Part shown: positions 1 through 64,000 of the stretch, piece by piece | How positions within the stretch are numbered: the stretch's first letter is position 1 | Layout of the letters: every line of letters begins with the position of its first letter | Source of the DNA: Achromobacter sp. AONIH1 | GTDB taxonomy: Bacteria; Pseudomonadota; Gammaproteobacteria; Burkholderiales; Burkholderiaceae_B | Reading direction: 5' to 3' | Length of the DNA stretch: 64,000 nt | Assembly: GCF_002902905.1 (NCBI RefSeq) | Contig: NZ_CP026124.1 | Location: 1,488,001 to 1,552,000 of the forward strand | Position numbers and translations under genes: made by a program | The notes under the pieces: generated by a model | What the model saw: the letters and a program-made list of their open reading frames with translations, nothing else | Told to the model about the DNA's origin: nothing | Database searches by the model: none

Positions 1-273
1 TTCGATCAGGCCATGGCGAGCCTGCGGTTGCTGCCCCGCTGGCAGGACGGCGGCGAGCCATTCGCACGGGCCAAGGCACGCGTGGTGGGCGAGTTCGAGC
101 GCGAGTACCTGCGGCGCGCACTCTCCCATCACGGCGGCAACGTGGCGCAGGCCGCCAGGGCGTCCAGCAAGCACCGCCGCGCATTCTGGGCGTTGATGCG
201 CAAGCACGGCATAGAAGCCGCGCCCTATCGCATCGCGGCGGCCCGGCGCGGCCAGGACATGCCGTCGGACTGA
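1..273 (+). CDS. C-terminal end of a Fis-type (probably sigma-54-dependent) response regulator, partial
   Basis: The reading frame is open from base 1, so the gene starts before the window; only about 90 C-terminal residues are seen. The segment FEREYLRRALSHHGGNVAQA followed by ARASSKHRRAFWALMRKHGI resembles the Fis-like helix-turn-helix that ends NtrC-type activators, where the HGGN element and the RRAxWxLxRKHGI recognition helix are typical. Such proteins bind upstream enhancers and activate sigma-54 promoters. The receiver and AAA+ domains are outside the window, so the subtype and targets are unknown. A single internal Met at base 13 is not the true start. It is followed by a 146-bp gap before hemE in which no clear terminator is visible. 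Confidence 0.6.
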   Translation, partial: FDQAMASLRLLPRWQDGGEPFARAKARVVGEFEREYLRRALSHHGGNVAQAARASSKHRRAFWALMRKHGIEAAPYRIAAARRGQDMPSD

Positions 274-419
274 GCGCTGTCCGGACCGGGCGCCAAGCGC
301 CGGCGCACGGCCTCGGTCATTCTCGCCGCTTGCGTCCGAACAAGCCCGCCTTGGGCCTAGGGCCGCGTTCTGTCAGCCAGGGGAAGTAAACTCACGGCTT
401 CCGATCAAAGAGGATAGCC

Positions 420-1493
420 GTGTCTGCTTCCGCCCTGAAGAACGATGTGTTCTTGCGCTCGCTCTTGCGCGAGCCCGTGCCCTATACCCCGATCTGGCTG
501 ATGCGCCAGGCGGGCCGCTACCTGCCCGAGTACAACGAGACGCGCGCCCGGGCGGGTTCGTTCATGGGCCTGGCTCAGAATCCCGACTACGCCGCGGAAG
601 TCACCCTGCAGCCGCTGGCGCGGTTCGACCTGGACGCGGCCATCCTGTTCTCCGACATTCTCACCGTGCCGCACGCCATGGGCCTGGGACTGGACTTCGC
701 CGCTGGCGAAGGGCCGCGCTTCGCGCATCCCGTGCGCACCGAGGACGACGTGCGCCGCCTGGCCGTGCCCGACATGGACAAGCTGCGCTATGTCTTTGAC
801 GCGGTCCGCGTCATCCGCCGCGAACTCGACGGCAAGGTGCCGCTGATCGGTTTCGCCGGCAGCCCCTGGACCATCGCCTGCTACATGGTCGAAGGGCAGG
901 GCAGCGACGACTATCGCCTGATCAAGACGATGCTGTACGCGCGGCCGGACCTGCTGCATCACATCCTGGAAATCAACGCCCAGGCCACGCTGCAATACCT
1001 GAATGCGCAGATCGACGCGGGCGCCCAGGCCGTCATGCTGTTCGACAGCTGGGGCGGCGTGCTGGCCGATGGCCTGTTCCAGCAGTTTTCGCTGGCGTAT
1101 ACCCGCAAGGTGGTCGCGGGCCTGAAGCGCGAGAACGAAGGCCGCCGCGTGCCGGTCATTGTGTTCACCAAGGGCGGCGGGCAGTGGCTGGAACAGATCG
1201 CTGCCTGCGGCTGCGACGCGGTCGGCCTGGACTGGACCGTGGACCTGGCGGCGGCGCGTCGCCGCACCGGCGACTCGGTTGCGTTCCAGGGCAACCTGGA
1301 TCCCATGGCGCTGTTCGGCGGCGGCGACGCCATCCGGACCGAGGCGCGCCGGGTGCTGGACGCGTTCGGCCCGGTCGGCAAAGGGGGGCATGTGTTCAAT
1401 CTGGGGCATGGCATTTCACGCTTCACGCCTCCTGAAGCCGTAGCCGAATTGGTCGATGAAGTCCACCGGCACAGCCGTTCGTTGCGGGGATAA
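420..1493 (+). CDS. hemE: uroporphyrinogen decarboxylase
   Basis: HemE removes four acetate carboxyl groups from uroporphyrinogen III to give coproporphyrinogen III, a cytoplasmic step in haem synthesis. The 357-residue length is normal for the family. The N-terminal signature [15 protein letters not shown] (Arg and Gln line the substrate pocket), the [12 protein letters not shown] loop with the essential Asp, and [16 protein letters not shown] are all present, as is the C-terminal NLGHGI motif. The start is GTG at 420, chosen because AGAGGA lies about six bases upstream and the [10 protein letters not shown] block is then at the expected depth. It stands alone upstream of priA, separated by about 350 bp. 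Confidence 0.97.
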
Positions 1494-1617
1494 GTGAGTG
1501 AGCGCTTCGCGCCCAAGGGCCGAAGCTTGAGGGCCCCGACGCACAGTTGTGCACAGCAAGAAAGCGCTCGGGGAAAACCCTTTATAAGCTGGTTTACAAT
1601 CTCGAAAGCCTGCATAA

Positions 1618-1732
1618 GTCATTGTTAATAATGACGAAAACAGGGTTTTCAGCAGGATTGCAAGAGTTGATGCAATCTTGCCTTATTCCAAAGTGTGATG
1701 TTGCTCTTGCCTTTTCCCCAAAGTTATCCACA
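1618..1732. promoter_or_regulatory. AT-rich hemE-priA intergenic region with a DnaA box and two inverted repeats
   Basis: The gap between hemE and priA (1494-1842) holds no gene but is clearly AT-richer than its surroundings. It carries a perfect DnaA-box consensus TTATCCACA at 1724-1732 and a near match TTGTGCACA at 547 bases into the preceding kilobase (1547-1555). Two inverted repeats are visible: GTCATT/AATGAC (1618-1635, 6-nt loop) and GATTGCA/TGCAATC (1656-1677, 8-nt loop). Promoter-like TATAAG and TACAAT hexamers lie at about 1583-1600. It may serve the priA promoter; a replication role is only a possibility. Confidence 0.4.
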
Positions 1733-1842
1733 GGCAGGGGGCAAGCCGGCCCGGCGACCCCTGGGGGAATTGGCGGGATCCGGCCTATCGCCGGACGGCT
1801 CAACCTTTCGGCCAGAAAACCGTCTTCCATTGATCCGTCCCC

Positions 1843-3939
1843 GTGAACATGCCTGATACCGACGCCGTCCAGAATCCCGCCGCCGTCTGCTGGGTGCGGG
1901 TGGCGCTGGATGTGCCCTTGCCCGGTCCGTTCGACTACCGCAGCGATGCGCCGGTGGAGGCGGGGCTGCGCGTGATCGTGCCGTTCGGACGTCGCAAGAT
2001 GATCGGCGTGGTGGTGGACAATCCGGCCGAGCCGTCTTTCGACCCCAAGCAGATCAAGCCGATCGAAGAGGTACTGCGCGACCTGCCGCCCTTCGACGGA
2101 GACTGGCTGCGCCTGGCGCGCTTCGCCGCCGAGTACTACCAGCGGCCGCTGGGCGAGGTCATGCTGCCGACCCTGCCGCCGCCGTTACGCAAGCCGTCCG
2201 CCTATCAGGGCAAGCGCTCCGCCGGCGGGCCGGTGGCGCGGCTGGACGGTCGCAAGCGCAAGAAGGCGCGCGCGCCGGCTCAGGCCGACCAGCCGCCGGC
2301 GCTGAACGATGCGCAGCAGGCGGCGGTGGAAACGCTGGCCGCCCTGAATGGCTTCAAGCCCGTGTTGCTGTACGGCGTGACCGGCAGCGGCAAGACCGAG
2401 GTCTACCTGCGCGCCGCCGAGCGCGTGCTGGCCGCCGGTCGTCAGGTGCTGCTGATGGTCCCGGAAATCAATCTGACGCCGCAACTCGAAGGCGCGCTGC
2501 GGGCGCGGCTGGAGGCGCAGCTGGGGCCGGACGGCCTGGCCGTGATGCACAGCGGCCTGTCCGACGGCGAGCGGCTGGATGCGTGGTCGCGCGCCCAGCG
2601 CGGCCAGGCGCGCATGCTGCTGGGCACGCGCATGGCGATATTCGCGCCGCTGTCCGAGCTGGGCCTGATCATCGTCGATGAAGAACACGACGCGTCCTAC
2701 AAGCAGCAGGACGGCCTGCGCTATTCGGCGCGCGACCTGGCGGTGTGGCGGGCGCACGACCTGAATGTGCCGGTGGTGCTGGGTTCGGCCACGCCCTCGC
2801 TGGAAACCTGGCAGCACGCCGAGCGCGGCCGCTACCTGCGGCTGGCGCTGCCGGGCCGCGCGCGCGCCAGCAGCCTGCCGGCGATCAAGCTGGTGGACAC
2901 GCGCCGCCTGCAGATGAAACAGGGCCTGTCGCCGCAATTGCTGGACGCCATCGGCCAGCGACTGGAGCGCAAGGAGCAGTCGCTCATCTTCCTGAACCGC
3001 CGCGGCTACGCGCCGGTGCTGCATTGCCAGTCCTGCGCCTGGGTCAGCAACTGCCCGCGCTGCACGGCCTTCACCGTGCTGCACCGGAGCGGCAACGGCG
3101 GCAACCGCCTGCATTGCCACCATTGCGGCTACCAGGCGACGGTGCCGCGCGCCTGCCCCGAATGCGGCGACCAGGACCTGGCGCCGATGGGGCGCGGCAC
3201 CCAGCGCATCGAGGAGCATCTGGCCGAGCTGTTTCCCGAGGCGCGCATCCTGCGCATCGACGCCGACAGCACGCGCAGGAAAGGCAGCGCCGAAGCGCTG
3301 TTCGCGTCGGTGCACGCGGGCGAGGTCGACATCCTGGTGGGCACGCAGATGGTGGCCAAGGGCCACGACTTCGCGCGCCTGGGGCTGGTGGGTGTGCTCA
3401 ACGCCGATTCCATGCTGTTCGCGCATGATTTCCGCGCGCCCGAACGCCTGTTCGCGCAGCTCATGCAGGTGGCTGGCCGCGCCGGCCGCCATCAGAACAA
3501 TGGCGAGGTGCTGATCCAGACCGGCTATCCCGAGCAGCCCGTGTACCAGGCGCTGCTGCGGCACGACTACGCGGGCTTCGCCCGCCACGCCTTGGACGAA
3601 CGCGAGAGCACCGGCCTGCCGCCCTACGCCTATCAGGCGCTGCTGACCGCCGAGGCGCGCGAGCTGGCCACGGCGCAGGCCTTCCTGCAGCAGGCGCGCG
3701 CCATGCCGGAAGGCGAGTGGGCGGCGGACTTCCCGCCGCTGGACGCCATCATGCTGTACGACCCGGTGCCGCTGCGCGTGGTGCGCGTGGCGAACGTGGA
3801 GCGCGCGCAACTGCTGGTGGAAAGCACCAGCCGGCCGGCGCTGCAGGAATTCCTGCGGGTGTGGTCGCATTACCTGCCCTATCTGGCCAACGAGGCCCGC
3901 GTGCGCTGGCAGCTGGAAGTGGATCCGCTGGAGATCTGA
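1843..3939 (+). CDS. priA: primosomal protein N' (PriA), replication-restart DNA helicase
   Basis: PriA recognises stalled forks and D-loops and reloads the replisome. The 698-residue protein shows the N-terminal 3'-end binding domain (about 1-105), a helicase core with Walker A GVTGSGKTEVY (about residue 179) and Walker B DEEH in IIVDEEHDASYKQ, and a zinc-binding module with eight Cys arranged as four CxxC pairs (HCQSC, NCPRC, HCHHC, ACPEC) at about 396-445. The motif VAGRAGR near 545 is helicase motif VI. Start is GTG at 1843; an ATG two codons later is an equally reasonable start. It is followed after five bases by the Rep helicase, so the two are probably co-transcribed. Confidence 0.96.
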   Translation: MNMPDTDAVQNPAAVCWVRVALDVPLPGPFDYRSDAPVEAGLRVIVPFGRRKMIGVVVDNPAEPSFDPKQIKPIEEVLRDLPPFDGDWLRLARFAAEYYQRPLGEVMLPTLPPPLRKPSAYQGKRSAGGPVARLDGRKRKKARAPAQADQPPALNDAQQAAVETLAALNGFKPVLLYGVTGSGKTEVYLRAAERVLAAGRQVLLMVPEINLTPQLEGALRARLEAQLGPDGLAVMHSGLSDGERLDAWSRAQRGQARMLLGTRMAIFAPLSELGLIIVDEEHDASYKQQDGLRYSARDLAVWRAHDLNVPVVLGSATPSLETWQHAERGRYLRLALPGRARASSLPAIKLVDTRRLQMKQGLSPQLLDAIGQRLERKEQSLIFLNRRGYAPVLHCQSCAWVSNCPRCTAFTVLHRSGNGGNRLHCHHCGYQATVPRACPECGDQDLAPMGRGTQRIEEHLAELFPEARILRIDADSTRRKGSAEALFASVHAGEVDILVGTQMVAKGHDFARLGLVGVLNADSMLFAHDFRAPERLFAQLMQVAGRAGRHQNNGEVLIQTGYPEQPVYQALLRHDYAGFARHALDERESTGLPPYAYQALLTAEARELATAQAFLQQARAMPEGEWAADFPPLDAIMLYDPVPLRVVRVANVERAQLLVESTSRPALQEFLRVWSHYLPYLANEARVRWQLEVDPLEI

Positions 3940-3944
3940 GGAAA

Positions 3945-6008
3945 ATGTCCGCAAGCGAACCCATTGGCCACGGCCTGAATCCCGCGCAGAAGGAAGCGGT
4001 GCTTTACCTGGACGGCCCCTGCCTGGTGCTGGCCGGCGCCGGCAGCGGCAAGACGCGGGTGATCACGCAGAAGATCGCTTACCTGCTGCGCGAATGCGGC
4101 TACATGGGCCGCAACGTGGTGGCGCTGACCTTCACCAACAAGGCCGCGCGCGAGATGGACGAGCGCGTCAAGACGCTGGTCGACCGCAAGCTGTCCAAGG
4201 GCCTGACCATCAGCACCTTCCATTCGCTGGGCGTGAAGATGCTGCGCGAGGAAGCGCGCAATGCCGGGCTCAAGCCGACCTTCTCGATCCTGGACGCGGA
4301 CGATGCCATGAGCATCATCCAGGAACTGCTGGCCACCACCGACAAGGCGCGGCTGCGCCACGTGCAGGGCATCATCTCGCTGTGGAAGAACGCGCTGATG
4401 GAGCCGGACGACGCGGCGCAGGCGGCGCAGACGCCCGCCGAAGCGGAGGCGGCCAATGTCTACCGCAGCTACGCCGCCACGCTGGCCGCCTATCAGGCGG
4501 TGGACTTCGACGACCTGATCCGCATTCCCGCGCTGTTGCTGGCCGGCAACGAGGAAGTGCGCACGCGCTGGCAGAACCGCGTGCGCTACCTGCTGGTCGA
4601 CGAGTACCAGGACACCAACGTGTGCCAGTACCGGCTGGTGCAGCTGCTGACCGGCCAGCGCGCCATGTTCACCGCCGTGGGCGACGACGACCAGGCCATC
4701 TACGCCTGGCGCGGCGCGACCATCGAGAACCTGGCCAAGCTCACCACCGACTATCCCAACATCAAGCTCATCAAGCTGGAGCAGAACTACCGCTCGGTGC
4801 AGCGCATCCTGGCGGCGGCCAACAGCGTCATCGAGCGCAATCCCAAGCTGTTCGAGAAAAAACTGTGGTCCGACCTGGGCACGGGCGAGCCCATCGTCGT
4901 GTCCGCCATGGACGGCGAGGAGCAGGAGGCCGAGTCCATCGCGATGAAAGTGTCGGCCGCGCGCTTCGAGCGCCAGGCGCAGTGGAAGGACTTCGCCATC
5001 CTCTACCGCAGCAACCACCAGTCGCGCATCCTGGAACAGGCGCTGCGCAACCTGAAGATCCCGTACACCATCGCCGGCGGGCAGAGTTTCTTTGACAAGG
5101 CCGAGGTGCGCGACATCCTGGCCTACTTGCGGCTGCTGGCCAACGATGACGACGATCCGGCCTTCATCCGCGCGGCCACCACGCCCAAGCGCGGCATCGG
5201 CCAGGCCACCTTGCAGACGCTGGGCCAGTACGCCGCCAGCCGCGAGCTGTCGCTGCTGGCCGCCGTGCCCGAGACCGGCCTGGAAAGCCTGCTGGCGCCG
5301 CGCCAGATCGAACCGCTGCGCACCTTCACCGAATTCATCCGCCGCATGCAGTGGCGCGCGGGCCGCGGCGCGGCCGATGGCAAGCGCGATGCGCCGGCAG
5401 AACCGGCTGGCCCGATCCTGGACGATCTGCTGCAAGCCATCCAGTACGAGCGGCACCTGTTCGAGCTGTTCGATGAGAAGCCGGCGCAGACGCGCTGGCA
5501 GAACGTGCTGGAACTGACGGGCTGGCTCAAGCGCAAGGCCGAGGAAGACAATATGTCGCTCTTCGACCTGGTGCAGCATGTGGCGCTGGTGACCATGCTG
5601 GAGCGCGGCGAGGAAGAAGAACCCGACGCGGTGAAGATGTCCACGCTGCATGCCTCGAAGGGGCTGGAGTATCCCCACGTGTACCTGGCCGGCGTCGAGG
5701 AAGGCCTGCTGCCGCACCTGGGCAAGGACGACGAAGTCGGCGACCCGGCGCGCGCGGCCGAGAACCTGGCCACCCGCATCCAGGAAGAGCGCCGGCTGAT
5801 GTACGTGGGCATCACGCGCGCGCAGCGCAGCCTGAACCTGAGCTGGTGCAAGCGCCGCCGCCGCGCCCGCGAGGACGTGGTGCGCGAACCGTCGCGCTTC
5901 ATCGAGGAAATGGGCCTGGACGATCCCGCCATCAAGGAAGACGAGGTCACCGCGGCGATGAATCCGAAGGAACGGTTGGGTATGCTCAAGGCCCTGCTGA
6001 AGAAGTAG
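3945..6008 (+). CDS. rep: UvrD/Rep-family ATP-dependent DNA helicase (Rep-like)
   Basis: A superfamily 1A 3'-5' helicase of 687 residues, close to E. coli Rep in length and opening (LNPAQKEAVLYLDGPCLVLAG). Walker A is GAGSGKT, motif Ia is TFTNKAAREM, Walker B is VDEYQDTN, motif III is DDQAIYAWRGA, and motif VI is YVGITRAQ. Rep removes proteins ahead of the fork and cooperates with PriA in restart, which suits its place directly after priA. The ATG at 3945 lies five bases after the priA stop with GAGGAAA just upstream; a longer open frame running back to 3717 lies inside priA and is not used. PcrA/UvrD is the alternative name, but the sequence is nearer Rep. Confidence 0.92.
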   Translation: MSASEPIGHGLNPAQKEAVLYLDGPCLVLAGAGSGKTRVITQKIAYLLRECGYMGRNVVALTFTNKAAREMDERVKTLVDRKLSKGLTISTFHSLGVKMLREEARNAGLKPTFSILDADDAMSIIQELLATTDKARLRHVQGIISLWKNALMEPDDAAQAAQTPAEAEAANVYRSYAATLAAYQAVDFDDLIRIPALLLAGNEEVRTRWQNRVRYLLVDEYQDTNVCQYRLVQLLTGQRAMFTAVGDDDQAIYAWRGATIENLAKLTTDYPNIKLIKLEQNYRSVQRILAAANSVIERNPKLFEKKLWSDLGTGEPIVVSAMDGEEQEAESIAMKVSAARFERQAQWKDFAILYRSNHQSRILEQALRNLKIPYTIAGGQSFFDKAEVRDILAYLRLLANDDDDPAFIRAATTPKRGIGQATLQTLGQYAASRELSLLAAVPETGLESLLAPRQIEPLRTFTEFIRRMQWRAGRGAADGKRDAPAEPAGPILDDLLQAIQYERHLFELFDEKPAQTRWQNVLELTGWLKRKAEEDNMSLFDLVQHVALVTMLERGEEEEPDAVKMSTLHASKGLEYPHVYLAGVEEGLLPHLGKDDEVGDPARAAENLATRIQEERRLMYVGITRAQRSLNLSWCKRRRRAREDVVREPSRFIEEMGLDDPAIKEDEVTAAMNPKERLGMLKALLKK

Positions 6009-6085
6009 ACCCCCCCGAAGCGCCGGGGGCGCTTCCCCCCCAGGGGGGCGCTGCTACGGACCGGCGGAGCCGGATCCGTGCAGCC
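6009..6085 (+). repeat. type A interspersed repeat, copy 1
   Basis: Starts at the base after the rep stop codon. It has the layout shared with copies at 11125, 15340 and 48607: an ACCCCCGAAGCGC block, a C-run/G-run hairpin (here CCCCCC/GGGGGG), then GGACCGGCGGAGCCGGATCC. Each part can fold into a hairpin. This copy has a diverged first hairpin. The remainder of the gap (6086-6316) shows no gene, no clear promoter and lower GC. Confidence 0.7.
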
Positions 6086-6316
6086 CTGGTCTTTGCGGGA
6101 CGAGTTGTTTGCTTGGCATTGGGGCTTTGCTGGCGGGGTGGGCTCGCTGCGCGCTGTTGTGGGCTGATCGCCTGTCTGGCGTGTTTCGGTTCTTTGTGTG
6201 ACAGATGGGGTTTCCTGCGGCGCGGCGGTGGCGTGCAAGAAATTACATGACGCGCGCCGGCTTCGGCGTTATACCTGTGGTCTTGCCCGCTGCCATCCGC
6301 CTATTTCATTCCCGCC

Positions 6317-7150
6317 ATGAAGGACGTCGTTCGATACCATCCCGTACCCGGCATGCCCGGCATGGTGCTGGGTCAGGCGCGGATCACCGAGTTCCAGTTC
6401 GATCGCCACTATCACGTGGACTATCACATCGGGCTGGTGACGCAGGGCGTGCAGCGGCAGAGCTTTCGCGGTCGCAGCGTGCTATTGGGGCCGGGCGCCG
6501 TCGCCTTGATGCCGCCGGGTGAAATTCATGACGGCGCGGGCGTTTCCGACTATGGCCTTTCCCATACGCTCCAGACCTTTCGCATCGCGCCGGAGCTGAT
6601 GCGCGGGTTTCTGCGCGAAGTGGCGGGCGGCGCGGGCGAGGAGCGATTCCTGGCCACGCTGATCGAGGACGCGGGATTGGCGCAGCGGCTGATGGCGCTG
6701 CATGGCGCCTGGATGTCCGACGCGTCCGCCACGCCGATGGCGCGCGATGAGGCGTCGCTGGCCGTCATGGCCGCGCTGTTCGCGCGCAGCGGCGCGGCGG
6801 CGCCGCGCGCGGTCAAGGGCGGTCTGTCGGCCGAGCACCGCCGCCGTGTGCTGGACTACTGCCAGGAGCGCCTGAGCGAGAAGATCGGCCTGGAAGACCT
6901 GGCGGCGCTATGCGGCCTGAGCCGCTTCCAGTTCTTGCGCCGCTTCGCGCATTCCTTCGGGCTGACGCCGCATGCCTGGCTGGTGCGGCTGCGGCTGGAG
7001 CGGGCCTGCGCGGCGCTGGCCGGGTCCGGCCTGAGCGTGGCGCAGGTCGCGGCCGAGGTAGGCTTCTACGACCAGAGCCATTTCAACCGCGCCTTCCGCG
7101 TGGCCTATGGCGCGCCGCCATCGGCCTATCAGCCGGGCGGCGCGGCATAG
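6317..7150 (+). CDS. AraC-family transcriptional regulator
   Basis: A 277-residue regulator with an N-terminal cupin-like sensing domain (HYHVDYHIGLVTQG, then LGPGAVALMPPGEIHDG) and a C-terminal double helix-turn-helix from about residue 175 (KIGLEDLAALCGLSRFQFLR, then VAQVAAEVGFYDQSHFNRAF). The pattern resembles AraC proteins that sit beside amino-acid exporters or metabolic genes, but no target is obvious. It is convergent with the threonine aldolase gene, separated only by a 14-bp repeat array. The effector is unknown. The ATG at 6317 lacks a strong Shine-Dalgarno sequence but gives the usual family length. Confidence 0.88.
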   Translation: MKDVVRYHPVPGMPGMVLGQARITEFQFDRHYHVDYHIGLVTQGVQRQSFRGRSVLLGPGAVALMPPGEIHDGAGVSDYGLSHTLQTFRIAPELMRGFLREVAGGAGEERFLATLIEDAGLAQRLMALHGAWMSDASATPMARDEASLAVMAALFARSGAAAPRAVKGGLSAEHRRRVLDYCQERLSEKIGLEDLAALCGLSRFQFLRRFAHSFGLTPHAWLVRLRLERACAALAGSGLSVAQVAAEVGFYDQSHFNRAFRVAYGAPPSAYQPGGAA

Positions 7151-7220
7151 GCAGGCAACCCCACGCAGGCAACTTCATGCAGGCAACCCCATGCAGGCGG
7201 TCTCATGCGGGCAACGTCAT
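7151..7220. repeat. five imperfect 14-bp tandem repeats
   Basis: Five consecutive 14-mers begin directly after the TAG of the AraC gene: GCAGGCAACCCCAC, GCAGGCAACTTCAT, GCAGGCAACCCCAT, GCAGGCGGTCTCAT and GCGGGCAACGTCAT. The last unit overlaps the stop codon of the convergent threonine aldolase gene. The period is not a multiple of three, so it is not a coding repeat. It fills the whole gap between the two genes. Confidence 0.8.
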
Positions 7221-8284
7221 GCGCGCGCCACGGCGGCGCGCAGCGCCGATAGAAAGTGATCCACGTCCTGTTCGCGCGTGGCGAATGAAGTGACCAGGCG
7301 CACGATGCCCGGGCCCCAGCGGTCATGGTAGAAGCCGAAGCCCTGCGCCAGCAGGCTGTCGATGGCGGCAGCGGGCAGGCGGCAGAACAGGATGTTGGCA
7401 TCGGCGCGGCCCTGCAGCGCCACGCCGGGCAGGCCTTCCATGCCGGCCGCCAGGCGTCGCGCCATGGCATTGGCCTGGCGCGCGTTGCGCAGCCACAGAT
7501 CGCCGTCCAGATAGGCCTGCATCTGCGCCGACAGCAGGCGCATCTTGGAAAACAGATGGCCGCCGCGCTTGCGGCGGAACGCCAGCGCCTTGGCCGGCGC
7601 GGGATCGAACAGCACGATGGCCTCCACGCCCAGCGCGCCGTTCTTGGTGGCGCCGAAGGACAGCGCGGTCACGCCCGCCTTCCAGGTCATCTCTGCCGGG
7701 CTGCAATCCAGGCTGACCAGCGCGTTGGCGAAGCGCGCGCCGTCCATGTGCAGCGGCAGTCCGGCGTCGCGGCAGACGGCGCCGATGGCGCGCAGCTCGT
7801 CCAGCGTGTAGACGCCGCCGGTCTCGGTGGCCTGGGTGACGCTGACGCAGGACGGCTGCATCGAATGCACGTCGCCCGCCTTGCGGCGCGCCTCGACTGC
7901 CAGCTGGGCGGGGTCGATCTTGGCGTCGGCGCCGCCCAGCAGCGTCAGGCGCGCGCCGCCGGTAAAGAACTCGGGCGCGCCGCATTCGTCATTGGCGATA
8001 TGGCTTTGCGCATGACACAGCACGCTGCCCCAGGGCGGCGTCAGCGCCGAGAGGCTGAGCGAATTGGCGGCGGTGCCGGTCGGCACCAGCAGCACGTCGA
8101 CCTCGCGCTCGAAGATGTCGGCCAGCTGGCGGCGCACCTGCGCCGAACCCTCGTCGGCGCCGTAGGGTTGCGCCTGGCCGTGGCAGGCCGCCGCCAGCGC
8201 AGCCAGGATCTCGGGGCTGGCGCCGGCGATGTTGTCGCTGGAAAAGCCCATCTGCGGGGCGTCGGGAGAGGCGGGCGTGTGCAA
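7217..8284 (-). CDS. ltaE: low-specificity L-threonine aldolase (PLP-dependent)
   Basis: Cleaves L-threonine or allo-threonine to glycine and acetaldehyde. The 355 residues show a fold-type I PLP enzyme of the beta-eliminating lyase family: the opening [16 protein letters not shown], the cofactor-contacting [10 protein letters not shown], the [11 protein letters not shown]sp that pairs with the pyridine nitrogen, and the Schiff-base lysine in [11 protein letters not shown]. The start is taken as TTG at 8284 because GGAG lies seven bases upstream; the ATG at 8251 would remove 11 residues but has no ribosome site. It is convergent with the AraC gene, and divergent from the glutamine amidotransferase gene, 128 bp away. 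Confidence 0.9.
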
Positions 8285-8412
8285 GGCGGGACTCCGGGGA
8301 GTGATTCGGGGATAGACCCCGACTATGCCGCGCGCCGGCCCGCCGCGCTTGTAGAAAATTGCGGCCTGCTCCTACACTGGCCCGCAAGGAACGCGTATCG
8401 AAGGAGCATCCC

Positions 8413-9267
8413 ATGTGCCGCTGGCTCGCTTACACCGGCAGTCCCCTGCAGATGGAGCGCGTGCTGTTCAAGGCGCGCCATTCCCTGATCGACCAGAGCC
8501 TGCATGCGCGCCTGGGCGCCACCACCACCAACGGCGACGGCTTCGGGCTGGGCTGGTACGCCCGCCCGGCGCCAGACGGCTCCCTGGAACCGCCGTTCCG
8601 CTACCGCAGCGTGCATCCGGCCTGGAACGACCGCAACCTGCGCGAGGCCGCGCGCGCCATTCATTCCTCGCTGTTCGTGGCGCACATCCGCGCCGCCACC
8701 GACACGCCGGCGCAGGAAACCAACTGCCATCCGTTCCGCCATGGCAACTGGCTGTTCGTGCACAACGGCCTGATCCGCGACTTTCCGCTGCTGCGGCGCG
8801 ACCTGATGCTGATGATCGCGCCGGCGTATTTCGGCTCGCTTGAAGGGTCGACCGATTCCGAGCTGATGTTCCTGCTGGCGCTGAGCTTCGGCCTGGAGGA
8901 TGACCCGCTGCCGGCGCTGGCGCGCATGGTGGGGGCGGTGGAAGAGACCGGGCGCCGCCATGGCGTGGCGCAGCCCATCAACATGACGGTGTGCGCGCTG
9001 GACGGCGAGCGCATGATCGCGGTGCGTTATTCCAGCGAGCGCGAGTCGCGCACGCTGTTCCACAACACCTGCGTGCAGCACCTGCGCCAGCTGTATCCCG
9101 ACGATCCGCAGATCGCGGCGCTGGGCGACGACACCTTCCTGCTGCTGTCCGAACCGCTGACCGACATGGCGGATGCCTGGGAGGAAGTGCCCGAGTCCAC
9201 CGCGCTGATCGCCGCGCGCGGCGAGCTGCGGCATTTTCCGTTCGCGCCGATCGCGCCGGGCGCCTGA
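8413..9267 (+). CDS. class II glutamine amidotransferase (YafJ/EgtC-like)
   Basis: A 284-residue protein that starts MCRWLAYTG, so Met removal exposes the N-terminal Cys nucleophile typical of Ntn-type glutaminases. Further class II motifs are NGDGFGLGWYA, HIRAATDTPAQETNCHPF and the glutamine-site NWLFVHNGLI. These hydrolyse glutamine or a gamma-glutamyl bond. The family includes EgtC of ergothioneine synthesis and E. coli YafJ of unknown role; no ergothioneine genes lie nearby, so a generic name is safest. The start is fixed by the catalytic Cys, with AAGGAG nine bases upstream. An upstream in-frame extension to 8359 would bury the nucleophile and is rejected. Confidence 0.9.
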   Translation: MCRWLAYTGSPLQMERVLFKARHSLIDQSLHARLGATTTNGDGFGLGWYARPAPDGSLEPPFRYRSVHPAWNDRNLREAARAIHSSLFVAHIRAATDTPAQETNCHPFRHGNWLFVHNGLIRDFPLLRRDLMLMIAPAYFGSLEGSTDSELMFLLALSFGLEDDPLPALARMVGAVEETGRRHGVAQPINMTVCALDGERMIAVRYSSERESRTLFHNTCVQHLRQLYPDDPQIAALGDDTFLLLSEPLTDMADAWEEVPESTALIAARGELRHFPFAPIAPGA

Positions 9268-9320
9268 TGCCTGCGACTTGATGCCTGAAGCTTGCTGCTT
9301 GATGCGGCGCGCTTGATTCG
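9265..9320. repeat. imperfect 14-bp tandem repeats after the glutamine amidotransferase gene
   Basis: The array begins with the gene's own TGA stop: TGATGCCTGCGACT (9265), TGATGCCTGAAGCT (9279), a 7-nt half unit TGCTGCT (9293), TGATGCGGCGCGCT (9300), and a partial TGATTCG (9314). The same period of 14 is seen at 7151 and 35531 although the units differ in sequence. Confidence 0.65.
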
Positions 9321-9371
9321 CAAGGAATCGCATCTGGCGCTTGCCGCGCCGCCGGAGCGATCCGTTGCGGC

Positions 9372-10355
9372 CTAGTGGCCGCTGTGCAGCGCCGGGTTGA
9401 GCGTGCCCCAGGCGGCCGTGCGCACCAGCGTCTCGACGGCGCCGGTCTGCGAGTTGCGGCGGAACAGCTGCCCGTGCTGGCCGGCCAGCGACACCGCCTT
9501 GACCACCGCGCCCTCGGGCGTGAGCACGCGCGTGCCGGCGGTGATGTAGCAGCCGGCCTCGACCACGCAGTCGTCGCCCAGCGAGATGCCGATGCCGGAA
9601 TTCGCGCCCAGCAGGCAGCGCTTGCCGATCGATACCACCTGCTTGCCGCCGCCGGACATGGTGCCCATGATGGACGCGCCGCCGCCGATGTCGCTGCCAT
9701 CGTCGACGATGACGCCGGCGCTGATGCGGCCCTCGACCATGGACGCGCCCAGCGTGCCGGCGTTGAAATTGCAGAAGCCTTCATGCAGCACCGTGGTGCC
9801 GGGCGACAGGTGCGCGCCCAGCCGCACGCGGGCCGTGTCGGCGATGCGCACGCCTTGGGGCACCACGTAGTCGGTCATGCGCGGGATCTTGTCCACGCCA
9901 CGGATTTCCAGCGTCTGGCCGGTGGCGCGCAGGTGCCAGCGCAGCGCGTCGATCTGGTCCACCGGGCAGGGGCCGGCCGAGGTCCAGGCCACGTTGGACA
10001 GCACGTTGAACAGGCCGTCCAGGTTGGCGTCGTGCGGGCGGATCAGGCGATGGCTGAGCAGATGCAGCCGCAGGTAGGCGTCATGCGCGTCCGACGGCGG
10101 TTCCTCCAGCGAGGCGATGGCGGTGCGCACGGCCACGATCTCGACCTTGCGGCGCGTGTCGCGCGCCAGGGCCGTCGGCACATGCTCGCCCAGCGCCGCG
10201 CGCGCTTCCTCGGGCGTCAGGTGGCGGGTGCCGCCAGCGGGCGTGTGATCGGCCAGCGAGGGGCGTGGATACCAGGTATCCAGGATGGCGCCATCGGCGG
10301 CCAGGGTGGCCAGGCCGTAGGCGACGGCGCTGACGGGGGCGGAAGGGTCGGGCAT
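9372..10355 (-). CDS. dapD: tetrahydrodipicolinate N-succinyltransferase, actinobacterial-type DapD
   Basis: Transfers succinyl from succinyl-CoA to tetrahydrodipicolinate in lysine/diaminopimelate synthesis. The protein has an N-terminal domain opening AYGLATLAADGAILDTWYPR, then DAYLRLHLLSHRL, GVDKIPRMTDYVVPQGVRIA and a left-handed beta-helix with hexapeptides (NAGTLGASMVEGRIS, GGGASIMGT, RCLLGANSGIGISLGDDCVV). This is the long form known from Mycobacterium and Corynebacterium rather than the roughly 273-residue form common in proteobacteria. The start is placed at 10355 (MPDPSAP); an upstream in-frame ATG at 10400 overlaps the toxin gene end. It may be a second DapD or act on a related substrate. 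Its neighbours are not lysine genes. Confidence 0.8.
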   Translation of the reverse strand: MPDPSAPVSAVAYGLATLAADGAILDTWYPRPSLADHTPAGGTRHLTPEEARAALGEHVPTALARDTRRKVEIVAVRTAIASLEEPPSDAHDAYLRLHLLSHRLIRPHDANLDGLFNVLSNVAWTSAGPCPVDQIDALRWHLRATGQTLEIRGVDKIPRMTDYVVPQGVRIADTARVRLGAHLSPGTTVLHEGFCNFNAGTLGASMVEGRISAGVIVDDGSDIGGGASIMGTMSGGGKQVVSIGKRCLLGANSGIGISLGDDCVVEAGCYITAGTRVLTPEGAVVKAVSLAGQHGQLFRRNSQTGAVETLVRTAAWGTLNPALHSGH

Positions 10356-10396
10356 GGTGGGCCTGCGGGATGAAAACGGCATGCGCCGCGCGGGAG

Positions 10397-10744
10397 TCAA
10401 GGACGCATTATCGCTTCAAGCCGAGCCCAGACTTCATCGACGAGGTACGCGGGCACTGACTCTTTTCGTTTGGCCTGCCGCACGCGCCAATCCAGTGATT
10501 TCAGTTGATGGCAATGGATGCTGCCCGTCGTCGCGGTCCCCGTGCCCATCAGCGTGACCACCGTGCCATGAGTGCGTTGTTCGGTGGCCTGACCTTGTGA
10601 AATCGGACAGATCATCGCCAGTCCAAGTTGATTGAACTCCTTGTGGCTGACGACTAGTCCGTAGTGCGGACCCGTCATTTCCCTGCCGGCAGCGGGATCA
10701 AACTGTAGATGCACGATATCGCCGTGGCTGGGCACGTATGCCAT
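10397..10744 (-). CDS. MazF/ChpB-family mRNA interferase toxin
   Basis: A 115-residue PemK/MazF-fold toxin. The opening GDIVHLQFDPAAGREMTGPHYGLVV matches the MazF start (GDIV, then a basic/acidic loop and a PhYG/RP-type turn), followed by FNQLGLAMICPISQG and HQLKSLDWRVRQAKR, the region that closes the RNA-binding groove. Its wording is nearest E. coli ChpB. MazF toxins cut mRNA at short sequences. The ATG shares one base with the antitoxin stop (TGATG), so the pair is translationally coupled. The gene ends 41 bp before dapD. Confidence 0.88.
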   Translation of the reverse strand: MAYVPSHGDIVHLQFDPAAGREMTGPHYGLVVSHKEFNQLGLAMICPISQGQATEQRTHGTVVTLMGTGTATTGSIHCHQLKSLDWRVRQAKRKESVPAYLVDEVWARLEAIMRP

Positions 10745-10989
10745 CAGTTGCGCTCCCGTCCGACAGCGGGCATGTCGTCCCAGCCGTCGGCTCGGGGCAG
10801 CCCATCCGGCATTTCAGCCAGGAGGTCGGTGAGCGCATAGCGCGGACGCGCTGGCGGTTCGATAGTGAGCCGCCGGCCGGACATGTGGAGTTCGACCTGG
10901 GAGCCTTCACGCAGCCCGTTCTGGTCGATGTATGCCTTGGGGATGGTCATCACGAGCGAACCTCCTGCCTTGCGTAGAGTTTGACGCAT
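10744..10989 (-). CDS. MazE/ChpS-type AbrB-fold antitoxin
   Basis: An 81-residue antitoxin upstream of the MazF-like toxin. The N-terminal half RKAGGSLVMTIPKAYIDQNG then LREGSQVELHMSGRRLTIEP is a swapped-hairpin AbrB/SpoVT DNA-binding domain; the acidic C-terminus (LLAEMPDGLPRADGWDDMPA) is the likely toxin-binding tail. MazE-type antitoxins neutralise the toxin and repress their own operon. GGGAGA lies seven bases before the ATG. An inverted repeat 60-80 bp upstream is a candidate operator. Confidence 0.85.
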   Translation of the reverse strand: MRQTLRKAGGSLVMTIPKAYIDQNGLREGSQVELHMSGRRLTIEPPARPRYALTDLLAEMPDGLPRADGWDDMPAVGRERN

Positions 10990-11034
10990 GGAAGTCTCCC
11001 ATATTGATGAGGGATGCGGAGCCTGAGTGCGCCA

Positions 11035-11067
11035 TTTATAGCACTATTTATCCTACAAAAATAGGAT
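11035..11067 (-). promoter_or_regulatory. putative promoter/operator of the toxin-antitoxin pair
   Basis: On the minus strand an inverted repeat ATCCTA/TAGGAT with a 6-nt loop (11050-11067) lies just upstream of a TATAAA -10-like hexamer (11035-11040). The stretch is sharply AT-rich compared with its surroundings. An upstream -35 is not clear. The geometry would suit autoregulation by the antitoxin-toxin complex. Confidence 0.4.
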
Positions 11068-11124
11068 ATCGATGGCGCAAAATGATCGTGTCCGACGCAT
11101 CTGTCAGATCTCGCCCAGGCCCGA

Positions 11125-11208
11125 TGCCGCGGATCCGGCTTCGCCGGTCCGCCAGCATGCCCGCTTGAGGGAAGCGCCCACGGGGAAGCGCGTAGCGCTT
11201 CGGGGGGC
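11125..11208 (-). repeat. type A interspersed repeat, copy 2
   Basis: Directly downstream of the stop codon of the M20 peptidase gene. Read on the minus strand it shows CCCCGAAGCGCTACGCGCTT, a C-run/G-run segment that is partly degenerate here, and GGCGGACCGGCGAAGCCGG. Longer than other copies because of an extra insertion in the central hairpin. Confidence 0.65.
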
Positions 11209-11211
11209 CTT

Positions 11212-12342
11212 CTACTCCAATTCCTTCAACAGCAATTCCCAGAACTTCAGCCGCTGCTCCAGCGTCGACACCAGGATGTACTCATGCAGCGTGTGCGCGC
11301 CGTCGCCGTCCGCGCCCAGGCCGTCCAGCGTGGGCACGCCCATGGCCGAGGTGAAGTTGGCGTCGCTGCCGCCGCCGGTCATGGGCGCGTCTTCCAGCAG
11401 GAAGCCGGCGCGCTCGGCGTAGCCCTGGACCAGCGCCAGCAGGGCGGCGGCGGCCTCGGTCTTGACCATGGGCGGGCGGTTCAGCTCGACGTCGATGTCC
11501 AGCTCCACGTCCGGACCCACGGCGCACAGCTCGCGCATGCGGCGCAGCACGTCCTCGGCCGCGCCCATGTCGGGCACGCGGAAGTCCACCACGCAGCGGC
11601 AGTGCGCCGGCACAGTGTTGGTGACGGTGCCGCCGGCGATGGTGCCCACGCTCACGGTGATGCCGCGCTCGTAGTCGGTCATGGCTTCCAGCGCCAACAC
11701 CTGGTGCGCCATTTCGCGGATGGCGCTGCGGCCCTTGTCGTGGTTCATGCCGGCGTGCGCCGGACGGCCCTTGACGTTCAGGTTCAGCATGCCGGTGCCC
11801 TTGCGCGCGGTCACGCACTTGCCGCCGTTGGCGCGCGCCGGCTCGCACACCAGCGCGTACTTGGCGTTGGCGGCATGGCGCTCGATGTGGGCGCGCGACG
11901 CATGGCTGCCGGTCTCTTCGTCCGGCACCACCAGGAAGTCCACGGGCAGGCGCGTGTCGCCGGGCCGGGCCACGGTCGCCAGCGCCGACAGGGCCAGGTA
12001 GATGCCGGCCTTCATGTCATAGCTGCCCGGGCCGTAGAGGCGGTCGCCCTCGATCCGCACCGGGTTGTCCTTGAGCGTACCCACCGGATGCACGGTGTCC
12101 ATGTGGGCCAGGATCAGGATGCCGGGACGGTCGTCGCCGTCGGCGCGGTTGGTGGCGTACAGCAGCGGTCCGGTGTCCGGGCCGATGTCGGACAGTTCCA
12201 CTTTCAGGCCGGCGGCCTCGGCCTGGCCGGCGATGATGCGGGCCATGGCGGCGATGCCGTCGGGATAGTTGGAGGGCGACTCGCAAAGCAGCCAGGACTG
12301 GATGCCGGAGACGAGCTGTTCGGTGCTGAGGGTCGAGGACAT
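11212..12342 (-). CDS. M20-family zinc metallopeptidase (carboxypeptidase G2/ArgE-like)
   Basis: A 376-residue cytoplasmic-type M20 peptidase. The two-zinc site is complete: LILAHMDTVHPVG (His, Asp), GPGSYDMKAGI (bridging Asp), VPDEETGSH (catalytic Glu and ligand Glu), an Asp/Glu in ALVCEPA and a final His in GAHTLHEY. The lid domain contains RPAHAGMNHDKGRSA. Members remove acyl or glutamyl groups from amino acids. It is the last gene of the minus-strand peptide-transport cluster, 37 bp after the alpha/beta hydrolase gene, so it probably processes an imported peptide or acyl-amino acid. No signal peptide is visible. Confidence 0.88.
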   Translation of the reverse strand: MSSTLSTEQLVSGIQSWLLCESPSNYPDGIAAMARIIAGQAEAAGLKVELSDIGPDTGPLLYATNRADGDDRPGILILAHMDTVHPVGTLKDNPVRIEGDRLYGPGSYDMKAGIYLALSALATVARPGDTRLPVDFLVVPDEETGSHASRAHIERHAANAKYALVCEPARANGGKCVTARKGTGMLNLNVKGRPAHAGMNHDKGRSAIREMAHQVLALEAMTDYERGITVSVGTIAGGTVTNTVPAHCRCVVDFRVPDMGAAEDVLRRMRELCAVGPDVELDIDVELNRPPMVKTEAAAALLALVQGYAERAGFLLEDAPMTGGGSDANFTSAMGVPTLDGLGADGDGAHTLHEYILVSTLEQRLKFWELLLKELE

Positions 12343-12379
12343 GGCGGTATCGGGTGTCGGCTAGGCGGAAAGGGAACGA

Positions 12380-13285
12380 TCAGGCGACCTGCTGGCCGGC
12401 CAGGCGGGCCAGCTCGGCGTCGTCGGGCATGCGGCCATCGAACCAGAGGCTGGCGCAGACCGCCGACATGGCGCGGCCGTCGTGGCCGATGCCGGGCACG
12501 ACCTGCAGCGTCCAGTTGAACGGCACGCCGCGGCGCTCGGCTTCCTTGCGGCCGGCCTCGAAGTAGTTCTGCGCGCGCGCGAAACGGTGCGGCCCCTGGC
12601 GCATGGCGGCCGGTTCCGAGGGCAGGTTGGGATCGTCGGTGGCGATGTCCTGGTCGCCGGCCAGGATGGTCATGGGATAGGCCAGCAGCTTGACCAGGTG
12701 ATCCTCGGTCAGGCCGACGCCAGCCATGCCTTCGGGGAAGGGGTGGTCGAAGGTCGGCAGCGTGTACCAGCCGGGATTGCCCGCGGCCACGGCCTTGAAC
12801 GGCGCATGCGACTGGCTGCTCATCAGCCGGTGCACGAACTGGCCGCCGGCGGAATGGCCGAACAGGTACACGTTCTGGCCATCGGTGATCTCGGCGGCGA
12901 TCAGGTCGCGCACCACGCTGCCCACCAGCGCGTAGGTCCAGCCGTCGATGTGGCGCGGATTGCCGCCGGCCGAGAACACGCGGCCATTGTTGTAGCTTTC
13001 GACGCCGGGCCAGATCTCGTTGGAGAAGGTCAGCGCCACGATCAGCAGCTTGTGCTTGTCGGCGGCCGGCACCCAGAAGTCGCGGTATTCGTCGCCGTTG
13101 CGCAGCACGCCGTGCTGCACGATCACGACCGGGCGGTCGGGCGTGTAGCCATAGGGGCGGTAGGTCTGCAGCTTGAACGGACGGTCGGCGTTGCGGTCGT
13201 CGTCGATGTAGGGAATGGCGTTGCGGCCCGCATGGCCCAGTTCAATGGCGATGCGGTCGACGTTGGTGAGTTCGGCAGGTTTCAT
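12380..13285 (-). CDS. alpha/beta-hydrolase (esterase/PHB-depolymerase-like)
   Basis: A 301-residue protein of the alpha/beta-hydrolase fold. The oxyanion-side strand is VVIVQHGVLRNGDEYRD, the nucleophile elbow is YLFGHSAGGQFVHRLM (GHSAG, Ser about residue 147), the acid may be the Asp in ILAGDQDIATDD and the catalytic His lies in VVPGIGHDGRAM. No signal peptide is present. It begins 9 bp after the dppF-like gene and precedes the M20 gene, so it belongs to the transport operon. A hydrolase acting on an ester or amide of the imported compound is likely, but the substrate is unknown. Confidence 0.8.
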   Translation of the reverse strand: MKPAELTNVDRIAIELGHAGRNAIPYIDDDRNADRPFKLQTYRPYGYTPDRPVVIVQHGVLRNGDEYRDFWVPAADKHKLLIVALTFSNEIWPGVESYNNGRVFSAGGNPRHIDGWTYALVGSVVRDLIAAEITDGQNVYLFGHSAGGQFVHRLMSSQSHAPFKAVAAGNPGWYTLPTFDHPFPEGMAGVGLTEDHLVKLLAYPMTILAGDQDIATDDPNLPSEPAAMRQGPHRFARAQNYFEAGRKEAERRGVPFNWTLQVVPGIGHDGRAMSAVCASLWFDGRMPDDAELARLAGQQVA

Positions 13286-13294
13286 GGCGACGTG

Positions 13295-14305
13295 TCAGGC
13301 GGTGGCTTCGTTCAGATGGCAGGCCGACCAGTGGCCCGGCGAGATTTCCTTCAGGACCGGCGCCTGCTCGCGGCAGCGCGGCATGGCGTGCGGACAGCGC
13401 GGGTTGAATGTACAGCCCGGCGGCGGATTCAGCGGCGACGGGATTTCGCCCTTGATGGGCGTGAACTTGCGGCCGCGCCGCGCCACGTCCGGCACCTCGG
13501 CCATCAGGGCCTGGGTATAGGGGTGGTTGGCGCGCGCGAAGATCTCGGCTGCGGTCGAAATCTCGACGATCTTGCCCAGGTACATGATGGCGACGCGGTC
13601 GGAAATGTGCTTGACCACGCCCAGGTCATGGCTGATGAACAGGTAGGTGAAGCCGTGCTGTTCGCGCAGGTCCATGAACAGGTTGATCACCTGCGCCTGG
13701 ATCGACACGTCCAGCGCGGCCACCGGCTCGTCGCAGACCAGGAACTTGGGCGCCACCATCAGCGCGCGGGCGATGCCGATGCGCTGGCGCTGGCCGCCGG
13801 AGATCTGGTGCGGGAAACGATCGCGGTATTCGCGGTCCAGACCGACCTCGGACAGCGCCTGGTCGATGCGCGCGGGAATGTCGGCCGGCGGCGCCAGCTT
13901 ATGCACCTTCAGCGCCTCGCCCAGGATCTGGCGCAGCCGCTGGCGCGGATTCAGCGAGGCCTGCGGATCCTGGAAGATCATCTGCACGCCCAGCGTGTAG
14001 GCCAGCTTGTCGGCGCCGCGCAGGCGGGCCGCATCGCGGCCCTGGTACAGCAGCTCGCCCTCGGTCTGGCGATGCAGGCCGGCCACCACGCGGCCCAGCG
14101 TGGACTTGCCGCAGCCCGATTCGCCCACCAGGCCGACCACCTCGCCGCGGCGGATGGACAGGTCCACGCCGTTGACGGCGTAGACGGTGCGGCGGTCGAT
14201 GGGACGGCCGGCCAGGGCCAGGATGCGCTGGGCCAGGTCGGGACGTTGCTCGAAGCGCTTGTGGACGTTCTTCAGCTCGATGACGGGAGTATCGGCTTGA
14301 TTCAT
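13295..14305 (-). CDS. dppF: dipeptide/oligopeptide ABC transporter ATP-binding protein (DppF-like)
   Basis: A 336-residue ATPase of the peptide/nickel transporter class. Walker A is [10 protein letters not shown]-loop region [11 protein letters not shown], signature [15 protein letters not shown], Walker [15 protein letters not shown], and the C-terminal oligopeptide-transporter extension carries the [15 protein letters not shown] cysteine cluster (CxxxxxxxC) typical of this family. It pairs with the DppD-like protein encoded upstream; the two genes overlap by four bases (ATGA). ATP hydrolysis would power uptake through DppBC. Confidence 0.92.
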
Positions 14306-15285
14306 GCTTGCTCGGCCTCGCGGGCGATCGGCACGTAGCAGCGGAAGCTGCGCGGGCCTTCGGTGGTGACGGTGGGGGCTTGCTCGGTGCAGCGCGTGAC
14401 CGCGCTGGGGCAGCGCGGCCGGAACGCACAGCCCGAGGGACGGCCGGACAGGCTGGGCGCCATGCCGTTGATCTGGTGCAGGCGCGCGCCGGGCTGCGTG
14501 GCGCCCGGCATCGAGTCCAGCAGGCCGCGCGTGTATGGATGGCGCGGCGCTTCCAGCACCTGCTCGACCGGGCCGCTCTCGACGATGCGGCCGGCATACA
14601 TGACGGCCACGCGGTCGGCCAGCTCGGCGACCACGCCCAGGTCGTGAGTGATCCAGATCAGCGCGGTGTTGTGCTGACGGCAGATCTCCTGCATGCGGTA
14701 GAGGATCTGGCCCTGGATGGTGACGTCCAGCGCGGTGGTGGGCTCGTCGCAGATGATCAGGTCGGGCTTGTTCAGCATGGCGATGGCGATGGCCACGCGC
14801 TGGCGCATGCCGCCGGAGAACTCGTGCGGATAGCTCTTCAGGCGCTTTTCGGGCGAGGGGATGCCCACCATCTCCAGCGCTTCGCGGCAGCGCTCGAGCG
14901 CTTGCGCGCGCGGCACGTCCGCGTGCGTCAGGATGGCTTCCATCATCTGCTCGCCGATGCGCAGCACCGGGTTCAGCGTCATCAGCGGATCCTGGAAGAT
15001 CATCGCGATGCGGTCGCCGCGCAGCTGGCGCATCTGTTCTTCGCTGTACTTGCGCAGGTCCTGGCCCTTGAAGCGGACCTCGCCCTCGACCACTTCCCCG
15101 GGGGGATCGATCAGGCCCAGCAGCGAGAAGCCGGTCACGGACTTGCCCGAGCCGGACTCGCCGACCAGGCCCACGATTTCGCCTCGGCGCACGGTCAGGT
15201 CTACGCCGTCGACGGCCGGCCAGGCGCCGGCTTCGGTATGGAATGCGGTGCGCAGGCCGCGCACCTCCAGAATGGTCTCGCTCAT
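14302..15285 (-). CDS. dppD: dipeptide/oligopeptide ABC transporter ATP-binding protein (DppD-like)
   Basis: The partner ATPase of about 327 residues: Walker [12 protein letters not shown], signature [14 protein letters not shown], Walker [14 protein letters not shown] and a C-terminal [12 protein letters not shown] cluster. The start is placed at 15285 ([15 protein letters not shown]), with GGATGAC upstream; a start three codons earlier at 15294 is possible. An open frame to 15375 runs into the type A repeat that separates it from dppC and is not credible as coding. The repeat within the operon could affect relative expression. Confidence 0.91.
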
Positions 15286-15339
15286 GTCAGTCATCCATTG
15301 CGCAAACCGCCACGCAGGTATCGGGTGTCGCTCCATCGG

Positions 15340-15417
15340 GGTGCCGCGGAGCCGGCTTCGCCGGTCCGCCAGCACGCCCCCTCGAGGGGGAAGCGCGCAG
15401 CGCTTCGGGGGTGGGCC
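15340..15417 (-). repeat. type A interspersed repeat, copy 3 (inside the dpp operon)
   Basis: Lies between the dppC stop and the dppD start. On the minus strand it reads CCACCCCCGAAGCGCTGCGC, then CCCCCTCGAGGGGG (perfect palindrome around CTCGAG) and GGACCGGCGAAGCCGG. It is the most regular copy and a near match to copy 4 at 48607. Confidence 0.8.
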
Positions 15418-16335
15418 TCATCTTTTCGGGTCCAGGCTTTCGCGGAGGCGGTCGCCGACGATGTTGATGGACAGGATCAGCAGCAGCAGGGCGATGCCCG
15501 GGAACAGGCTGATCCAGTAGTCGCCCGAGAGCAGATACTGGAAGCCATTGGAGATCAACAGGCCCAGCGACGGCTCGGTGATGGGCACGCCCACGCCCAG
15601 GAAGGACAGCGTGGCTTCCAGCGCGATCGCGGTCGCGATCTGGATGGTGGCGAACACCATGACCGGGCCCAGGCAGTTCGGCAGCAGGTGGAAGGCCATG
15701 ATGCGCCAGGCCGGGAAGCCCAGGTTGGCGGCGGCCTCCACGTATTCCTTGCGCCGCTCCTGCAGCGCGCGGCCGCGCATGATGCGCGCGTAGTGGCCCC
15801 ATTGCACCAGCACCAGCGCCAGGATCACCTTGTCCACGCCGCGCCCCATCACCACCAGCAGCACCAGCGCCACCAGGATGGTCGGAAAGCCCAGGATGAA
15901 GTCGACGATGCGCATCAGGATGGTGTCGACCACGCCGCCCATGTAGGCGGCCACCAGGCCAACCGCGCCGCCCACGGCGGTGGCCAGCACCACGGCGGAC
16001 AGGCCCACCATCAGGCTGATGCGCAGGCCATACAGGATGGCGCTGAGCATGTCGCGGCCCTGGTCGTCGGTGCCCAGCCAGGCGATGCTGCCGTCCATCA
16101 GCGCCTGGCGCGGCGCCAGGCGGCCGTCCATGAGCGAGAGGTTGGCGAGGTCGTAGGGGTTCTGCGGCGCGAAGTAGGGCGCGAACACCACCAGGATGAT
16201 CAGCACGGCCAGCGCGATGGCCGAGCCGGTCACGGTGGGCCGAGAGCGCAGTTTCTTCAGGATGGAGGCGCGCTTGGGCGTGTCCGCCAGGGGCGGGGCG
16301 GTGCGGGTGCGGCCGGGATTGGGAGATTGAGCCAT
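15418..16335 (-). CDS. dppC: peptide ABC transporter permease (DppC-like)
   Basis: A 305-residue inner-membrane permease. One transmembrane helix near residue 40 ([20 protein letters not shown]) is followed by the periplasmic loop [18 protein letters not shown], a hallmark of DppC/OppC, then five further helices and the cytoplasmic EAA loop ([20 protein letters not shown]). The start MAQSPNP at 16335 lies five bases after the dppB stop; longer open frames inside dppB are rejected. A type A repeat follows the stop. Confidence 0.92.
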
Positions 16336-16340
16336 GACGA

Positions 16341-17318
16341 TTATTGAGCGGGGGTCACGAGCTGCACGCGCGGGTCGAGCGCGGCGTACAGGATGTCCAC
16401 GACCAGGTTGATGACCACGAAGATCAGGGTGACCAGCATCACGTAGGCCACCACCACGGGGCGGTCCAGCTGGTGGACGCTGTCGATCAGCAGCTTGCCC
16501 ATGCCGGGCCAGGCGAACACCGTCTCGGTGATGGTGGAGTACGCGATCAGCGTGCCGAATTCCATGCCGATCACGGTCACCACGGGGATCAGGATGTTGC
16601 GCAGGATGTGGCGGCGCACGATGCGGCCCGGCTTGACGCCCTTGGCGCGCGCGAACTTCACGTAGTCCTGGCTGCGCGCCTCGACCACGCCCGAGGCGGT
16701 CAGGCGCAGCACCAGCGCGATGTTGGCCAGCGCCAGGTTGATGGCCGGCATGATCAGGTGCGACCAGCCGTCGGCGGTCAGGATCGACAGACGCACGCCG
16801 AGCACGGTGACGGTGTCGCCGCGGCCCGTGGCCGGCAGCCAGCCCAGCCATACGGCGAACAGCAGGATCAGCATCATGCCCTGCCAGAAGTTGGGCAGCG
16901 AGAAGCCCAGCACCGACGAGGCCATGATGCCCCGGCCCAGCGGCTCGTCACGGTACAGGCCGGCGACCAGCCCCAGCGGGATGCCGATGACACAGGTCAG
17001 CCCGATGGCCACGACCACCAGTTCGAAGGTGGCCGGGATGCGCTGTACGATCAGCTCGATGGCGGGGATGCCGTGGACGAAGGACACGCCCAGGTCGCCG
17101 TGCAGCGCGCGCCACAGGAAGCCCGTGTACTGCTGCCATACGGGCAGGTCCAGCCCGAGGCGGGCGATCATGGCTTCGCGGGCGGCCTGGCTGGCCTCGG
17201 GGCTGACCAGCAGCTCGATCGGGTCGCCCACGGCATACACCGCGAAGAAGACCACGACCGAGACGGCCAGCAGTACGAACAGGCTCTGTATCAACCTGCG
17301 CAAGATGAATAGGGCCAC
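16341..17318 (-). CDS. dppB: peptide ABC transporter permease (DppB-like)
   Basis: A 325-residue permease with the DppB/OppB opening MALFILRRLIQSLFVLLAVS, where the N-terminal helix ends in FFAVYAVGDP, and the EAA loop DYVKFARAKGVKPGRIVRRH. Six transmembrane helices are expected. The start is GTG at 17318 with AAGGA upstream. It follows the binding-protein gene after 46 bp and precedes dppC by five bases. Confidence 0.92.
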   Translation of the reverse strand: MALFILRRLIQSLFVLLAVSVVVFFAVYAVGDPIELLVSPEASQAAREAMIARLGLDLPVWQQYTGFLWRALHGDLGVSFVHGIPAIELIVQRIPATFELVVVAIGLTCVIGIPLGLVAGLYRDEPLGRGIMASSVLGFSLPNFWQGMMLILLFAVWLGWLPATGRGDTVTVLGVRLSILTADGWSHLIMPAINLALANIALVLRLTASGVVEARSQDYVKFARAKGVKPGRIVRRHILRNILIPVVTVIGMEFGTLIAYSTITETVFAWPGMGKLLIDSVHQLDRPVVVAYVMLVTLIFVVINLVVDILYAALDPRVQLVTPAQ

Positions 17319-17364
17319 TTGATATTTCCTTGGTGGGCTCGGGAGTTGCGGGCGCCAGGCGGGG

Positions 17365-19002
17365 CTACTTGGCGGGCTTGGCCGACATGGCCAGGGTGTA
17401 CTGGTCGGCGCGGCCTTCGTAGGTCAGGCCCTTGCGGTACGCCCAGATGCTGCTTTCGAAGTGCAGCGGGATGCTGGGCAGGTCCGCCAGCGCGATCGCC
17501 AGCGATTCCTGCAGCAGCTTCTCGCGCGCGGCCGGGTCCACCGTGACCAGGGCGCGCTTGAAGACCTGGTCGAACGCCGGGTTGTCGTAGCCGCCGTAGT
17601 TGCTGGTGCCCAGGCCGTGTTCCTTGTCGAACGCGGAGACCCAGTATTGCAGGAAAGACGAGGCTTCGCCCGTTTCCGACGACCAGCCGCCCATGGCGAA
17701 GCTGAACTCGCGCTTGGCGCGCTTGGGGAAGTAGATCGAGCGCGTCATCGCGTCGACCGAGGCCTTGATGCCCACGCGCGACAGGTACTGCGCCACCGCC
17801 TGCGAGATCTGGGCGTCGTTGATGTAGCGGTCGTTGGTGGATGACACGGCCAGTTCGAAGCCGTTCGGGTAGCCGGCCTCGGCCAGCAGCTTCTTGGCGC
17901 CTTCGGGGTCGTACTTGAGTTCCGGCGGCTGCGGCAGCGTGCCGAACATGCCGTCGGGCAGGAACTGGTTGGCCGGGGTGGCGGCGCCGTCCATGATGCG
18001 GGCGGCGATGGCCTTGCGGTCGATGGCCATGGAAATGGCGCGGCGCACGCGCACGTCCTGCAGCGGGTTCTTGCCGTCGGCGGCCTTGACCATGGGGCTG
18101 GGCGAGCGCGCCACGTCGAACTGGAAGTACACCACGCGCACGGACGGCGTGATCACGTAGCCGAAGCCCGGCGTTTCCGAGATGCGCTTGACGTCGCGCG
18201 CGGCGGGGTTCTCGATCAGGTCGAAGTCGCCGGCCAACAGGCCCGTCAGGCGCGGACCGGCCGACGGCGCGGGGATCAGCTTGACCTCGCCCCAGGCCGG
18301 TTTGTCGCCCCAGTAGCCTTCGTTGCGGGTCAGTTCGATGGCGCTGCCCTTGACATAGGACTTGAGCGTGTAGGGGCCGGTGCCAATGGCGGACTTGCCG
18401 CCGTTGAAGTCGGCCACGGTGGGCCAGGGGCCGGTCACGCCGCAGCCGTTCTTCAGGTCGAACGTGATCGGGCCGTGCTGGACGATGCCGCTCCACAGCA
18501 TGGGCATGCGGCTCATGTCGTTGGGCAGCAGCGGATAGGGCAGGCGCGTCTTGATGACCAGCGTGTCGTCGCCGCGCGCTTCGACGCTGGCGAACTTCTG
18601 CACCACGGCGGGCTGGGAGCCGCCGATGGACTGCTCGTTGTTCATCACGCGGCAGAACGTGAAGATCACGTCCTGCGGCGTGAAGGGCTGGCCGTTGGAG
18701 AACTTGGCGCCTTGGCGCAGCGTGAATTCCCAGGTGGTGTCGTCCACGGACTTCCAGGCCGTGGCCAGGCGCGGGATCAGCTTCATGGCCGCGTCCTGGC
18801 CGACCAGCGTCTCGAACACGTGCGAGGTCATCGCGTCGTTGGGCGTGACCTGATGGTAGTGCGGGTCCATCGCGGTGGGTTCGGACGACAGGCCGATGCG
18901 CAGCGCGCCGGCCTGGGCCAGGGTGGCGGTGGGACAGGCGGCCAGCGCGGCGGCGAGCGCGCACGCGGCCGGTAACAGGCGTTGGATGGTCTTGGCTGAC
19001 AT
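17365..19002 (-). CDS. periplasmic peptide-binding protein (DppA/SBP family 5)
   Basis: A 545-residue solute-binding protein with a Sec signal peptide (MSAKTIQRLLPAACALAAAL, cleaved near TLAQA-GAL). Family 5 motifs include GLSSEPTAMDPHYH, LATAWKSVDDTTWEF, GTGPYTLKSYVKG and AISMAIDRKAI. Two Cys (TFCRVM and KNGCGVTG) are shared with the paralogue at 22843 and probably form a disulfide. The ATG at 19002 follows AGGGGAAAACAC; the frame continuing to 19149 is not used. It delivers ligand to DppBC encoded next. Strong likeness to the second binding protein suggests a duplication. Confidence 0.92.
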   Translation of the reverse strand: MSAKTIQRLLPAACALAAALAACPTATLAQAGALRIGLSSEPTAMDPHYHQVTPNDAMTSHVFETLVGQDAAMKLIPRLATAWKSVDDTTWEFTLRQGAKFSNGQPFTPQDVIFTFCRVMNNEQSIGGSQPAVVQKFASVEARGDDTLVIKTRLPYPLLPNDMSRMPMLWSGIVQHGPITFDLKNGCGVTGPWPTVADFNGGKSAIGTGPYTLKSYVKGSAIELTRNEGYWGDKPAWGEVKLIPAPSAGPRLTGLLAGDFDLIENPAARDVKRISETPGFGYVITPSVRVVYFQFDVARSPSPMVKAADGKNPLQDVRVRRAISMAIDRKAIAARIMDGAATPANQFLPDGMFGTLPQPPELKYDPEGAKKLLAEAGYPNGFELAVSSTNDRYINDAQISQAVAQYLSRVGIKASVDAMTRSIYFPKRAKREFSFAMGGWSSETGEASSFLQYWVSAFDKEHGLGTSNYGGYDNPAFDQVFKRALVTVDPAAREKLLQESLAIALADLPSIPLHFESSIWAYRKGLTYEGRADQYTLAMSAKPAK

Positions 19003-19067
19003 GTGTTTTCCCCTTGTGGTGTTGTGGTGAGTCGCGGGCGGCGCCCTCTGGGGGGCGCCTGCCGTCT

Positions 19068-20042
19068 TTATGCGGCGATGGGCTGCGCCAGCCGGACCAC
19101 CGTCACGCCCGGGCGCAGGTTGGCCGTGGACGGCATGATCAGCACGCAATCATCGTAGGGCGCGACCACCGGCTCGCCCTCGGACCAGCCGATCAGGTCG
19201 CCGGCGCGCGGCAGCGTCTCCAGCCCCTTCCAGGGCTGGGCGAAGCGGAAGTCGGCGCTCTTGGCGGCCACGGCATGCGTGACGCGCAGCGCGCGCTGCG
19301 CGCCGGCGTCCGGCGCGAACCAGGCGGCCGGCAGGTCGGCGCGATCCACGGTGTCGGCGGCGAGCAGGAAGCGGGCCAGCTGGTCCAGCGCCACGCCGTG
19401 CGCCTCGGGCGCGCCATGGAAACCGCATTCGATCAGCAGCGAGCGGGTGCCGTTGTCGCCGGCTTGGCCGAAGCGACCATAGTCGCGCATGCGCACGCCG
19501 GCGGCATGGCCGGCGTCGGCGATGATGGTGGCGGGGTTGCCCAGCGCCAGCGCCAGGTCGATGTTGCGCTGTTCCATGCCGGTCAGCTGCAGCGGCACGT
19601 CGGAATTGCTCATCGAGTGGAAGTCCAGCAGCCAGTCGCTGCGTTCCACCCAGGGACGGATCTGGGCCGCGCGGCGGCGTTCCTGGTTGTTCGGCGCGGA
19701 CAGCTTGTCCTCGCTCCAGACGCGGTTCATGTCTTCGTCCACGAAGCGCGCGGGGGCGTAGTTGGACGGGTCGAAGCGGTCGAAGGCGGCCAGGTTGCAG
19801 AAGGCCAGCGTCAGGCTGCCCCGACGCGGACGCAGGCCGGCGGCCAGCGCGTCCTTGAGCGCCCAGGCGCCGCACAGTTCGTTGCCGTGGATCAGCGCGC
19901 TCAACATCACGCGCTTGCCCGGCACGCCGGAATCGAAGTGCCACACCCCGGGGGTGTCCGTATTGCCGGCGCGCTCGGACGACAGGTCCGGACAGGCGAG
20001 CAGGAAGGGACGCGGACTGGGCGCGGCGGCGGGTGTGGACAT
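19068..20042 (-). CDS. AstE/AspA-family zinc deacylase (succinylglutamate desuccinylase-like)
   Basis: A 324-residue M14-like enzyme. Zinc and catalytic motifs are visible: SALIHGNELCGAWAL (His and Glu ligands), VDEDMNRVWSED (substrate Arg), LLDFHSMSNSDVPLQL (His ligand) and LLIECGFHG (catalytic Glu). The family removes acyl groups from N-succinylglutamate or N-acetylaspartate and related compounds. GGAG sits five bases before the ATG. It stands between an M20 peptidase and the peptide-binding protein, which points to an N-acyl amino acid or blocked peptide as the transported compound. A hairpin (GGCAGGCGCCC/GGGCGCCGCC, about 19034-19064 region) follows the stop but lacks a T-run. Confidence 0.85.
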   Translation of the reverse strand: MSTPAAAPSPRPFLLACPDLSSERAGNTDTPGVWHFDSGVPGKRVMLSALIHGNELCGAWALKDALAAGLRPRRGSLTLAFCNLAAFDRFDPSNYAPARFVDEDMNRVWSEDKLSAPNNQERRRAAQIRPWVERSDWLLDFHSMSNSDVPLQLTGMEQRNIDLALALGNPATIIADAGHAAGVRMRDYGRFGQAGDNGTRSLLIECGFHGAPEAHGVALDQLARFLLAADTVDRADLPAAWFAPDAGAQRALRVTHAVAAKSADFRFAQPWKGLETLPRAGDLIGWSEGEPVVAPYDDCVLIMPSTANLRPGVTVVRLAQPIAA

Positions 20043-20098
20043 GAGGACTCCGATGAAGCGGGGGGATTGTATAGGGAAGAAAGCGGCCTGCGCGGCGG

Positions 20099-21535
20099 TC
20101 AGCCGGCCGTGGCCGCCTGGCGTTCTGCCATAACGGCCGGGCCCTGCTCGCCCAGGTCCCAGAACAGGCCGGCCATGATGGCCATGGCCTGACGGGCGAC
20201 CGGGGCCAGCAGATGTTCGTCCGGGCCGTGCTGGCAGCAGGCGGGGTAGGAATGCGGCACCCAGATCGTGGGCAGTCCCAGCACGTCCGAGAACGCGTCG
20301 TTGGGCACGGTGCCGCCCAGGTTGGGCAGGATGGCGGGTGCGGCGCCGGTGGTCGCGGCCAGCGATGCCGCGGCCCAGCGGGCCCAGGCATCGTCCGGGT
20401 CCAGCCGGGTGGCGGGGGTGCCGCGGCGGACCTTGACCTGCACCTGGCCAAAGCCGTGCGCGTCCAGATGGGCGCGCAGGATGTCGCTGGCGGCGCGCCA
20501 GTCGGTGCCGACCACGAAGCGCAGGTTGCAGGCGGCGGCCGCGCGTCCGGGTATGGCGCCCACGGGATTGTCGGGATTGCCGGTCTTGTAGGCCAGCACT
20601 TCCAGCGTGTTCCAGCCGAACAGCCGTTCGGCCAGGCTCAGACCCGGCTCGCCCCAGTCCGGATCCGTTTCGGGCGCGTCGTCGTCGCGGCCGACCTCGA
20701 TGGTGGCCAGCGCGCGGCGCACGGCGGCGGGGATGGGTGGCGGGCGCAGGCCGTCGACTTGCAGGCGGCCGCGCGCGTCGACCAGGCTGGCCAGCGCGTG
20801 CGCCAGGATCAGCCCGGGGTTGGGCAGCACGCCGCCCCAGTTGCCCGAGTGATGCGCGTGGCTGCGCAGATTGACTTCCAGGTCGAACAGCAGCGTGCCG
20901 CGCGAACCTAGGAACAGCGTGGGCAGGTCCGCCGCCAGGCGCGGGCCGTCCGATGCGATGAAGACGTCGGCCTTCAAGGCGTCGCGCCACTGGCCGCAGG
21001 CCGCGTGCAGGCCGGGCGAGCCGACTTCCTCGCCGCATTCGACCAGCATGCGGGCGTTGAAGCCCAGGCGCCCGCCGCGCTCGGCCAACACCTGTTCCAG
21101 CGCGGCCACGTTGATGCAGTACTGGCCCTTGTTGTCGGCCGTGCCGCGCCCGTACCAGCGCTCGCCTTCCTCGACCAGGGTCCAGGGTGACAGGCCGTCG
21201 CGCCATTGCTCGTCGTAGCCGCGCACCACGTCGCCGTGGGCGTAGAGCAGCACGGTGGGCAGGTTGGCGGCCTCGATGCGCTCGGCCAGCAGGAAGGGCG
21301 GGCCATCTTGTACCGGGTTGTCTTCGATGCGACAGGAAAATCCCAGGCCTTCCAGCCGGGGCGCGACAGCGGCGCGCAGGTAGTCGTAGAGTTCGGGCCG
21401 CTGTTCGGGCGCCTGGCTGACGCTGCGGCGGGCGACCAGGCCCGCCAGGTCGCGGCGCAAGGCGCCGCTATCGGCATACGCGAGCGCGCGCGCGATCGCG
21501 GTCGAGCGGCTGGCGCTGGAAACTGCTGCTGACAC
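20099..21535 (-). CDS. M20-family metallopeptidase (dipeptidase-like)
   Basis: A 478-residue M20 enzyme, longer than the one at 11212. Zinc-site motifs: LLYAHGDVVRGYDEQW, WYGRGTADNKGQY, LVECGEEVGSPG, and a C-terminal CQHGPDEHLL His. The lid holds RSHAHHSGNWGG. Such longer members include carnosinase-like and succinyl-diaminopimelate-like dipeptidases. The start is GTG at 21535. It is the first gene of the minus-strand operon that continues with the deacylase and transporter, and is divergent from the LysR gene. Confidence 0.87.
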   Translation of the reverse strand: MSAAVSSASRSTAIARALAYADSGALRRDLAGLVARRSVSQAPEQRPELYDYLRAAVAPRLEGLGFSCRIEDNPVQDGPPFLLAERIEAANLPTVLLYAHGDVVRGYDEQWRDGLSPWTLVEEGERWYGRGTADNKGQYCINVAALEQVLAERGGRLGFNARMLVECGEEVGSPGLHAACGQWRDALKADVFIASDGPRLAADLPTLFLGSRGTLLFDLEVNLRSHAHHSGNWGGVLPNPGLILAHALASLVDARGRLQVDGLRPPPIPAAVRRALATIEVGRDDDAPETDPDWGEPGLSLAERLFGWNTLEVLAYKTGNPDNPVGAIPGRAAAACNLRFVVGTDWRAASDILRAHLDAHGFGQVQVKVRRGTPATRLDPDDAWARWAAASLAATTGAAPAILPNLGGTVPNDAFSDVLGLPTIWVPHSYPACCQHGPDEHLLAPVARQAMAIMAGLFWDLGEQGPAVMAERQAATAG

Positions 21536-21592
21536 GGTTGTCCCCTATGTGCCCGGCGCGTCGCTGGGCGCGCCCGCTTGGATGTATCGCCG

Positions 21593-21646
21593 AATTCTAG
21601 GATCCGGGTAGCTTTCTCTACAATTAGAATATTTATCGGTAGCTTT
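21593..21646. promoter_or_regulatory. LysR-type operator region between the peptidase operon and lysR
   Basis: The divergent gap carries a direct repeat GGTAGCTTT at 21607-21615 and 21638-21646, exactly 31 bp apart (about three helical turns), and an inverted repeat ATTCTA/TAGAAT (21594-21599 and 21625-21630). LysR regulators usually bind such tandem sites in the shared promoter. The core promoter hexamers are not clear. Confidence 0.45.
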
Positions 21647-21695
21647 GCAAAAAAGGCAAGGTTTGCCCTGACGCTCAATCCACCTGCGGGGGAAC

Positions 21696-22631
21696 ATGCA
21701 CGGTATCGCGTTGAGGTACTTTGTGGAGGTGGCCCAGGCGGGCAGCCTGAGCGGCGCGTCCGAGCGCCTGCACGTGGCGGTGTCGGCCATCAGCCGGCAG
21801 ATCGCCAAGCTGGAAGAGCAGGCCGGCGCGCCGCTGTTCGAGCGCGCCGCGCGCGGCATGGTGCTCAGCGACGCCGGCCGGCTGCTGCTGACGCATGCGC
21901 GGCGCACCATGCTGGAATCCGAATCGGTGCTGCAGGAGATCGCCGCGCTCAAGGGCGCGGCGCGCGACGAGATCCGCGTGGCGTCCGTCGCGGGCGTGGC
22001 GCGCACGTTCCTGCCGGCGGCCATGGCGCGCTTTCGCCAGGACTGGCCGGACATGCGTTTCGACCTGCACGTGGATACGCCCAGGGAAGTGCTGCGGCGC
22101 GTGGCCGAGGGCCAGGCCGAGCTGGGCATGGCCTTCAATATGGAGCGCGCCGGCGGCCTGAGCGTGCGCTACTCACGCCGCGCGCCGGTACATGCGGTGA
22201 TGGCGGCCGACCATCCGCTGGCGGGCCGCGCCAGCGTGAGCCTGCAGGATCTGGGCGCCTACCCGATGGCGTTGACCGAACCCGGCACGACCACGCGGCG
22301 CCTGTTCGAACTGGGCTGCGAGCTGGAGTCGGTGCAGATAGAGCCCGCGCTGAGCTGCAACGATCCTTCGCCGCTGCACGGCTTCGTGTATGGCTCCGAC
22401 GCCATCATGCTGGGCGCCTATATCTCGGTGACGCACAGCCTGGACCGCGATCAGCTGGTCGCGGTGCCGATCTCCAATGCCGAACTGCAATCGCGCAGCC
22501 TGCAGATCCAGGTGATGCAGGGGCGCTTGCTGCCGCCCAAGACCGAGGCGTTCATCGCGTTGCTGTGCCGCCAGCTGGATGAGCTGCTGGCGGACCGGCC
22601 GAAGGCCAGGGCGCAGTACGCCGCGAAATGA
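21696..22631 (+). CDS. LysR-family transcriptional regulator
   Basis: A 311-residue LysR protein. The N-terminal winged helix-turn-helix is standard: LRYFVEVAQAGSLSGASERL, HVAVSAISRQIAKLEEQAGA and PLFERAARGMVLSDAGRLLL. The effector domain starts near residue 95 (DEIRVASVAGVARTFLPAAM). It is transcribed away from the M20-deacylase-Dpp operon, and the shared 160-bp gap has repeat sites, so it most likely controls that operon in response to the imported compound. No close paralogue with known ligand is recognised. Confidence 0.9.
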   Translation: MHGIALRYFVEVAQAGSLSGASERLHVAVSAISRQIAKLEEQAGAPLFERAARGMVLSDAGRLLLTHARRTMLESESVLQEIAALKGAARDEIRVASVAGVARTFLPAAMARFRQDWPDMRFDLHVDTPREVLRRVAEGQAELGMAFNMERAGGLSVRYSRRAPVHAVMAADHPLAGRASVSLQDLGAYPMALTEPGTTTRRLFELGCELESVQIEPALSCNDPSPLHGFVYGSDAIMLGAYISVTHSLDRDQLVAVPISNAELQSRSLQIQVMQGRLLPPKTEAFIALLCRQLDELLADRPKARAQYAAK

Positions 22632-22798
22632 AAAAGACCCCCCACGCCGCGCGCACTACGTGCGCTTGCTGCCCCCTCGAGGGGGTGTTTTTCATCTTGG
22701 GGCGGCCCGGCGATGAAAAAGACCCCCCACGCCGCGCGCACTGCGTGCGCTTGCTGCCCCCCCGAGGGGGGCGCTTTTCATCTTGGGGCGGCCCGGCG
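22628..22798. repeat. two tandem copies of a type B two-hairpin repeat
   Basis: Copy 1 (22628-22712, 85 bp) and copy 2 (22713-22798, 86 bp) are near identical. Each reads ATGAAAAAGACCCCCCACGC, a GCGCAC/GTGCGC hairpin, TTGCTGCC, a CCCCC/GGGGG hairpin (CTCGAG core in copy 1) and TTTTCATCTTGGGGCGGCCC. Copy 1 begins within the lysR stop codon. Copy 2 differs by few bases, in the hairpin loops. Confidence 0.85.
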
Positions 22799-22801
22799 AT
22801 G

Positions 22802-22827
22802 AAAAATGCGCCCCGTGGGGCGCATTT
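22802..22827 (-). terminator. rho-independent terminator of the second binding-protein gene
   Basis: A perfect 11-bp stem AAATGCGCCCC/GGGGCGCATTT with a GT loop lies 16 bp past the minus-strand stop and runs into ATTTTTC on that strand. The AAAAA on the other side makes it workable in both directions. Confidence 0.75.
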
Positions 22828-22842
22828 GTCTGCCAGCGCGAA

Positions 22843-24456
22843 TTACTTCGCGTCAGGCTTGACCGAGGTGGCCAGCGTGAACTGGTCGCGGCGGCCTTCG
22901 TAGCTGATGCCCTTGCGGAATGCCCAGATGCTGCTTTCGAAGTGCAGCGGGATCAGCGGCACGTTGTCCAGCGCGATCTTGGTGGACTGCTGCAGCAGCG
23001 CTTCGCGCTTGGGTGCGTCCACCGTCACGATGGCCTGCTTGTAGACCTTGTCGAAATCGGCGTTGGAGAAGCCGCCGTAGTTGCTGGTGCCCAGGCTGTT
23101 GGGCGAATCCAGCGAGGCCACCCACAGCTGGAACAGCGCCGAAGCCTCGCCCGTTTCCGCCGGCCAGCCGCCCATCGGGAAGCTGAATTCGCGCTTGGCG
23201 CGCTTGGGGAAATAGATCGAGGCGGTCATCGCGTCAACCGTGGTCTTGATGCCGATGCGCGACAGGTACTGGGCCACGGCCTGGGCGACCTGGCCGTCGT
23301 TGACGTAGCGGTCGTTGGTGGACGAGATGGTCAGTTCGAAGCCGTTCGGGTAGCCGGCCTCGGCCAGCAGCTTCTTGGCGCCTTCGGGGTCGTACTTGAT
23401 TTCCTCGGCCTTGGGCAGGGCGCCGAACATGCCGTCGGGCATGAACTGGTAGGCGGGCGTGGCCATGCCGTCCATGATGCGGGCGGTGATGGTCTTGCGG
23501 TCGATGGCCATGGAGATAGCCTTGCGCACGCGCAGGTCCTGCAGCGGGTTCTTGCCGTCGGCGGCCTTCACGAAGGGGCTCTGGGCGCGGCCGACGTCGG
23601 GCTGGAAGAATATCAGGCGGGTCGAGGGCGTGGCCACGAAGCCGAACTTGGGGTTGTCCTTCAGGCGCTGCAGGTCGCGCGCGGCCGGGTTCTCGATCAT
23701 GTCGAAGTCGCCCGACAAGAGGCCGGTCAGGCGCGGACCGGCGGCGGGCACCGGCACGAACTTCACTTCCTTCCAATAGGGCTTGGGACCCCAGTAGTTC
23801 TCGTTGCGGACCAGCTCGATGCCGGTGCCCTTGACGTAGGACTTCAGCGTGTAGGGGCCGGTGCCGATGGCGTCCTTGCCGTTGTTGAAGTCGGCCACGG
23901 TGGGCCAGGCGCCGGTCACGCCGCAGCCCTTCTTCGGGTCGAAGGTCAGCTTGCCGTGCTCGACGATGCCGTTCCAGATGATGGGCAGCGAGCGGGCCAT
24001 TTCGGCGGGCATCAGCGGGAAGGGCGCGCCGGTCTTTATGATGACCGTGTGCGCGTCGGGCGTCTGCACGTCGGTGATCAGCTTGGTCGTGTCCATGTAG
24101 GACTGCGACACGTTGGTCTCGTTGTTCAGCGTGCGGCAGATGGTGAACAGCACGTCCTCGGACGTGAAGGGCTTGCCGTTCGAGAACTTGACGTCGTCGC
24201 GCAGCTTGAATTCCCAGGTCAGGTCGTCCAGGTTCTTCCACGAGGTGGCCAGGGCCGGCACCAGCTTCATGTCGGCGCTGCGGCCGACCAGCGAGCTGTA
24301 GACGTGCGCCGAGAACGCGTCGTTCTGGGTCATCTTGTGATAGTGGGGGTCCGCCGAGGTGGGTTCGGCCGACAGGCCGATCTTCAGCGTCTGGGCCTGG
24401 ACGGCGGCCAGCGGAATGGCGGCGGCCGCGAGGGCTAACGTGGTACGCAACTTCAT
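22843..24456 (-). CDS. periplasmic peptide-binding protein (DppA/SBP family 5), paralogue
   Basis: A 537-residue family 5 binding protein with a signal peptide (MKLRTTLALAAAAIPLAAVQ, cleaved at AQA). It closely parallels the protein at 17365 along its whole length: GLSAEPTSADPHYHKMTQND, WPTVADFNNGKDAIGTGPYT, AISMAIDRKTITARIMDGMA, and the same Cys pair. GGAG lies before the ATG at 24456. It stands alone behind its own terminator, separated from the transporter operon by lysR, and probably feeds the same DppBCDF with a different ligand range. No permease genes adjoin it. Confidence 0.9.
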   Translation of the reverse strand: MKLRTTLALAAAAIPLAAVQAQTLKIGLSAEPTSADPHYHKMTQNDAFSAHVYSSLVGRSADMKLVPALATSWKNLDDLTWEFKLRDDVKFSNGKPFTSEDVLFTICRTLNNETNVSQSYMDTTKLITDVQTPDAHTVIIKTGAPFPLMPAEMARSLPIIWNGIVEHGKLTFDPKKGCGVTGAWPTVADFNNGKDAIGTGPYTLKSYVKGTGIELVRNENYWGPKPYWKEVKFVPVPAAGPRLTGLLSGDFDMIENPAARDLQRLKDNPKFGFVATPSTRLIFFQPDVGRAQSPFVKAADGKNPLQDLRVRKAISMAIDRKTITARIMDGMATPAYQFMPDGMFGALPKAEEIKYDPEGAKKLLAEAGYPNGFELTISSTNDRYVNDGQVAQAVAQYLSRIGIKTTVDAMTASIYFPKRAKREFSFPMGGWPAETGEASALFQLWVASLDSPNSLGTSNYGGFSNADFDKVYKQAIVTVDAPKREALLQQSTKIALDNVPLIPLHFESSIWAFRKGISYEGRRDQFTLATSVKPDAK

Positions 24457-24704
24457 GGTGACAACTCCGGATGGAAAACGAACCGGATCGTGCTTGAGGG
24501 AGTGACCTAGCGGGCCTGCCGGGGCTTACGGAGGGTCTTTGGCGCCAGGCACGACGGCAAGGGGCCGATTATCGGTAGGGGCTTCGCGCGCTGTCAATGC
24601 GCGGGGACAGGCTGCGGCGCTAGGGAAAACGCCGAGATGGCAGGGAAAAACGGGAATGGACCGCGCGATCGCGCCGGTCTGGGCAGAGGAAATGCCGAGG
24701 AAAT

Positions 24705-24743
24705 GAAAAACGCCGGGGCAGCCTCTCTTGAGGCTGCCCCGGC
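24705..24743 (-). terminator. strong rho-independent terminator downstream of the 77-aa gene
   Basis: A perfect 14-bp stem GCCGGGGCAGCCTC/GAGGCTGCCCCGGC with a 4-nt loop (24712-24743) followed on the minus strand by GTTTTTC. It lies about 130 bp past the stop of the small gene at 24877. The rest of the 24457-24876 gap has no recognisable gene. Confidence 0.8.
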
Positions 24744-24876
24744 GCTCAGGCGTCCGGTGAGGGGCAGGGCACCCTGGGGCCGGAACGGGCGCTGCGCGGG
24801 CAGCGGGCGTTCCGGCCACCGCGTGCCGGCATCAACCGCGGGAGATCTGTCGCGGTTCAGGCCGACCCGGCGGTTC

Positions 24877-25110
24877 TTACCACTGGGAACCGGAGAAGCG
24901 CGAGCTGGCGGCGCGGGCGCGGTTCATCGATTCGTTGACTTCGTCGATGAAGGCGAACACGGCGGCGATGCCAGCGACCACAGCCTTGCTGGCCTTCTTC
25001 AGGCTCAGCAGCGGGTGGGCGTTGGGTTGGTTTTCGAGGGCGCCGCGGAGCAGGTCGCGCTCCAGCGCGTCGGTCAGGCGGGCAGTGTGGTTCAGGGTCA
25101 GTTCGCTCAT
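24877..25110 (-). CDS. 77-residue protein of unknown function
   Basis: I do not recognise this family. The product MSELTLNHTARLTDALERDL... is helical in character: residues 1-30 are amphipathic, a stretch AVVAGIAAVFAFI (about 43-55) is hydrophobic enough for a short membrane-associated helix, and the C-terminus RARAASSRFSGSQW is basic and Ser-rich. GGAG lies six bases before the ATG. A consensus-like sigma-70 promoter and a strong terminator bracket it, so it is a free-standing, probably well-expressed gene. An upstream ATG at 25152 falls at the promoter -10 and is not used. Confidence 0.7.
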   Translation of the reverse strand: MSELTLNHTARLTDALERDLLRGALENQPNAHPLLSLKKASKAVVAGIAAVFAFIDEVNESMNRARAASSRFSGSQW

Positions 25111-25150
25111 GGTGTTCTCCAGTCCAGTCCGTTTCGTCTTGGGGTAAACC

Positions 25151-25180
25151 ATTATAGGGATAACCCTAGGTCAAAAGCAA
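25151..25180 (-). promoter_or_regulatory. sigma-70 promoter with inverted repeat for the 77-aa gene
   Basis: On the minus strand TTGCTT (25175-25180), an 18-bp spacer and TATAAT (25151-25156). The spacer contains the inverted repeat TAGGG/CCCTA (25155-25168, 4-nt ATAA centre), a possible operator. Confidence 0.6.
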
Positions 25181-25288
25181 CGGGCGCGACGGAGCCAACC
25201 CTGTGAATGTTGTAAAAATGTTTTTGTGCCAGGGACTTAGCCCGCCGATGGGGCTTTTCCCCGTGGCGGGGGCAACCCTTAGGGGAGC

Positions 25289-26149
25289 CTAGCCCCGGTT
25301 GCGCAAGGTACGGGCGGCGTCGGCCAGTTCGCCCGCCGTCAGGCCGATGGGGCCGATGCCGTTCATGACCAGGGCGTCCGCCGCCGCGCCGTGCAGCCAG
25401 ACCGCGCCCGCGACGGCCTGCTCCAGCGGCAGGCCTTGGGCGATCAGCGATCCCAGCATGCCCGCCAATACGTCCCCGGTTCCGGCGGTCGCCAGGCCGG
25501 GATTGCCGCTGGTGTTGCGTCGCCAGCCGCCATCGGGGGCGCAGACGATGGTGCCGGCCCCCTTGAGCACGATCCAGGCGTCGTAGCGGCCAGCCAGCTG
25601 CTGGGCGGCGGTGGGCCGGTCGGCCTGTACCTGGGCGGTCGTTCGGCCGAGCAGCCGGGCCGCTTCGGCCGGATGCGGCGTCAGCACGACCGGGCCATCG
25701 CCCCAATGCGGCTCGACCTGGCCGCGCGCCAGCAGGTTCAGGCCATCGGCGTCCAGCACCAGCGGGGCCTGGCCGCGCCGGGCAAACAGGCGCGCCAGCA
25801 GATCGGCGGCCAGCGGCGAGTCGCCGATGCCGCAGCCCGCCACCCAGGTCGTCACGTTCCAGTTGCCGTCCAGCAGCGAGCGGGCGTCGCGCAGCATCAG
25901 TTCGGGTTGCAACGGGTCGCAGGGCAGGGGCGAAGCACTCTCGGCGAAGCCGACCAGCACCTTGCCGGCGCCGGTCTTGAGCGCAGCCCGCGCCGCCAGC
26001 AGCGCGGCGCCTGTCATGCCCGGGCCGCCGCCGACCACGCCGACGGTGCCGAAGCTGCCTTTGTGGCTGTCCTGCTCGCGCGGCGCGAACAGGGCGGGCA
26101 GGTCATCGCGGCGGACGGGGGCGCCGGCGGGCGGGACGGGCGTGTTCAT
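25289..26149 (-). CDS. nnrD: ADP/ATP-dependent NAD(P)H-hydrate dehydratase
   Basis: Repairs damaged NADHX/NADPHX in the cytoplasm using ADP or ATP. The 286-residue ribokinase-like domain shows [20 protein letters not shown] near the N-terminus, [15 protein letters not shown] loop (here [11 protein letters not shown]), [14 protein letters not shown], and the nucleotide-site [18 protein letters not shown]. Only the NnrD domain is present; the NnrE epimerase domain of fused forms is absent. The start at 26149 (MNTPVPP) has GGAAG nine bases upstream; an in-frame ATG at 26194 has none. A GC-rich stem (about 25240-25275) follows the stop without a T-run. Confidence 0.92.
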
Positions 26150-26249
26150 GGGCTGGGCTTCCAGGGCGGGCGGGAGCGGGACGGCTCGCGCCATCCACTA
26201 TAGTGCCCCAAAACGCGCCGGCGTCCCGCCGGCGTCACCGGAGAAGACA

Positions 26250-27083
26250 ATGACCGACATCACGCTGGAACATTACGCCGCCTACGAGTCCCTGAAGCTG
26301 CGCCGGCATCCCGGGGGCGTACTGGAGCTGATCATGGGCGCCAAGGACGGCCTGCCCGGCAAGCTGTCCACCGCTGACGACCGCATGCACCGCGAGCTGG
26401 CCGACATCTGGCGCGATATCGATACCGATCCGGATACGCGCGTGGTGGTGATTCGCGGCGAGGGCAAGGGCTTTTCCGGCGGCGGCGACCTGGGGCTGGT
26501 GCAGCAGATGGCCGACGATTTCGACGTGCGCGCCCGCGTCTGGCGCGAGGCCCGCGACCTGGTCTACAACATCATCAACTGCAACAAGCCCATCGTTTCC
26601 GCCATGCACGGCGCGGCGGTGGGCGCCGGCCTGGTGGCCGGGCTGCTTGCCGACATCTCCATCGCCGCGCGCAACGCACGCATCATCGACGGCCATACCC
26701 GCTTGGGCGTGGCGGCCGGCGACCACGCGGCCATTGTCTGGCCGCTGCTGTGCGGCATGGCCAAGGCCAAGTACTACCTGATGCTGTGCGAGACCGTGTC
26801 CGGCGAGGAAGCCGAGCGCATCGGCCTGGTGTCGCTGTGCGTGGACGAGGCCGAGCTGATCGCCAAGGCTTTCGAAGTGGCCAACAAGCTGGCCGCCGGC
26901 TCGCAGACCGCGATCCGCTGGACCAAGTATTCGCTGAACAACTGGCTGCGCATGGCCGGCCCCAGCTTCGATACCTCGCTGGCACTGGAGTTCATGGGCT
27001 TTGCCGGCCCGGACGTGCGCGAAGGAATCCAGTCGCTGCGCGAGCGCCGCGCGCCGAACTTCCTGCCTGACTCGCCGTTTTGA
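26250..27083 (+). CDS. crotonase-superfamily (enoyl-CoA hydratase/isomerase-like) protein
   Basis: A 277-residue crotonase fold. The first oxyanion segment is [19 protein letters not shown] and the second is [20 protein letters not shown]. The usual catalytic Glu pair of enoyl-CoA hydratase is not seen: the region normally GGGxE is GAGLVAG, and the later position reads [18 protein letters not shown], with Asp where hydratases carry Pro-Gly-Gly. It may catalyse another crotonase reaction such as isomerisation, hydrolysis or decarboxylation. GGAGAAGACA precedes the ATG at 26250. It is convergent with the next crotonase gene. Confidence 0.8.
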
Positions 27084-27105
27084 GCCCGGCGTTGGCGCCG
27101 TCCAC

Positions 27106-27846
27106 CTACTTCTTGAAGAACCGTGCGAACGCCGCCTGGGCCTCCTCGGTGGCGAGCCGCGCGCGGAACTGCTCGGCTTCATAGTCCAGCGTGGCCTGGA
27201 TGGCCTCGTGGTCCGGGCGCCTGAGCATGGCCTTGGTCAGCCGCAGCGCGGCCGGCGGCTGGGCCGCCAGATCGGCCGCCGTGGCCCGGGCCGCCACCAG
27301 CGCCTGGCCGGCGGGCGTGACCGTGGTGGCCAGCCCGGCTTCCAGCGCCTGGCGGGCGCCGAAGGCCTTGCCCTGCAGCAGCCATTCGGCGGCGCGGCGG
27401 GCGCCGGCCAGCCTGGGCAGCAGCAGGCTGGACGCGCCTTCCGGGCACAGGCCCAGCGCCACGAAGGGCAGGCGCAGCGTGGCGCCTTCGCCGATGTGCA
27501 CGAAATCGCAGTGCTGCAACAGCGTGACGCCGATGCCGACGGCATAGCCCTCGACGGCCGCGATGACCGGGACATCGGTCGTCGTCAGCGCGCGCAGGAA
27601 GCTCATCGCGGCGCTGTCGCCCGCGCCGCGCTCGGCCTGGAAATCGCGCAGGTCGTTGCCGGCGGTGAAGTGCTCGCCGGCGCCGGTCAGGATGACCGCC
27701 GACACGGACGCGTCGGCCGACGCCCGCGCCAGCTGTTCTGTCAGCGCCGCGTAGGTGGCGTTGTCGAGCGCGTTGCGGCGCTCGGGCCTGTTGATGGTCA
27801 GGGTGAGGACCGCGCCGTCGCGGTCGATGTTCAGGCCTGCGCTCAT
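27106..27846 (-). CDS. enoyl-CoA hydratase/isomerase (delta3,delta2-enoyl-CoA isomerase-like)
   Basis: A 246-residue crotonase. It starts LNIDRDGAVLTLTINRPERR and has the oxyanion-hole segment GEHFTAGNDLRDF; the FTAGNDL wording is that of peroxisomal-type enoyl-CoA isomerases. The catalytic Glu is in ALGLCPEGASSLLLPRLAG. It lies upstream-to-downstream with the nitronate monooxygenase gene (42 bp) on the same strand, so both probably form one transcript with beta-oxidation roles on unsaturated acyl-CoAs. Confidence 0.85.
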   Translation of the reverse strand: MSAGLNIDRDGAVLTLTINRPERRNALDNATYAALTEQLARASADASVSAVILTGAGEHFTAGNDLRDFQAERGAGDSAAMSFLRALTTTDVPVIAAVEGYAVGIGVTLLQHCDFVHIGEGATLRLPFVALGLCPEGASSLLLPRLAGARRAAEWLLQGKAFGARQALEAGLATTVTPAGQALVAARATAADLAAQPPAALRLTKAMLRRPDHEAIQATLDYEAEQFRARLATEEAQAAFARFFKK

Positions 27847-27887
27847 GGCGGCGTTCTCCGGGTCGGGGGCGTTGCGTGGCGCCGTGC

Positions 27888-28880
27888 TTACGCGAAGTCC
27901 GCGCCGGCCAGGCGGGCGCGGGCCTGGGCATACTCCGCCCGCAATCTGGCGACGATCTCGCGGGTGGGCAGCACGCTGTCGATGCCGCCCACGCCCTGGC
28001 CCGCGCCCCAGATGTCCTTCCAGGGCTTGGCGCGGCCGCTGCCGAAGTTGGACGCGCCGCTGTCGGGCGCCGGCAGGTTGGCCGGATCCAGGCCGGCGGC
28101 GACGACGCTGGCTTTCAGATAGTTGCCGGGGATGCCGGTGAAGAACGGCGTGTACAGCACGTCCGAGGCGCTGGCATCGACGATGGCGGATTTGTAGCCC
28201 TCACTGGCGTTGGCTTCCTCGCTGGCGATGAAGCGCGTGCCCATGTAGGCGAAGTCCGCGCCCATGGCCTGCGCCGCCAGCACGTGTTCGCCGGTGGTGA
28301 TGGCGCCGGACAGGATCAGCGGGCCATCATAGAAGCGGCGCACCTCGGACAGCAGCGCGAAGGGGCTGAGCGTGCCGGCGTGGCCGCCCGCGCCCGCGCA
28401 GACCAGGATCAGGCCGTCCACGCCGGCTTCCAGCGCCTTTTCGGCGTGACGCAGCGTGGTGACGTCATGGAAGACCTTGCCGCCCCAGTCGTGGATGCCC
28501 TTCACCAGGTCGCCCGGTGCGCGCAGGCTGGTGATGATCAGTGGCACGCGGTGGCTGGCGCAGACGGCCAGGTCCTGTTCCAGGCGGTCGTTGGACTGGT
28601 GGATGATCTGATTGACCGCGTAGGGCGCGACCTTGGCGCCCGGATGGGCCTCGCGGTACGAGGCCAGCCCGGCCTGGATTTCGTCCAGCCAGTCGTTCAG
28701 AAGGCTTTGGGGGCGGGCGTTCAGAGCCGGAAAGGAGCCGACCACGCCGCTGGTGCATTGCGCCAGCACCAGTTTGGGATTGGACACGATGAACATCGGG
28801 GCGCTGATGACCGGCAGGGACATCTGGCCATACAAATCAGTCACGAGAGGATGGGGCATGGTGTCTACGCGTGCGTTCAT
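27888..28880 (-). CDS. nitronate monooxygenase (NPD-like FMN protein)
   Basis: A 330-residue TIM-barrel flavoprotein. The N-terminus LPVISAPMFIVSNPKLVLAQ and the glycine-rich GVVGSFPALNAR match the nitronate monooxygenase/2-nitropropane dioxygenase family; VCAGAGGHAGTLSPFALL carries the conserved His and FMN phosphate loop, and GAITTGEHVLAAQAMGADF is the second phosphate-binding segment. Members oxidise alkyl nitronates such as propionate-3-nitronate to aldehydes. It is divergent from the TetR gene; the shared region holds the operator. Actual substrate is not certain. Confidence 0.88.
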   Translation of the reverse strand: MNARVDTMPHPLVTDLYGQMSLPVISAPMFIVSNPKLVLAQCTSGVVGSFPALNARPQSLLNDWLDEIQAGLASYREAHPGAKVAPYAVNQIIHQSNDRLEQDLAVCASHRVPLIITSLRAPGDLVKGIHDWGGKVFHDVTTLRHAEKALEAGVDGLILVCAGAGGHAGTLSPFALLSEVRRFYDGPLILSGAITTGEHVLAAQAMGADFAYMGTRFIASEEANASEGYKSAIVDASASDVLYTPFFTGIPGNYLKASVVAAGLDPANLPAPDSGASNFGSGRAKPWKDIWGAGQGVGGIDSVLPTREIVARLRAEYAQARARLAGADFA

Positions 28881-28947
28881 GGGTCAGGATGGGGAGCGCG
28901 CGGGGCCGTGGAACAAACCGCTTGAGCCCTGCCGCAGGCTGTGCCTA

Positions 28948-28975
28948 TAATTACCTACCGACCGTCCGGTAATTA
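28948..28975. promoter_or_regulatory. TetR-type operator between nitronate monooxygenase and tetR genes
   Basis: Inverted repeat TAATTACC/GGTAATTA separated by 12 bp, with ACCGACCGTCCGGT at the centre. ACCGACCG-CGGT palindromes are typical of TetR regulators of acyl-CoA metabolism. The divergent gap (28881-29139) is otherwise without genes; GC falls sharply here. Confidence 0.6.
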
Positions 28976-29139
28976 ATTAATCCTTATTTAACGGCATGCG
29001 CCGAGCCGCTGTCAATCGAGGTTCGCTCGCGTCCTGATGGGCGGGCGCCGCCCGCGATTTCAGCGCGGATCGCAAGCGCGATCCCGGCCGTAGTTCCAGC
29101 CGCAACTTCTGTCCAATCGCAGTCCCAACAGGCCCTGTC

Positions 29140-29763
29140 ATGGCGCATACCGCTCCCCCCGCCCAGAAGCGCGCCCGCGCGGGCCGGCCGCCCACGCTGG
29201 CGGCGCCACGCGAACGCATCCTGGAAGAAGCCGCCAAGCTGTTCGCGCATAGCGGCTACGACGGCAGTTCGGTGGCCGACCTTGCGGCGGCGCTGGGCGT
29301 GTCCAAGGCCGCCATCTATCACTACTTCACCACCAAGCAGGACATCTACGACGCCATCATCCTGGCGGTGCTGGAAGGCCTGACGCGGCATGTCGGCCAG
29401 GCGTTGGACCAGGCGGCGAGCCCGGCCGAGCGGCTGCGCGCCTTCATGCTGGGCCATGCACGCTATTTCGAACGGCACCACGCCGAATTCGTCACCATGC
29501 TGATCGGCTATTCCGGCATGGCGCTGCCCGAGCGCGAGGACGCCGCGCGCCTGCGCGACGGCTACGAGAAGCGCCTGCGCGCAGTGATCGCGCAAGGCGT
29601 GGCCGAGGGCGTGTTCCGGCCGCTGGACGTGGCGGCCACCGGCCGCGCGGTGCTGTCCATGCTGAACTGGATGGTGCGCTGGTACAAACCCGGCATGGGC
29701 GATGACGCCGAAACCATCGCCGCCGGCTATTACGAATTACTGGTCGGCGGCATGCGCGCCTGA
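29140..29763 (+). CDS. TetR-family transcriptional regulator
   Basis: A 207-residue TetR protein with the N-terminal helix-turn-helix ERILEEAAKLFAHSGYDGSS, VADLAAALGVSKAAIYHYF and TTKQDIYDAII, and a C-terminal ligand domain without obvious motifs. The regulator precedes acyl-CoA dehydrogenase by 40 bp and diverges from nitronate monooxygenase and an enoyl-CoA isomerase, so it probably represses this acyl-CoA gene group until an acyl-CoA binds. A matching palindrome lies 165 bp upstream. Confidence 0.9.
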   Translation: MAHTAPPAQKRARAGRPPTLAAPRERILEEAAKLFAHSGYDGSSVADLAAALGVSKAAIYHYFTTKQDIYDAIILAVLEGLTRHVGQALDQAASPAERLRAFMLGHARYFERHHAEFVTMLIGYSGMALPEREDAARLRDGYEKRLRAVIAQGVAEGVFRPLDVAATGRAVLSMLNWMVRWYKPGMGDDAETIAAGYYELLVGGMRA

Positions 29764-29803
29764 GCGCCGTCGCCCACCCGGACCCCTGGAAGAGACCCTG
29801 ATC

Positions 29804-30952
<1,149 letters not shown>

Positions 30953-31213
30953 ACTTGCGGCGATCCTGGCGCGGGGCGGCGGGCGGATGCGCCGGTGGTC
31001 CGGCCAGCGTCCGTCGCGTCGACAGGTCCCGGCCGCCGCGTCCCGTCGATGCCGGCTAAAGGCTAATATCCTGCTAGCCCGACGACGAATCGCAAGGCCC
31101 GCAAGGCGGTGCGGCGCGAGCGCCGGCCAGCCGCCGGCATGACGGAATCCCCGCCCGGCCCGCAGTGCAGCGCGGACCGGACGTTTTCATTTTTGAATGA
31201 GCGTAGAGATCAG

Positions 31214-32443
31214 ATGTCGCAACGTCCCGCCCCTCTCACCGGCATCCGCGTGCTGGACCTGACCCGCGTGCTGGCCGGCCCCTGGTGCACCCAGAACCTG
31301 GCCGACCTCGGCGCCGAAGTCATCAAGATCGAACGCCCGGGATCGGGCGACGATACCCGCGCCTGGGGGCCTCCGTACCTGAAGGACGCGGCCGGCAATG
31401 ACACCAGCGAGGCGGCTTACTACCTGTCGGCCAACCGCAACAAGCTGTCGGTGGCGCTGGACATCGCCTCGCCGCGCGGCGCCGAGCTGGTGCGCGAGCT
31501 GGCGCTGCAAAGCGACATCCTGGTCGAGAACTTCAAGGTCGGCGGCCTGGCCAAGTACGGGCTGGACTACGACAGCCTGAAGGAACTGAATCCGCGCCTG
31601 ATCTACTGCTCCATCACCGGCTTCGGCCAGACCGGCCCCTATGCCAGCCGCCCCGGCTATGACTTCATGATCCAGGGCATGGGCGGCTTGATGAGCATCA
31701 CCGGCGAACGCGACGACCTGCCCGGCGGCGGTCCGCAGAAGGCGGGCGTGGCGGTGGCCGACCTGATGACCGGCATGTATTCCACCGTCGGCATCCTGGC
31801 GGCGCTGCACGAGCGCAGCAGGAGCGGCCTGGGCCAGCACGTGGACATGGCGCTGCTGGACTGCCAGGTGGCCATGCTGGCCAACCAGAACCTGAACTAC
31901 ATGACCTCCGGCAAGGCGCCGCGCCGCGCCGGCAACGCGCACCAGAACCTGGTGCCCTATCAGGTCTTCGCCGCCAGCGATGGCCACCTGATCGTGGCCG
32001 TGGGCAACGACAGCCAGTTCCGCAATTACTGTGGCGTCATCGGCCTGCCCGAGCTGTCCGCCGATCCGCGCTTCTCGACCAATCCGCAGCGCGTGAAGAA
32101 CCGCGAGGAACTGGTGCCGCTGCTGGCCGAGCGCATGGCCACGGGCGCGCGCGACCACTGGCTGGCCGCGCTGGAAGGCGTGGGCGTGCCGGCCGGTCCG
32201 ATCAACACGCTGGACCAGGTCTACGAAGATCCGCAGGTGCTGGCGCGCGGCATGAAGCGCGAGCTGCCGCATCCGGCCGCCGGCAAGGTGCCCATGGCCG
32301 CCAGCCCGCTGAAGCTGTCCGGCAGTCCTGTCGAGTATCGCCGCGCCCCGCCCATGCTCGGCGAGCACACGGCGCAGGTGCTGTCCGAGAAGCTGGGCCT
32401 GTCGGCCGATGAAATCCAGGCGCTGGCGCAGGGCCAGGCCTGA
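31214..32443 (+). CDS. CaiB/BaiF-family CoA-transferase
   Basis: A 409-residue class III CoA-transferase. The opening GIRVLDLTRVLAGPWCTQNL, ADLGAEVIKIERPGSGDDTR and the active-site Asp in GQHVDMALLDCQVAML (about residue 214) are family hallmarks; the interlocked dimer transfers CoA between carboxylic acids. The ATG at 31214 is preceded by GTAGAGATCAG. Between it and the acyl-CoA dehydrogenase is a 260-bp gap with a TAATAT hexamer at 31064 that might be a promoter. Substrate is presumably a short or branched acid in this degradation group. Confidence 0.92.
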   Translation: MSQRPAPLTGIRVLDLTRVLAGPWCTQNLADLGAEVIKIERPGSGDDTRAWGPPYLKDAAGNDTSEAAYYLSANRNKLSVALDIASPRGAELVRELALQSDILVENFKVGGLAKYGLDYDSLKELNPRLIYCSITGFGQTGPYASRPGYDFMIQGMGGLMSITGERDDLPGGGPQKAGVAVADLMTGMYSTVGILAALHERSRSGLGQHVDMALLDCQVAMLANQNLNYMTSGKAPRRAGNAHQNLVPYQVFAASDGHLIVAVGNDSQFRNYCGVIGLPELSADPRFSTNPQRVKNREELVPLLAERMATGARDHWLAALEGVGVPAGPINTLDQVYEDPQVLARGMKRELPHPAAGKVPMAASPLKLSGSPVEYRRAPPMLGEHTAQVLSEKLGLSADEIQALAQGQA

Positions 32444-32571
32444 CATTCCCGCGCGGCCGCGTCGCGGGCATCGTGCCTGCCCGGCGCGGCGCGCGGCGGT
32501 CATGGTCCCCGCCGCAAGCCATCCACATATCCAATCACCCAGATCGTCCATATAGAGGCAGGAGAGCGTTC

Positions 32572-34095
32572 ATGAAGGAGATTCAAACCATCGGCGTCGT
32601 GGGCGCCGGGGCCATGGGGCGCGGCATCGCGCAGATCGCGGCGCAGGCCGGGTTGCGCGTGCGCCTGTACGACACCAGCGCGGAAGCTGTTGCGTCGGCG
32701 CGCGAAGCGCTGCGCCAGACCTGGGACAAGCTGGCGCAGAAGGGCAAGCTCGGCGCCGCCGACGCCCAGGCCGCGCTCGAGCGCGTGGTCGCGGCCGGCG
32801 CGCTGTCCGACATGGCGGACTGCCAGTTGGTGGTCGAGGCCATCGTCGAGCGCCTGGACGTCAAGCGCGACCTGTTCGCGGCGCTGGAAGGCGTGGTGGC
32901 CGAGGACTGCATCCTGGCTTCGAACACGTCCTCGCTGTCCATCACCGCCATCGCTGCGGCCTGCAAGCGCCCGCAGCGCGTGGCCGGTTATCACTTCTTC
33001 AACCCGGTGGCGCTGATGAAGGTGGTGGAAGTGATCGACGGCCTGCGCAGCGCGCCGGAAGTCGGCGACGCGCTGGCCGAGCTGGCCCGACGCATGGGCC
33101 ACACGCCGGTGCGCGCCAAGGACATGCCCGGCTTCATCGTCAACCATGCCGGTCGCGGCATGAATACCGAAGGCCTGCGCGTGGCGCAGGAGGCCGTGGC
33201 CAGCTTCGCCCAGGTCGACGCCATCATGCGCGAGCAGGCCGGTTTCCGCATGGGCCCGTTCGAGCTGCTGGACCTGACCGCGCTGGACGTGTCGCATCCG
33301 GTGATGGAATCCATCTACCGCCAGTTCTACGACGAGACGCGCTTCCGTCCCTCGCCCATCACCGCCGTGCGCCTGGCCGGCGGCCTGATCGGCCGCAAGG
33401 CCGGCGAAGGCTTCTACACCTATGTCGACGGCCAGAAGCAGGTGCCGGCCGAAACGCCCGCGCCGGCCCTGCCGCAGAACCTGAAGATCTGGGTCAGCCC
33501 CAAGCATCCCGAAGGCTATGCGCGCGCCACCGCGCTGCTGGAAAAGCTGGGCGCACCGCTGATCTCCGGCTCCACGCCGGCGGCCGACGCGCTCATCATC
33601 GTCACGCCTTACGGCGAGGACGTGTCCACCGCCGTCTCGGCGCAGGGCCTGGATCCGGCCCGCAGCGTGGGCCTGGACACGCTGTATGCGCTGGACGGCG
33701 CCAAGCGCCGCAGCCTGATGCTGTCGCCGGCCACGCAACCGCAGTGGCGCGACGCGGCCCATGCCGCGCTGGCCGCCGACGGCGTGCCGGTCACCGTGAT
33801 CCAGGATTCGCCGGGCTTCGTCGCGCAGCGCATCGTGGCCACCATCGTCAACATCGCCTGCGACATCGCGCAGCAGCAGATCGCCACGCCGGAGGACATC
33901 GACCGCGCCGTGACGCTGGGCCTGGGCTATCCGACGGGTCCGCTGGCGCTGGGCGACGCGCTGGGCGCGACGCGCATCCTGGAAGTGCTCAAGAACATCG
34001 AGCGCGTCACCGGCGACCAGCGCTATCGTCCCAGCCTGTGGCTGCAACGCCGCGTGCAACTGGGCATGTCGCTGCTGGAGCCGGCGGCGGCCTGA
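32572..34095 (+). CDS. 3-hydroxyacyl-CoA dehydrogenase (PaaH-like, two-domain repeat)
   Basis: A 507-residue NAD-dependent enzyme. The N-terminal Rossmann domain begins IGVVGAGAMGRGIAQIAAQA; SNTSSLSITAIAAACKRPQR and YHFFNPVALMKVVEVI hold the catalytic His and substrate loop. A second, degenerate 3HCDH domain spans about 300-500 (ISGSTPAADALIIVTPYGED, VIQDSPGFVAQRIVATIVNI). This size and duplicate C-terminal domain match PaaH/3-hydroxybutyryl-CoA dehydrogenases. GGAG lies seven bases before the ATG. Ends at a terminator shared with the convergent cytochrome gene. Confidence 0.92.
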   Translation: MKEIQTIGVVGAGAMGRGIAQIAAQAGLRVRLYDTSAEAVASAREALRQTWDKLAQKGKLGAADAQAALERVVAAGALSDMADCQLVVEAIVERLDVKRDLFAALEGVVAEDCILASNTSSLSITAIAAACKRPQRVAGYHFFNPVALMKVVEVIDGLRSAPEVGDALAELARRMGHTPVRAKDMPGFIVNHAGRGMNTEGLRVAQEAVASFAQVDAIMREQAGFRMGPFELLDLTALDVSHPVMESIYRQFYDETRFRPSPITAVRLAGGLIGRKAGEGFYTYVDGQKQVPAETPAPALPQNLKIWVSPKHPEGYARATALLEKLGAPLISGSTPAADALIIVTPYGEDVSTAVSAQGLDPARSVGLDTLYALDGAKRRSLMLSPATQPQWRDAAHAALAADGVPVTVIQDSPGFVAQRIVATIVNIACDIAQQQIATPEDIDRAVTLGLGYPTGPLALGDALGATRILEVLKNIERVTGDQRYRPSLWLQRRVQLGMSLLEPAAA

Positions 34096-34222
34096 TGGGC
34101 AGCGCATCGGCCCGCGCGCGCAAGCACGGGTCGATGCAACGAGGCGCCTGCACCGCGCCCGCGCGGGAAAGGACGTCGGCATTGTCGCGATTGACGCCGA
34201 TGGCTTCCGGCGCCTGCCCACG

Positions 34223-34254
34223 AAAAAGCCCCTTGGTATTCCAAGGGGCTTTTT
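34223..34254. terminator. bidirectional rho-independent terminator
   Basis: Perfect 14-bp stem AAAAAGCCCCTTGG/CCAAGGGGCTTTTT with a TATT loop, between the convergent hydroxyacyl-CoA dehydrogenase and cytochrome c genes. T-runs occur on both strands, so it can stop both transcripts. Confidence 0.92.
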
Positions 34255-34281
34255 GTCGTGCCGAGGGGGCGGATCAGAGGA

Positions 34282-35196
34282 TCACTTGGCCGCGTCCACC
34301 ATGTATTGCACGGCCGCGCGGATATCTTCTTCGGTGGCGGTGGCCGCGCCGCCCTTGGGCGGCATGGGCGGCTTGCCCTGCATGGCGATCTTCACCATCG
34401 CGTCCATGCCGGTCTTGATGTAGGGCTCCCAGGCGGCCTTGTCGCCGAACTTGGGCGCGTTGGCCACGCCGGTGGCGTGACAGGCGAAGCAGACGCTCTT
34501 ATAGAGCTTTTCGCCGGCCGGGTTGACGGCGGCCTGTTGCGGCGCGGGCGCAGCAGCGGCGGGGGCGGGCGCTGCGGCTGCGGGAGCCGCGACGGCCGGG
34601 GCGGCAGCGGCAGGAGCCGGCGCGGCGGGGGCCGGAGCAGCAGCGGCCGGAGCAGCGGCTTCTTCCTTCTTCGCGCCTTCCTCGGCCGGCGCGGCCGGTT
34701 CGGGCAGCGAGGCGCCGGACTTGTTGGCCATGTAGACCACGGCGCGCGCCACTTCGTAGTCGCTCAGCGTGGGATTGCCGCCCTTGGCGGGCATGCCGCC
34801 CTTGCCATGCAGCGCGACGTTCAGCAGGGACTCGTAGCCGGCCTTGATGAAAGGCGCCCAGGCGGCGTTGTCGCCGATCTTGGGAGCGCCCGCCACGCCG
34901 GCGGTATGACAGGCCGTACAGACGGCGGCGAAGACCTGTTCTCCGGTCTTGAAGACCTTGGGCGCGTTGGCGTCGACCAGCTCGAAGCCGGCGACAGGGG
35001 CAATGCGCTTGGTGACGGCTTCAGGCGTCAGGGTGTCCGAGCCGGCGCCGACCTTGGTGCCGGAGACGACCATGTTCACCAGTAGGATGATGATCCCGAT
35101 CGGCACCACGAACGCCAGTATGGCCGTGACGATCAGTTGCTTGGGGGTCTTGATGGGGGAGGAATGCTCTTCTATGTGTTCCTGCTGGTTGCTCAT
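34282..35196 (-). CDS. membrane-anchored di-haem cytochrome c (cytochrome c5 family)
   Basis: A 304-residue protein with a cytoplasmic N-terminus, one transmembrane helix (about 21-44, LIVTAILAFVVPIGIIILLV), and two periplasmic cytochrome c5-like domains. Haem motifs are CTACH (93-97) and CFACH (236-240), each followed by GxPKxGDxAAW and a GGMPAKGG or PPMPPKGG Met ligand loop. An Ala/Pro-rich linker (about 165-222) joins the domains. It probably carries electrons between the cytochrome bc1 complex and an oxidase. The start at 35196 (MSNQQEH) has AGGA eight bases upstream; a Met five codons earlier is possible. Confidence 0.9.
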   Translation of the reverse strand: MSNQQEHIEEHSSPIKTPKQLIVTAILAFVVPIGIIILLVNMVVSGTKVGAGSDTLTPEAVTKRIAPVAGFELVDANAPKVFKTGEQVFAAVCTACHTAGVAGAPKIGDNAAWAPFIKAGYESLLNVALHGKGGMPAKGGNPTLSDYEVARAVVYMANKSGASLPEPAAPAEEGAKKEEAAAPAAAAPAPAAPAPAAAAPAVAAPAAAAPAPAAAAPAPQQAAVNPAGEKLYKSVCFACHATGVANAPKFGDKAAWEPYIKTGMDAMVKIAMQGKPPMPPKGGAATATEEDIRAAVQYMVDAAK

Positions 35197-35409
35197 GACC
35201 AAATCCTGCAAACGGGTACCGGGGCGCCTGGTGGCGGCAACAGAGAAAGATCAGTACTGCACATTCGGGCGGCGAACAGCGGATCGCCCAGCAAGCAAAC
35301 GCTGGATTATATAACGGTGTCATGGACGCCCGTCCAATGGATCGGGCCGGGTTTTCGAGCAGTTTGCGCGGGGATTTGATCTATTTCATGCACGCTGCTC
35401 AAACTTGGG

Positions 35410-35415
35410 TACAAT
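35410..35415 (+). promoter_or_regulatory. -10 element of the tRNA-Arg promoter
   Basis: TACAAT lies 17 bp before the mature tRNA 5' end, a normal position for a short-leader tRNA promoter. The -35 (TTTCAT at 35384-35389) is weak. Confidence 0.4.
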
Positions 35416-35432
35416 ACCGCCTCCCTTGCGCT

Positions 35433-35507
35433 GCGCCCGTAGTTCAATGGATAGAATGAGAGTTTCCGAAGCTCTTGATACAGGTTCGATTCCTGTCGGG
35501 CGCGCCA
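35433..35507 (+). tRNA. tRNA-Arg (anticodon CCG)
   Basis: A full cloverleaf can be drawn: acceptor GCGCCCG/CGGGCGC, D-stem GTTC/GAAT, anticodon stem AGAGT/GCTCT with loop TTCCGAA (anticodon CCG, reading CGG codons), T-stem ACAGG/CCTGT with loop TTCGATT, discriminator G and an encoded CCA. The variable loop is four bases. Length 75 nt. Confidence 0.95.
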
Positions 35508-35530
35508 CCATTTCATTTCCAATGCCAGGC

Positions 35531-35572
35531 GTGATGCGCAATTTGTGATGCGCAATTCGTGACGCGCAATTG
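35531..35572. repeat. three imperfect 14-bp tandem repeats downstream of tRNA-Arg
   Basis: GTGATGCGCAATTT, GTGATGCGCAATTC and GTGACGCGCAATTG follow each other directly, 24 bp after the tRNA. The rest of the 35508-36111 gap has no convincing gene; open frames on both strands there lack ribosome sites and family features. GC drops between about 35870 and 36010. Confidence 0.75.
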
Positions 35573-35931
35573 CCGCCTCGCCTGCGCCCCGGTCAAATTC
35601 CCCCGCTGAGTTTCCCTGCCGTCCAGCCCCAGCCCATTTGCGGCGCGGCTGATGCGCGCGTGCGTCGAACAAGCCGCCAGGCGATTCGGACTTTGGTCTG
35701 TTGGCATGCCATGACGCCGGTTCGCGTTGGTCCGTGCTGACGGACGCGTATCGGATCCGTTCATGCAAGAAGTTCGACGCATCGTCCTGGCGGTCGTCAT
35801 ACGGCAACCGCTGCCCAGGCGAACCCGGCGACTGACCTTGCCGCCTGCGTCGCGGGCATCAATATCGCAAACCCATCAGTTCCAAATACAAGTTCAAATC
35901 ATTTTTGAGCTTCGTACAAACACTAACGAAA

Positions 35932-35959
35932 TTGTCATTCGTTGCATGACGTTTAAGAA
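35932..35959 (+). promoter_or_regulatory. candidate promoter and operator of the autotransporter gene
   Basis: TTGTCA (35932-35937), a 16-bp spacer and TAAGAA (35954-35959) lie about 150 bp before the autotransporter start. The -35 overlaps the inverted repeat GTCAT/ATGAC (35934-35950, 7-nt centre). The area is the most AT-rich in this part of the window. Confidence 0.35.
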
Positions 35960-36111
35960 TCATCCGGTGTTGCTCGTAGGTTGTGGCAAAGAAGATGAGG
36001 GCTTCCTTCACTACGCCGCTGCTCGCAGGGCGCCGGACAGTACCCTTTTCCACTTCGTGATTGGCTTGTGGTACGCGCCGGCGCCCTGCGCTCGCGGCCC
36101 GATCCCTAGCC

Positions 36112-39100
36112 ATGCGACGTCATCTTCATCCCATCATGCGGGCCGTGCTTGCCGCAGCGCTGCCGGTCCTGCCTCATGCTTCCTGGGCGATTGACTACGA
36201 CCATATCCTCGTCAACGATCCCTCGGGCTCCAGCGAAATCTTCCTGCGTCCCGGCGATACCGTCACCAACGCGGACCAGCTCACGGGTCTGGGTGCCGCG
36301 GTGGATGTTTCCGTTGCGGGCAATAGCGTTCATGCCGAGGGCGTCACCATCAGCACGTCCCGGCCCAACGACGGCAACCTCCTGGCCAACCCTGTGGGCG
36401 TGCGCGCCACCGGCGGCGGGACCGTCACGCTGCTGGATAGCACCGTCACCACGGAAGGCGACCGAAGCCGGGGCGGCCATGCGCTGCACGCCGAGGACGC
36501 CGGCAGCGCCATCACCGCCACCGACTCCCGCCTGGTCACCCACGGCATCAATGCCGACGGCGTGCAGGTGGAACGGGGCGCCCTCGTCACACTGAAGAAT
36601 GTCGAAGTCACCACGCACGGCGATTTCGCCAACGGGATCCGGGTGAACGGCGTCGGCTCGACGCTCAAGGCCGACGGCGTGACGATCACCAATGCGTCGG
36701 AACAGGGGCGAACAGGCGTGGTCGGCAGCCAGGGGGCGCAGATCGACCTGAAGGATGCTGGTATTTTCACGCCGGGCGTCGGCGTGTACCTGTCCAGTTC
36801 ACAGGCGGCGCTGAAGGACGTGACGATCCGAGGCGGCATCGGCATGCAGTTGAACAGTGTCAGCCTGCTGGATGCGCAGGCGCTGGAAGTGCATGCCGAG
36901 CGGAACGCGATCGAGATCGGAGAAGCTTCCGGCGCGGTGCTGTCAGGGGCGACCCTGACATCCGAAAGTGGCTATGGCATACGCGGCGGTAGCGGGGACA
37001 GCTATGCCAGGCTGAGCGATGTGTCCATAACGGCCCTGGGCAGCCAGGGTCAGGGCATTGTGTTCTCCCATCGCCTGGCCCGCGAACTGGAGGCGGAAAG
37101 ACTGACCGTCGAATCCACGGGCATCGGCATCGACATGGCGGGCGGCGACACCCGCTTGAGCGACAGCCTGATCGACACCTACGGCACGGGCGCCTACGGG
37201 CTGATTTCCCGGGGCATGGGCGCCGAGGTCACGCTGCGGGATACTCGCCTGACCACCCGAGGCGATGGCGCGATCGGCCTGGTCGCGGGTAACGGAAACA
37301 TCGGCCAGACGCCCGGACGATCCAGTCATTTTTCCCTGAACGGCGTGCGCATCAGTGCCATGGGCGCCGATGCGCACGGAATCTGGAGCTACACGACCCG
37401 CGCCGACGCGGATAATACGCTCGCGTTGGGGCCCGGCACGGTCATTGATACGCAGGACGGCATCGGCCTGCAGGTGAGCGGCGGCGATCACCGTGTGATG
37501 CTGGAAGATGCCGACATCATGGCGCGCCAGGGCGGCAAGGCCGAGGACGGCGTGCTGCTGCACATACGCCCGGCCAAGGTCACCAGCGGCGGCGTCGTCA
37601 CGATGGTGGAAACCGGGCAGGTCGATCTGAGCGCCAGCGCTTCCGCGCTGAACGGCCACGTCATCGCCGCCAGCGGCACGCTGGACATGCGCCTGAGCAA
37701 TGGCAGCACGCTGTCCGGCGCCATCAGGGAGAGTGGAACGGGACGCGTCAACAGCCTGGCGCTGGACGGCACGAGCACGTGGAACGCGCGCGGCGATTCC
37801 ACGCTGGGCACCTTGAGCAATGCCGGCACCGTGGCCTTTTCCCCGCCGGGGGCTGACGGCTTCAAGACCTTGACCGTCGAGAACTACGAGGGGGACGGCA
37901 CGCTGGTGCTCAACAGCCAGCTGGGCGACGACAGCTCGCCCACCGACAGGCTGGTCATCGACGGCGGAAGCGCCAGCGGCGACACCGGCCTGCGCGTGAT
38001 CAACGCCGGCGGCGAGGGCGCCTACACGACCCGCGGCATTCGCCTGGTCCAGACCATCAACGGCGCCACCACGGCAGCCGACGCCTTCCACCTGGACGCC
38101 GGCTCCACCGGCTACCGCGCCAGTGGGGACACGCTGGCCTTGAATGGCTACGACTACAGCCTGGTGCGAGGCGGCAACGACGGCGTGGCGGACGACTGGT
38201 ATCTGACGTCCTCGGACGCGCCGCCGCCCGGTCCCATCGACCCCTCCGATCCGGTGGACCCCACCGATCCTGCCGATCCGACAGACCCCGGCGTTACCCT
38301 GCCTCCGACAGAAGGCGCGGGCGACAGGAACGTCTCGCCGGAAAGCGGTGCCTGGGCCGGCAACCGGCGCGCCGCCTTGCGCCTGTTCTCGCACAGCCTG
38401 CGCGACCGCGACGCCCGTGCCGCCGACGCCGATGCGGGCAGCGCCGGGCGCGCGCTGTGGACCCGCATCCATGGAGGCCACGACAGCGGCCTGCGCATGG
38501 CCGAGGGTCGCGTCGATATCGAGACCGACAGCGCCATGGCGCAACTGGGCGTGGACTTGCTGCGCGCCCCGCTCGGCGCTGATGCAGCGCTGCGCATCGG
38601 CCTGATGGCCGGCTATGGCGATGCGCGCACGCGCTCGACTTCCACGCTGCGCCTGCCCGGCGCGCAGGCAAGGACACGAGTGCGCGCCACCGGCTCGATT
38701 TCCGGCTATGCCGCCGGCCTGTACGCCACCGTGTATGCCAATGACGTCACGCGCCTGGGCGCCTATGCCGATGCCTGGTTGCAATACGGGCGCTACGACA
38801 ACCGCGTCAGCAGTGAACTGGGCACCGCGCGCTATGGCTCCAGCGTCTGGACCGCCTCGCTGGAAACCGGCTATGCCTTCAAGCCTTTCGCGGCCGGTTC
38901 GGCGCTGGCCGATATCGTGGTGGAACCCAAGGCGCAGCTCATCCACAGCCGCGACAAGGCCGAAGATGCCACGCTGCAAGGCATGCGCATGCGCAACGGT
39001 TCGCGCAGCGATACCGTGATGCGCGCCGGCGTGCGCATCTATCCCAAGCCCGCGCCGGACGCCGCGCCCGCCAGGATCCAGCCGTTCCTGGAAGCGAACT

Positions 39101-39303
39101 GGATCCGCAATGCCGGCTCGCCGTCGGTGCGCATGGGGTCGAACACGCTGGACGTCGCCCAGGCGCGCAACGCGCTGGAACTCAAGCTCGGCGCCCAGGC
39201 GAGCATTGCGCGCAATGTGCAGGTGTCGGCCCAGCTCGTGGGCACGGCAGGCGGCAAGGAGCGCGGCTATGGCGGCATGCTCAACCTGAGTTATCGCTGG
39301 TAG
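36112..39303 (+). CDS. type V autotransporter with beta-helix passenger domain
   Basis: A 1,063-residue autotransporter. A signal peptide (MRRHLHPIMRAVLAAALPVL, cleaved near ASWA-IDYD) leads to a passenger (about 28-700) with pectate-lyase/pertactin-like beta-helical repeats rich in Gly, Thr and short D-x-T/V turns. A repeating Asp-Pro linker (PIDPSDPVDPTDPADPTDPG) spans about 703-725. The barrel (about 763-1063) ends LNLSYRW, the expected C-terminal Phe/Trp signature. Resembles Bordetella autotransporter family proteins; no RGD motif or catalytic site was found. The ATG at 36112 has no clear ribosome site; ATG at 36136 is the alternative. It lies alone after tRNA-Arg, so it is probably a surface adhesin. 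Confidence 0.88.
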   Translation: MRRHLHPIMRAVLAAALPVLPHASWAIDYDHILVNDPSGSSEIFLRPGDTVTNADQLTGLGAAVDVSVAGNSVHAEGVTISTSRPNDGNLLANPVGVRATGGGTVTLLDSTVTTEGDRSRGGHALHAEDAGSAITATDSRLVTHGINADGVQVERGALVTLKNVEVTTHGDFANGIRVNGVGSTLKADGVTITNASEQGRTGVVGSQGAQIDLKDAGIFTPGVGVYLSSSQAALKDVTIRGGIGMQLNSVSLLDAQALEVHAERNAIEIGEASGAVLSGATLTSESGYGIRGGSGDSYARLSDVSITALGSQGQGIVFSHRLARELEAERLTVESTGIGIDMAGGDTRLSDSLIDTYGTGAYGLISRGMGAEVTLRDTRLTTRGDGAIGLVAGNGNIGQTPGRSSHFSLNGVRISAMGADAHGIWSYTTRADADNTLALGPGTVIDTQDGIGLQVSGGDHRVMLEDADIMARQGGKAEDGVLLHIRPAKVTSGGVVTMVETGQVDLSASASALNGHVIAASGTLDMRLSNGSTLSGAIRESGTGRVNSLALDGTSTWNARGDSTLGTLSNAGTVAFSPPGADGFKTLTVENYEGDGTLVLNSQLGDDSSPTDRLVIDGGSASGDTGLRVINAGGEGAYTTRGIRLVQTINGATTAADAFHLDAGSTGYRASGDTLALNGYDYSLVRGGNDGVADDWYLTSSDAPPPGPIDPSDPVDPTDPADPTDPGVTLPPTEGAGDRNVSPESGAWAGNRRAALRLFSHSLRDRDARAADADAGSAGRALWTRIHGGHDSGLRMAEGRVDIETDSAMAQLGVDLLRAPLGADAALRIGLMAGYGDARTRSTSTLRLPGAQARTRVRATGSISGYAAGLYATVYANDVTRLGAYADAWLQYGRYDNRVSSELGTARYGSSVWTASLETGYAFKPFAAGSALADIVVEPKAQLIHSRDKAEDATLQGMRMRNGSRSDTVMRAGVRIYPKPAPDAAPARIQPFLEANWIRNAGSPSVRMGSNTLDVAQARNALELKLGAQASIARNVQVSAQLVGTAGGKERGYGGMLNLSYRW

Positions 39304-39310
39304 CGGTGAC

Positions 39311-39335
39311 GGAGCCCGTCCGCATGGCGGGCTCC
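39311..39335. terminator. possible terminator hairpin after the autotransporter gene
   Basis: GGAGCCCG/CGGGCTCC (8-bp stem, 9-nt loop) begins 7 bp after the stop codon but lacks a T-run. The rest of 39304-39658 shows no convincing gene on either strand. Confidence 0.4.
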
Positions 39336-39658
39336 TGCAGGGATTGGATGGTATCCGCGGCATGTCGCGCGGCGGCATGCAGGGTCTTTTGGAAAATGCC
39401 GTCGCGCAGTTCGAACATTGAACGGATCCAGATACCGGCAATATTGCGAGTAATCGAATGCGCGCCATGACGCGAAATCGCGCCGCCACGCGCGCCCTGG
39501 CGTCTTTTCCTCCCGTTTGCCAGAAAAAAACAACAGAAGCATGAAAAGCCGCCAGCGCGCGCATCGCGCCGGTGCTTCCGTGATCAATCCGCTGGTAGCA
39601 TTGGCTCACTGCGGGGCCGGCAAGATCGAAGCTGGGCCGCAGGCTTGCAGGAATAGCG

Positions 39659-41755
39659 ATGCTGATCGGTGAATACAGTCCCCTCCTGGTTTTTCTTTCT
39701 TTAATTGTTGCGATTGTTGCGTCGTATACGGCGCTGGACATGGCGGGGAGGATCAGCAATGTCCGTGGGCGGGCCGCGAAATACTGGCTCGCCGGCGGGG
39801 CATCGGCGATGGGCCTGGGCATCTGGTCCATGCACTTTGTCGGCATGCTGGCCTTCAGCCTGCCGATCCCGCTGGGCTACGACCCGTGGATCACGCTGCT
39901 GTCGCTGCTGATCGCCATCGCGTTTTCCGCCTATTCGCTGCACCTGGTCTGCCAGGAGCGCCTGCCCTGGCAGAAGCTGGCGGTGGGCGCGCTGCTGATG
40001 GGCGCCGGCGTGGCCGGCATGCACTACACCGGCATGATCGCCATGCGCATGGCGCCGGGCATCGCCTACGACCCGGCCCTGTTCGCGCTTTCCATCCTCA
40101 TCGCGGTGCTGGCATCGGGCGCGGCGCTGTGGATCGCGTTCAATCTCCGGCACAACACCACGCGCGTGCGGCGCATGCGCCTGCTGGGCGCCGTGGTCAT
40201 GGGCATCGCCATCGTCGGCATGCACTACACGGGCATGGCGGCCGCCAATTTCCCGCTGGGCAGCATCTGCGGCGCCTTCGCCGGCGGTCTCAGCCCGGAA
40301 TGGCTGGCGCTGTTCATCGTCACGGTCACCATGTCGGTGATGGGCACGGCGCTGCTGGTGTCGCTGCAGGACCTGCGGCTGGAGACCACGACCTCGACGT
40401 TGTCCAGTTCCCTGGTCAAGGCGAACGAGGAACTGACCTATCTGGCGCTGCACGACAACCTGACCAAGCTGGCCAACCGCCTGCTGCTGGATGACCGCCT
40501 CAAGCAGGCGCTGCGCACGGCGCGGCGCGACAAGGACCTGACTTTCGCGCTGATGTTCCTGGACCTGGACGGCTTCAAGGCCATCAACGACGTCTACGGC
40601 CATCACGTGGGCGATCTGCTGCTGATCGAAGTGGCGCAGCGCATACGCGGCGCCCTGCGCGAGGAAGACACCGTCGCCCGCATGGGCGGCGACGAGTTCG
40701 TGATCCTGGCGCTCAACATGGATCCGGCCAGCGCGGGCCGCCTGGCGGAAGACCTGATCGAGGCGATCCGCGAGCCGTTCCGCATCGATATCCATCAGCT
40801 CGCCATCTCGCTGAGCATTGGCATCGCCATCTATCCCAACGACGGCATCGACCAGGACGACCTGCTGACCAACGCCGACGCGGCGATGTACCACGCCAAG
40901 GGCATGGGCCGGGATACGTACTGCTTCTTCCAGTCGTCGATGAACGCCAATGTGCATCGCCAGCTGCAGCTGGTGCAGGACATGCGCCGCGCGCTGGAAA
41001 ACAGCGAATTGCGACTGCACTACCAGCCCAAGTTCATGGCGCCCGACGGCCCCATCATCGGCGTCGAGGCGCTGGTGCGCTGGCAGCATCCCACGCTGGG
41101 CCTGTTGATGCCGGACGAGTTCATCCCCATCGTGGAGAAGACCGGACTGGTGATTCCGCTGGGCAAGTGGGTGCTGAACGAAGCCTGCCGGCAACTGGCG
41201 GCCTGGCACCGGGAACACGGTATTCGCTGGAGCGTGGCGGTCAACCTGTCGGCGGTGCAGTTCGGCCATCCGGACCTGGTGGGGACCGTGTCCGACGTGC
41301 TGCGGCGTCATGGCCTGGACGCCAGCTATCTGACGCTGGAGGTCACAGAATCCACCGCCATGAAGAACGCGGACGCGAGCCTGGCCATCCTGCAGCAGCT
41401 GCACGAGATGGGCGTGCGCATTTCCATCGATGACTTCGGCACCGGCTATTCCAGCCTGCTGTACCTGAAGCGCCTGCCGGCCACGGAATTGAAGATCGAT
41501 CGCGGCTTCGTGCGAGACCTGGAGCAGGACACCGAGGACGCCGCCATCGTGTCGGCCATCATCGCGCTCGGCAACGCCTTGAAGGTGCAGGTCGTGGCCG
41601 AAGGCGTGGAAACGCCCGAACAGCGCGAGTTCCTGACCGAATTGGGCTGCCATTCGCTGCAGGGCTTTTTGCTGGGCAAGCCGATGAACGTGGAGTCTGT
41701 CGAATCGCTGATGACGCAGGACAGGCTGACCATCGATGCGGGCAAGGCTGGCTGA
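39659..41755 (+). CDS. MHYT-GGDEF-EAL cyclic-di-GMP signalling protein
   Basis: A 698-residue membrane enzyme. The N-terminal MHYT sensor has seven hydrophobic helices and three motif copies (MHFVGM, MHYTGM, MHYTGM), thought to bind metal and sense O2, CO or NO. The diguanylate cyclase domain carries ARMGGDEFVIL (intact GGDEF, about residue 343), preceded by DNLTKLANR. The EAL domain has VEALVRWQHP, DDFGTGYSSLLYLK and AEGVET, so the phosphodiesterase residues look complete. The protein may make or break cyclic-di-GMP, with one activity regulated by the other. The ATG at 39659 follows AGGAATAGCG. Confidence 0.93.
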   Translation: MLIGEYSPLLVFLSLIVAIVASYTALDMAGRISNVRGRAAKYWLAGGASAMGLGIWSMHFVGMLAFSLPIPLGYDPWITLLSLLIAIAFSAYSLHLVCQERLPWQKLAVGALLMGAGVAGMHYTGMIAMRMAPGIAYDPALFALSILIAVLASGAALWIAFNLRHNTTRVRRMRLLGAVVMGIAIVGMHYTGMAAANFPLGSICGAFAGGLSPEWLALFIVTVTMSVMGTALLVSLQDLRLETTTSTLSSSLVKANEELTYLALHDNLTKLANRLLLDDRLKQALRTARRDKDLTFALMFLDLDGFKAINDVYGHHVGDLLLIEVAQRIRGALREEDTVARMGGDEFVILALNMDPASAGRLAEDLIEAIREPFRIDIHQLAISLSIGIAIYPNDGIDQDDLLTNADAAMYHAKGMGRDTYCFFQSSMNANVHRQLQLVQDMRRALENSELRLHYQPKFMAPDGPIIGVEALVRWQHPTLGLLMPDEFIPIVEKTGLVIPLGKWVLNEACRQLAAWHREHGIRWSVAVNLSAVQFGHPDLVGTVSDVLRRHGLDASYLTLEVTESTAMKNADASLAILQQLHEMGVRISIDDFGTGYSSLLYLKRLPATELKIDRGFVRDLEQDTEDAAIVSAIIALGNALKVQVVAEGVETPEQREFLTELGCHSLQGFLLGKPMNVESVESLMTQDRLTIDAGKAG

Positions 41756-41811
41756 AGGCCGCCGGCAGCGGCCGATTCCGGTCACTGCATGCCGACGCCG
41801 ATCCCCGGCGC

Positions 41812-42771
41812 TCAGTCCAGTGTCGCGCCCGTGAACTTGACGATCTCGGCGTAGCGCGTGATGTCCTGCCGCACGAAGGCGTCCAGTTCCTGCGGGCTGC
41901 TGCTGACCGCGGTGGCGGCCTCGGCGTCGAGCAGGCGACGGAAATCCGGCGACGCCACGGCATGGCGCGCCGCGTCGTTGAGCGCCGCCACAACGTCGGC
42001 CGGCATGCCTGCCGGGCCGAACAGCGCGAACCAGGCATTCGATTCAAAGCCCTTGATCGTGTCGCCGATGGGCGGCACGCCGGGAAACTGCGGCAGCGGC
42101 TGCGGGCTGGTCAGGCCCAGCGCCTTGAGCGCGCCGGACTTGATATGCGGCTGCGCGTTGAGCGAACTGGCGACCATCATGTCGACCTGGCCACCGAGCA
42201 GGTCGGTGATCGCCGGCGCCGTGCCCTTGTAGGGCACATTCAGGATATCCAGCCCGGCCATCATCTTCATACGCTCGCCGGCCATGTGCAGCGACGAGCC
42301 CAGCGCGCCGACCGCCATCGTGTACTTGCCAGGATGCGCCCGGACCTGTTCGACGAAGGTGGCCATGTCCTGAGCGGGGAAGTCCTTGCGCGTCACCAGC
42401 AGGCTGGGCACCCGGGCCAGCATGCTGATGGGTGTGAAGTCGCGGACCGGGTCGAAGGGCAGCTTGCGGTACAGCGAGGCGTTGATCGAAAAGCTCGTGA
42501 AGGTGACCAGCAGCGTGTTGCCGTCGGGCGCGCTCTTGGCGACGTAGTCGGCGGCGATGTTGCCGCCGGCGCCGGGACGGTTCTCGATCACGACGGTGCG
42601 CCGGAGCGTCTGGCTCATGTGCTGGCCGATGTTGCGGGCCACAGTGTCCGTGGTGCCGCCGGGCGGTGCGCCGACCACCAGCTTGACGGGCGGGGTCTGG
42701 GCGGCGACGGGCAGGCCGAACGCGCAGGCGACGAGCGCGCAGCGCGACAGGAAGCGGTGAAGTCGGGCCAA
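41812..42771 (-). CDS. Bug/TctC-family tripartite tricarboxylate-type binding protein
   Basis: A 319-residue periplasmic binding protein. An N-terminal signal (RFLSRCALVACAFGLPVAAQ) precedes the mature start TPPVKLVVGAPPGGTTD. The motif VVIENRPGAGGNIAADYVAK and GGQVDMM are Bug/TctC landmarks. Start is TTG at 42771 with GGAG eight bases upstream. Bug proteins bind carboxylates for TctAB-type or orphan uptake; the adjacent aromatic cluster hints at an aromatic or dicarboxylic acid. No TctAB membrane genes are nearby. Confidence 0.88.
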   Translation of the reverse strand: MARLHRFLSRCALVACAFGLPVAAQTPPVKLVVGAPPGGTTDTVARNIGQHMSQTLRRTVVIENRPGAGGNIAADYVAKSAPDGNTLLVTFTSFSINASLYRKLPFDPVRDFTPISMLARVPSLLVTRKDFPAQDMATFVEQVRAHPGKYTMAVGALGSSLHMAGERMKMMAGLDILNVPYKGTAPAITDLLGGQVDMMVASSLNAQPHIKSGALKALGLTSPQPLPQFPGVPPIGDTIKGFESNAWFALFGPAGMPADVVAALNDAARHAVASPDFRRLLDAEAATAVSSSPQELDAFVRQDITRYAEIVKFTGATLD

Positions 42772-42921
42772 GGTTTCGTCTCCGGTGGATGCCGCGACGG
42801 CAGGCGCCCACCTTACCCATGCGCGCGCGAGCGGCGCAAGCCGTAGCGGCTCATGGCTTTCCCGACCTCGGGCCGCGTCAGGCCGGACGGGCGTCGGCCC
42901 GTCCGTTCATGCGCCGCCGGC

Positions 42922-43167
42922 TCAATCGTCCAGCGCGGGCACGGTGCCGATCTGCGCCAGGATGCGAGGCGATCCCATGTCGCCGGTTTCCTTGTCCACC
43001 ATGACCTCGTAGGCGGCCACGCCGGCGAATTTCGCCGCCATGGAATTGGCGATGCGGATCGCGCCGAACTCGCTGCTGGCGGGGCGGATCTCGCCGGGGG
43101 CGACGCCGCCGGCGGCGGCGCGATAGGGTACGACGATGTATTGCATGACGTGAGCGGCTTCGGACAT
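42922..43167 (-). CDS. 81-residue hypothetical protein upstream of gentisate-type dioxygenase
   Basis: I do not recognise the family. The protein MSEAAHVMQYIVVPYRAAAG and onward is soluble and slightly acidic, with a central MAAKFAGVAAYEVMVDKETG stretch and ending GTVPALDD. GGAG lies six bases before the ATG, so it looks like a translated gene. It diverges from the dioxygenase operon; its promoter region contains an inverted repeat. Position suggests a role in, or regulation with, the aromatic cluster, but nothing in the sequence proves this. Confidence 0.6.
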   Translation of the reverse strand: MSEAAHVMQYIVVPYRAAAGGVAPGEIRPASSEFGAIRIANSMAAKFAGVAAYEVMVDKETGDMGSPRILAQIGTVPALDD

Positions 43168-43217
43168 GAGCGTCTCCAGGCGACGGGTTGCACAGGCGAG
43201 CGCAATGTATCAGGACA

Positions 43218-43235
43218 ACTGTGATTTTGTACAGT
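43218..43235. promoter_or_regulatory. inverted repeat in the divergent dioxygenase promoter region
   Basis: ACTGT/ACAGT with an 8-nt centre, midway between the small minus-strand gene and the dioxygenase gene, and 50 bp upstream of the candidate dioxygenase promoter. It has the size of a GntR-type site. Confidence 0.4.
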
Positions 43236-43283
43236 GGTTTTTGCAGGCTGATTGTCCCCAGGAAAACCCCTAGCGCGCGATTC

Positions 43284-43323
43284 TTGATCAGGCGCCATCC
43301 CCGGATTTAATATTTTCGAAAAT
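43284..43323 (+). promoter_or_regulatory. promoter and palindromic operator of the dioxygenase-nitrilase operon
   Basis: TTGATC (43284-43289), an 18-bp spacer and TAATAT (43308-43313). A perfect 12-bp palindrome ATTTTCGAAAAT (43312-43323) covers the -10 end and start site; flanking TTTAA and TAAA partly extend its symmetry. A repressor here, possibly the GntR protein encoded at 51376, would block transcription. Confidence 0.5.
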
Positions 43324-43351
43324 CTAAATCTTTTTATAAAAAGAGGCTGGG

Positions 43352-44476
43352 ATGGAGACGAACAGGTACGACGCATACCGCGAAGACCGGGCAGGCCGCG
43401 CCAATGTGGCCGACTCGCCGGAGCGCGTCGCCTATTACCAGGAGCTGGCGCGGCTGGAGACCGGCGCGCTGTGGACGGTGGCGAACAAGATCGAACCCTG
43501 GGCGCCGCGCTCGGCCTCGGTGCCTGTGGTCTGGCGCTACCAGGACCTGCGCGGCCACGTGCTGCGCTCGGCCGAGCTGGTCTCGCCCGAGGAAGCCGGC
43601 CGCCGCGTGATCTACCTGAACAATCCCGGCCGCCGCGACGTGGCCGCCGCCGTGGGCTGGCTGTACTCGGGCCTGCAGGTGATGAAGCCCGGCGAGCTGG
43701 CCTCGGCGCACGCGCACTCGCATTCCGCGCTGCGCTTCATCATGGAAGGTAGCGGCGCATACACCATCGTCGACGGCCACAAGATGACGCTGGGCGCGAA
43801 CGACTTCGTGCTCACGCCCAACGGCACCTGGCACGAACACGGCGTGTCCGAGGACGGCACCACCTGCATCTGGCAGGACGGCCTGGACATCCCGCTGGTC
43901 AACGCGCTGGAAGCCGGCTTCTATGCCGTGCATCCGGACCTGAACCAGGCCGTCACGCATCCAGTCGACGACACCACCGCCACCTGGGGCGGCGTGGCGC
44001 TGCGTCCGCAGGCCTCGGGCTGGACCAAGCCCTACTCGCCGCTGTTCAAGTACGAATGGGAGCCCACCTACGAGGCGCTGCGCCACTACGCGCGCGTCAC
44101 CGCCGGCAGCCCCTATGACGGCGTGCTGCTGGAGTACGTGAATCCCATGACCGGCGGGCCGGTGATGCCGACCATCGGCGCCAGCATGCAGCTGCTGCGG
44201 CCGGGCGAACACACCAAGGCGCACCGCCACACCGGCAGCTTCATCTACCAGGTGGCCAAGGGCAGCGGCTATTCCATCATCGAGGGCCGGCGCTACGACT
44301 GGACCGAGCGCGACATCTTCTGCGTGCCGTCTTGGGCCATGCACGAGCACGTCAACCTGTCCTCGAACGACGACGCCTGCCTGTTCTGTTTCAACGACCT
44401 GCCGGTCATGCGCGCGCTGTCGCTGTACCGCGAAGAGGCGCTCAAGGACAACGACGGTCATCAGACGCTGATCTGA
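43352..44476 (+). CDS. gentisate 1,2-dioxygenase-type bicupin ring-cleavage enzyme
   Basis: A 374-residue bicupin dioxygenase. The Fe(II) cupin carries HAHSHSALRFIMEG (His about 120-124) with the later TWHEHG; the second cupin has TKAHRHTGSFIYQVAKGSG and WAMHEHVN. Gentisate dioxygenases cleave 2,5-dihydroxybenzoate between C1 and C2; relatives act on salicylate, 5-halosalicylates or 1-hydroxy-2-naphthoate, so the exact ring compound is open. The ATG at 43352 has AGAGG upstream. It heads an operon with an FAH-family hydrolase and a Liv-type importer. Confidence 0.85.
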   Translation: METNRYDAYREDRAGRANVADSPERVAYYQELARLETGALWTVANKIEPWAPRSASVPVVWRYQDLRGHVLRSAELVSPEEAGRRVIYLNNPGRRDVAAAVGWLYSGLQVMKPGELASAHAHSHSALRFIMEGSGAYTIVDGHKMTLGANDFVLTPNGTWHEHGVSEDGTTCIWQDGLDIPLVNALEAGFYAVHPDLNQAVTHPVDDTTATWGGVALRPQASGWTKPYSPLFKYEWEPTYEALRHYARVTAGSPYDGVLLEYVNPMTGGPVMPTIGASMQLLRPGEHTKAHRHTGSFIYQVAKGSGYSIIEGRRYDWTERDIFCVPSWAMHEHVNLSSNDDACLFCFNDLPVMRALSLYREEALKDNDGHQTLI

Positions 44477-44561
44477 CGCGGTTCCAACAACGATTTTCTC
44501 TCCGACGCCCCGGCCCGCCGGGACGCCCGTATCCACTCGTCTTGAATTTTCTGGAGTTCCT

Positions 44562-45473
44562 ATGCGCTTGGTGACTTTTCGCGCCCATCCCGCCGCCGCT
44601 GGCCGTCTTGGCGCGCTGGCCGACGGCTATGTGATCGACCTGGCCCTGCTGGGACAGGCCGGCGGCGTGGCGCTGCCCGATGACATGCTGAGCTTCATCG
44701 ACCTGGGCCCGGCCGCGCTGGCGCAGGCCGCGCGCCTGCTCGAACAGTTCCGTGGCGCCTGGCCCGTGGGCGCCGCGCTGCCGCAGGAGAACGTCAAGCT
44801 GCTGGCGCCCATCCCGCGCCCGCGCAAGAACATCTTCGGCATCGGCCTGAACTATGTCGAGCACGTCGAGGAATCCAGCCGCACGCTGGATACGTCCGCC
44901 GACCTGCCCAAGCAGCCGGTGATCTTCTCCAAGCCGCCCACCACCGTGATCGGCCCGGGCGATGCGATCGAGCACAACGCCCGCATCACGCAGCAGCTGG
45001 ACTGGGAAGTCGAGCTGGCCGTGATCATGGGCCGGCGCGCCGCGCGCGTGGCCGAGGCCGACGCGCTGTCCTACGTGTTCGGCTATAGCGTGATGCTGGA
45101 CATGAGCGCGCGCGACTGCCGCCGCGCCGGCCAGTGGATCTATTCCAAGGGCCAGGACACCTATGCGCCGTTCGGTCCCTGCATCGTGACCGCCGACGAG
45201 ATCCCGGATCCGCAGAAGCTGGACCTGTGGCTCACGGTGAACGGCGAGAAGAAGCAGGGCTCGAACACGCGCCACATGCTGTTCAAGGTGCCGTTCCTGA
45301 TCTCGGACATCAGCGCCGGGATCACGCTGGAGCCGGGCGACATCATCGCCACCGGCACGCCGGAAGGCGTGGGCGCGGGTCGCAGCCCGCAGGAATGGCT
45401 GTGGCCGGGCGACGTGGTCGAGGCCGGCGTCGAGGGCATTGGCACGCTGCGCCATCCGGTCGTGGCCGTGTAA
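44562..45473 (+). CDS. fumarylacetoacetate-hydrolase-family protein (maleyl-/fumarylpyruvate hydrolase candidate)
   Basis: A 303-residue FAH-fold enzyme. The metal site is recognisable: NIFGIGLNYVEHVEES, PVIFSKPPTTVIGPG, LDWEVELAVIMG, the catalytic YVFGYSVMLDMSARD, and FLISDISAGITLEPGDIIAT, GTPEGVG. In gentisate pathways such enzymes split maleyl- or fumarylpyruvate to pyruvate and an organic acid. No maleylpyruvate isomerase gene accompanies it in the window, so direct maleylpyruvate hydrolysis or an isomerase elsewhere is needed. It follows the dioxygenase gene by 85 bp, clearly co-directional. Confidence 0.87.
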   Translation: MRLVTFRAHPAAAGRLGALADGYVIDLALLGQAGGVALPDDMLSFIDLGPAALAQAARLLEQFRGAWPVGAALPQENVKLLAPIPRPRKNIFGIGLNYVEHVEESSRTLDTSADLPKQPVIFSKPPTTVIGPGDAIEHNARITQQLDWEVELAVIMGRRAARVAEADALSYVFGYSVMLDMSARDCRRAGQWIYSKGQDTYAPFGPCIVTADEIPDPQKLDLWLTVNGEKKQGSNTRHMLFKVPFLISDISAGITLEPGDIIATGTPEGVGAGRSPQEWLWPGDVVEAGVEGIGTLRHPVVAV

Positions 45474-45544
45474 AGGCCGGCATTCCACGCAATCAATCCG
45501 CCCGGCGCGAGACGCCGGGCCATGCAGTCTCCAAGGGGAAAAAC

Positions 45545-46711
45545 ATGAACTGCAAAATGATCCTGGGATGCCTGGCGCTGGCCGCGGGCGCGTCGGCGCA
45601 GGCGGCCGGTCCGGTGAAGATCGGCTTCATCGCCACGCTGTCCACGCCGGCCGGGTACATCGGCGAGGACGAGCGCGACGCCTTCAACCTGGCCATCCAG
45701 CAGGGCGGCGGCAAGCTGGGCGGCGTGCCGGTCGAGCTGGTGATCGAGGACGACGGGCTCAAGCCCGCCAACGCCAAGCAGGCCGCCGACCGGCTGCTGC
45801 AATCGGGCGTCAGGCTCTACACCGGCGTGAACTTCTCGAACGTGCTGGCGGCAGTCGTGCCGGGCGTGGTGAAGTCGGGCGCGTTCTACGTCAGCCTGAA
45901 CCCCGGCCCGTCGAACTTCGCCGGCGAGAAGTGCGATCCCAACTACTTCGTCGCGTCCTACCAGAACGACGCCTTCCACACCGCCGGCGGCGTGGCGGCC
46001 AATGAACTGGGCTACAAGCGCGTGGTGCTGCTCGCGCCGAACTACCAGGCCGGCCGCGACGCCATCGAGGGCTTCAAGCGCACCTACAAGGGCGAGGTCG
46101 CGGCCGAGATCTACACCAAGCTCGACCAGTCGGACTTCTCGGTCGAGCTGGCGCGGCTGCGTTCGCTGGCGCCCGACGCGATCTACCAGTTCCATCCCGG
46201 CGGCACCGGCATCAACTTCGTCAAGCAGTACGCGGCGGCCGGGCTGAACAAGACCATCCCCATGCTGATGCCCAGCTTCTCGATGGATGCCCGCATGATC
46301 CAGGCCACCGGCGACGCCTCGCTGGGCGCCTACACCACCGGCATCTGGTCGATGGACTTCGACAATCCGCAGTCCAAGGCCTTCGTGGAAGCGTTCAAGA
46401 AGGCCTATGGCCGCGCGCCCACCGACTACGCCATGCAGGCCTACGACACGGCCCAGCTGATCGGCGCGGGCCTGAAGGCCACCGGCGGCGACCTGTCCAA
46501 GGCGGCTGAATTCCGCGCCGCGCTGCGCAAGCCCGAGTTCGCCTCGCTGCGTGGCAAGTTCAGCATGAACGTCAACCAGCACCCGATCCAGGACCTGTAC
46601 CTGATGCGCGTCGAGAAGGGCGCCGACGGCAGCCTGTCGCCGCGCCTGGTCCGCAAGCTGGTGTCCGATGACAAGGACGCCTACGCCCAACTCTGCAAGA
46701 TGCCGTCATGA
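45545..46711 (+). CDS. periplasmic branched-chain-amino-acid-type (Liv-like) binding protein
   Basis: A 388-residue type I periplasmic binding protein with signal peptide MNCKMILGCLALAAGASAQ (cleaved near QAA). Mature region begins PVKIGFIATLSTPAGYIGED, then DDGLKPANAKQAADRLLQSG, and AYDTAQLIGAGLKATGGDLS. AAGGGG lies 9 bases before the ATG. In catabolic operons such LivK-like proteins often bind aromatic acids rather than amino acids, in line with the preceding ring-cleavage genes. Its stop overlaps the permease start by four bases. Confidence 0.9.
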   Translation: MNCKMILGCLALAAGASAQAAGPVKIGFIATLSTPAGYIGEDERDAFNLAIQQGGGKLGGVPVELVIEDDGLKPANAKQAADRLLQSGVRLYTGVNFSNVLAAVVPGVVKSGAFYVSLNPGPSNFAGEKCDPNYFVASYQNDAFHTAGGVAANELGYKRVVLLAPNYQAGRDAIEGFKRTYKGEVAAEIYTKLDQSDFSVELARLRSLAPDAIYQFHPGGTGINFVKQYAAAGLNKTIPMLMPSFSMDARMIQATGDASLGAYTTGIWSMDFDNPQSKAFVEAFKKAYGRAPTDYAMQAYDTAQLIGAGLKATGGDLSKAAEFRAALRKPEFASLRGKFSMNVNQHPIQDLYLMRVEKGADGSLSPRLVRKLVSDDKDAYAQLCKMPS

Positions 46712-47622
46712 CGCTATTGTTCGAGCAGTTGCTCAACGGGCTGCAGTTCGGCGCCATGCTGTTCATGCTGGCGGCCGGACTGACCCTGATCTTCGGGATC
46801 ATGGGCGTGGTCAACCTGACCCACGGCTCGTTCTACATGGTGGGCGCGTACTGCGCCGCCTACGCCATCGGCACCACCGGCTCGTTCCTCGCGGGCGTAC
46901 TGGCGGCGCTGCTGGGGGCGGGGCTGTACGGCCTGACGGTCGAGATCCTGGTGATACGCCGGCTCTACAAGCGCGATCACCTGTACCAGGTGCTGGCCAC
47001 CTTCGGCCTGCTGCTGTTCAGCAACGAGGCGGTCAGCCTGATCTTCGGCCGCCGTCCGCCGCTGGTCGGCATCCCGTCCTTCCTGGAAGGCGCGGCGACG
47101 CTGGCGCCGGGCTTCCAGTACCCGATCATTCGGCTGGCCTTCATCGCCATCGGCGCGGCCGTGGCGCTGGGCCTGTGGTGGCTGGTCAACCGCACCCGCG
47201 TCGGCATGCTGATCCGCGCCGGCGCCGACGACCGCGAGATGGTCGACGCGCTGGGCATGGATATCAAGAAACTCTACACCCTGGTGTTCGGCCTGGGCGC
47301 GCTGCTGTGCGGCCTGGCGGGCGTGATGGCCGCGCCGCTGCTGGCCGTCGAGATCGGCATGGGCGAGCGCATCCTGATCACCACCTTCGTGGTCATCGTG
47401 ATCGGCGGCGTGGGCTCGGTGCGCGGGGCGCTGGCCGGCGCGCTACTGGTGGGCATGGTGGACAGCCTGGGGCGCGCCTTTCTGCCGCAGCTGCTGGGCG
47501 CGGTGTTCTCGCCGGCCACCGCCGATCCGCTGGCCGCGGGCCTGGCCTCGGCCAGCATTTACGTACTGATGGCGATCGTGCTGATCGCCAAGCCGGGCGG
47601 GTTGTTCCCGGCGCGAGGATGA
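46708..47622 (+). CDS. Liv-type ABC transporter permease (LivH-like)
   Basis: A 304-residue inner-membrane permease, eight or so transmembrane helices. Landmarks are LQFGAMLFMLAAGLTLIFGI, MGVVNLTHGSFYMVGAYCAA, and the EAA-like VDALGMDIKKLYTLVFGLGA, with the VVIVIGGVGSVRGALAGALL segment that defines LivH. Start and stop codons interlock with neighbours (ATGA at both ends), so the permeases are translated in concert. Confidence 0.92.
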   Translation: MTLLFEQLLNGLQFGAMLFMLAAGLTLIFGIMGVVNLTHGSFYMVGAYCAAYAIGTTGSFLAGVLAALLGAGLYGLTVEILVIRRLYKRDHLYQVLATFGLLLFSNEAVSLIFGRRPPLVGIPSFLEGAATLAPGFQYPIIRLAFIAIGAAVALGLWWLVNRTRVGMLIRAGADDREMVDALGMDIKKLYTLVFGLGALLCGLAGVMAAPLLAVEIGMGERILITTFVVIVIGGVGSVRGALAGALLVGMVDSLGRAFLPQLLGAVFSPATADPLAAGLASASIYVLMAIVLIAKPGGLFPARG

Positions 47623-48605
47623 GCATGGGCATGACACTTTCCAATCGCGGCCGCTGGGGCCTGGCGGGGCTGGCCCTGCTGATCCTGCTGCCGGCCGCGG
47701 CGGCGGCATCGGGCTCGCCGTTCCTGATCGGCGTGGTGACGCGCTTCCTGATCTATGGCCTGGCAGCCGTCAGCCTGGACCTGGTCATCGGCTATGGCGC
47801 CATGGTGAGCTTCGGCCACGCCATGTTCTTCGGCCTGGGCGGCTATGCCGTGGGCATCATCGCCTTCCACACGTCCGAGGCCGGACCCATCTTCGGCTGG
47901 GCCGGCAGCAACGCGGCGCTGGTGGTCTGGCCGATCGCGCTGGCGGTGTGCGCGCTGGCTGGCTGGGTCTTCGGCTTTCTGGCGCTGCGCACGCGCGGCG
48001 TGCAGTTCATCATGATCACGCTGGCGTTCGGGCAGATGGTGTATTTCATCCTGGTGTCGCTGCAGTTCTACGGCGGCGACGACGGGCTGATGATCTCGGC
48101 GCGCAACACGCTGCCGGGCATCAACCTGGAAAGCCCGCTGGTTTTCTACTACGTGTGCCTGGCGCTGCTGACGGCCTGGACGCTCCTGTGCATGCGCATC
48201 ACCAGCTCGCGCTTCGGCATGGTGCTGCAGGCGCTGCGCCAGAGCGAGCGGCGCGCGCTGAATCTGGGCGTGGCGCCCACGCCGTACCGTCTGGGGGCCT
48301 TCGTGCTGTCGGCGGTGGGCACCGGCCTGGCCGGCGTGCTGTGGGCCAACTATGCCGGCCTGGTGACGCCGGACATGGCCGCCTGGACCAAGTCGGGCGA
48401 GCTGATGGCCATCGTGATCCTGGGCGGCGTGGGCACGCTGCTGGGGCCGATCGCCGGCGCCGCCGTGTTCCTGGGGCTGGAGCAGGTGCTGACGTCGCTG
48501 ACCGAGCACTGGCTGCTGTACATGGGGCCGATCCTGGTGCTGGTGGTGCTGTGCGGCCAAAAGGGCTTGTTCGGCAGCCTCTTGGAGACGCGCCATGCTG
48601 ATTAA
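47619..48605 (+). CDS. Liv-type ABC transporter permease (LivM-like)
   Basis: A 328-residue permease. After an N-terminal helix it has SLDLVIGYGAMVSFGHAMFF, ALRTRGVQFIMITLAFGQMV, LRQSERRALNLGVAPTPYRL (EAA loop) and MAIVILGGVGTLLGPIAGAA, all LivM motifs. The first ATG at 47619 overlaps the LivH stop; a later ATG at 47625 or 47631 is also possible. Its last codons contain the ribosome site GGAG and ATG of livG. Confidence 0.91.
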   Translation: MSMGMTLSNRGRWGLAGLALLILLPAAAAASGSPFLIGVVTRFLIYGLAAVSLDLVIGYGAMVSFGHAMFFGLGGYAVGIIAFHTSEAGPIFGWAGSNAALVVWPIALAVCALAGWVFGFLALRTRGVQFIMITLAFGQMVYFILVSLQFYGGDDGLMISARNTLPGINLESPLVFYYVCLALLTAWTLLCMRITSSRFGMVLQALRQSERRALNLGVAPTPYRLGAFVLSAVGTGLAGVLWANYAGLVTPDMAAWTKSGELMAIVILGGVGTLLGPIAGAAVFLGLEQVLTSLTEHWLLYMGPILVLVVLCGQKGLFGSLLETRHAD

Positions 48606-49515
48606 GCCCACCCCCGAAGCGCTGCGCGCTTCCCCATCAAGGGGGCGCCTCGGCGGACCGGCGGAGCCGGATCCGCGCGGCCCCGGTAGAAACAGTCGCG
48701 ATGGCGACGCTGCTGCTCATGGTGAGGCCGGCGCGCTGCTGCGCCTGTCCGGCCTGCGCAAGGCCTTCGACGCGGTGGTGGCCACCAACGGCGTGGACCT
48801 GGACGTGCGCGCCGGCGAGATCCACGCCATCATCGGCCCGAACGGCGCAGGCAAGTCCACGCTGATCGCGCAGATCTGCGGCGAGATCCGGCCCGATTCC
48901 GGCTCCATCCACCTGGACGGCCGCGACGTGACGGCGCTGCGCGCCTTCGAGCGCGCGCGGCTGGGCCTGGGCCGCTCGTTCCAGATCACCGAGCTGTGCC
49001 AGGAATACACGGCGCTGGAGAACGTGATCCTGTCCTGCATGCTCAAGACCGGCCGGGCCTTTCAGCTCTGGTCCGACCCGCGCCGCGACGCCGGGCTCAA
49101 GGAGCAGGCGTTGGGCTGGCTGGAGCACGTGGGCCTGCGCGACCGCCGCCATGTGCGCACCGCCGACCTGGCGCATGGCGAGAAGCGCCAGCTGGAGCTG
49201 GCCGTGGCGCTGGCCCGCTCGCCGCGATTGCTGCTGCTGGACGAGCCCATGGCCGGCATGGGGCCGGAGGAATCGGCCCGCATGACCCGGCTGCTGCAAG
49301 GCATGAAGGGGCAGTACGGCATCCTGCTGGTCGAGCACGACATGGACGCCGTGTTCGCGCTGGCCGACCGCATCAGCGTGCTGGTGTACGGCAAGGTGGT
49401 GTTCAGCGGGCCGCCCGACGCGGTGCGCCGCCATCCGGAGGTGCGCGCCGCCTACCTGGGCGAGGAAAGCGTCGGCGAGGCGCGGGCTTTGGGAGAAGCG
49501 CATGTTGAAGGTTGA
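48595..49515 (+). CDS. Liv-type ABC transporter ATPase (LivG-like) with repeat-derived N-terminal extension
   Basis: A 306-residue ATPase, about 50 residues longer than usual LivG. The ABC core begins near residue 49 (LLRLSGLRKAFDAVVATNGV). Walker A is GPNGAGKST, signature LAHGEKRQLELAV, Walker B LLLLDEPMAGMG. The ATG at 48595 sits inside the livM end, GGAG eight bases before it. Residues about 5-30 ([20 protein letters not shown]...) are encoded by a type A repeat, and no ATG lies in frame between it and the core, so the extension must be translated unless a non-ATG start is used. Confidence 0.9.
   Translation: MLIKPTPEALRASPSRGRLGGPAEPDPRGPGRNSRDGDAAAHGEAGALLRLSGLRKAFDAVVATNGVDLDVRAGEIHAIIGPNGAGKSTLIAQICGEIRPDSGSIHLDGRDVTALRAFERARLGLGRSFQITELCQEYTALENVILSCMLKTGRAFQLWSDPRRDAGLKEQALGWLEHVGLRDRRHVRTADLAHGEKRQLELAVALARSPRLLLLDEPMAGMGPEESARMTRLLQGMKGQYGILLVEHDMDAVFALADRISVLVYGKVVFSGPPDAVRRHPEVRAAYLGEESVGEARALGEAHVEG
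48607..48682 (+). repeat. type A interspersed repeat, copy 4 (within livG reading frame)
   Basis: CCCACCCCCGAAGCGCTGCG, then CCCCATCAAGGGGG and GGACCGGCGGAGCCGGATCC. Starts two bases after the livM stop and is read in frame as the start of LivG. Near match to copy 3 read on the other strand. Confidence 0.8.
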
Positions 49516-50194
49516 GGAGCTGACCGGCGGGTACGGGTCCAGCAAGGTGCTGTTCGGCATGGCCTTCGAGGCCAGCGAGGGCGAAGTCATCTCGCTGATC
49601 GGCCGCAATGGCATGGGCAAGACCACCACCGTCAAGACGCTGATGGGCATGCTGCCCGCCACCGGCGGCAGCGTGACCTTCCGTGGCCGCGTGCTGGGCC
49701 GCTCGGCGCCCAGCGCGGTGGCGCGCCTGGGCGTGGGCCTGGTGCCCGAGGGGCGGCGCGTGTTCGGTTCGCTGAGCGTGCGCGAGAACCTGGTGGCCAC
49801 GGCGCGGCCCGCGTCCGGCGGTTGGTCGCTGGAGCGCGTGTATGAACTGTTTCCCAGGCTGAAGGAACGCAGCGGCCAGTCCTCGCGCACGCTGTCCGGC
49901 GGCGAGCAGCAGATGCTGGTGGTCGGCCGCGCGCTGATGACCAATCCCAAGCTGCTGATCCTGGACGAGGCCACCGAAGGTCTGGCGCCGCTGATCCGCC
50001 AGGAAATCTGGCGTTGCCTGCGCGCATTGAAGGCCGAGGGCCAGACCATCCTGGTGATCGACAAGAACCTGCCGGAAATGGCCACCCTGGTCGACCGGCA
50101 TTACATCGTGGACAAGGGGCGCGTAGCCTGGTCCGGCAAACCCGCCGAGCTGTCGGCGCAGCCGGAACTGGCGCAGCGCTACCTGGGCATCTGA
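49502..50194 (+). CDS. Liv-type ABC transporter ATPase (LivF-like)
   Basis: A 230-residue ATPase: ELTGGYGSSKVLFGMAFEAS, Walker A GRNGMGKTT, VGLVPEGRRVFGSLSVRENL (LivF hallmark), signature LSGGEQQML, Walker B LLILDEATEGLAP. Overlaps the livG end by 14 bases. With LivG it powers the LivHM channel. Nitrilase gene follows 14 bp later. Confidence 0.93.
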   Translation: MLKVEELTGGYGSSKVLFGMAFEASEGEVISLIGRNGMGKTTTVKTLMGMLPATGGSVTFRGRVLGRSAPSAVARLGVGLVPEGRRVFGSLSVRENLVATARPASGGWSLERVYELFPRLKERSGQSSRTLSGGEQQMLVVGRALMTNPKLLILDEATEGLAPLIRQEIWRCLRALKAEGQTILVIDKNLPEMATLVDRHYIVDKGRVAWSGKPAELSAQPELAQRYLGI

Positions 50195-50208
50195 ACGGAG
50201 ACGAACGC

Positions 50209-51252
50209 ATGTTGAACCTGCCTGTATTCAAGGCCGCCGCGGTCCAGGCCGCGCCGGTATTCCTGGACACCGACGCCACCGTCGACAAGGCCTGCGCGTT
50301 GATATCCGAGGCCGCCGGCAACGGCGCCAAGCTGGTCGCGTTCCCGGAGGTCTACATCTCGGCCTATCCGTACTGGAGCTGGGTGATGAACCCGGTCGAG
50401 GCCAGCCCCTGGTTCGAGAAGCTGTGCCGCAGCGCCATCGAACTGCCCGGCCCGGAAATCCGCCGCATCGCCCAGGCCGCGCGCCAGCATCACGTCCACG
50501 TGGTGATGGGCGTGAACGAGCGCAGCCGCCATGGCGTCAGCACCATCTACAACACCATGGTGTTCATCAGCGACGAAGGCCGCATCCTGGGCCGGCATCG
50601 CAAGCTGGTGCCGACCTGGGCCGAGAAGCTGACCTGGGCGCACGGCGACGGCGAGTCGCTGCGCGTGTACGACACCCCGGTCGGCAAGCTGGGCGGCCTG
50701 GCCTGCGGCGAGAACACCAACACCCTGGCGCGCTTCTCGCTGCTGGCGCAGGGCGAGATGGTGCACGTGGCCAGCTACATCTCGCTGCCGGTGGCGCCGC
50801 CCGACTACGACATGGCCGAGGCGATCCGGTTGCGGGCCTCGGCCCACAGCTTCGAGGGCAAGGTGTTCACCGTGGTGTCCTGCTCCACGATCTCGAAAGA
50901 GATTCAGGATGCCATCGGCGCCAGCCACCCGCAGGCCCGCGAGACGCTGGCCCGCCGCAACAGCGCGTTCTCCGGCATCATCGGGCCGGACGGCCGTGTC
51001 ATCGGCGAACCGCTGATCGATGATGAAGGCATTGTCTATGCCGACATCGACCTGTCGCGCTGCATCCAGCCGCGACAGATGCACGACATCGTGGGCCACT
51101 ACAACCGCTTCGACGTGTTCGACCTGCGGGTGAACCGCCGGCCGTTGCGGGCCGCCCGCTTTGACGACGGACAGGAGCCGGACCTGAACGAGGGGCTGGA
51201 CGAGGGGTTGGACGAGGGCAAGACGCCGGCCGAGGCCAGGGCGCGCGGGTAG
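50209..51252 (+). CDS. nitrilase-superfamily carbon-nitrogen hydrolase (aliphatic/aromatic nitrilase type)
   Basis: A 347-residue nitrilase with the triad Glu (AFPEVYISAYPYW), Lys (HRKLVPTWAEKLTWAHGD) and Cys (GGLACGENTNTLARF, about residue 168). HGD, YNTMVFI and RRNSAF are typical of true nitrilases, which turn R-CN into the acid plus ammonia. Members with CGENTN rather than CWE occur among arylacetonitrilase-like proteins. The C-terminus ends in an acidic repeated tail (NEGLDEGLDEGK). GGAG lies 12 bases upstream. Being the gene right after the importer, it may act on the imported compound, such as a hydroxybenzonitrile; amidase or cyanide-hydratase activity cannot be excluded. Confidence 0.86.
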   Translation: MLNLPVFKAAAVQAAPVFLDTDATVDKACALISEAAGNGAKLVAFPEVYISAYPYWSWVMNPVEASPWFEKLCRSAIELPGPEIRRIAQAARQHHVHVVMGVNERSRHGVSTIYNTMVFISDEGRILGRHRKLVPTWAEKLTWAHGDGESLRVYDTPVGKLGGLACGENTNTLARFSLLAQGEMVHVASYISLPVAPPDYDMAEAIRLRASAHSFEGKVFTVVSCSTISKEIQDAIGASHPQARETLARRNSAFSGIIGPDGRVIGEPLIDDEGIVYADIDLSRCIQPRQMHDIVGHYNRFDVFDLRVNRRPLRAARFDDGQEPDLNEGLDEGLDEGKTPAEARARG

Positions 51253-51375
51253 AATGAGCCGCCCGCGCGTCGCCGCGCCGCAGCGGCCGCAATCAGCCAG
51301 CCGCGCACGCCGCGCGGCCGGCTCGCCGGCGCGCCCGCGCCGCGCGCGGACCAAGCCGCCTGTCTGGAGAGCATC

Positions 51376-52137
51376 TTGAGACCAAGAATCAAAGCGTCCC
51401 GCCTGGACGAGCCCGGGTCGGACGGAAGCCCCGAAATAGAAGAAATCACGCTGTCCGAGCAGGTCTACCGGCTGCTGCGGCGGGACATCATGAGCGGCGC
51501 CTTCGCGCCGGGCCAGTCGCTGCGCCTGGAGCTGCTCAAGCAGCGCTACGGCAGCAGCTTCTCGCCCATCCGCGAGGCGCTCAACCGCCTGCGCAGCGAG
51601 CGCATGGTGGTCAGCACCACCTCGCGCGGTTTTCGCATCGCGCCGCTGTCGGTCGAGGAAATGTGGGACGCCTGCGAAACCCGCATCCTGATCGATTGCG
51701 AGGCGCTGCGGCGTTCATTGGGCAACGCCGACGACGCCTGGGAGGCGCGGCTGGTGGGCGCCTATCACGCGCTGACGCTGGCCGCGCAGCGAGCCGGCGA
51801 GGCCGTCCCGCCGGACCAGGAACTGGAAGAGCTGCTGGAAGCGCGCCACCTGGATTTCCACCACGCGCTGATCGGGGCCTGCCGCTCGCACTGGCTGCTG
51901 GATCTGTCCACGCAGCTGTATGCGCAGACCGAGCGCTACCGCCGTCCGGCGCGCGCCGGCGCGACCGCCTACGGGCCGGAGCGCAATGTCGACGACGAGC
52001 ACCGCCAGCTGCTGGACGCGGCGCTGTCGCGCGACGCCGACAAGTCGGCGGCCATGCTGGCCGCGCATTACCGCAAGACCGCGCAGTTCATCGAACACAT
52101 CATCTCGACCCAGGACAGGCAGGCCCTTCATGCGTGA
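51376..52137 (+). CDS. GntR-family regulator (FCD domain, FadR subclass)
   Basis: A 253-residue regulator with winged helix EQVYRLLRRDIMSGAFAPGQ, LRLELLKQRYGSSFSPIREA and LNRLRSERMVVSTTSRGFRI, and an all-helical FCD ligand domain (CETRILIDCEALRRS, DLDFHHALIGACRS-type, here HLDFHHALIGACRS) with metal-binding His/Asp. The start is TTG at 51376 following CTGGAGAGCATC. It probably controls the aromatic-nitrilase operon using a carboxylate effector. It overlaps the next gene by eight bases. Confidence 0.9.
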   Translation: MRPRIKASRLDEPGSDGSPEIEEITLSEQVYRLLRRDIMSGAFAPGQSLRLELLKQRYGSSFSPIREALNRLRSERMVVSTTSRGFRIAPLSVEEMWDACETRILIDCEALRRSLGNADDAWEARLVGAYHALTLAAQRAGEAVPPDQELEELLEARHLDFHHALIGACRSHWLLDLSTQLYAQTERYRRPARAGATAYGPERNVDDEHRQLLDAALSRDADKSAAMLAAHYRKTAQFIEHIISTQDRQALHA

Positions 52138-53008
52138 CGTCACTCCCGATCTTTTCTTCGCCTCGATCGCCGAGCGCGAGGTGCAGTACAACGCGCGCGC
52201 CTCGGTCGCGGATTTCGACGCCTGCGTGCGCCGCTACGCGGAATCGGCGGCGCGCGTGCGCACGCGCCGGCCGGCCGTGCTGAACCTGCGGTACGGCATG
52301 GGCCAGGACGAAAGGCTGGACCTGTTCCTGCCGGCCGCCGCGCAGGCTTCGGCGCCGCTGTTCGTGTTCATCCATGGCGGCTACTGGCGCTCGCAGCGCA
52401 AGGAAGACGCGCCCGTCATGGCCGAGGCGTTCAACGCGGCCGGCGCCGCCGTGGCCACGCTGGAGTACACGCTGCTGCCCGAAGCCACGCTGCCCGAGGT
52501 GGTGCGCGAGGTCCGCTCCGCCGTGGCCTGGCTGTACCGCAACGCCGCCGCCTATGGCGTGGATCCCGCGCGCATCTACGTCAGCGGCAGCTCGGCCGGC
52601 GGCCATCTGGCGGGCATGCTGGCCGCGCCGGACTGGCAGGCGCGCTACGGCGTGCCGGACGACGTGATCAAGGGCACGCTGGCCCTGAGCGGCCTGTTCG
52701 ACCTGCGCCCGCTGTGCGACATCAGCGTCAGCGACTGGCTGCGCCTGACGCCCGAGCAGGCCAGGCTGCAAAGCCCGATCTTTCACCTGCCCGCGCAGGC
52801 CGGTCCCATGCTGCTGGCCGTGGGCGGCCTGGAGACGCAGGGTTTCAAGAATCAGACCGATGCCTATGAGGCCGCCTGGCGCGCCGCCGGCCTGTCGGCC
52901 ACGCGCATCGCCACGCCGCAGTGCAATCACTTCGATCTGGTCAATGAGCTGGAGGATCCGGACAGCGATCTGACGCGGGCGACCCTGGAGATGATGGGGC
53001 TGCGGTGA
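52130..53008 (+). CDS. alpha/beta-hydrolase of the arylformamidase/carboxylesterase type
   Basis: A 292-residue hydrolase. HGGYWRSQRKEDAPVMAEAF (oxyanion HGG-W), ISVSGSSAGGHLAGMLA elbow (GSSAG nucleophile Ser, about residue 163), Asp near LLAVGGLETQGFK and the catalytic His in CNHFDLV. The HGGYW motif is that of kynurenine formamidase-like enzymes, which cleave aryl N-formyl bonds or aryl esters. Here, last in the operon, it may remove an acyl or amide group from the aromatic compound. Starts in the gntR end. Confidence 0.82.
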   Translation: MRDVTPDLFFASIAEREVQYNARASVADFDACVRRYAESAARVRTRRPAVLNLRYGMGQDERLDLFLPAAAQASAPLFVFIHGGYWRSQRKEDAPVMAEAFNAAGAAVATLEYTLLPEATLPEVVREVRSAVAWLYRNAAAYGVDPARIYVSGSSAGGHLAGMLAAPDWQARYGVPDDVIKGTLALSGLFDLRPLCDISVSDWLRLTPEQARLQSPIFHLPAQAGPMLLAVGGLETQGFKNQTDAYEAAWRAAGLSATRIATPQCNHFDLVNELEDPDSDLTRATLEMMGLR

Positions 53009-53011
53009 GCG

Positions 53012-53040
53012 CCAGTCCCGAAGCGTTGCGCGTCTTCCTG
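53012..53040 (+). repeat. truncated type A repeat fragment
   Basis: CCAGTCCCGAAGCGTTGCGC followed by GTCTTCC resembles the first third of the type A repeat with a few changes. It lies just after the hydrolase stop and abuts the higA relic. Low-information match. Confidence 0.35.
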
Positions 53041-53047
53041 CGAAATA

Positions 53048-53195
53048 TCAGTCCGTGGCCGCCAATGACCGTACCGGCGGCTGCTCATGCTGTTGCGCCT
53101 GCCACAAGTCGTAGTTGGCCTGCATCGCCAGCCAGGCCCAATGCCTCGATGACTCCACGCAGGATTTCGCCCGGTTGCGCTGAGTTGTGCATCAT
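53048..53195 (-). pseudogene. higA antitoxin relic with internal deletion and frameshift
   Basis: On the minus strand the start ATG at 53195 encodes MMHNSAQPGEILRGVIEALG, the usual HigA N-terminus (HPGEILRE). Then the frame shifts and the sequence reads AWLAMQANYDLWQAQQHEQ up to a TGA at 53048, the usual HigA C-terminus (WLxMQxxYDLWQ). The whole helix-turn-helix in between is absent, so about half of a normal 95-105-residue antitoxin is left. No HigB toxin sequence was found next to it. Confidence 0.55.
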
Positions 53196-53306
53196 GCCCT
53201 GAGGCCTGGCGCGAGGCGTCTGGGGACATGAGCTGCGTGGGGGCTGCGCGCCGGGCTTGCGCGACGAGGCGCTCTCAGAAAATGATGGCTGGGGGAGACG
53301 TGAACG

Positions 53307-53828
53307 CTACTTCTGCGGCGTATACCGCAGCTCATCCAGCTGATAGCCCTGCGCCTTGGCGGCGGCCAGCGCGCGGTCCAGGTCTTCCTGCGGCAGCTGG
53401 GGCGAGCGCGACAGGATCCACAGATACTTGCGGTCGGGCGTGCCGACCACGGCCCAGCGGTATTCCGGGTCCAGGCCGATGATCCAGTAGTCGCCCTTGA
53501 AGGGGGGCAGGAACGTGACTTCCAGCTTGGCGTTGTTGCTGCCTTCGACCACGGTGGCCGTGCCGGACGCGGAATCGACCTCGCCGTCCTTGTTGCGGCA
53601 GCGGTTGTTCACGCCCACGCTGCCGTCCGGATGCAGCGTGTATTCGGCCGTGGTGTCGCCCACGCAGTCGCGCTGGAACACCATGGGGAAGTTGGCGATT
53701 TCGTACCACATGCCGGCGTAGCGTTTCAGGTCCACCGACTCCACGGTTTGCATGGGCGGCGGGGCGGCGTGGGCGACGCTGGCCATGCTGGCGGCCAGGG
53801 CCAGCAGGGCGGTTGCGATGCGGCGCAT
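53307..53828 (-). CDS. blc: bacterial lipocalin (Blc-like), secreted or periplasmic
   Basis: A 173-residue lipocalin with a Sec signal peptide (MRRIATALLALAASMASVAH, cleaved AHA-AP) and no lipobox Cys. The fold signature is intact: DLKRYAGMWYEIANFP (GxW), CVGDTTAEYTLHPDGSVGVN and FKGDYWIIGLDPEYRWAVVG, LWILSRSPQLP. Blc proteins bind fatty acids or lysophospholipids in the cell envelope under stress. AGGAGG lies nine bases before the ATG. It is followed on the same strand by nothing and its promoter side faces gshA. Confidence 0.92.
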   Translation of the reverse strand: MRRIATALLALAASMASVAHAAPPPMQTVESVDLKRYAGMWYEIANFPMVFQRDCVGDTTAEYTLHPDGSVGVNNRCRNKDGEVDSASGTATVVEGSNNAKLEVTFLPPFKGDYWIIGLDPEYRWAVVGTPDRKYLWILSRSPQLPQEDLDRALAAAKAQGYQLDELRYTPQK

Positions 53829-53910
53829 GAGTAAGACCTCCTGGTGTGACGAACGACCGGCCCGCCGGCGGGCATCGCCGCGCCTCGGACCAAAACCCTA
53901 ACGATACGCC

Positions 53911-55482
53911 TTATTTGCGCGGCGCCTTGAGCGCGGCGTGGTAACGGGCGACATAGGTGTCGAAATCCTCCGTGTCGGCCTGCTCGATGCGGATCTGCTC
54001 GGCGGCCGAGTCGCGCGCGGCCTGCTCATAGGCGGCGGCCGTCGCGGCGGGCAGCGGCTGCGCGCGCAGCGTCTCGGCGTGCTTGCGGCTCAGGTCCAGC
54101 GAGTAGTCGTGGAACGAGACGCCGCCGTCGACCAGCTCGCGCAGCAGGCGCGCCGAGGGCGTGGCATCGGGATCGCCGAGCTTGGCGCGCTGGGCGGCCA
54201 GCGCGCGGGCGTAGGCGTCGCCGCCCAGCGCCGAGTCATACAGGGCGGCGTAGGGCGCGATGCGGTCCAGCAGTTCGTTGCCCCATTGCGCCAGGCTCAC
54301 GGGCTGGCCTTCGCGGTCCAGTTGCAGGCCGGGCTTGCGGCCTTCCTTGACGACGGTGGAGAAGTTGTCGGCGCTGCGCTGGCAATAACCGCTGGCGGGG
54401 AAGTAGGGGCTGTCGGATGCGGCGCAGAACAGCAGGAAGGCATCGACGAAGCGGCCGGTCTCGGCCTGGATGCCGACCGGCGCGTAGGGGTCGATGTCCA
54501 GGCAGCGCACTTCCACGTACTGCACGCCGCGCTCGGCCAGCGCGGTGATCGGGCGCTCGCAGCGGCCGGTGGCGCGCTTGGGGCGGATGCTCGAGTAGTA
54601 CTCGTTTTCGATCTGCAGCACGTTGGTGTTGAGCTGGATCCACTGGCCGTCGCGGTGGGTGCCGATCTTCTGGTAATCGGGCCAGGGCTGGGTGACGGCA
54701 TCGAACAGGCGGCCCAGGAAGGTGTCCAGGTCGTTGTAGCAGAGCTTGAGCTGCGACTGGGCCTTGTTCTGGTAGCCCAGGTCGCTCATGCGCAGGCTGG
54801 TGGCGTGCGGCAGGTACAGCGTGTGGTCGCCCAGGCTTTGCAGCGGGTGTTCGTGGCCGCGCAGGAAATCACGCGCCAGCGCCGGCGCCGCGCCGAACAG
54901 GTACATCAGCAGCCAGGAATAGCGGGTGAAGTTGCGGATCAGCCCGATATAGCCGCGCGAGCGGCGGTCCTGGGTGGTGCCGGGCGCGGTGTCCAGCACG
55001 TCCCACAGCCCGTCGGCCAGCGAGTAGTTGTAATGCACGCCGGCGATGCACTGCATGGTCTTGCCATAGCGCTCGGCCAGGCCACGGCGGTAGACGTGCT
55101 TGAGCATGCCGGTATTGGAGGTGCCGTACCAGGCGATGGGGATGTCCGCTTCGCCGGGCAGCGTGGCCGGCATGGACTGGTTCCAGATCAGCTCCTGGCC
55201 CAGCACGCTGTAGACGTGGCGGTGGGTATCGCTAAGCTCACCCAGCAGCGCGTCGACGTCGCGGTGGGTGCCGGTGATCAGTTCCAGCAGCGACTCGGAG
55301 TAGTCCGTGGTGACGTGTTCGTTGGTCAGCGCCGAGCCCAGGCGGGCGGGGTGGGGCGTCAGGGCCAGCTTGCCCTGGCCGTCCACGCGCAGGCCTTCTT
55401 TCTCGATGCCCCGCAGGGTGTCCTTGAGCAGCGGCAGGTTGGCTTCCAGGCGGGCGTAGCGGTTGGCGGCGGTATCGGTCAC
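53911..55482 (-). CDS. gshA: glutamate-cysteine ligase (type 1)
   Basis: Makes gamma-glutamylcysteine, the first step of glutathione synthesis. 523 residues, like E. coli GshA (about 518). The LRGIEKEGLRVDGQGKLALT opening, THRDVDALLGEL, HVYRRGLAERYGKTMQCIAG, and YYSSIRPKRATGRCERP are typical of this family. Start is GTG at 55482 with GAGAAGA upstream; an extension to 55593 would overlap the next gene and is rejected. It overlaps nothing and lies 32 bp after the hydrolase gene on the same strand. Confidence 0.94.
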   Translation of the reverse strand: MTDTAANRYARLEANLPLLKDTLRGIEKEGLRVDGQGKLALTPHPARLGSALTNEHVTTDYSESLLELITGTHRDVDALLGELSDTHRHVYSVLGQELIWNQSMPATLPGEADIPIAWYGTSNTGMLKHVYRRGLAERYGKTMQCIAGVHYNYSLADGLWDVLDTAPGTTQDRRSRGYIGLIRNFTRYSWLLMYLFGAAPALARDFLRGHEHPLQSLGDHTLYLPHATSLRMSDLGYQNKAQSQLKLCYNDLDTFLGRLFDAVTQPWPDYQKIGTHRDGQWIQLNTNVLQIENEYYSSIRPKRATGRCERPITALAERGVQYVEVRCLDIDPYAPVGIQAETGRFVDAFLLFCAASDSPYFPASGYCQRSADNFSTVVKEGRKPGLQLDREGQPVSLAQWGNELLDRIAPYAALYDSALGGDAYARALAAQRAKLGDPDATPSARLLRELVDGGVSFHDYSLDLSRKHAETLRAQPLPAATAAAYEQAARDSAAEQIRIEQADTEDFDTYVARYHAALKAPRK

Positions 55483-55514
55483 GGAGTCTTCTCGTTCGGG
55501 TCTGTCGCCGGATT

Positions 55515-56423
55515 TTACGGGGTGCTGGCCTCCTCTGCCGAGGGAGTCAATACTGGGGACAGGGACAATGCCTGCGCGGTGCGCGCCAGCCATTCATCCA
55601 GGTCGGCGTAGACCGGGTCCGCGATCGGGGCGGTTTCGTTGAAGATCTCGTGCCAGGCGGTGTCGTACCAGCGCAGGGTCAGCAGCTCGGCCGGCGCGCG
55701 CTGGGCGAACTGGCGGCTGCCTTCGGCGGCCACGATGGAATCGTCGCCCGCCACCATCAGCAGGGTGCGGCAGGACAGCAGATGGGCTTCGCGCAGCGAG
55801 GCGGCGCCGCCTTCGTCGACGAAGCGCGCCAGCCGGCCCGTCATGCTGCGACGCACCAGCGGATCCCTGCGGTAGGCCTTGACCACGGCCCGGTCGTGCG
55901 AGATGCGGGCCGGCGCCAAGCCGTGCGGCACGCGCAGATCGGGCGTGTGGCGCGACATCCAGGTCAGCGTGCGTCGCACCCAGGGCGGCACGTGCACCAC
56001 GAAGGGCGGCGAGCTGAGCACCAGTGCGTCCAGTTCCACCAGGCGCCGCAGCGCGATCCGCACAGCCACCAGCGCGCCCAGGCTGTGGGCCAGCAGAATG
56101 GGTGGGCGGCCCTGCGCGCGGGTCCAGGCCCGCAGCCGGTCCACGGCGTCGGTCACCAGGTCATCTTCCTGGACCAGCGTGGCGGGCCGCCCGCTGGAAC
56201 GGCCATGGCCGCGGTGGTCGTGCGCGCCCACCACCCAGCCGCGCGCGGTCAGCCAGCGGGCCAGCCGGTCATAGCGGCCGGCATGCTCGCTCAGGCCATG
56301 CAGCAGGTAGATGCTGGGCGTGCCCGGGCCGTCGATCGGCGGGGGGACGTTGGGGGCGGCCGGCCAGAGATAATTGGCCAGTGGCGTGCCGTCGGGCGCG
56401 GGGGTCATCGAAATCGGCGACAA
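55515..56423 (-). CDS. alpha/beta-hydrolase (monoacylglycerol lipase/lysophospholipase-like)
   Basis: A 302-residue hydrolase. SIYLLHGLSEHAGRYDRLAR, GAHDHRGHGRSSGRPA, the elbow ILLAHSLGALVAVR (AHSLG, Ser about residue 117), Asp in LMVAGDDSIVAA and His in YDTAWHEIFNE. These motifs fit PldB-like lysophospholipase or monoacylglycerol lipase. Start is TTG at 56423 because AAGGAA is nine bases upstream; the ATG at 56408 lacks one. It shares direction with gshA. No signal peptide is evident. Confidence 0.84.
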   Translation of the reverse strand: MSPISMTPAPDGTPLANYLWPAAPNVPPPIDGPGTPSIYLLHGLSEHAGRYDRLARWLTARGWVVGAHDHRGHGRSSGRPATLVQEDDLVTDAVDRLRAWTRAQGRPPILLAHSLGALVAVRIALRRLVELDALVLSSPPFVVHVPPWVRRTLTWMSRHTPDLRVPHGLAPARISHDRAVVKAYRRDPLVRRSMTGRLARFVDEGGAASLREAHLLSCRTLLMVAGDDSIVAAEGSRQFAQRAPAELLTLRWYDTAWHEIFNETAPIADPVYADLDEWLARTAQALSLSPVLTPSAEEASTP

Positions 56424-56468
56424 TTTCTGGCTTCCTTGGTTTGAACAGGTCGTGAGGCCCTGCGGACA

Positions 56469-57011
56469 ATGACGATTTCATCGCTGTTTCGTTTCACGTT
56501 CAAGAAAGCCGGCGCGATCGTTGCGCTGGCCGCCATCGTGGCCTGTTCGCCCAGTTACAACTGGCGCGAGCTGGACGTGGCCGATGGCCATGTGCGGGCC
56601 GCCTTTCCCGACACGGTGAAGACCGAGACCCGGGACACCCGGGTCGACACCATGACCATGCCCGTCACTATGGCCAGCGCCAAGGTCGGCGACGGCATGT
56701 TCGCCGTGGTCTCGGCGCCGCTGCCGGCGGAGATCGCCGCCAGCCCGGGCGCGAGCCGGGGGCTGGGCGTGGCGGCGATGCGGTCGCTGTACCTGAATCT
56801 GCAGGTGCAGCCGCCGCTGGAGTTTCCGCCCTATGGCCAGGTCATCGAGATACGGGGCCAGAGCGGCGGCCAACCTTTCTGGATGCTGGCGCGCGTCTGG
56901 GTGACCGACACCATGCTGATCGAGGCCATCGCGGCCGGCAGCGAGAAAGGGCTGCCGCGCGAGCGCGCGCGCGAATTCCTGGATTCGGTCGTGCTCAAGA
57001 AGACGCCGTGA
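56469..57011 (+). CDS. putative lipoprotein of unknown function
   Basis: A 180-residue protein with a type II signal peptide: hydrophobic AGAIVALAAIVACS, the lipobox IVAC giving a Cys near residue 26, then SPSYNWRELDVADGHVRAAF. No catalytic motif is recognised. The remainder is a compact soluble domain. Its 3' end overlaps the convergent LuxR-type gene by 17 bases. The role is unknown; envelope-attached periplasmic protein is the most that can be said. Confidence 0.78.
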   Translation: MTISSLFRFTFKKAGAIVALAAIVACSPSYNWRELDVADGHVRAAFPDTVKTETRDTRVDTMTMPVTMASAKVGDGMFAVVSAPLPAEIAASPGASRGLGVAAMRSLYLNLQVQPPLEFPPYGQVIEIRGQSGGQPFWMLARVWVTDTMLIEAIAAGSEKGLPRERAREFLDSVVLKKTP

Positions 57012-57309
57012 ACGCATCCAGCAGTTTTTCCTGCAGGGCCTTGGCCACGGCGGCGCGCCGTCCGCGCACGCCCAGCCGTTCGCAGGCGTTGCGCAGGTGG
57101 AAGTTGACCGTGCTTTCGCTCAGGCCGAGGATGCGGGAGGTTTCCCAGCTGGTCTTGCCGATGGCCGCCCAGCGCAGGCATTGGGCCTGCCGAGGCGACA
57201 GCGGCAGGGCGGCGGGCCGCGAGCCTGGCGCGGCGCGGGCAGGGGTGGCAGGAGTATCGGCCGGCGCGTCGGCGGGTCGGTCGGCGGAACCGGGAAGGGA
57301 TTGCGGCAT
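56995..57309 (-). CDS. small LuxR-type helix-turn-helix protein
   Basis: About 104 residues, with the DNA-binding domain at the C-terminus: LPLSPRQAQCLRWAAIGKTS, WETSRILGLSESTVNFHLRN, ACERLGVRGRRAAVAKALQE. This is the GerE/LuxR fold without any autoinducer or receiver domain. The start is uncertain: the ATG at 57309 (MPQSLPGS) has no strong ribosome site, and the open frame extends to 57444, crossing the next gene's start. The N-terminal half is Pro/Ala-rich. It may be a solo regulator or a truncated one. Confidence 0.68.
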   Translation of the reverse strand: MPQSLPGSADRPADAPADTPATPARAAPGSRPAALPLSPRQAQCLRWAAIGKTSWETSRILGLSESTVNFHLRNACERLGVRGRRAAVAKALQEKLLDAFTASS

Positions 57310-57433
57310 GGCGTCTGGCGCCGGCGGGCGCTGGCGGGTGGATGATGCGGACCATGTTCGGCCGTCATCCCAGAAAGCCGCAAACCTTCGCGCCTGTACG
57401 TATTGCCCACTTGATCTTTGACGGAATCGTCGC

Positions 57434-58330
57434 ATGCCGGCCATCGTCCAGTTCTATCTCTCGGCCATCGTGCTGATGCTGCCCCTGCTGTTCTGCGTGG
57501 GCATCGGCGTCTACTGGGGCAAGCGCGACCTGCCGTTCGGCGGCTCCTTCATCACCACGCTGGTCACGTCGGTGACCACGCCCGCCCTGGTGTTCCATAC
57601 CTTCGTCACCACGCGGCTGGACGATCGCGCGCTGGCCGACGTGGCGGCCGCCACGGTGCTGGCGCTGCTGCTGTGCGCGCTGGCCGGCGCGCTGCTGCTC
57701 AAAGTGCTGAAACTGCCGGTGCGCACGCTGCTGCCCACCGCCTTCCTGCCCAACGCCGGGAATCTGGGGCTGCCCATGTCGCAGCTGGCTTTCGGCGACG
57801 CGGGCCTGTCGGTGGCGGTGGCGTTCTTCGCGGTGAACTCCTTCATCATGCACACGGTGGCGGTGCGGCTGCTGCCCGGCGTGAATACGCGCGGCAGCTG
57901 GAAAAGCCCGATCCTGCTGGCCTCGCTGGCGGCGGTGGGCATGCGCGTGGCGCACGTGCCGGTGCCCGACTGGCTGATCGAGACCGCGCGCATGCTGGGC
58001 GCGGTCACCGTGCCGCTGATGCTGCTGAGCCTGGGGCACGCGCTGGCGCTGATCCCGTCAGGCGGCGTGCGCGACGGCGCCAAGGTGGCGGCCATTCGCC
58101 TGATCACGGGGCTGGCCGCCGGGCTGCTCGTGGTGTGGGCGCTGGACCTGGAGGCCGTCCTGGCCGGCGCGCTGACGCTGCAGATGGCCATGCCCTGCGC
58201 CGTGGTCAGCTACATGTACGCGCGCCGCTATACGGACCTGGGCGACACCGCCGCCGGCGCGGTGCTGGTGTCGACGGTGGTGTTCCTGCTGCTGGCGCCG
58301 TTGATGCTTTGGTTCAGTCACGGGCATTGA
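57434..58330 (+). CDS. AEC-family (auxin efflux carrier-like) transporter
   Basis: A 298-residue inner-membrane protein with about ten hydrophobic helices. IVLMLPLLFCVGIGVYWGKR, TSVTTPALVFHTFVTTRL, PTAFLPNAGNLGLPMSQLAF (the family's NxGNLGLP motif) and MQMAMPCAVVSYMYA-like C-terminus are present. AEC proteins move dicarboxylates or other organic acids, often near malate or malonate genes. It converges on the hydroxyacid dehydrogenase group; whether it exports sulfite or organic acid is unknown. Confidence 0.85.
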   Translation: MPAIVQFYLSAIVLMLPLLFCVGIGVYWGKRDLPFGGSFITTLVTSVTTPALVFHTFVTTRLDDRALADVAAATVLALLLCALAGALLLKVLKLPVRTLLPTAFLPNAGNLGLPMSQLAFGDAGLSVAVAFFAVNSFIMHTVAVRLLPGVNTRGSWKSPILLASLAAVGMRVAHVPVPDWLIETARMLGAVTVPLMLLSLGHALALIPSGGVRDGAKVAAIRLITGLAAGLLVVWALDLEAVLAGALTLQMAMPCAVVSYMYARRYTDLGDTAAGAVLVSTVVFLLLAPLMLWFSHGH

Positions 58331-58367
58331 CCGGGGTGGGTGGATCCAGCCGCCTCATTTTGTTGGA

Positions 58368-59411
58368 TCATGATGCGCCTGCCATGGCGCGCAGCTGCGC
58401 CATCAGCGCCTCGGGCAATTCCACGCCGTGCTTGAGCGCCTCGTCGCGCAGCTTGCGGCGGCGGTCGCCGGGCAGGCGCACGTGCTCATCTTCCAGCATG
58501 ACGTCAACCAGCGTCTCCACCCGTTCCAGGTAGGCATCGTTGCCGGCCAGGGCGCCGGGATCGATCGCCATGAAGGCCTGGCCCAGCCGCGCCGGGCCGC
58601 CTTCGTCGACGAAGAAGGACTCGGTCTCGAAGCCGAAGTGCGAACCGGTCAGGGCGCAGGCCAGCAGTTCGACGATCAGCGCCAGCATGGCGCCCTTGAC
58701 GCCGCCGGCGGGCAGCATGCTGCCCGCCAGCCCGGCCTTGGGATCGGTGGTGGGATTGCCGTCGGCGTCCAGCGCCCAGCCCAGCGGAATGGGCTGGTTG
58801 TCGCGCGCGGCGATCATCAGCTTGCCGCGCGCCACCTGCGACAGCGACAGGTCGATCACCAGCCGCGCGCCGCCGCGCCGGGGAAAGACGGCGGCGATGG
58901 GATTGGTGCCGAACAGTGGCCGCTTGCCGCCCCAGGCGGGCATGGCGGCGGGCGAATTGCTCAGCGCCAGGCCAACCAGGCCCAGGTCGGCCATGGCTTC
59001 CAGGTGGTAGCCGGCCTCGCCGAAGTGATGGCTGTTGGTGACGCCGATGAAGGCCACGCCGTGCTCGCGGGCACGCAGGCCGGCCTGCTCGACGGCCAGC
59101 GCGCAGGCGGGAAAGGCCAGCCCGGAACCGGCGTCGATCAGCGCCGCGCCGCCGCGCTCGCGCACGATGCGCGGCACCGCCGAGCCGATGGCCCGGCCGG
59201 CGCGCAGGTGGCCGGCATAGAAGGGCACGCGCGACAGGCCGTGCGAGCTGAGTCCCTGGCTTTCGGCGAAGACCAGCGCGCGGGCGGTGCTGTCGGCCAT
59301 GGCGGGGTTGGCGCCGGCGGCGGCCAGGCCGGCTGCCGCCAGGTGTTGCAGTTCGTCCAGATAGATGTGAGCCATATCCTTCTCGTCAGTGGGCGCGCCG
59401 GAATCGTTCAT
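58368..59411 (-). CDS. comC: malate/L-lactate dehydrogenase-family oxidoreductase, (R)-sulfolactate dehydrogenase candidate
   Basis: A 347-residue Ldh2-family enzyme with ESQGLSSHGLSRVPFYAGHL, GVTNSHHFGEAGYHLEAMAD (catalytic His), LFGTNPIAAVFPRRGGARLV and DLSLSQVARGKLMIAARDN. This NAD(P) fold differs from classical malate dehydrogenases. ComC makes (R)-sulfolactate from sulfopyruvate. Placement next to SlcC and SuyAB suggests the ComC role; ureidoglycolate or malate dehydrogenase are alternatives. Start at 59411 overlaps the next upstream gene's stop (ATGA); the start at 59375 (MAHIYLDE) is possible. Confidence 0.72.
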   Translation of the reverse strand: MNDSGAPTDEKDMAHIYLDELQHLAAAGLAAAGANPAMADSTARALVFAESQGLSSHGLSRVPFYAGHLRAGRAIGSAVPRIVRERGGAALIDAGSGLAFPACALAVEQAGLRAREHGVAFIGVTNSHHFGEAGYHLEAMADLGLVGLALSNSPAAMPAWGGKRPLFGTNPIAAVFPRRGGARLVIDLSLSQVARGKLMIAARDNQPIPLGWALDADGNPTTDPKAGLAGSMLPAGGVKGAMLALIVELLACALTGSHFGFETESFFVDEGGPARLGQAFMAIDPGALAGNDAYLERVETLVDVMLEDEHVRLPGDRRRKLRDEALKHGVELPEALMAQLRAMAGAS

Positions 59412-60379
59412 CGGTCGCCGCCGGTAAGGGCTATTGTCACACCGGACGCCACCATGTCGGAAACGCGGGCGTTGGCTTCGCGTGTCAGTCCGGCGATATG
59501 GGGCGTGAGGATCAGGCCGGGCGGGGCGGTCAGCCTGCCCTGACGGATGTCGGCCAGCAGGACGGCCAGCGGGCCGCCGGCCGGCAGCGGCTCGGCCTCG
59601 AACACGTCCAGCGCCGCGCCGCGCAGCCGGCCGGCGCGCAGGGCCTCGGCCAGGGCGGGCTCGTCGAGGATGCCGCCGCGCGAGGTATTGATCAGCACCG
59701 CGCCCGCGCGCATGCGGCCGATGCGCGCGGCGTCGAACAGGCGCTGCGTGCACGGGGTCAGCGGCAGGTGCAGGCTGACCGCGTCGGCGCGTTCCAGCAG
59801 GGCGTCCAGCGAGCACGATTCCACGCCACATTCGCCCCAGGAAGGATGGCCGGCCGGCAGCGCCGCGTCGTGGCCGACGACGCGCATGCCCAGGCCGCGC
59901 GCCAGCGTCGCGACCAGGCGGCCGATGCCGCCGAAGCCCACCACGCCCAGCGTGCGGCCATGCGCCTCCAGTCCCCCGGACAGCGCGGAGCGCGGCCACT
60001 GCCCGTCGGCCACCGCCGCGCTGGCGCCATAGGCGCCGCGCAGCAGGACCAGCAGCGTGCCGATCACATACTCGGCGACGGCGCGGGCGTTGGCGCCCGT
60101 CGCCGGCACCACGGCGATGCCGCGCGCGGCGCAGGCGGTCAGGTCGATATTGTCCAGGCCCACGCCCAGCCGGCCCACCGCCCGCAGCCGGGGCGCGCTG
60201 GCGAGCAGGGCGGCGTCCACCTGGCTGCGGTTGCGCACGATGAGCGCGTCCGCTTCCGCCATGGCCTGCAGCAGCCCGTTGCGGCGGTCCACCAGCTCCG
60301 GCTCGTAGCGCACGTCGAAGCGCGCGCGCAGCGCATCGACGGCGGGGGTGTCCATGAATTCCGATATGACGATGCGCAT
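59408..60379 (-). CDS. slcC: D-3-phosphoglycerate-dehydrogenase-family enzyme, (S)-sulfolactate dehydrogenase candidate
   Basis: A 323-residue NAD-dependent 2-hydroxyacid dehydrogenase. NAD motif GVVGFGGIGRLVATLARGLG, catalytic Arg in LINTSRGGILDE, Glu in DVFEAEPLPAGG and His in ILTPHIAGLTREA. In sulfolactate users SlcC oxidises (S)-sulfolactate to sulfopyruvate. The cluster with ComC, a Bug protein and SuyAB supports that name, though generic phosphoglycerate or D-hydroxyacid dehydrogenase is possible. GGAG lies 7-8 bases before the ATG. It overlaps the next gene by four bases. Confidence 0.7.
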   Translation of the reverse strand: MRIVISEFMDTPAVDALRARFDVRYEPELVDRRNGLLQAMAEADALIVRNRSQVDAALLASAPRLRAVGRLGVGLDNIDLTACAARGIAVVPATGANARAVAEYVIGTLLVLLRGAYGASAAVADGQWPRSALSGGLEAHGRTLGVVGFGGIGRLVATLARGLGMRVVGHDAALPAGHPSWGECGVESCSLDALLERADAVSLHLPLTPCTQRLFDAARIGRMRAGAVLINTSRGGILDEPALAEALRAGRLRGAALDVFEAEPLPAGGPLAVLLADIRQGRLTAPPGLILTPHIAGLTREANARVSDMVASGVTIALTGGDR

Positions 60380-60397
60380 GGCGGTGCTCCGGCGGGA

Positions 60398-61414
60398 TCA
60401 GGCGATCTGGATGTTGGCGTCGCGGATGATGCGGGCCCAGCGCTCGACTTCCGCTTTCAGGTAGGCGCCGAAGGCCTCCGGCCCGCGCGGCTGCGGCACG
60501 AAGCCCAGTTGCGCCAGCGACTGTTGCAAGGCGGGCTGTGACATTTGCCGGACGATGGCTGCGCCGATGCGGTTCACCAAGGCCGGTGGCGTGCCGGCCG
60601 GCGCCAGCACGCCAGTGAAGTTCTCGACGATGAGGTCCGGCAGGCCGGTCTGTGCCACGGTGGGCACCTCGGGCAGGTCGGCCGTGCGCTCGCGCGTGGT
60701 GATGGCCAGCGCCCGCAGCGCGCCGCCCTTTACGTGCGGCAGTGATTCCGGGTAGTTGGAAAACACCACGTCCAGGTGCCCGCCGATCAGGTCGGTGAGC
60801 GAGGGCGCGCCGCCCTTGTAAGGCACGTGCATCAGCGCCGTGCCGGTCAGCTTCTGGTACAGCGCCAGCGTCAGGTGCGGCGGCGTGCCATTGCCGCTGG
60901 AGCCCGCCGACAGCTGTTTGGCGCGGGCCGCGCGCGCCAGGTCTTCCATGCTGCGGATGTTGCTCTTGGCATTGACCACCACCATGATGGGCGACGAGGC
61001 CAGGCCGGCCAGCGGGGTCAGGTCGCGGATCAGGTCGTAGCCGGCGCGGCCGGCGAAGAGCGTGGCGTTGGCCGCGTGCGACAGCGTGATCGCCAGCCAG
61101 GTATGGCCGTCGGGCGCGGCGTGCGATACGTGGGCCGCGCCGATGTTGGCGGCGCCGCCAGGCTTGTTTTCCACCACCACGTTCCAGCGCTCGGCGTCGC
61201 CCAGCGCCTTGCCGACCTGGCGCGCGGCCACGTCCGTCAGGCCGCCCGGTGGGAACGGCACGATGTAGTTGATGGGTCGTTCGGGCCAGGGCTTCTGCGC
61301 CAGGGCCTGCCCGCCCGGCAACAGCAGGCCGGACGCGCCGAGACCGGCCGCGCCGATGGCGGCCAGCACGCGGCGCCGGGATGGGTTAGTGGGGGGCTGC
61401 TGCTCGCGGTTCAT
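60398..61414 (-). CDS. Bug/TctC-family periplasmic binding protein with twin-arginine-like signal
   Basis: A 338-residue binding protein. The N-terminus SRRRVLAAIGAAGLGASGLL resembles a Tat signal (S-R-R-x-V-L) with cleavage at QALA-QK. The mature part starts KPWPERPINYIVPFPPGG and has VVENKPGGAANIGAAHVS and IGGHLDVVFSNY. It has the strong ribosome site AGGAGG. Lying inside the sulfolactate cluster, it is a candidate binding protein for sulfolactate, like SlcH of TTT systems, but the membrane partners are not in the window. Confidence 0.86.
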   Translation of the reverse strand: MNREQQPPTNPSRRRVLAAIGAAGLGASGLLLPGGQALAQKPWPERPINYIVPFPPGGLTDVAARQVGKALGDAERWNVVVENKPGGAANIGAAHVSHAAPDGHTWLAITLSHAANATLFAGRAGYDLIRDLTPLAGLASSPIMVVVNAKSNIRSMEDLARAARAKQLSAGSSGNGTPPHLTLALYQKLTGTALMHVPYKGGAPSLTDLIGGHLDVVFSNYPESLPHVKGGALRALAITTRERTADLPEVPTVAQTGLPDLIVENFTGVLAPAGTPPALVNRIGAAIVRQMSQPALQQSLAQLGFVPQPRGPEAFGAYLKAEVERWARIIRDANIQIA

Positions 61415-61601
61415 CTGTCTTCCTCCTGGGATGCGCCCCGATGGGACGCGCGGCCCGCCTGGCGGCCTGCGCTCAGGGCTGCGGTTCTGGATGCGTGGAT
61501 GTTGCGATGCTGCGTGATGCCGCCGCGCCGGCGGGTGCCGGCGCGGGAAGGGAAAGCGGCGTGGCCCTTTTTCTATCGTTGGGCCGCGCGCGGCGCCGGG
61601 T

Positions 61602-62777
61602 TCAGGCGCTTTCGAAAATGCGGGTCAGGACGAACTCGCGATGGCCCAGCGCCTCGGCCGCCGTCCAGCGGCCGTTGGCGGTGGCCAGCATGCAGGCCAA
61701 CAGCTGATCGCCGGCCTGGTCCAGGTCGATCTCGCGTTGCAGCAGCCCGCTGGTGTCCACGTCGATGTGCTCGGACATGGTGCGCACCGTGCGCGGGTTG
61801 GCGCAGATCTTGATGACCGGCAGGATCGGGTTGCCGATCACGTTGCCCTGCCCGGTGGGGAAGAAATGCACGGCATAGCCCGAGGCCGCGCAGAGCGTCA
61901 CCATCTCGGCCGCCGCCGAGGACGAGTCCATGAACCACAGGCCGGGACCGTCCGGAATCTCGGCCTTGTCCAGCACGCCGTCGACGCGGCAGCGCTTGCC
62001 GATCTTCTGGATGTTGCCCAGCGCCTTTTCCTCGATGGTGGTCAGGCCGCCGGCGATGTTGCCCTTGGTTGGCTGCGATTCGGACAGGTCGCTGGTTTTC
62101 CAGCGGTCGATCATGGCCTGGTAGCGGTTGAACATGAACATGAAGCGCTCGCGCACCGCGTCGTTGGCGCAGCGTTCGGCCACGATGTGCTCGCCGCCGG
62201 TCAGCTCCGAGGTTTCGCCGAACACCAGCGTGGAGCCCAGCGCGTAGAGCTTGTCGAAGGCGTTGCCCACGGTGGGGTTGGCGCCGCAGCCCGAGGTGGT
62301 GTCCGATTCGCCGCATTTGGTCGAGACCCACAGATCGGCGATGGGGCACTCGCTGCGCAACAGCGAGGTCGCGTAGTGCACATATTCCTTGGCCTGGCGC
62401 GAGGCCCGCATGATGGTGTCGTGGTCGCCGTGCAGCTCGATGCTGAAGCCGGCCACGGGTTTGCCGGTGGCGGCGATGCCGTCGACCACGCGGCGGGTCC
62501 AGCCTTCCTCGATGCCGATGACCACGACGGCCGCGACGTTGGGATTGCAGCCGGTGCCGATCAGTGTGCGGAAATGCAGCTCCAGGTCTTCGCCGAATTG
62601 CAGGCGGCCGTAGGGATGGGGCAGGGCCAGCGTGCCCTTGATGTTGTGGGCGACGGCCTCGGCCGCCGCGTTGGAGATGTCGTCCACGGGCAGCACGATG
62701 ACGTGGTTGCGCACGCCGACGCGGCCGTTGTCGCGGCGATAGCCCTGGAAGGTGGTGGAAGCGGTGATGAGGGACAT
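61602..62777 (-). CDS. suyB: (2R)-sulfolactate sulfo-lyase, large subunit (UxaA family)
   Basis: A 391-residue protein of the altronate/galactarate dehydratase family. It has [80 protein letters not shown] and [15 protein letters not shown], as I recall for SuyB of sulfolactate degraders. SuyAB cleave (R)-sulfolactate into pyruvate and sulfite in the cytosol. Companion small-subunit gene is 35 bp upstream; AGAGGAA lies before the ATG. Altronate dehydratase large subunit is the alternative, but the sequence and neighbours favour SuyB. Confidence 0.8.
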
Positions 62778-62812
62778 GGCGGATTCCTCTGTGCGTGGGC
62801 GGGAGCCGCGGG

Positions 62813-63094
62813 CTACCAGCGCTTGGTCTTGATGTTGTGCACGTGGGCGTGCTGGCCGGCCTGGATCGGCGCGACCACGCGGCCGATGTCCACGCCGTAC
62901 TTGTAGACCGTGTCGCCCACGGCCATGTCCTTCATGGCGACCTTGTGGCCAATGGGGATGTCCTGCGAGGCGCGCACATGGACGATCCTGTCCTCGTCCA
63001 TGATCCAGGCGCTGAGTTCGGTTCCGGCCGTCAGGCCTTCCACCACGGCGACCGCCACGGTGTCCTTCGCATCGTGCAATACGGCGTGAATCAT
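62813..63094 (-). CDS. suyA: (2R)-sulfolactate sulfo-lyase, small subunit (SAF domain)
   Basis: A 93-residue SAF-domain protein: [20 protein letters not shown], then [40 protein letters not shown] and [10 protein letters not shown]. The IPIGHKVA and VHNIKTKRW motifs are typical of the small partner of UxaA-type lyases. It precedes suyB on the minus strand and begins at 63094, with AGGAGAGCAAGACC before the ATG; a longer frame to 63163 is unlikely. Its promoter faces the GntR gene. Confidence 0.8.
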
Positions 63095-63163
63095 GGTCTT
63101 GCTCTCCTGGTGTCGGGCGCCGCGGGCGCTGCCGCCCGGTGCGCGGATAACAACGTCCGGCAA

Positions 63164-63220
63164 ATCTTATGGCCGTGCTTATCGTGTGTCAACTAAATCA
63201 TATATATGAATTGTATGAAT
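63164..63220. promoter_or_regulatory. divergent suyA/gntR promoters with palindromic operator
   Basis: For suyA (minus strand) TTGACA (63187-63192), a 17-bp spacer and TAAGAT (63164-63169). A perfect 12-bp palindrome TCATATATATGA (63198-63209) lies just upstream, next to direct repeats TATGAAT (63205-63211 and 63214-63220). For gntR (plus), TTATCG (63179-63184) and TATATA (63201-63206) could be its promoter, overlapped by the palindrome. Confidence 0.6.
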
Positions 63221-63292
63221 GAAGATACCGCACTTGAGCGCCGGGTTTGGCCGCCGCTACACTGTCGGCTCCTTGATCACTGCGACGCATCC

Positions 63293-64000
63293 ATGAACAC
63301 CAGCCTGTCTGCGACTGAGTCTTTGGGCAGTCCCTTGTACGAGCAGGTCAAGCAAGCCGTGCTGGCCGCGCTGGCGCAGGGCGAATGGAAGCAGGGCGAC
63401 GCCATCCCTCCGGAAAAACTCCTGGCCGAGCGCTTCGGCGTGTCGATCGGCACGCTGCGCAAGGCCATCGACGAACTGGCGGCCGAGAACATCCTGGTGC
63501 GCCACCAGGGACGCGGCACTTACGTGGCCGCGCATACGCGCAACCATCATTTCTTCAAGTTCTTCCGCATCCTGCGGCAGGACGGGCACAAGAGCTATCC
63601 CGTCACCGAGCTGCTGCGTTTCCGGCGCGTGCGCGCCTCGGCCGCCGCGCGCGAGAAGCTGGAGCTGCCGGCCGGCGCGCAGGTGTTCGAATTCGTGAAC
63701 CTGCTGTCGCTCAACGGCGACGTGGTGATGACGGACGAGATCTGCCTGCCTGAATCGCGCTTTCCCGGCCTGACGGAAGCGCACCTGCGCGAGCGGCCCA
63801 GCACGCTGTACGCGCTGTACCAGGACGTGTTCGGGGTGAACGTCATCGGCACCGACGAACGGTTGCGCGCGGGCCTGGCGGACCGCGCGCAGGCGCGCTG
63901 GCTGGGCGTGCAGGAAGGCGAGCCGCTGCTGGAGATCCGGCGCGTGGCGTACTCCTACAACCGGCAGCCGGTCGAATGGCGGATTTCGCGCGTGAACACG
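63293..64000 (+). CDS. GntR-family regulator with UTRA domain, truncated by the window end
   Basis: At least 236 residues, open at base 64000. The winged helix reads PLYEQVKQAVLAALAQGEWK, QGDAIPPEKLLAERFGVSIG, TLRKAIDELAAENILVRHQG, GRGTYVAAHTRN; the UTRA ligand domain starts near 75 and shows FRRVRASAAAREKLELPAG, DEICLPESRFPGL and ERLRAGLADRAQARWLGVQE. HutC/UTRA regulators respond to small metabolites. It diverges from suyA and shares an operator, so it probably represses the sulfolactate cluster (SuyR-like). The C-terminal end is missing. Confidence 0.88.
   Translation, partial: MNTSLSATESLGSPLYEQVKQAVLAALAQGEWKQGDAIPPEKLLAERFGVSIGTLRKAIDELAAENILVRHQGRGTYVAAHTRNHHFFKFFRILRQDGHKSYPVTELLRFRRVRASAAAREKLELPAGAQVFEFVNLLSLNGDVVMTDEICLPESRFPGLTEAHLRERPSTLYALYQDVFGVNVIGTDERLRAGLADRAQARWLGVQEGEPLLEIRRVAYSYNRQPVEWRISRVNT

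What the first reader, a model, noticed from the sequence alone, without database searches (positions are those of the whole stretch)
43352..53008. Operon combining gentisate-type dioxygenase, FAH hydrolase, Liv importer, nitrilase, GntR regulator and arylformamidase-like hydrolase
Ten genes run in one direction, most overlapping or a few bases apart. Ring-cleavage and FAH enzymes are typical of gentisate breakdown, but no maleylpyruvate isomerase or aryl hydroxylase is present. A true-nitrilase triad (CGENTN form) and an HGGYW hydrolase follow the importer. Inference: the cell imports an aromatic nitrile or amide-linked dihydroxybenzoate, converts it to a free acid, and cleaves the ring. I know of no described pathway with this combination.
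Basis: partly seen in the sequence, partly recalled or inferred. Interest (0 to 1): 0.7.

Follow-up and report, generated by a model that had tools for sequence, protein, structure and literature searches.

The report
Amide route for cleaving aminated rings
A bacterial gene cluster that looked like an odd gentisate operon is better read as the lower half of a pathway that cuts a ring still carrying its amino group, and its supposed nitrilase probably strips ammonia from the resulting small amide.

Summary
The ten same-strand genes are real. Dioxygenase, FAH hydrolase and nitrilase form a conserved unit: in 200 family genomes 41 of 50 close nitrilase copies lie within 10 kb of the dioxygenase, same strand. 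A fourth member, maleate isomerase, is absent from the window but present elsewhere in this genome. The quartet recurs in alpha- and betaproteobacteria and one actinomycete. Of eight close nitrilase copies without a dioxygenase nearby by that count, five adjoin maleate isomerase. In 16 of 80 related loci the unit lies with auxin-type 2-oxoacid oxidoreductase and acyl-CoA 5-hydroxylase genes. This genome has a separate canonical gentisate operon with maleylpyruvate isomerase. Best reading: 5-hydroxyanthranilate is cleaved to maleamylpyruvate, hydrolysed to maleamate plus pyruvate, deamidated by the nitrilase to maleate, isomerised to fumarate. In the window this module has its own importer and alpha/beta hydrolase. 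The R. pomeroyi quartet's cupin is the 'gentisate dioxygenase' of PDB 3BU7. Nothing was assayed; substrates are inferred.

The parts
43352..44476 (+). Bicupin ring-cleaving dioxygenase (GDO), 374 aa, 3BU7 family; proposed 5-hydroxyanthranilate 1,2-dioxygenase
   Evidence: Two cupin stretches; TIGR02272 316.7 bits, below cut-off 442.1; 3BU7 580 bits; metal His of both cupins and gentisate-binding residues kept
44562..45473 (+). FAH-fold hydrolase, 303 aa; proposed maleamylpyruvate hydrolase giving maleamate + pyruvate
   Evidence: PF01557 240 bits; solved hits include maleylpyruvate hydrolase 6JVV, 127 bits, not the best hit (8SKY, 202); in 78 of 80 GDO loci
45545..46711 (+). Liv-type periplasmic substrate-binding protein
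   Evidence: PF13458 256 bits; best solved relative 4EVQ
46708..47622 (+). LivH-type permease
   Evidence: PF02653
47619..48605 (+). LivM-type permease
   Evidence: PF02653; ATG overlaps the LivH stop
48595..49515 (+). LivG-type ATPase; called start is probably too far upstream
   Evidence: PF00005 from residue 65; genome-wide repeat inside the called N terminus
49502..50194 (+). LivF-type ATPase
   Evidence: PF00005
50209..51252 (+). Nitrilase-family C-N hydrolase (NIT, CGENTN type), 347 aa; proposed maleamate amidase
   Evidence: PF00795; Glu-Lys-Cys motifs; linkage to GDO and maleate isomerase
51376..52137 (+). GntR/FCD regulator, likely controlling the cluster
   Evidence: PF00392 + PF07729; kept with GDO-FAH even where Liv and NIT are absent from the locus (L010, L026-L028)
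52130..53008 (+). Alpha/beta hydrolase with HGGYW and GSSAGG (arylformamidase-like); proposed deacylase of the imported compound
   Evidence: PF20434; Drosophila-type kynurenine formamidase chain 4E11 65 bits, third after 9N8R and 2PBL (species recalled); accompanies the importer
43312..43323 (.). Perfect palindrome ATTTTCGAAAAT, candidate operator
   Evidence: Identical in all rows of the alignment of window and Achromobacter upstream regions
43218..43235 (.). ACTGT-N8-ACAGT inverted repeat, candidate operator
   Evidence: Largely conserved in the same alignment

Best explanation
The cluster is a lower catabolic module that opens an aromatic ring still bearing its amino group. Proposed route: 5-hydroxyanthranilate (2-amino-5-hydroxybenzoate) -> [GDO, C1-C2 cleavage; the carbon carrying NH2 becomes a carboxamide] maleamylpyruvate -> [FAH, no cis-trans isomerisation] pyruvate + maleamate -> [NIT acting as amidase] maleate + NH3 -> [maleate isomerase; in this genome at another locus] fumarate. 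In relatives the same module lies with 2-oxoacid oxidoreductase IorAB, an acyl-CoA 5-hydroxylase and a thioesterase, where it would take auxin- or indole-derived anthraniloyl-CoA to fumarate. In the window the upper part is instead a Liv importer and an alpha/beta hydrolase that would take up and deacylate an outside N- or O-conjugate of the same ring acid, under a GntR regulator. Shown: gene content, linkage, conservation across phyla, linkage of NIT to maleate isomerase, a separate canonical gentisate operon. Inferred: every substrate and the amide chemistry.
For: NIT-GDO linkage in 41 of 50 close copies. Quartet NIT, GDO, FAH, maleate isomerase in 8 of 9 plasmid regions fetched, in two gene orders, including an actinomycete. 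NIT within 150 bp of maleate isomerase in 8 of 50 copies, 5 of them without GDO; in four of those five the same transporter gene (81-98% identical among them) is also adjacent, metabolite/H+ symporter type in the one scanned. 46 of 48 NIT genomes hold a maleate isomerase against 39 of the other 152. The isomerase: 334 bits to 4FQ7. Upper genes in 16 of 80 loci with NIT: IorA and hydroxylase; the hydroxylase scanned, L036, is over the cut-off for bifunctional salicylyl-CoA 5-hydroxylase/oxidoreductase (1340.8 vs 1078), with 4HBT thioesterase, IorB, cyclase and MarR genes nearby. Same genome: canonical GDO over cut-off (569.9) with FAH and maiA at C1:1615530-1617971, so the window set probably does another job. 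A different nitrilase clade is in 9 further GDO loci, directly beside GDO or FAH in 8. 5-Hydroxyanthraniloyl-CoA is a reported product of 2-aminobenzoyl-CoA monooxygenase/reductase when NADH is limiting (PMC3534580, passages).
Against: No activity was measured. GDO keeps the gentisate-binding residues, and the 3BU7 enzyme was, as I recall, assayed on gentisate (paper not held). Claus and Kutzner 1983 are reported to have found anthranilate going to gentisate in Alcaligenes (PMC6221969, PMC8383072, passages). 18 of 24 Achromobacter loci lack NIT though GDO-FAH persist (L008 is a short contig), and 5 of 7 NIT-less genomes of the genus with GDO also lack the isomerase at the cut-off used; how they finish the route is unknown. 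Three Bradyrhizobium loci have IorA, GDO and FAH but neither nitrilase, hydroxylase nor isomerase in the stretch. Six of 35 non-Achromobacter NIT loci, both Alcaligenes loci among them, lack the isomerase in the stretch. L103-L106 hold two nitrilase types together, which the maleamate role does not explain. L107 and L108 (60% identical NIT) have neither GDO nor isomerase. Described maleamate amidases are, as I recall, isochorismatase-fold; NIT belongs to the true-nitrilase branch. This genome's isomerase and hydroxylase lie about 58 and 126 kb from the cluster.
Confidence: 0.58

Rival explanations
1. Gentisate-type lower pathway without amide: gentisate (or a substituted gentisate) is cleaved to maleylpyruvate, FAH hydrolyses it directly to maleate + pyruvate, maleate isomerase gives fumarate; NIT supplies ammonia or acid from an unrelated nitrile or amide.
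For: Gentisate-binding residues intact; 6JVV maleylpyruvate hydrolase among the FAH hits; gentisate proposed in Alcaligenes; many Achromobacter loci do without NIT.
Against: NIT is left without a role although it tracks GDO and maleate isomerase; a canonical gentisate operon with maiA exists in the same genome; window GDO is below the gentisate equivalog cut-off.
Confidence: 0.22
2. Upstream nitrile role (first reader, or indole-3-acetonitrile to auxin): NIT turns an imported aromatic or indolic nitrile into the acid that the other enzymes degrade.
For: NIT is in the true-nitrilase branch with CGENTN; 16 of 41 NIT-bearing GDO loci also hold IorA.
Against: NIT adjoins maleate isomerase where neither GDO nor IorA was found in the stretch (L098-L101); the Leisingera quartet has no IorAB annotated in the stretch; 25 of 41 NIT-bearing GDO loci show no IorA in the stretch held.
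Confidence: 0.1
3. NIT makes maleate from a small C4 nitrile such as cis-3-cyanoacrylate or a dinitrile rather than from maleamate.
For: Two nitrilase types sit in one neighbourhood in L103-L106, with TRAP genes in L103 and Liv-type genes in L106; some characterised nitrilases prefer fumaronitrile (recalled).
Against: Ring cleavage by a cupin dioxygenase would give an amide, not a nitrile (chemistry, inferred); close NIT copies are mostly coupled to GDO-FAH.
Confidence: 0.1

Closest known systems
Canonical gentisate pathway (gentisate 1,2-dioxygenase, maleylpyruvate isomerase, fumarylpyruvate hydrolase)
   Same: Bicupin dioxygenase, FAH-fold hydrolase, pyruvate and fumarate as proposed end products
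   Different: No maleylpyruvate isomerase in the window; a nitrilase and (in 29 of 41 NIT-bearing loci) a maleate isomerase instead; dioxygenase below the equivalog cut-off; the same genome has the canonical set separately
3BU7, 'gentisate 1,2-dioxygenase' of Ruegeria (Silicibacter) pomeroyi DSS-3
   Same: Same bicupin family, histidines of both cupins aligned; its gene lies in the NIT-GDO-FAH-maleate isomerase operon
   Different: Named for gentisate; its paper is not held here, so what was assayed is recalled only
Nicotinate/nicotine lower pathway (N-formylmaleamate, maleamate, maleate, fumarate; recalled)
   Same: Would share maleamate -> maleate -> fumarate with a maleate isomerase
   Different: Its maleamate amidase is an isochorismatase-type enzyme (recalled), here a nitrilase-type candidate; ring and dioxygenase differ
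iad auxin degradation locus (Variovorax, Achromobacter, Alcaligenes, Bradyrhizobium)
   Same: In Alcaligenes, Cupriavidus and Caballeronia relatives the module lies with IorAB and, in several, MarR, cyclase or Rieske genes of iad type
   Different: Published iad work ends at anthranilate in the passages seen, and neither paper holds 'gentis' or 'nitrilase' (PMC9613470, PMC12633357); in the window the module stands apart with an importer
5-Aminosalicylate / 5-nitrosalicylate dioxygenases
   Same: Cupin dioxygenases of amino- or nitro-substituted salicylates
   Different: NF049978 272.9 bits, below its cut-off 650; 5-nitrosalicylate dioxygenase is a monocupin not active on 5-hydroxyanthranilate (PMC10306065, passages)

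Membership tests
Gentisate 1,2-dioxygenase (TIGR02272) | Score over the curated equivalog cut-off | tested here: not met
   316.7 vs 442.1 bits; the paralogue in the same genome scores 569.9
Gentisate 1,2-dioxygenase (TIGR02272) | Three metal histidines and gentisate-binding residues (SDO Arg83, Gln108, Arg127, His162, Asp174) | tested here: met
   R84, Q109, R128, H163, D176 and H120/H122/H161 by my reading of the alignments; residue roles from PMC10306065 passages
Canonical gentisate pathway | Maleylpyruvate isomerase in the cluster | tested here: not met
   No TIGR01262 match within the window; one over cut-off beside the other GDO
Nitrilase, branch 1 | Glu-Lys-Cys triad motifs in a CN_hydrolase fold | tested here: met
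   PF00795 145 bits; FPE 45, RHRK 129, CGEN 166
Nit6803 nitrilase (TIGR04048) | Score over the curated cut-off | tested here: not met
   240.2 vs 502.6 bits
Nitrilase, branch 1 | Hydrolysis of a nitrile | not testable with these tools
   Needs enzyme assay
Maleamate amidase (function) | Maleamate to maleate + NH3 | not testable with these tools
   Only genomic linkage to maleate isomerase
5-Aminosalicylate 1,2-dioxygenase MabB (NF049978) | Score over the curated cut-off | tested here: not met
   272.9 vs 650 bits
Arylformamidase / kynurenine formamidase | HGGYW oxyanion motif and Ser nucleophile (motif role recalled) | tested here: met
   HGGYW 82, GSSAGG 153
Arylformamidase / kynurenine formamidase | Assignment by a curated family model | tested here: inconclusive
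   Best NCBIfam HaHSL_fam 172.8, below its cut-off 320; no formamidase model among the 12 listed
iad auxin locus | IorAB, MarR and Rieske genes in the cluster | tested here: not met
   None among the ten genes; the genome's IorAB and MarR lie at about C1:2.12 Mb

The most novel reading that the evidence does not exclude
A previously undescribed amide-retaining ring-cleavage pathway: a gentisate-like bicupin cleaves 5-hydroxyanthranilate to an amide, cis geometry is kept to the end, and a true nitrilase has been turned into the maleamate amidase, with a second nitrilase clade recruited separately beside the same dioxygenase. It would complete bacterial auxin and indole degradation from anthraniloyl-CoA to fumarate, and the importer version in Achromobacter would let cells eat plant or microbial 5-hydroxyanthranilate conjugates such as oat avenanthramides.
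Probability: 0.4. Interest if true: 0.75.

Novelty: new variant of a known kind. Interest (0 to 1): 0.62.

Why it matters
A 2018 review calls the enzyme of the anthranilate-to-gentisate route unreported and its functional gene not yet revealed, citing the indole-degrading Alcaligenes of 1983 (PMC6221969, passages); another paper cites the same work for auxin (PMC8383072, passages). Alcaligenes faecalis carries this set next to auxin-type genes, though without maleate isomerase in the stretch held (L068), so that question becomes directly testable with a handful of genes. It would also correct annotations: proteins named gentisate dioxygenase (3BU7 included) and aliphatic nitrilase (names) would be a 5-hydroxyanthranilate dioxygenase and a maleamate amidase, the latter in a family I do not recall in that role.

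Tried and rejected
Aromatic nitrile as the imported substrate: rejected as main reading because NIT tracks maleate isomerase. Plain gentisate operon: not preferred because the canonical set lies elsewhere in the genome. An isochorismatase-type maleamate amidase in NIT-less clusters was looked for only by reading the first 50 residues of neighbouring ORFs in eleven loci, not by a family search; none recognised. NIT in order and class samples: 2 of 300 genomes at E <= 1e-120 and 1 of 369 at E <= 1e-100, each count including the own genome, so it is rare there and breadth outside the family rests on named contigs and plasmids. A protein search scored 8000 candidates, 6205 at E <= 1e-60, names mostly 'nitrilase' or 'carbon-nitrogen hydrolase' where given; only 120 were listed. 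Promoter and terminator scans did not exceed shuffles. Rfam reported only the tRNA. Papers: searches gave no paper that, from listings and passages, describes this gene set or a nitrilase acting on maleamate; one search listed 40 of 80 papers, one search listed 20 of 24; the library lacks most subscription journals.

Rows dropped before counts: 8 of 58 NIT hits with 43-60% identity were left out of the 50; none is near GDO, and the two looked at in DNA (L107, L108) have no isomerase either. In one search only the isomerase rows of NIT-bearing genomes, one per genome, were pasted; the omitted second copies are not within 10 kb of a NIT by the coordinates. The Liv/hydrolase table used 69 of 80 loci with at least 9.5 kb downstream; outside it two loci break the pattern: L065 has the hydrolase without Liv ATPases, and L113 has hydrolase and LivF together with the CoA hydroxylase and thioesterase. 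One of ten plasmid records (H5) was not fetched. ORF calling was crude and lost some genes; (tblastn, identity and coverage thresholds of my choosing) supersedes it. Loci are the best 80 of 553 and lean to Achromobacter (24). Counts over related loci are not independent, so the Fisher values overstate.

Full report
Observation. The window lies in an Achromobacter-like genome (6.65 Mb, window = C1:1488001-1552000; the best named relatives are Achromobacter, 90-93% GDO identity). Ten + strand genes at 43352-53008 are open: bicupin dioxygenase (GDO), FAH-fold hydrolase, Liv binding protein, two permeases, two ATPases, nitrilase-family hydrolase (NIT), GntR/FCD regulator, alpha/beta hydrolase. Six of nine junctions overlap or are 14 bp apart; three gaps are 71, 85 and 123 bp.

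The dioxygenase is not the cell's canonical gentisate enzyme. It scores 316.7 bits against a cut-off of 442.1 for TIGR02272, while a paralogue at C1:1616949-1617971 scores 569.9 and has an FAH gene and a maleylpyruvate isomerase (TIGR01262, over cut-off, C1:1615530-1616156) beside it. The window enzyme keeps the residues that bind gentisate and the histidines of both cupins, but has WQDGLD and TPNGTWHEHG where the paralogue has WLDGLD and TPSWTWHDHG. It therefore most likely binds a benzoate with a heteroatom at C2 and OH at C5; gentisate and 5-hydroxyanthranilate both fit (inference).

Linkage. In 200 genomes of the family, 50 NIT copies of at least 70% identity (48 genomes) were found; 41 lie within 10 kb of a GDO, all on the same strand, 33 of them about 1.0-1.3 kb away, room for one FAH gene, and 8 about 5.6-5.9 kb away, as in the window. 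G073 has a shorter GDO match that fell below the threshold (L102), which would make 42. Of the other eight, five adjoin maleate isomerase directly (G036, G132, G148, G059, G027) and three (second copies in G035 and G091, and G030) lie near a second nitrilase type with transporter genes. Eight weaker NIT hits (43-60%) have no GDO near. Genomes with NIT: 42 of 48 also have GDO and 46 of 48 a maleate isomerase, against 39 of the other 152.

The isomerase is not a loose label: its best solved relatives are maleate cis-trans isomerase 4FQ7/4FQ5 at 334/330 bits. Among 80 named GDO loci (the best 80 of 553), FAH is found in 78, NIT in 41, the isomerase in 29, and all 29 have NIT. Nine more loci, mainly of sphingomonads and rhodobacters, have another nitrilase, directly beside GDO or FAH in eight of them; it is 33-36% identical to the window's and has a CWEN motif in the seven seen as ORFs. 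In four genomes without GDO, NIT, the isomerase and one transporter gene (81-98% identical among the four) stand next to one another (L098-L101); the copy scanned, in L099, is a metabolite/H+ symporter type. A plasmid search gave ten NIT records; of nine fetched, eight hold NIT, GDO, FAH and the isomerase together: Ruegeria, Caballeronia, two Shinella, Leisingera, Sulfitobacter, Sagittula and the actinomycete Embleya. The order is NIT-GDO-FAH-isomerase in six (Ruegeria, one Shinella, Leisingera, Sulfitobacter, Sagittula, Embleya) and GDO-FAH-NIT-isomerase in Caballeronia and the other Shinella. The Polaromonas record, 53% identical, shows Liv genes but no GDO. The R. pomeroyi cupin is identical over 374 residues to PDB 3BU7, so a structure from this operon is in the PDB under the name gentisate 1,2-dioxygenase.

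Upper modules. In 16 of 80 loci, from Caballeronia, Cupriavidus, Paraburkholderia, Alcaligenes and others, NIT, IorA and a salicylyl-CoA 5-hydroxylase-like protein co-occur; the one scanned (L036) is over the family cut-off, 1340.8 vs 1078, and lies with a 4HBT thioesterase, IorB, MarR and cyclase genes. IorA, MarR and Rieske genes are iad auxin-locus genes: published iad work follows indole-3-acetate to anthranilate in the passages seen (PMC9613470 and PMC12633357). 2-Aminobenzoyl-CoA monooxygenase/reductase, which I recall as the same kind of two-part enzyme, can give 5-hydroxyanthraniloyl-CoA (PMC3534580, passages). With the thioesterase this gives 5-hydroxyanthranilate, and C1-C2 cleavage of that ring must turn the NH2-bearing carbon into a carboxamide. 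Hydrolysis then gives maleamate, which needs an amidase and a maleate isomerase, and these are the two extra genes. This chemistry is inference; it is the only reading found here that gives each of these genes a step.

Window version. Of 69 loci with enough sequence, 27 have both Liv ATPase genes on the GDO strand and 25 of those also the alpha/beta hydrolase; none of the other 42 has it (6 of 8 versus 0 of 38 without Achromobacter); none of the 27 has IorA. Outside that set L065 and L113 break the pattern. So importer plus hydrolase seems to replace the CoA-dependent upper part, pointing to an outside conjugate. The binding protein's best solved relatives are 4EVQ and kin, which I recall as binders of aromatic acids. 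Avenanthramides of oat contain 5-hydroxyanthranilate (recalled; the term occurs in several avenanthramide papers of the listing). In this genome a hydroxylase (78%) lies at C1:1666912 with SDR, acyl-CoA dehydrogenase, CoA ligase, thioesterase and RidA-type genes, the isomerase (67%) at C1:1472770, and IorA (68%) at C1:2122801, so the whole route could run from scattered loci.

Against. The gentisate-binding residues are intact, gentisate was proposed in Alcaligenes, 18 of 24 Achromobacter loci lack NIT, and 5 of 7 such genomes in the family sample also lack the isomerase. Three Bradyrhizobium loci (L071, L081, L084) have IorA, GDO and FAH without nitrilase, hydroxylase or isomerase in the stretch; 6 of 35 non-Achromobacter NIT loci, both Alcaligenes loci among them, lack the isomerase in the stretch. 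Two-nitrilase clusters (L103-L106) are unexplained. Nothing here measures activity. I put about 0.8 on 'NIT acts after ring cleavage, at the C4 level' and 0.58 on the full 5-hydroxyanthranilate/maleamate route.

Literature. Cain 1968 is reported to have found 5-hydroxyanthranilate and gentisate as intermediates in Nocardia (PMC4539516, passages). [quoted passage not shown] Searches found no description of this gene set in the listings; the library is open-access only.

Noticed in passing
window 48611-48635: A palindromic repeat, CCCCCGAAGCGCT-centred, sits inside the called N terminus of LivG; 75 sites with up to 2 mismatches occur in the genome and none in the reversed-pattern control. It looks like a REP-type intergenic element and suggests a later LivG start.
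   Followed up: partly
L103, L104, L105, L106: CGENTN-type and CWEN-type nitrilases lie in the same neighbourhood, with TRAP transporter genes in L103 and Liv-type genes in L106. Substrate unknown, possibly a dinitrile or cyano-amide.
   Followed up: no
L109, L110, L111: Second dioxygenase copies (72-73% identical) stand without FAH, NIT or isomerase in the stretch, followed by a gene of one family; the one scanned (L109) is an AraC-type regulator that matches the anthranilate-dioxygenase regulator AndR below cut-off.
   Followed up: no
L010, L026, L027, L028: Some Achromobacter loci keep only dioxygenase-FAH-GntR; Liv, NIT and the alpha/beta hydrolase are absent from the stretch.
   Followed up: partly
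L094 (C1:1660000-1676000): This genome's salicylyl-CoA 5-hydroxylase homologue is followed by SDR, acyl-CoA dehydrogenase, CoA ligase, thioesterase and RidA-type genes, which could also fit the reductive 2-aminobenzoyl-CoA route.
   Followed up: partly
L113 (unnamed relative): LivF, alpha/beta hydrolase, thioesterase, CoA 5-hydroxylase, GDO and FAH occur together, a mixture of the two upper modules, without NIT.
   Followed up: no
window 41812-42771 (-): A TctC/Bug-type tripartite tricarboxylate receptor gene lies upstream of the cluster on the opposite strand.
   Followed up: no
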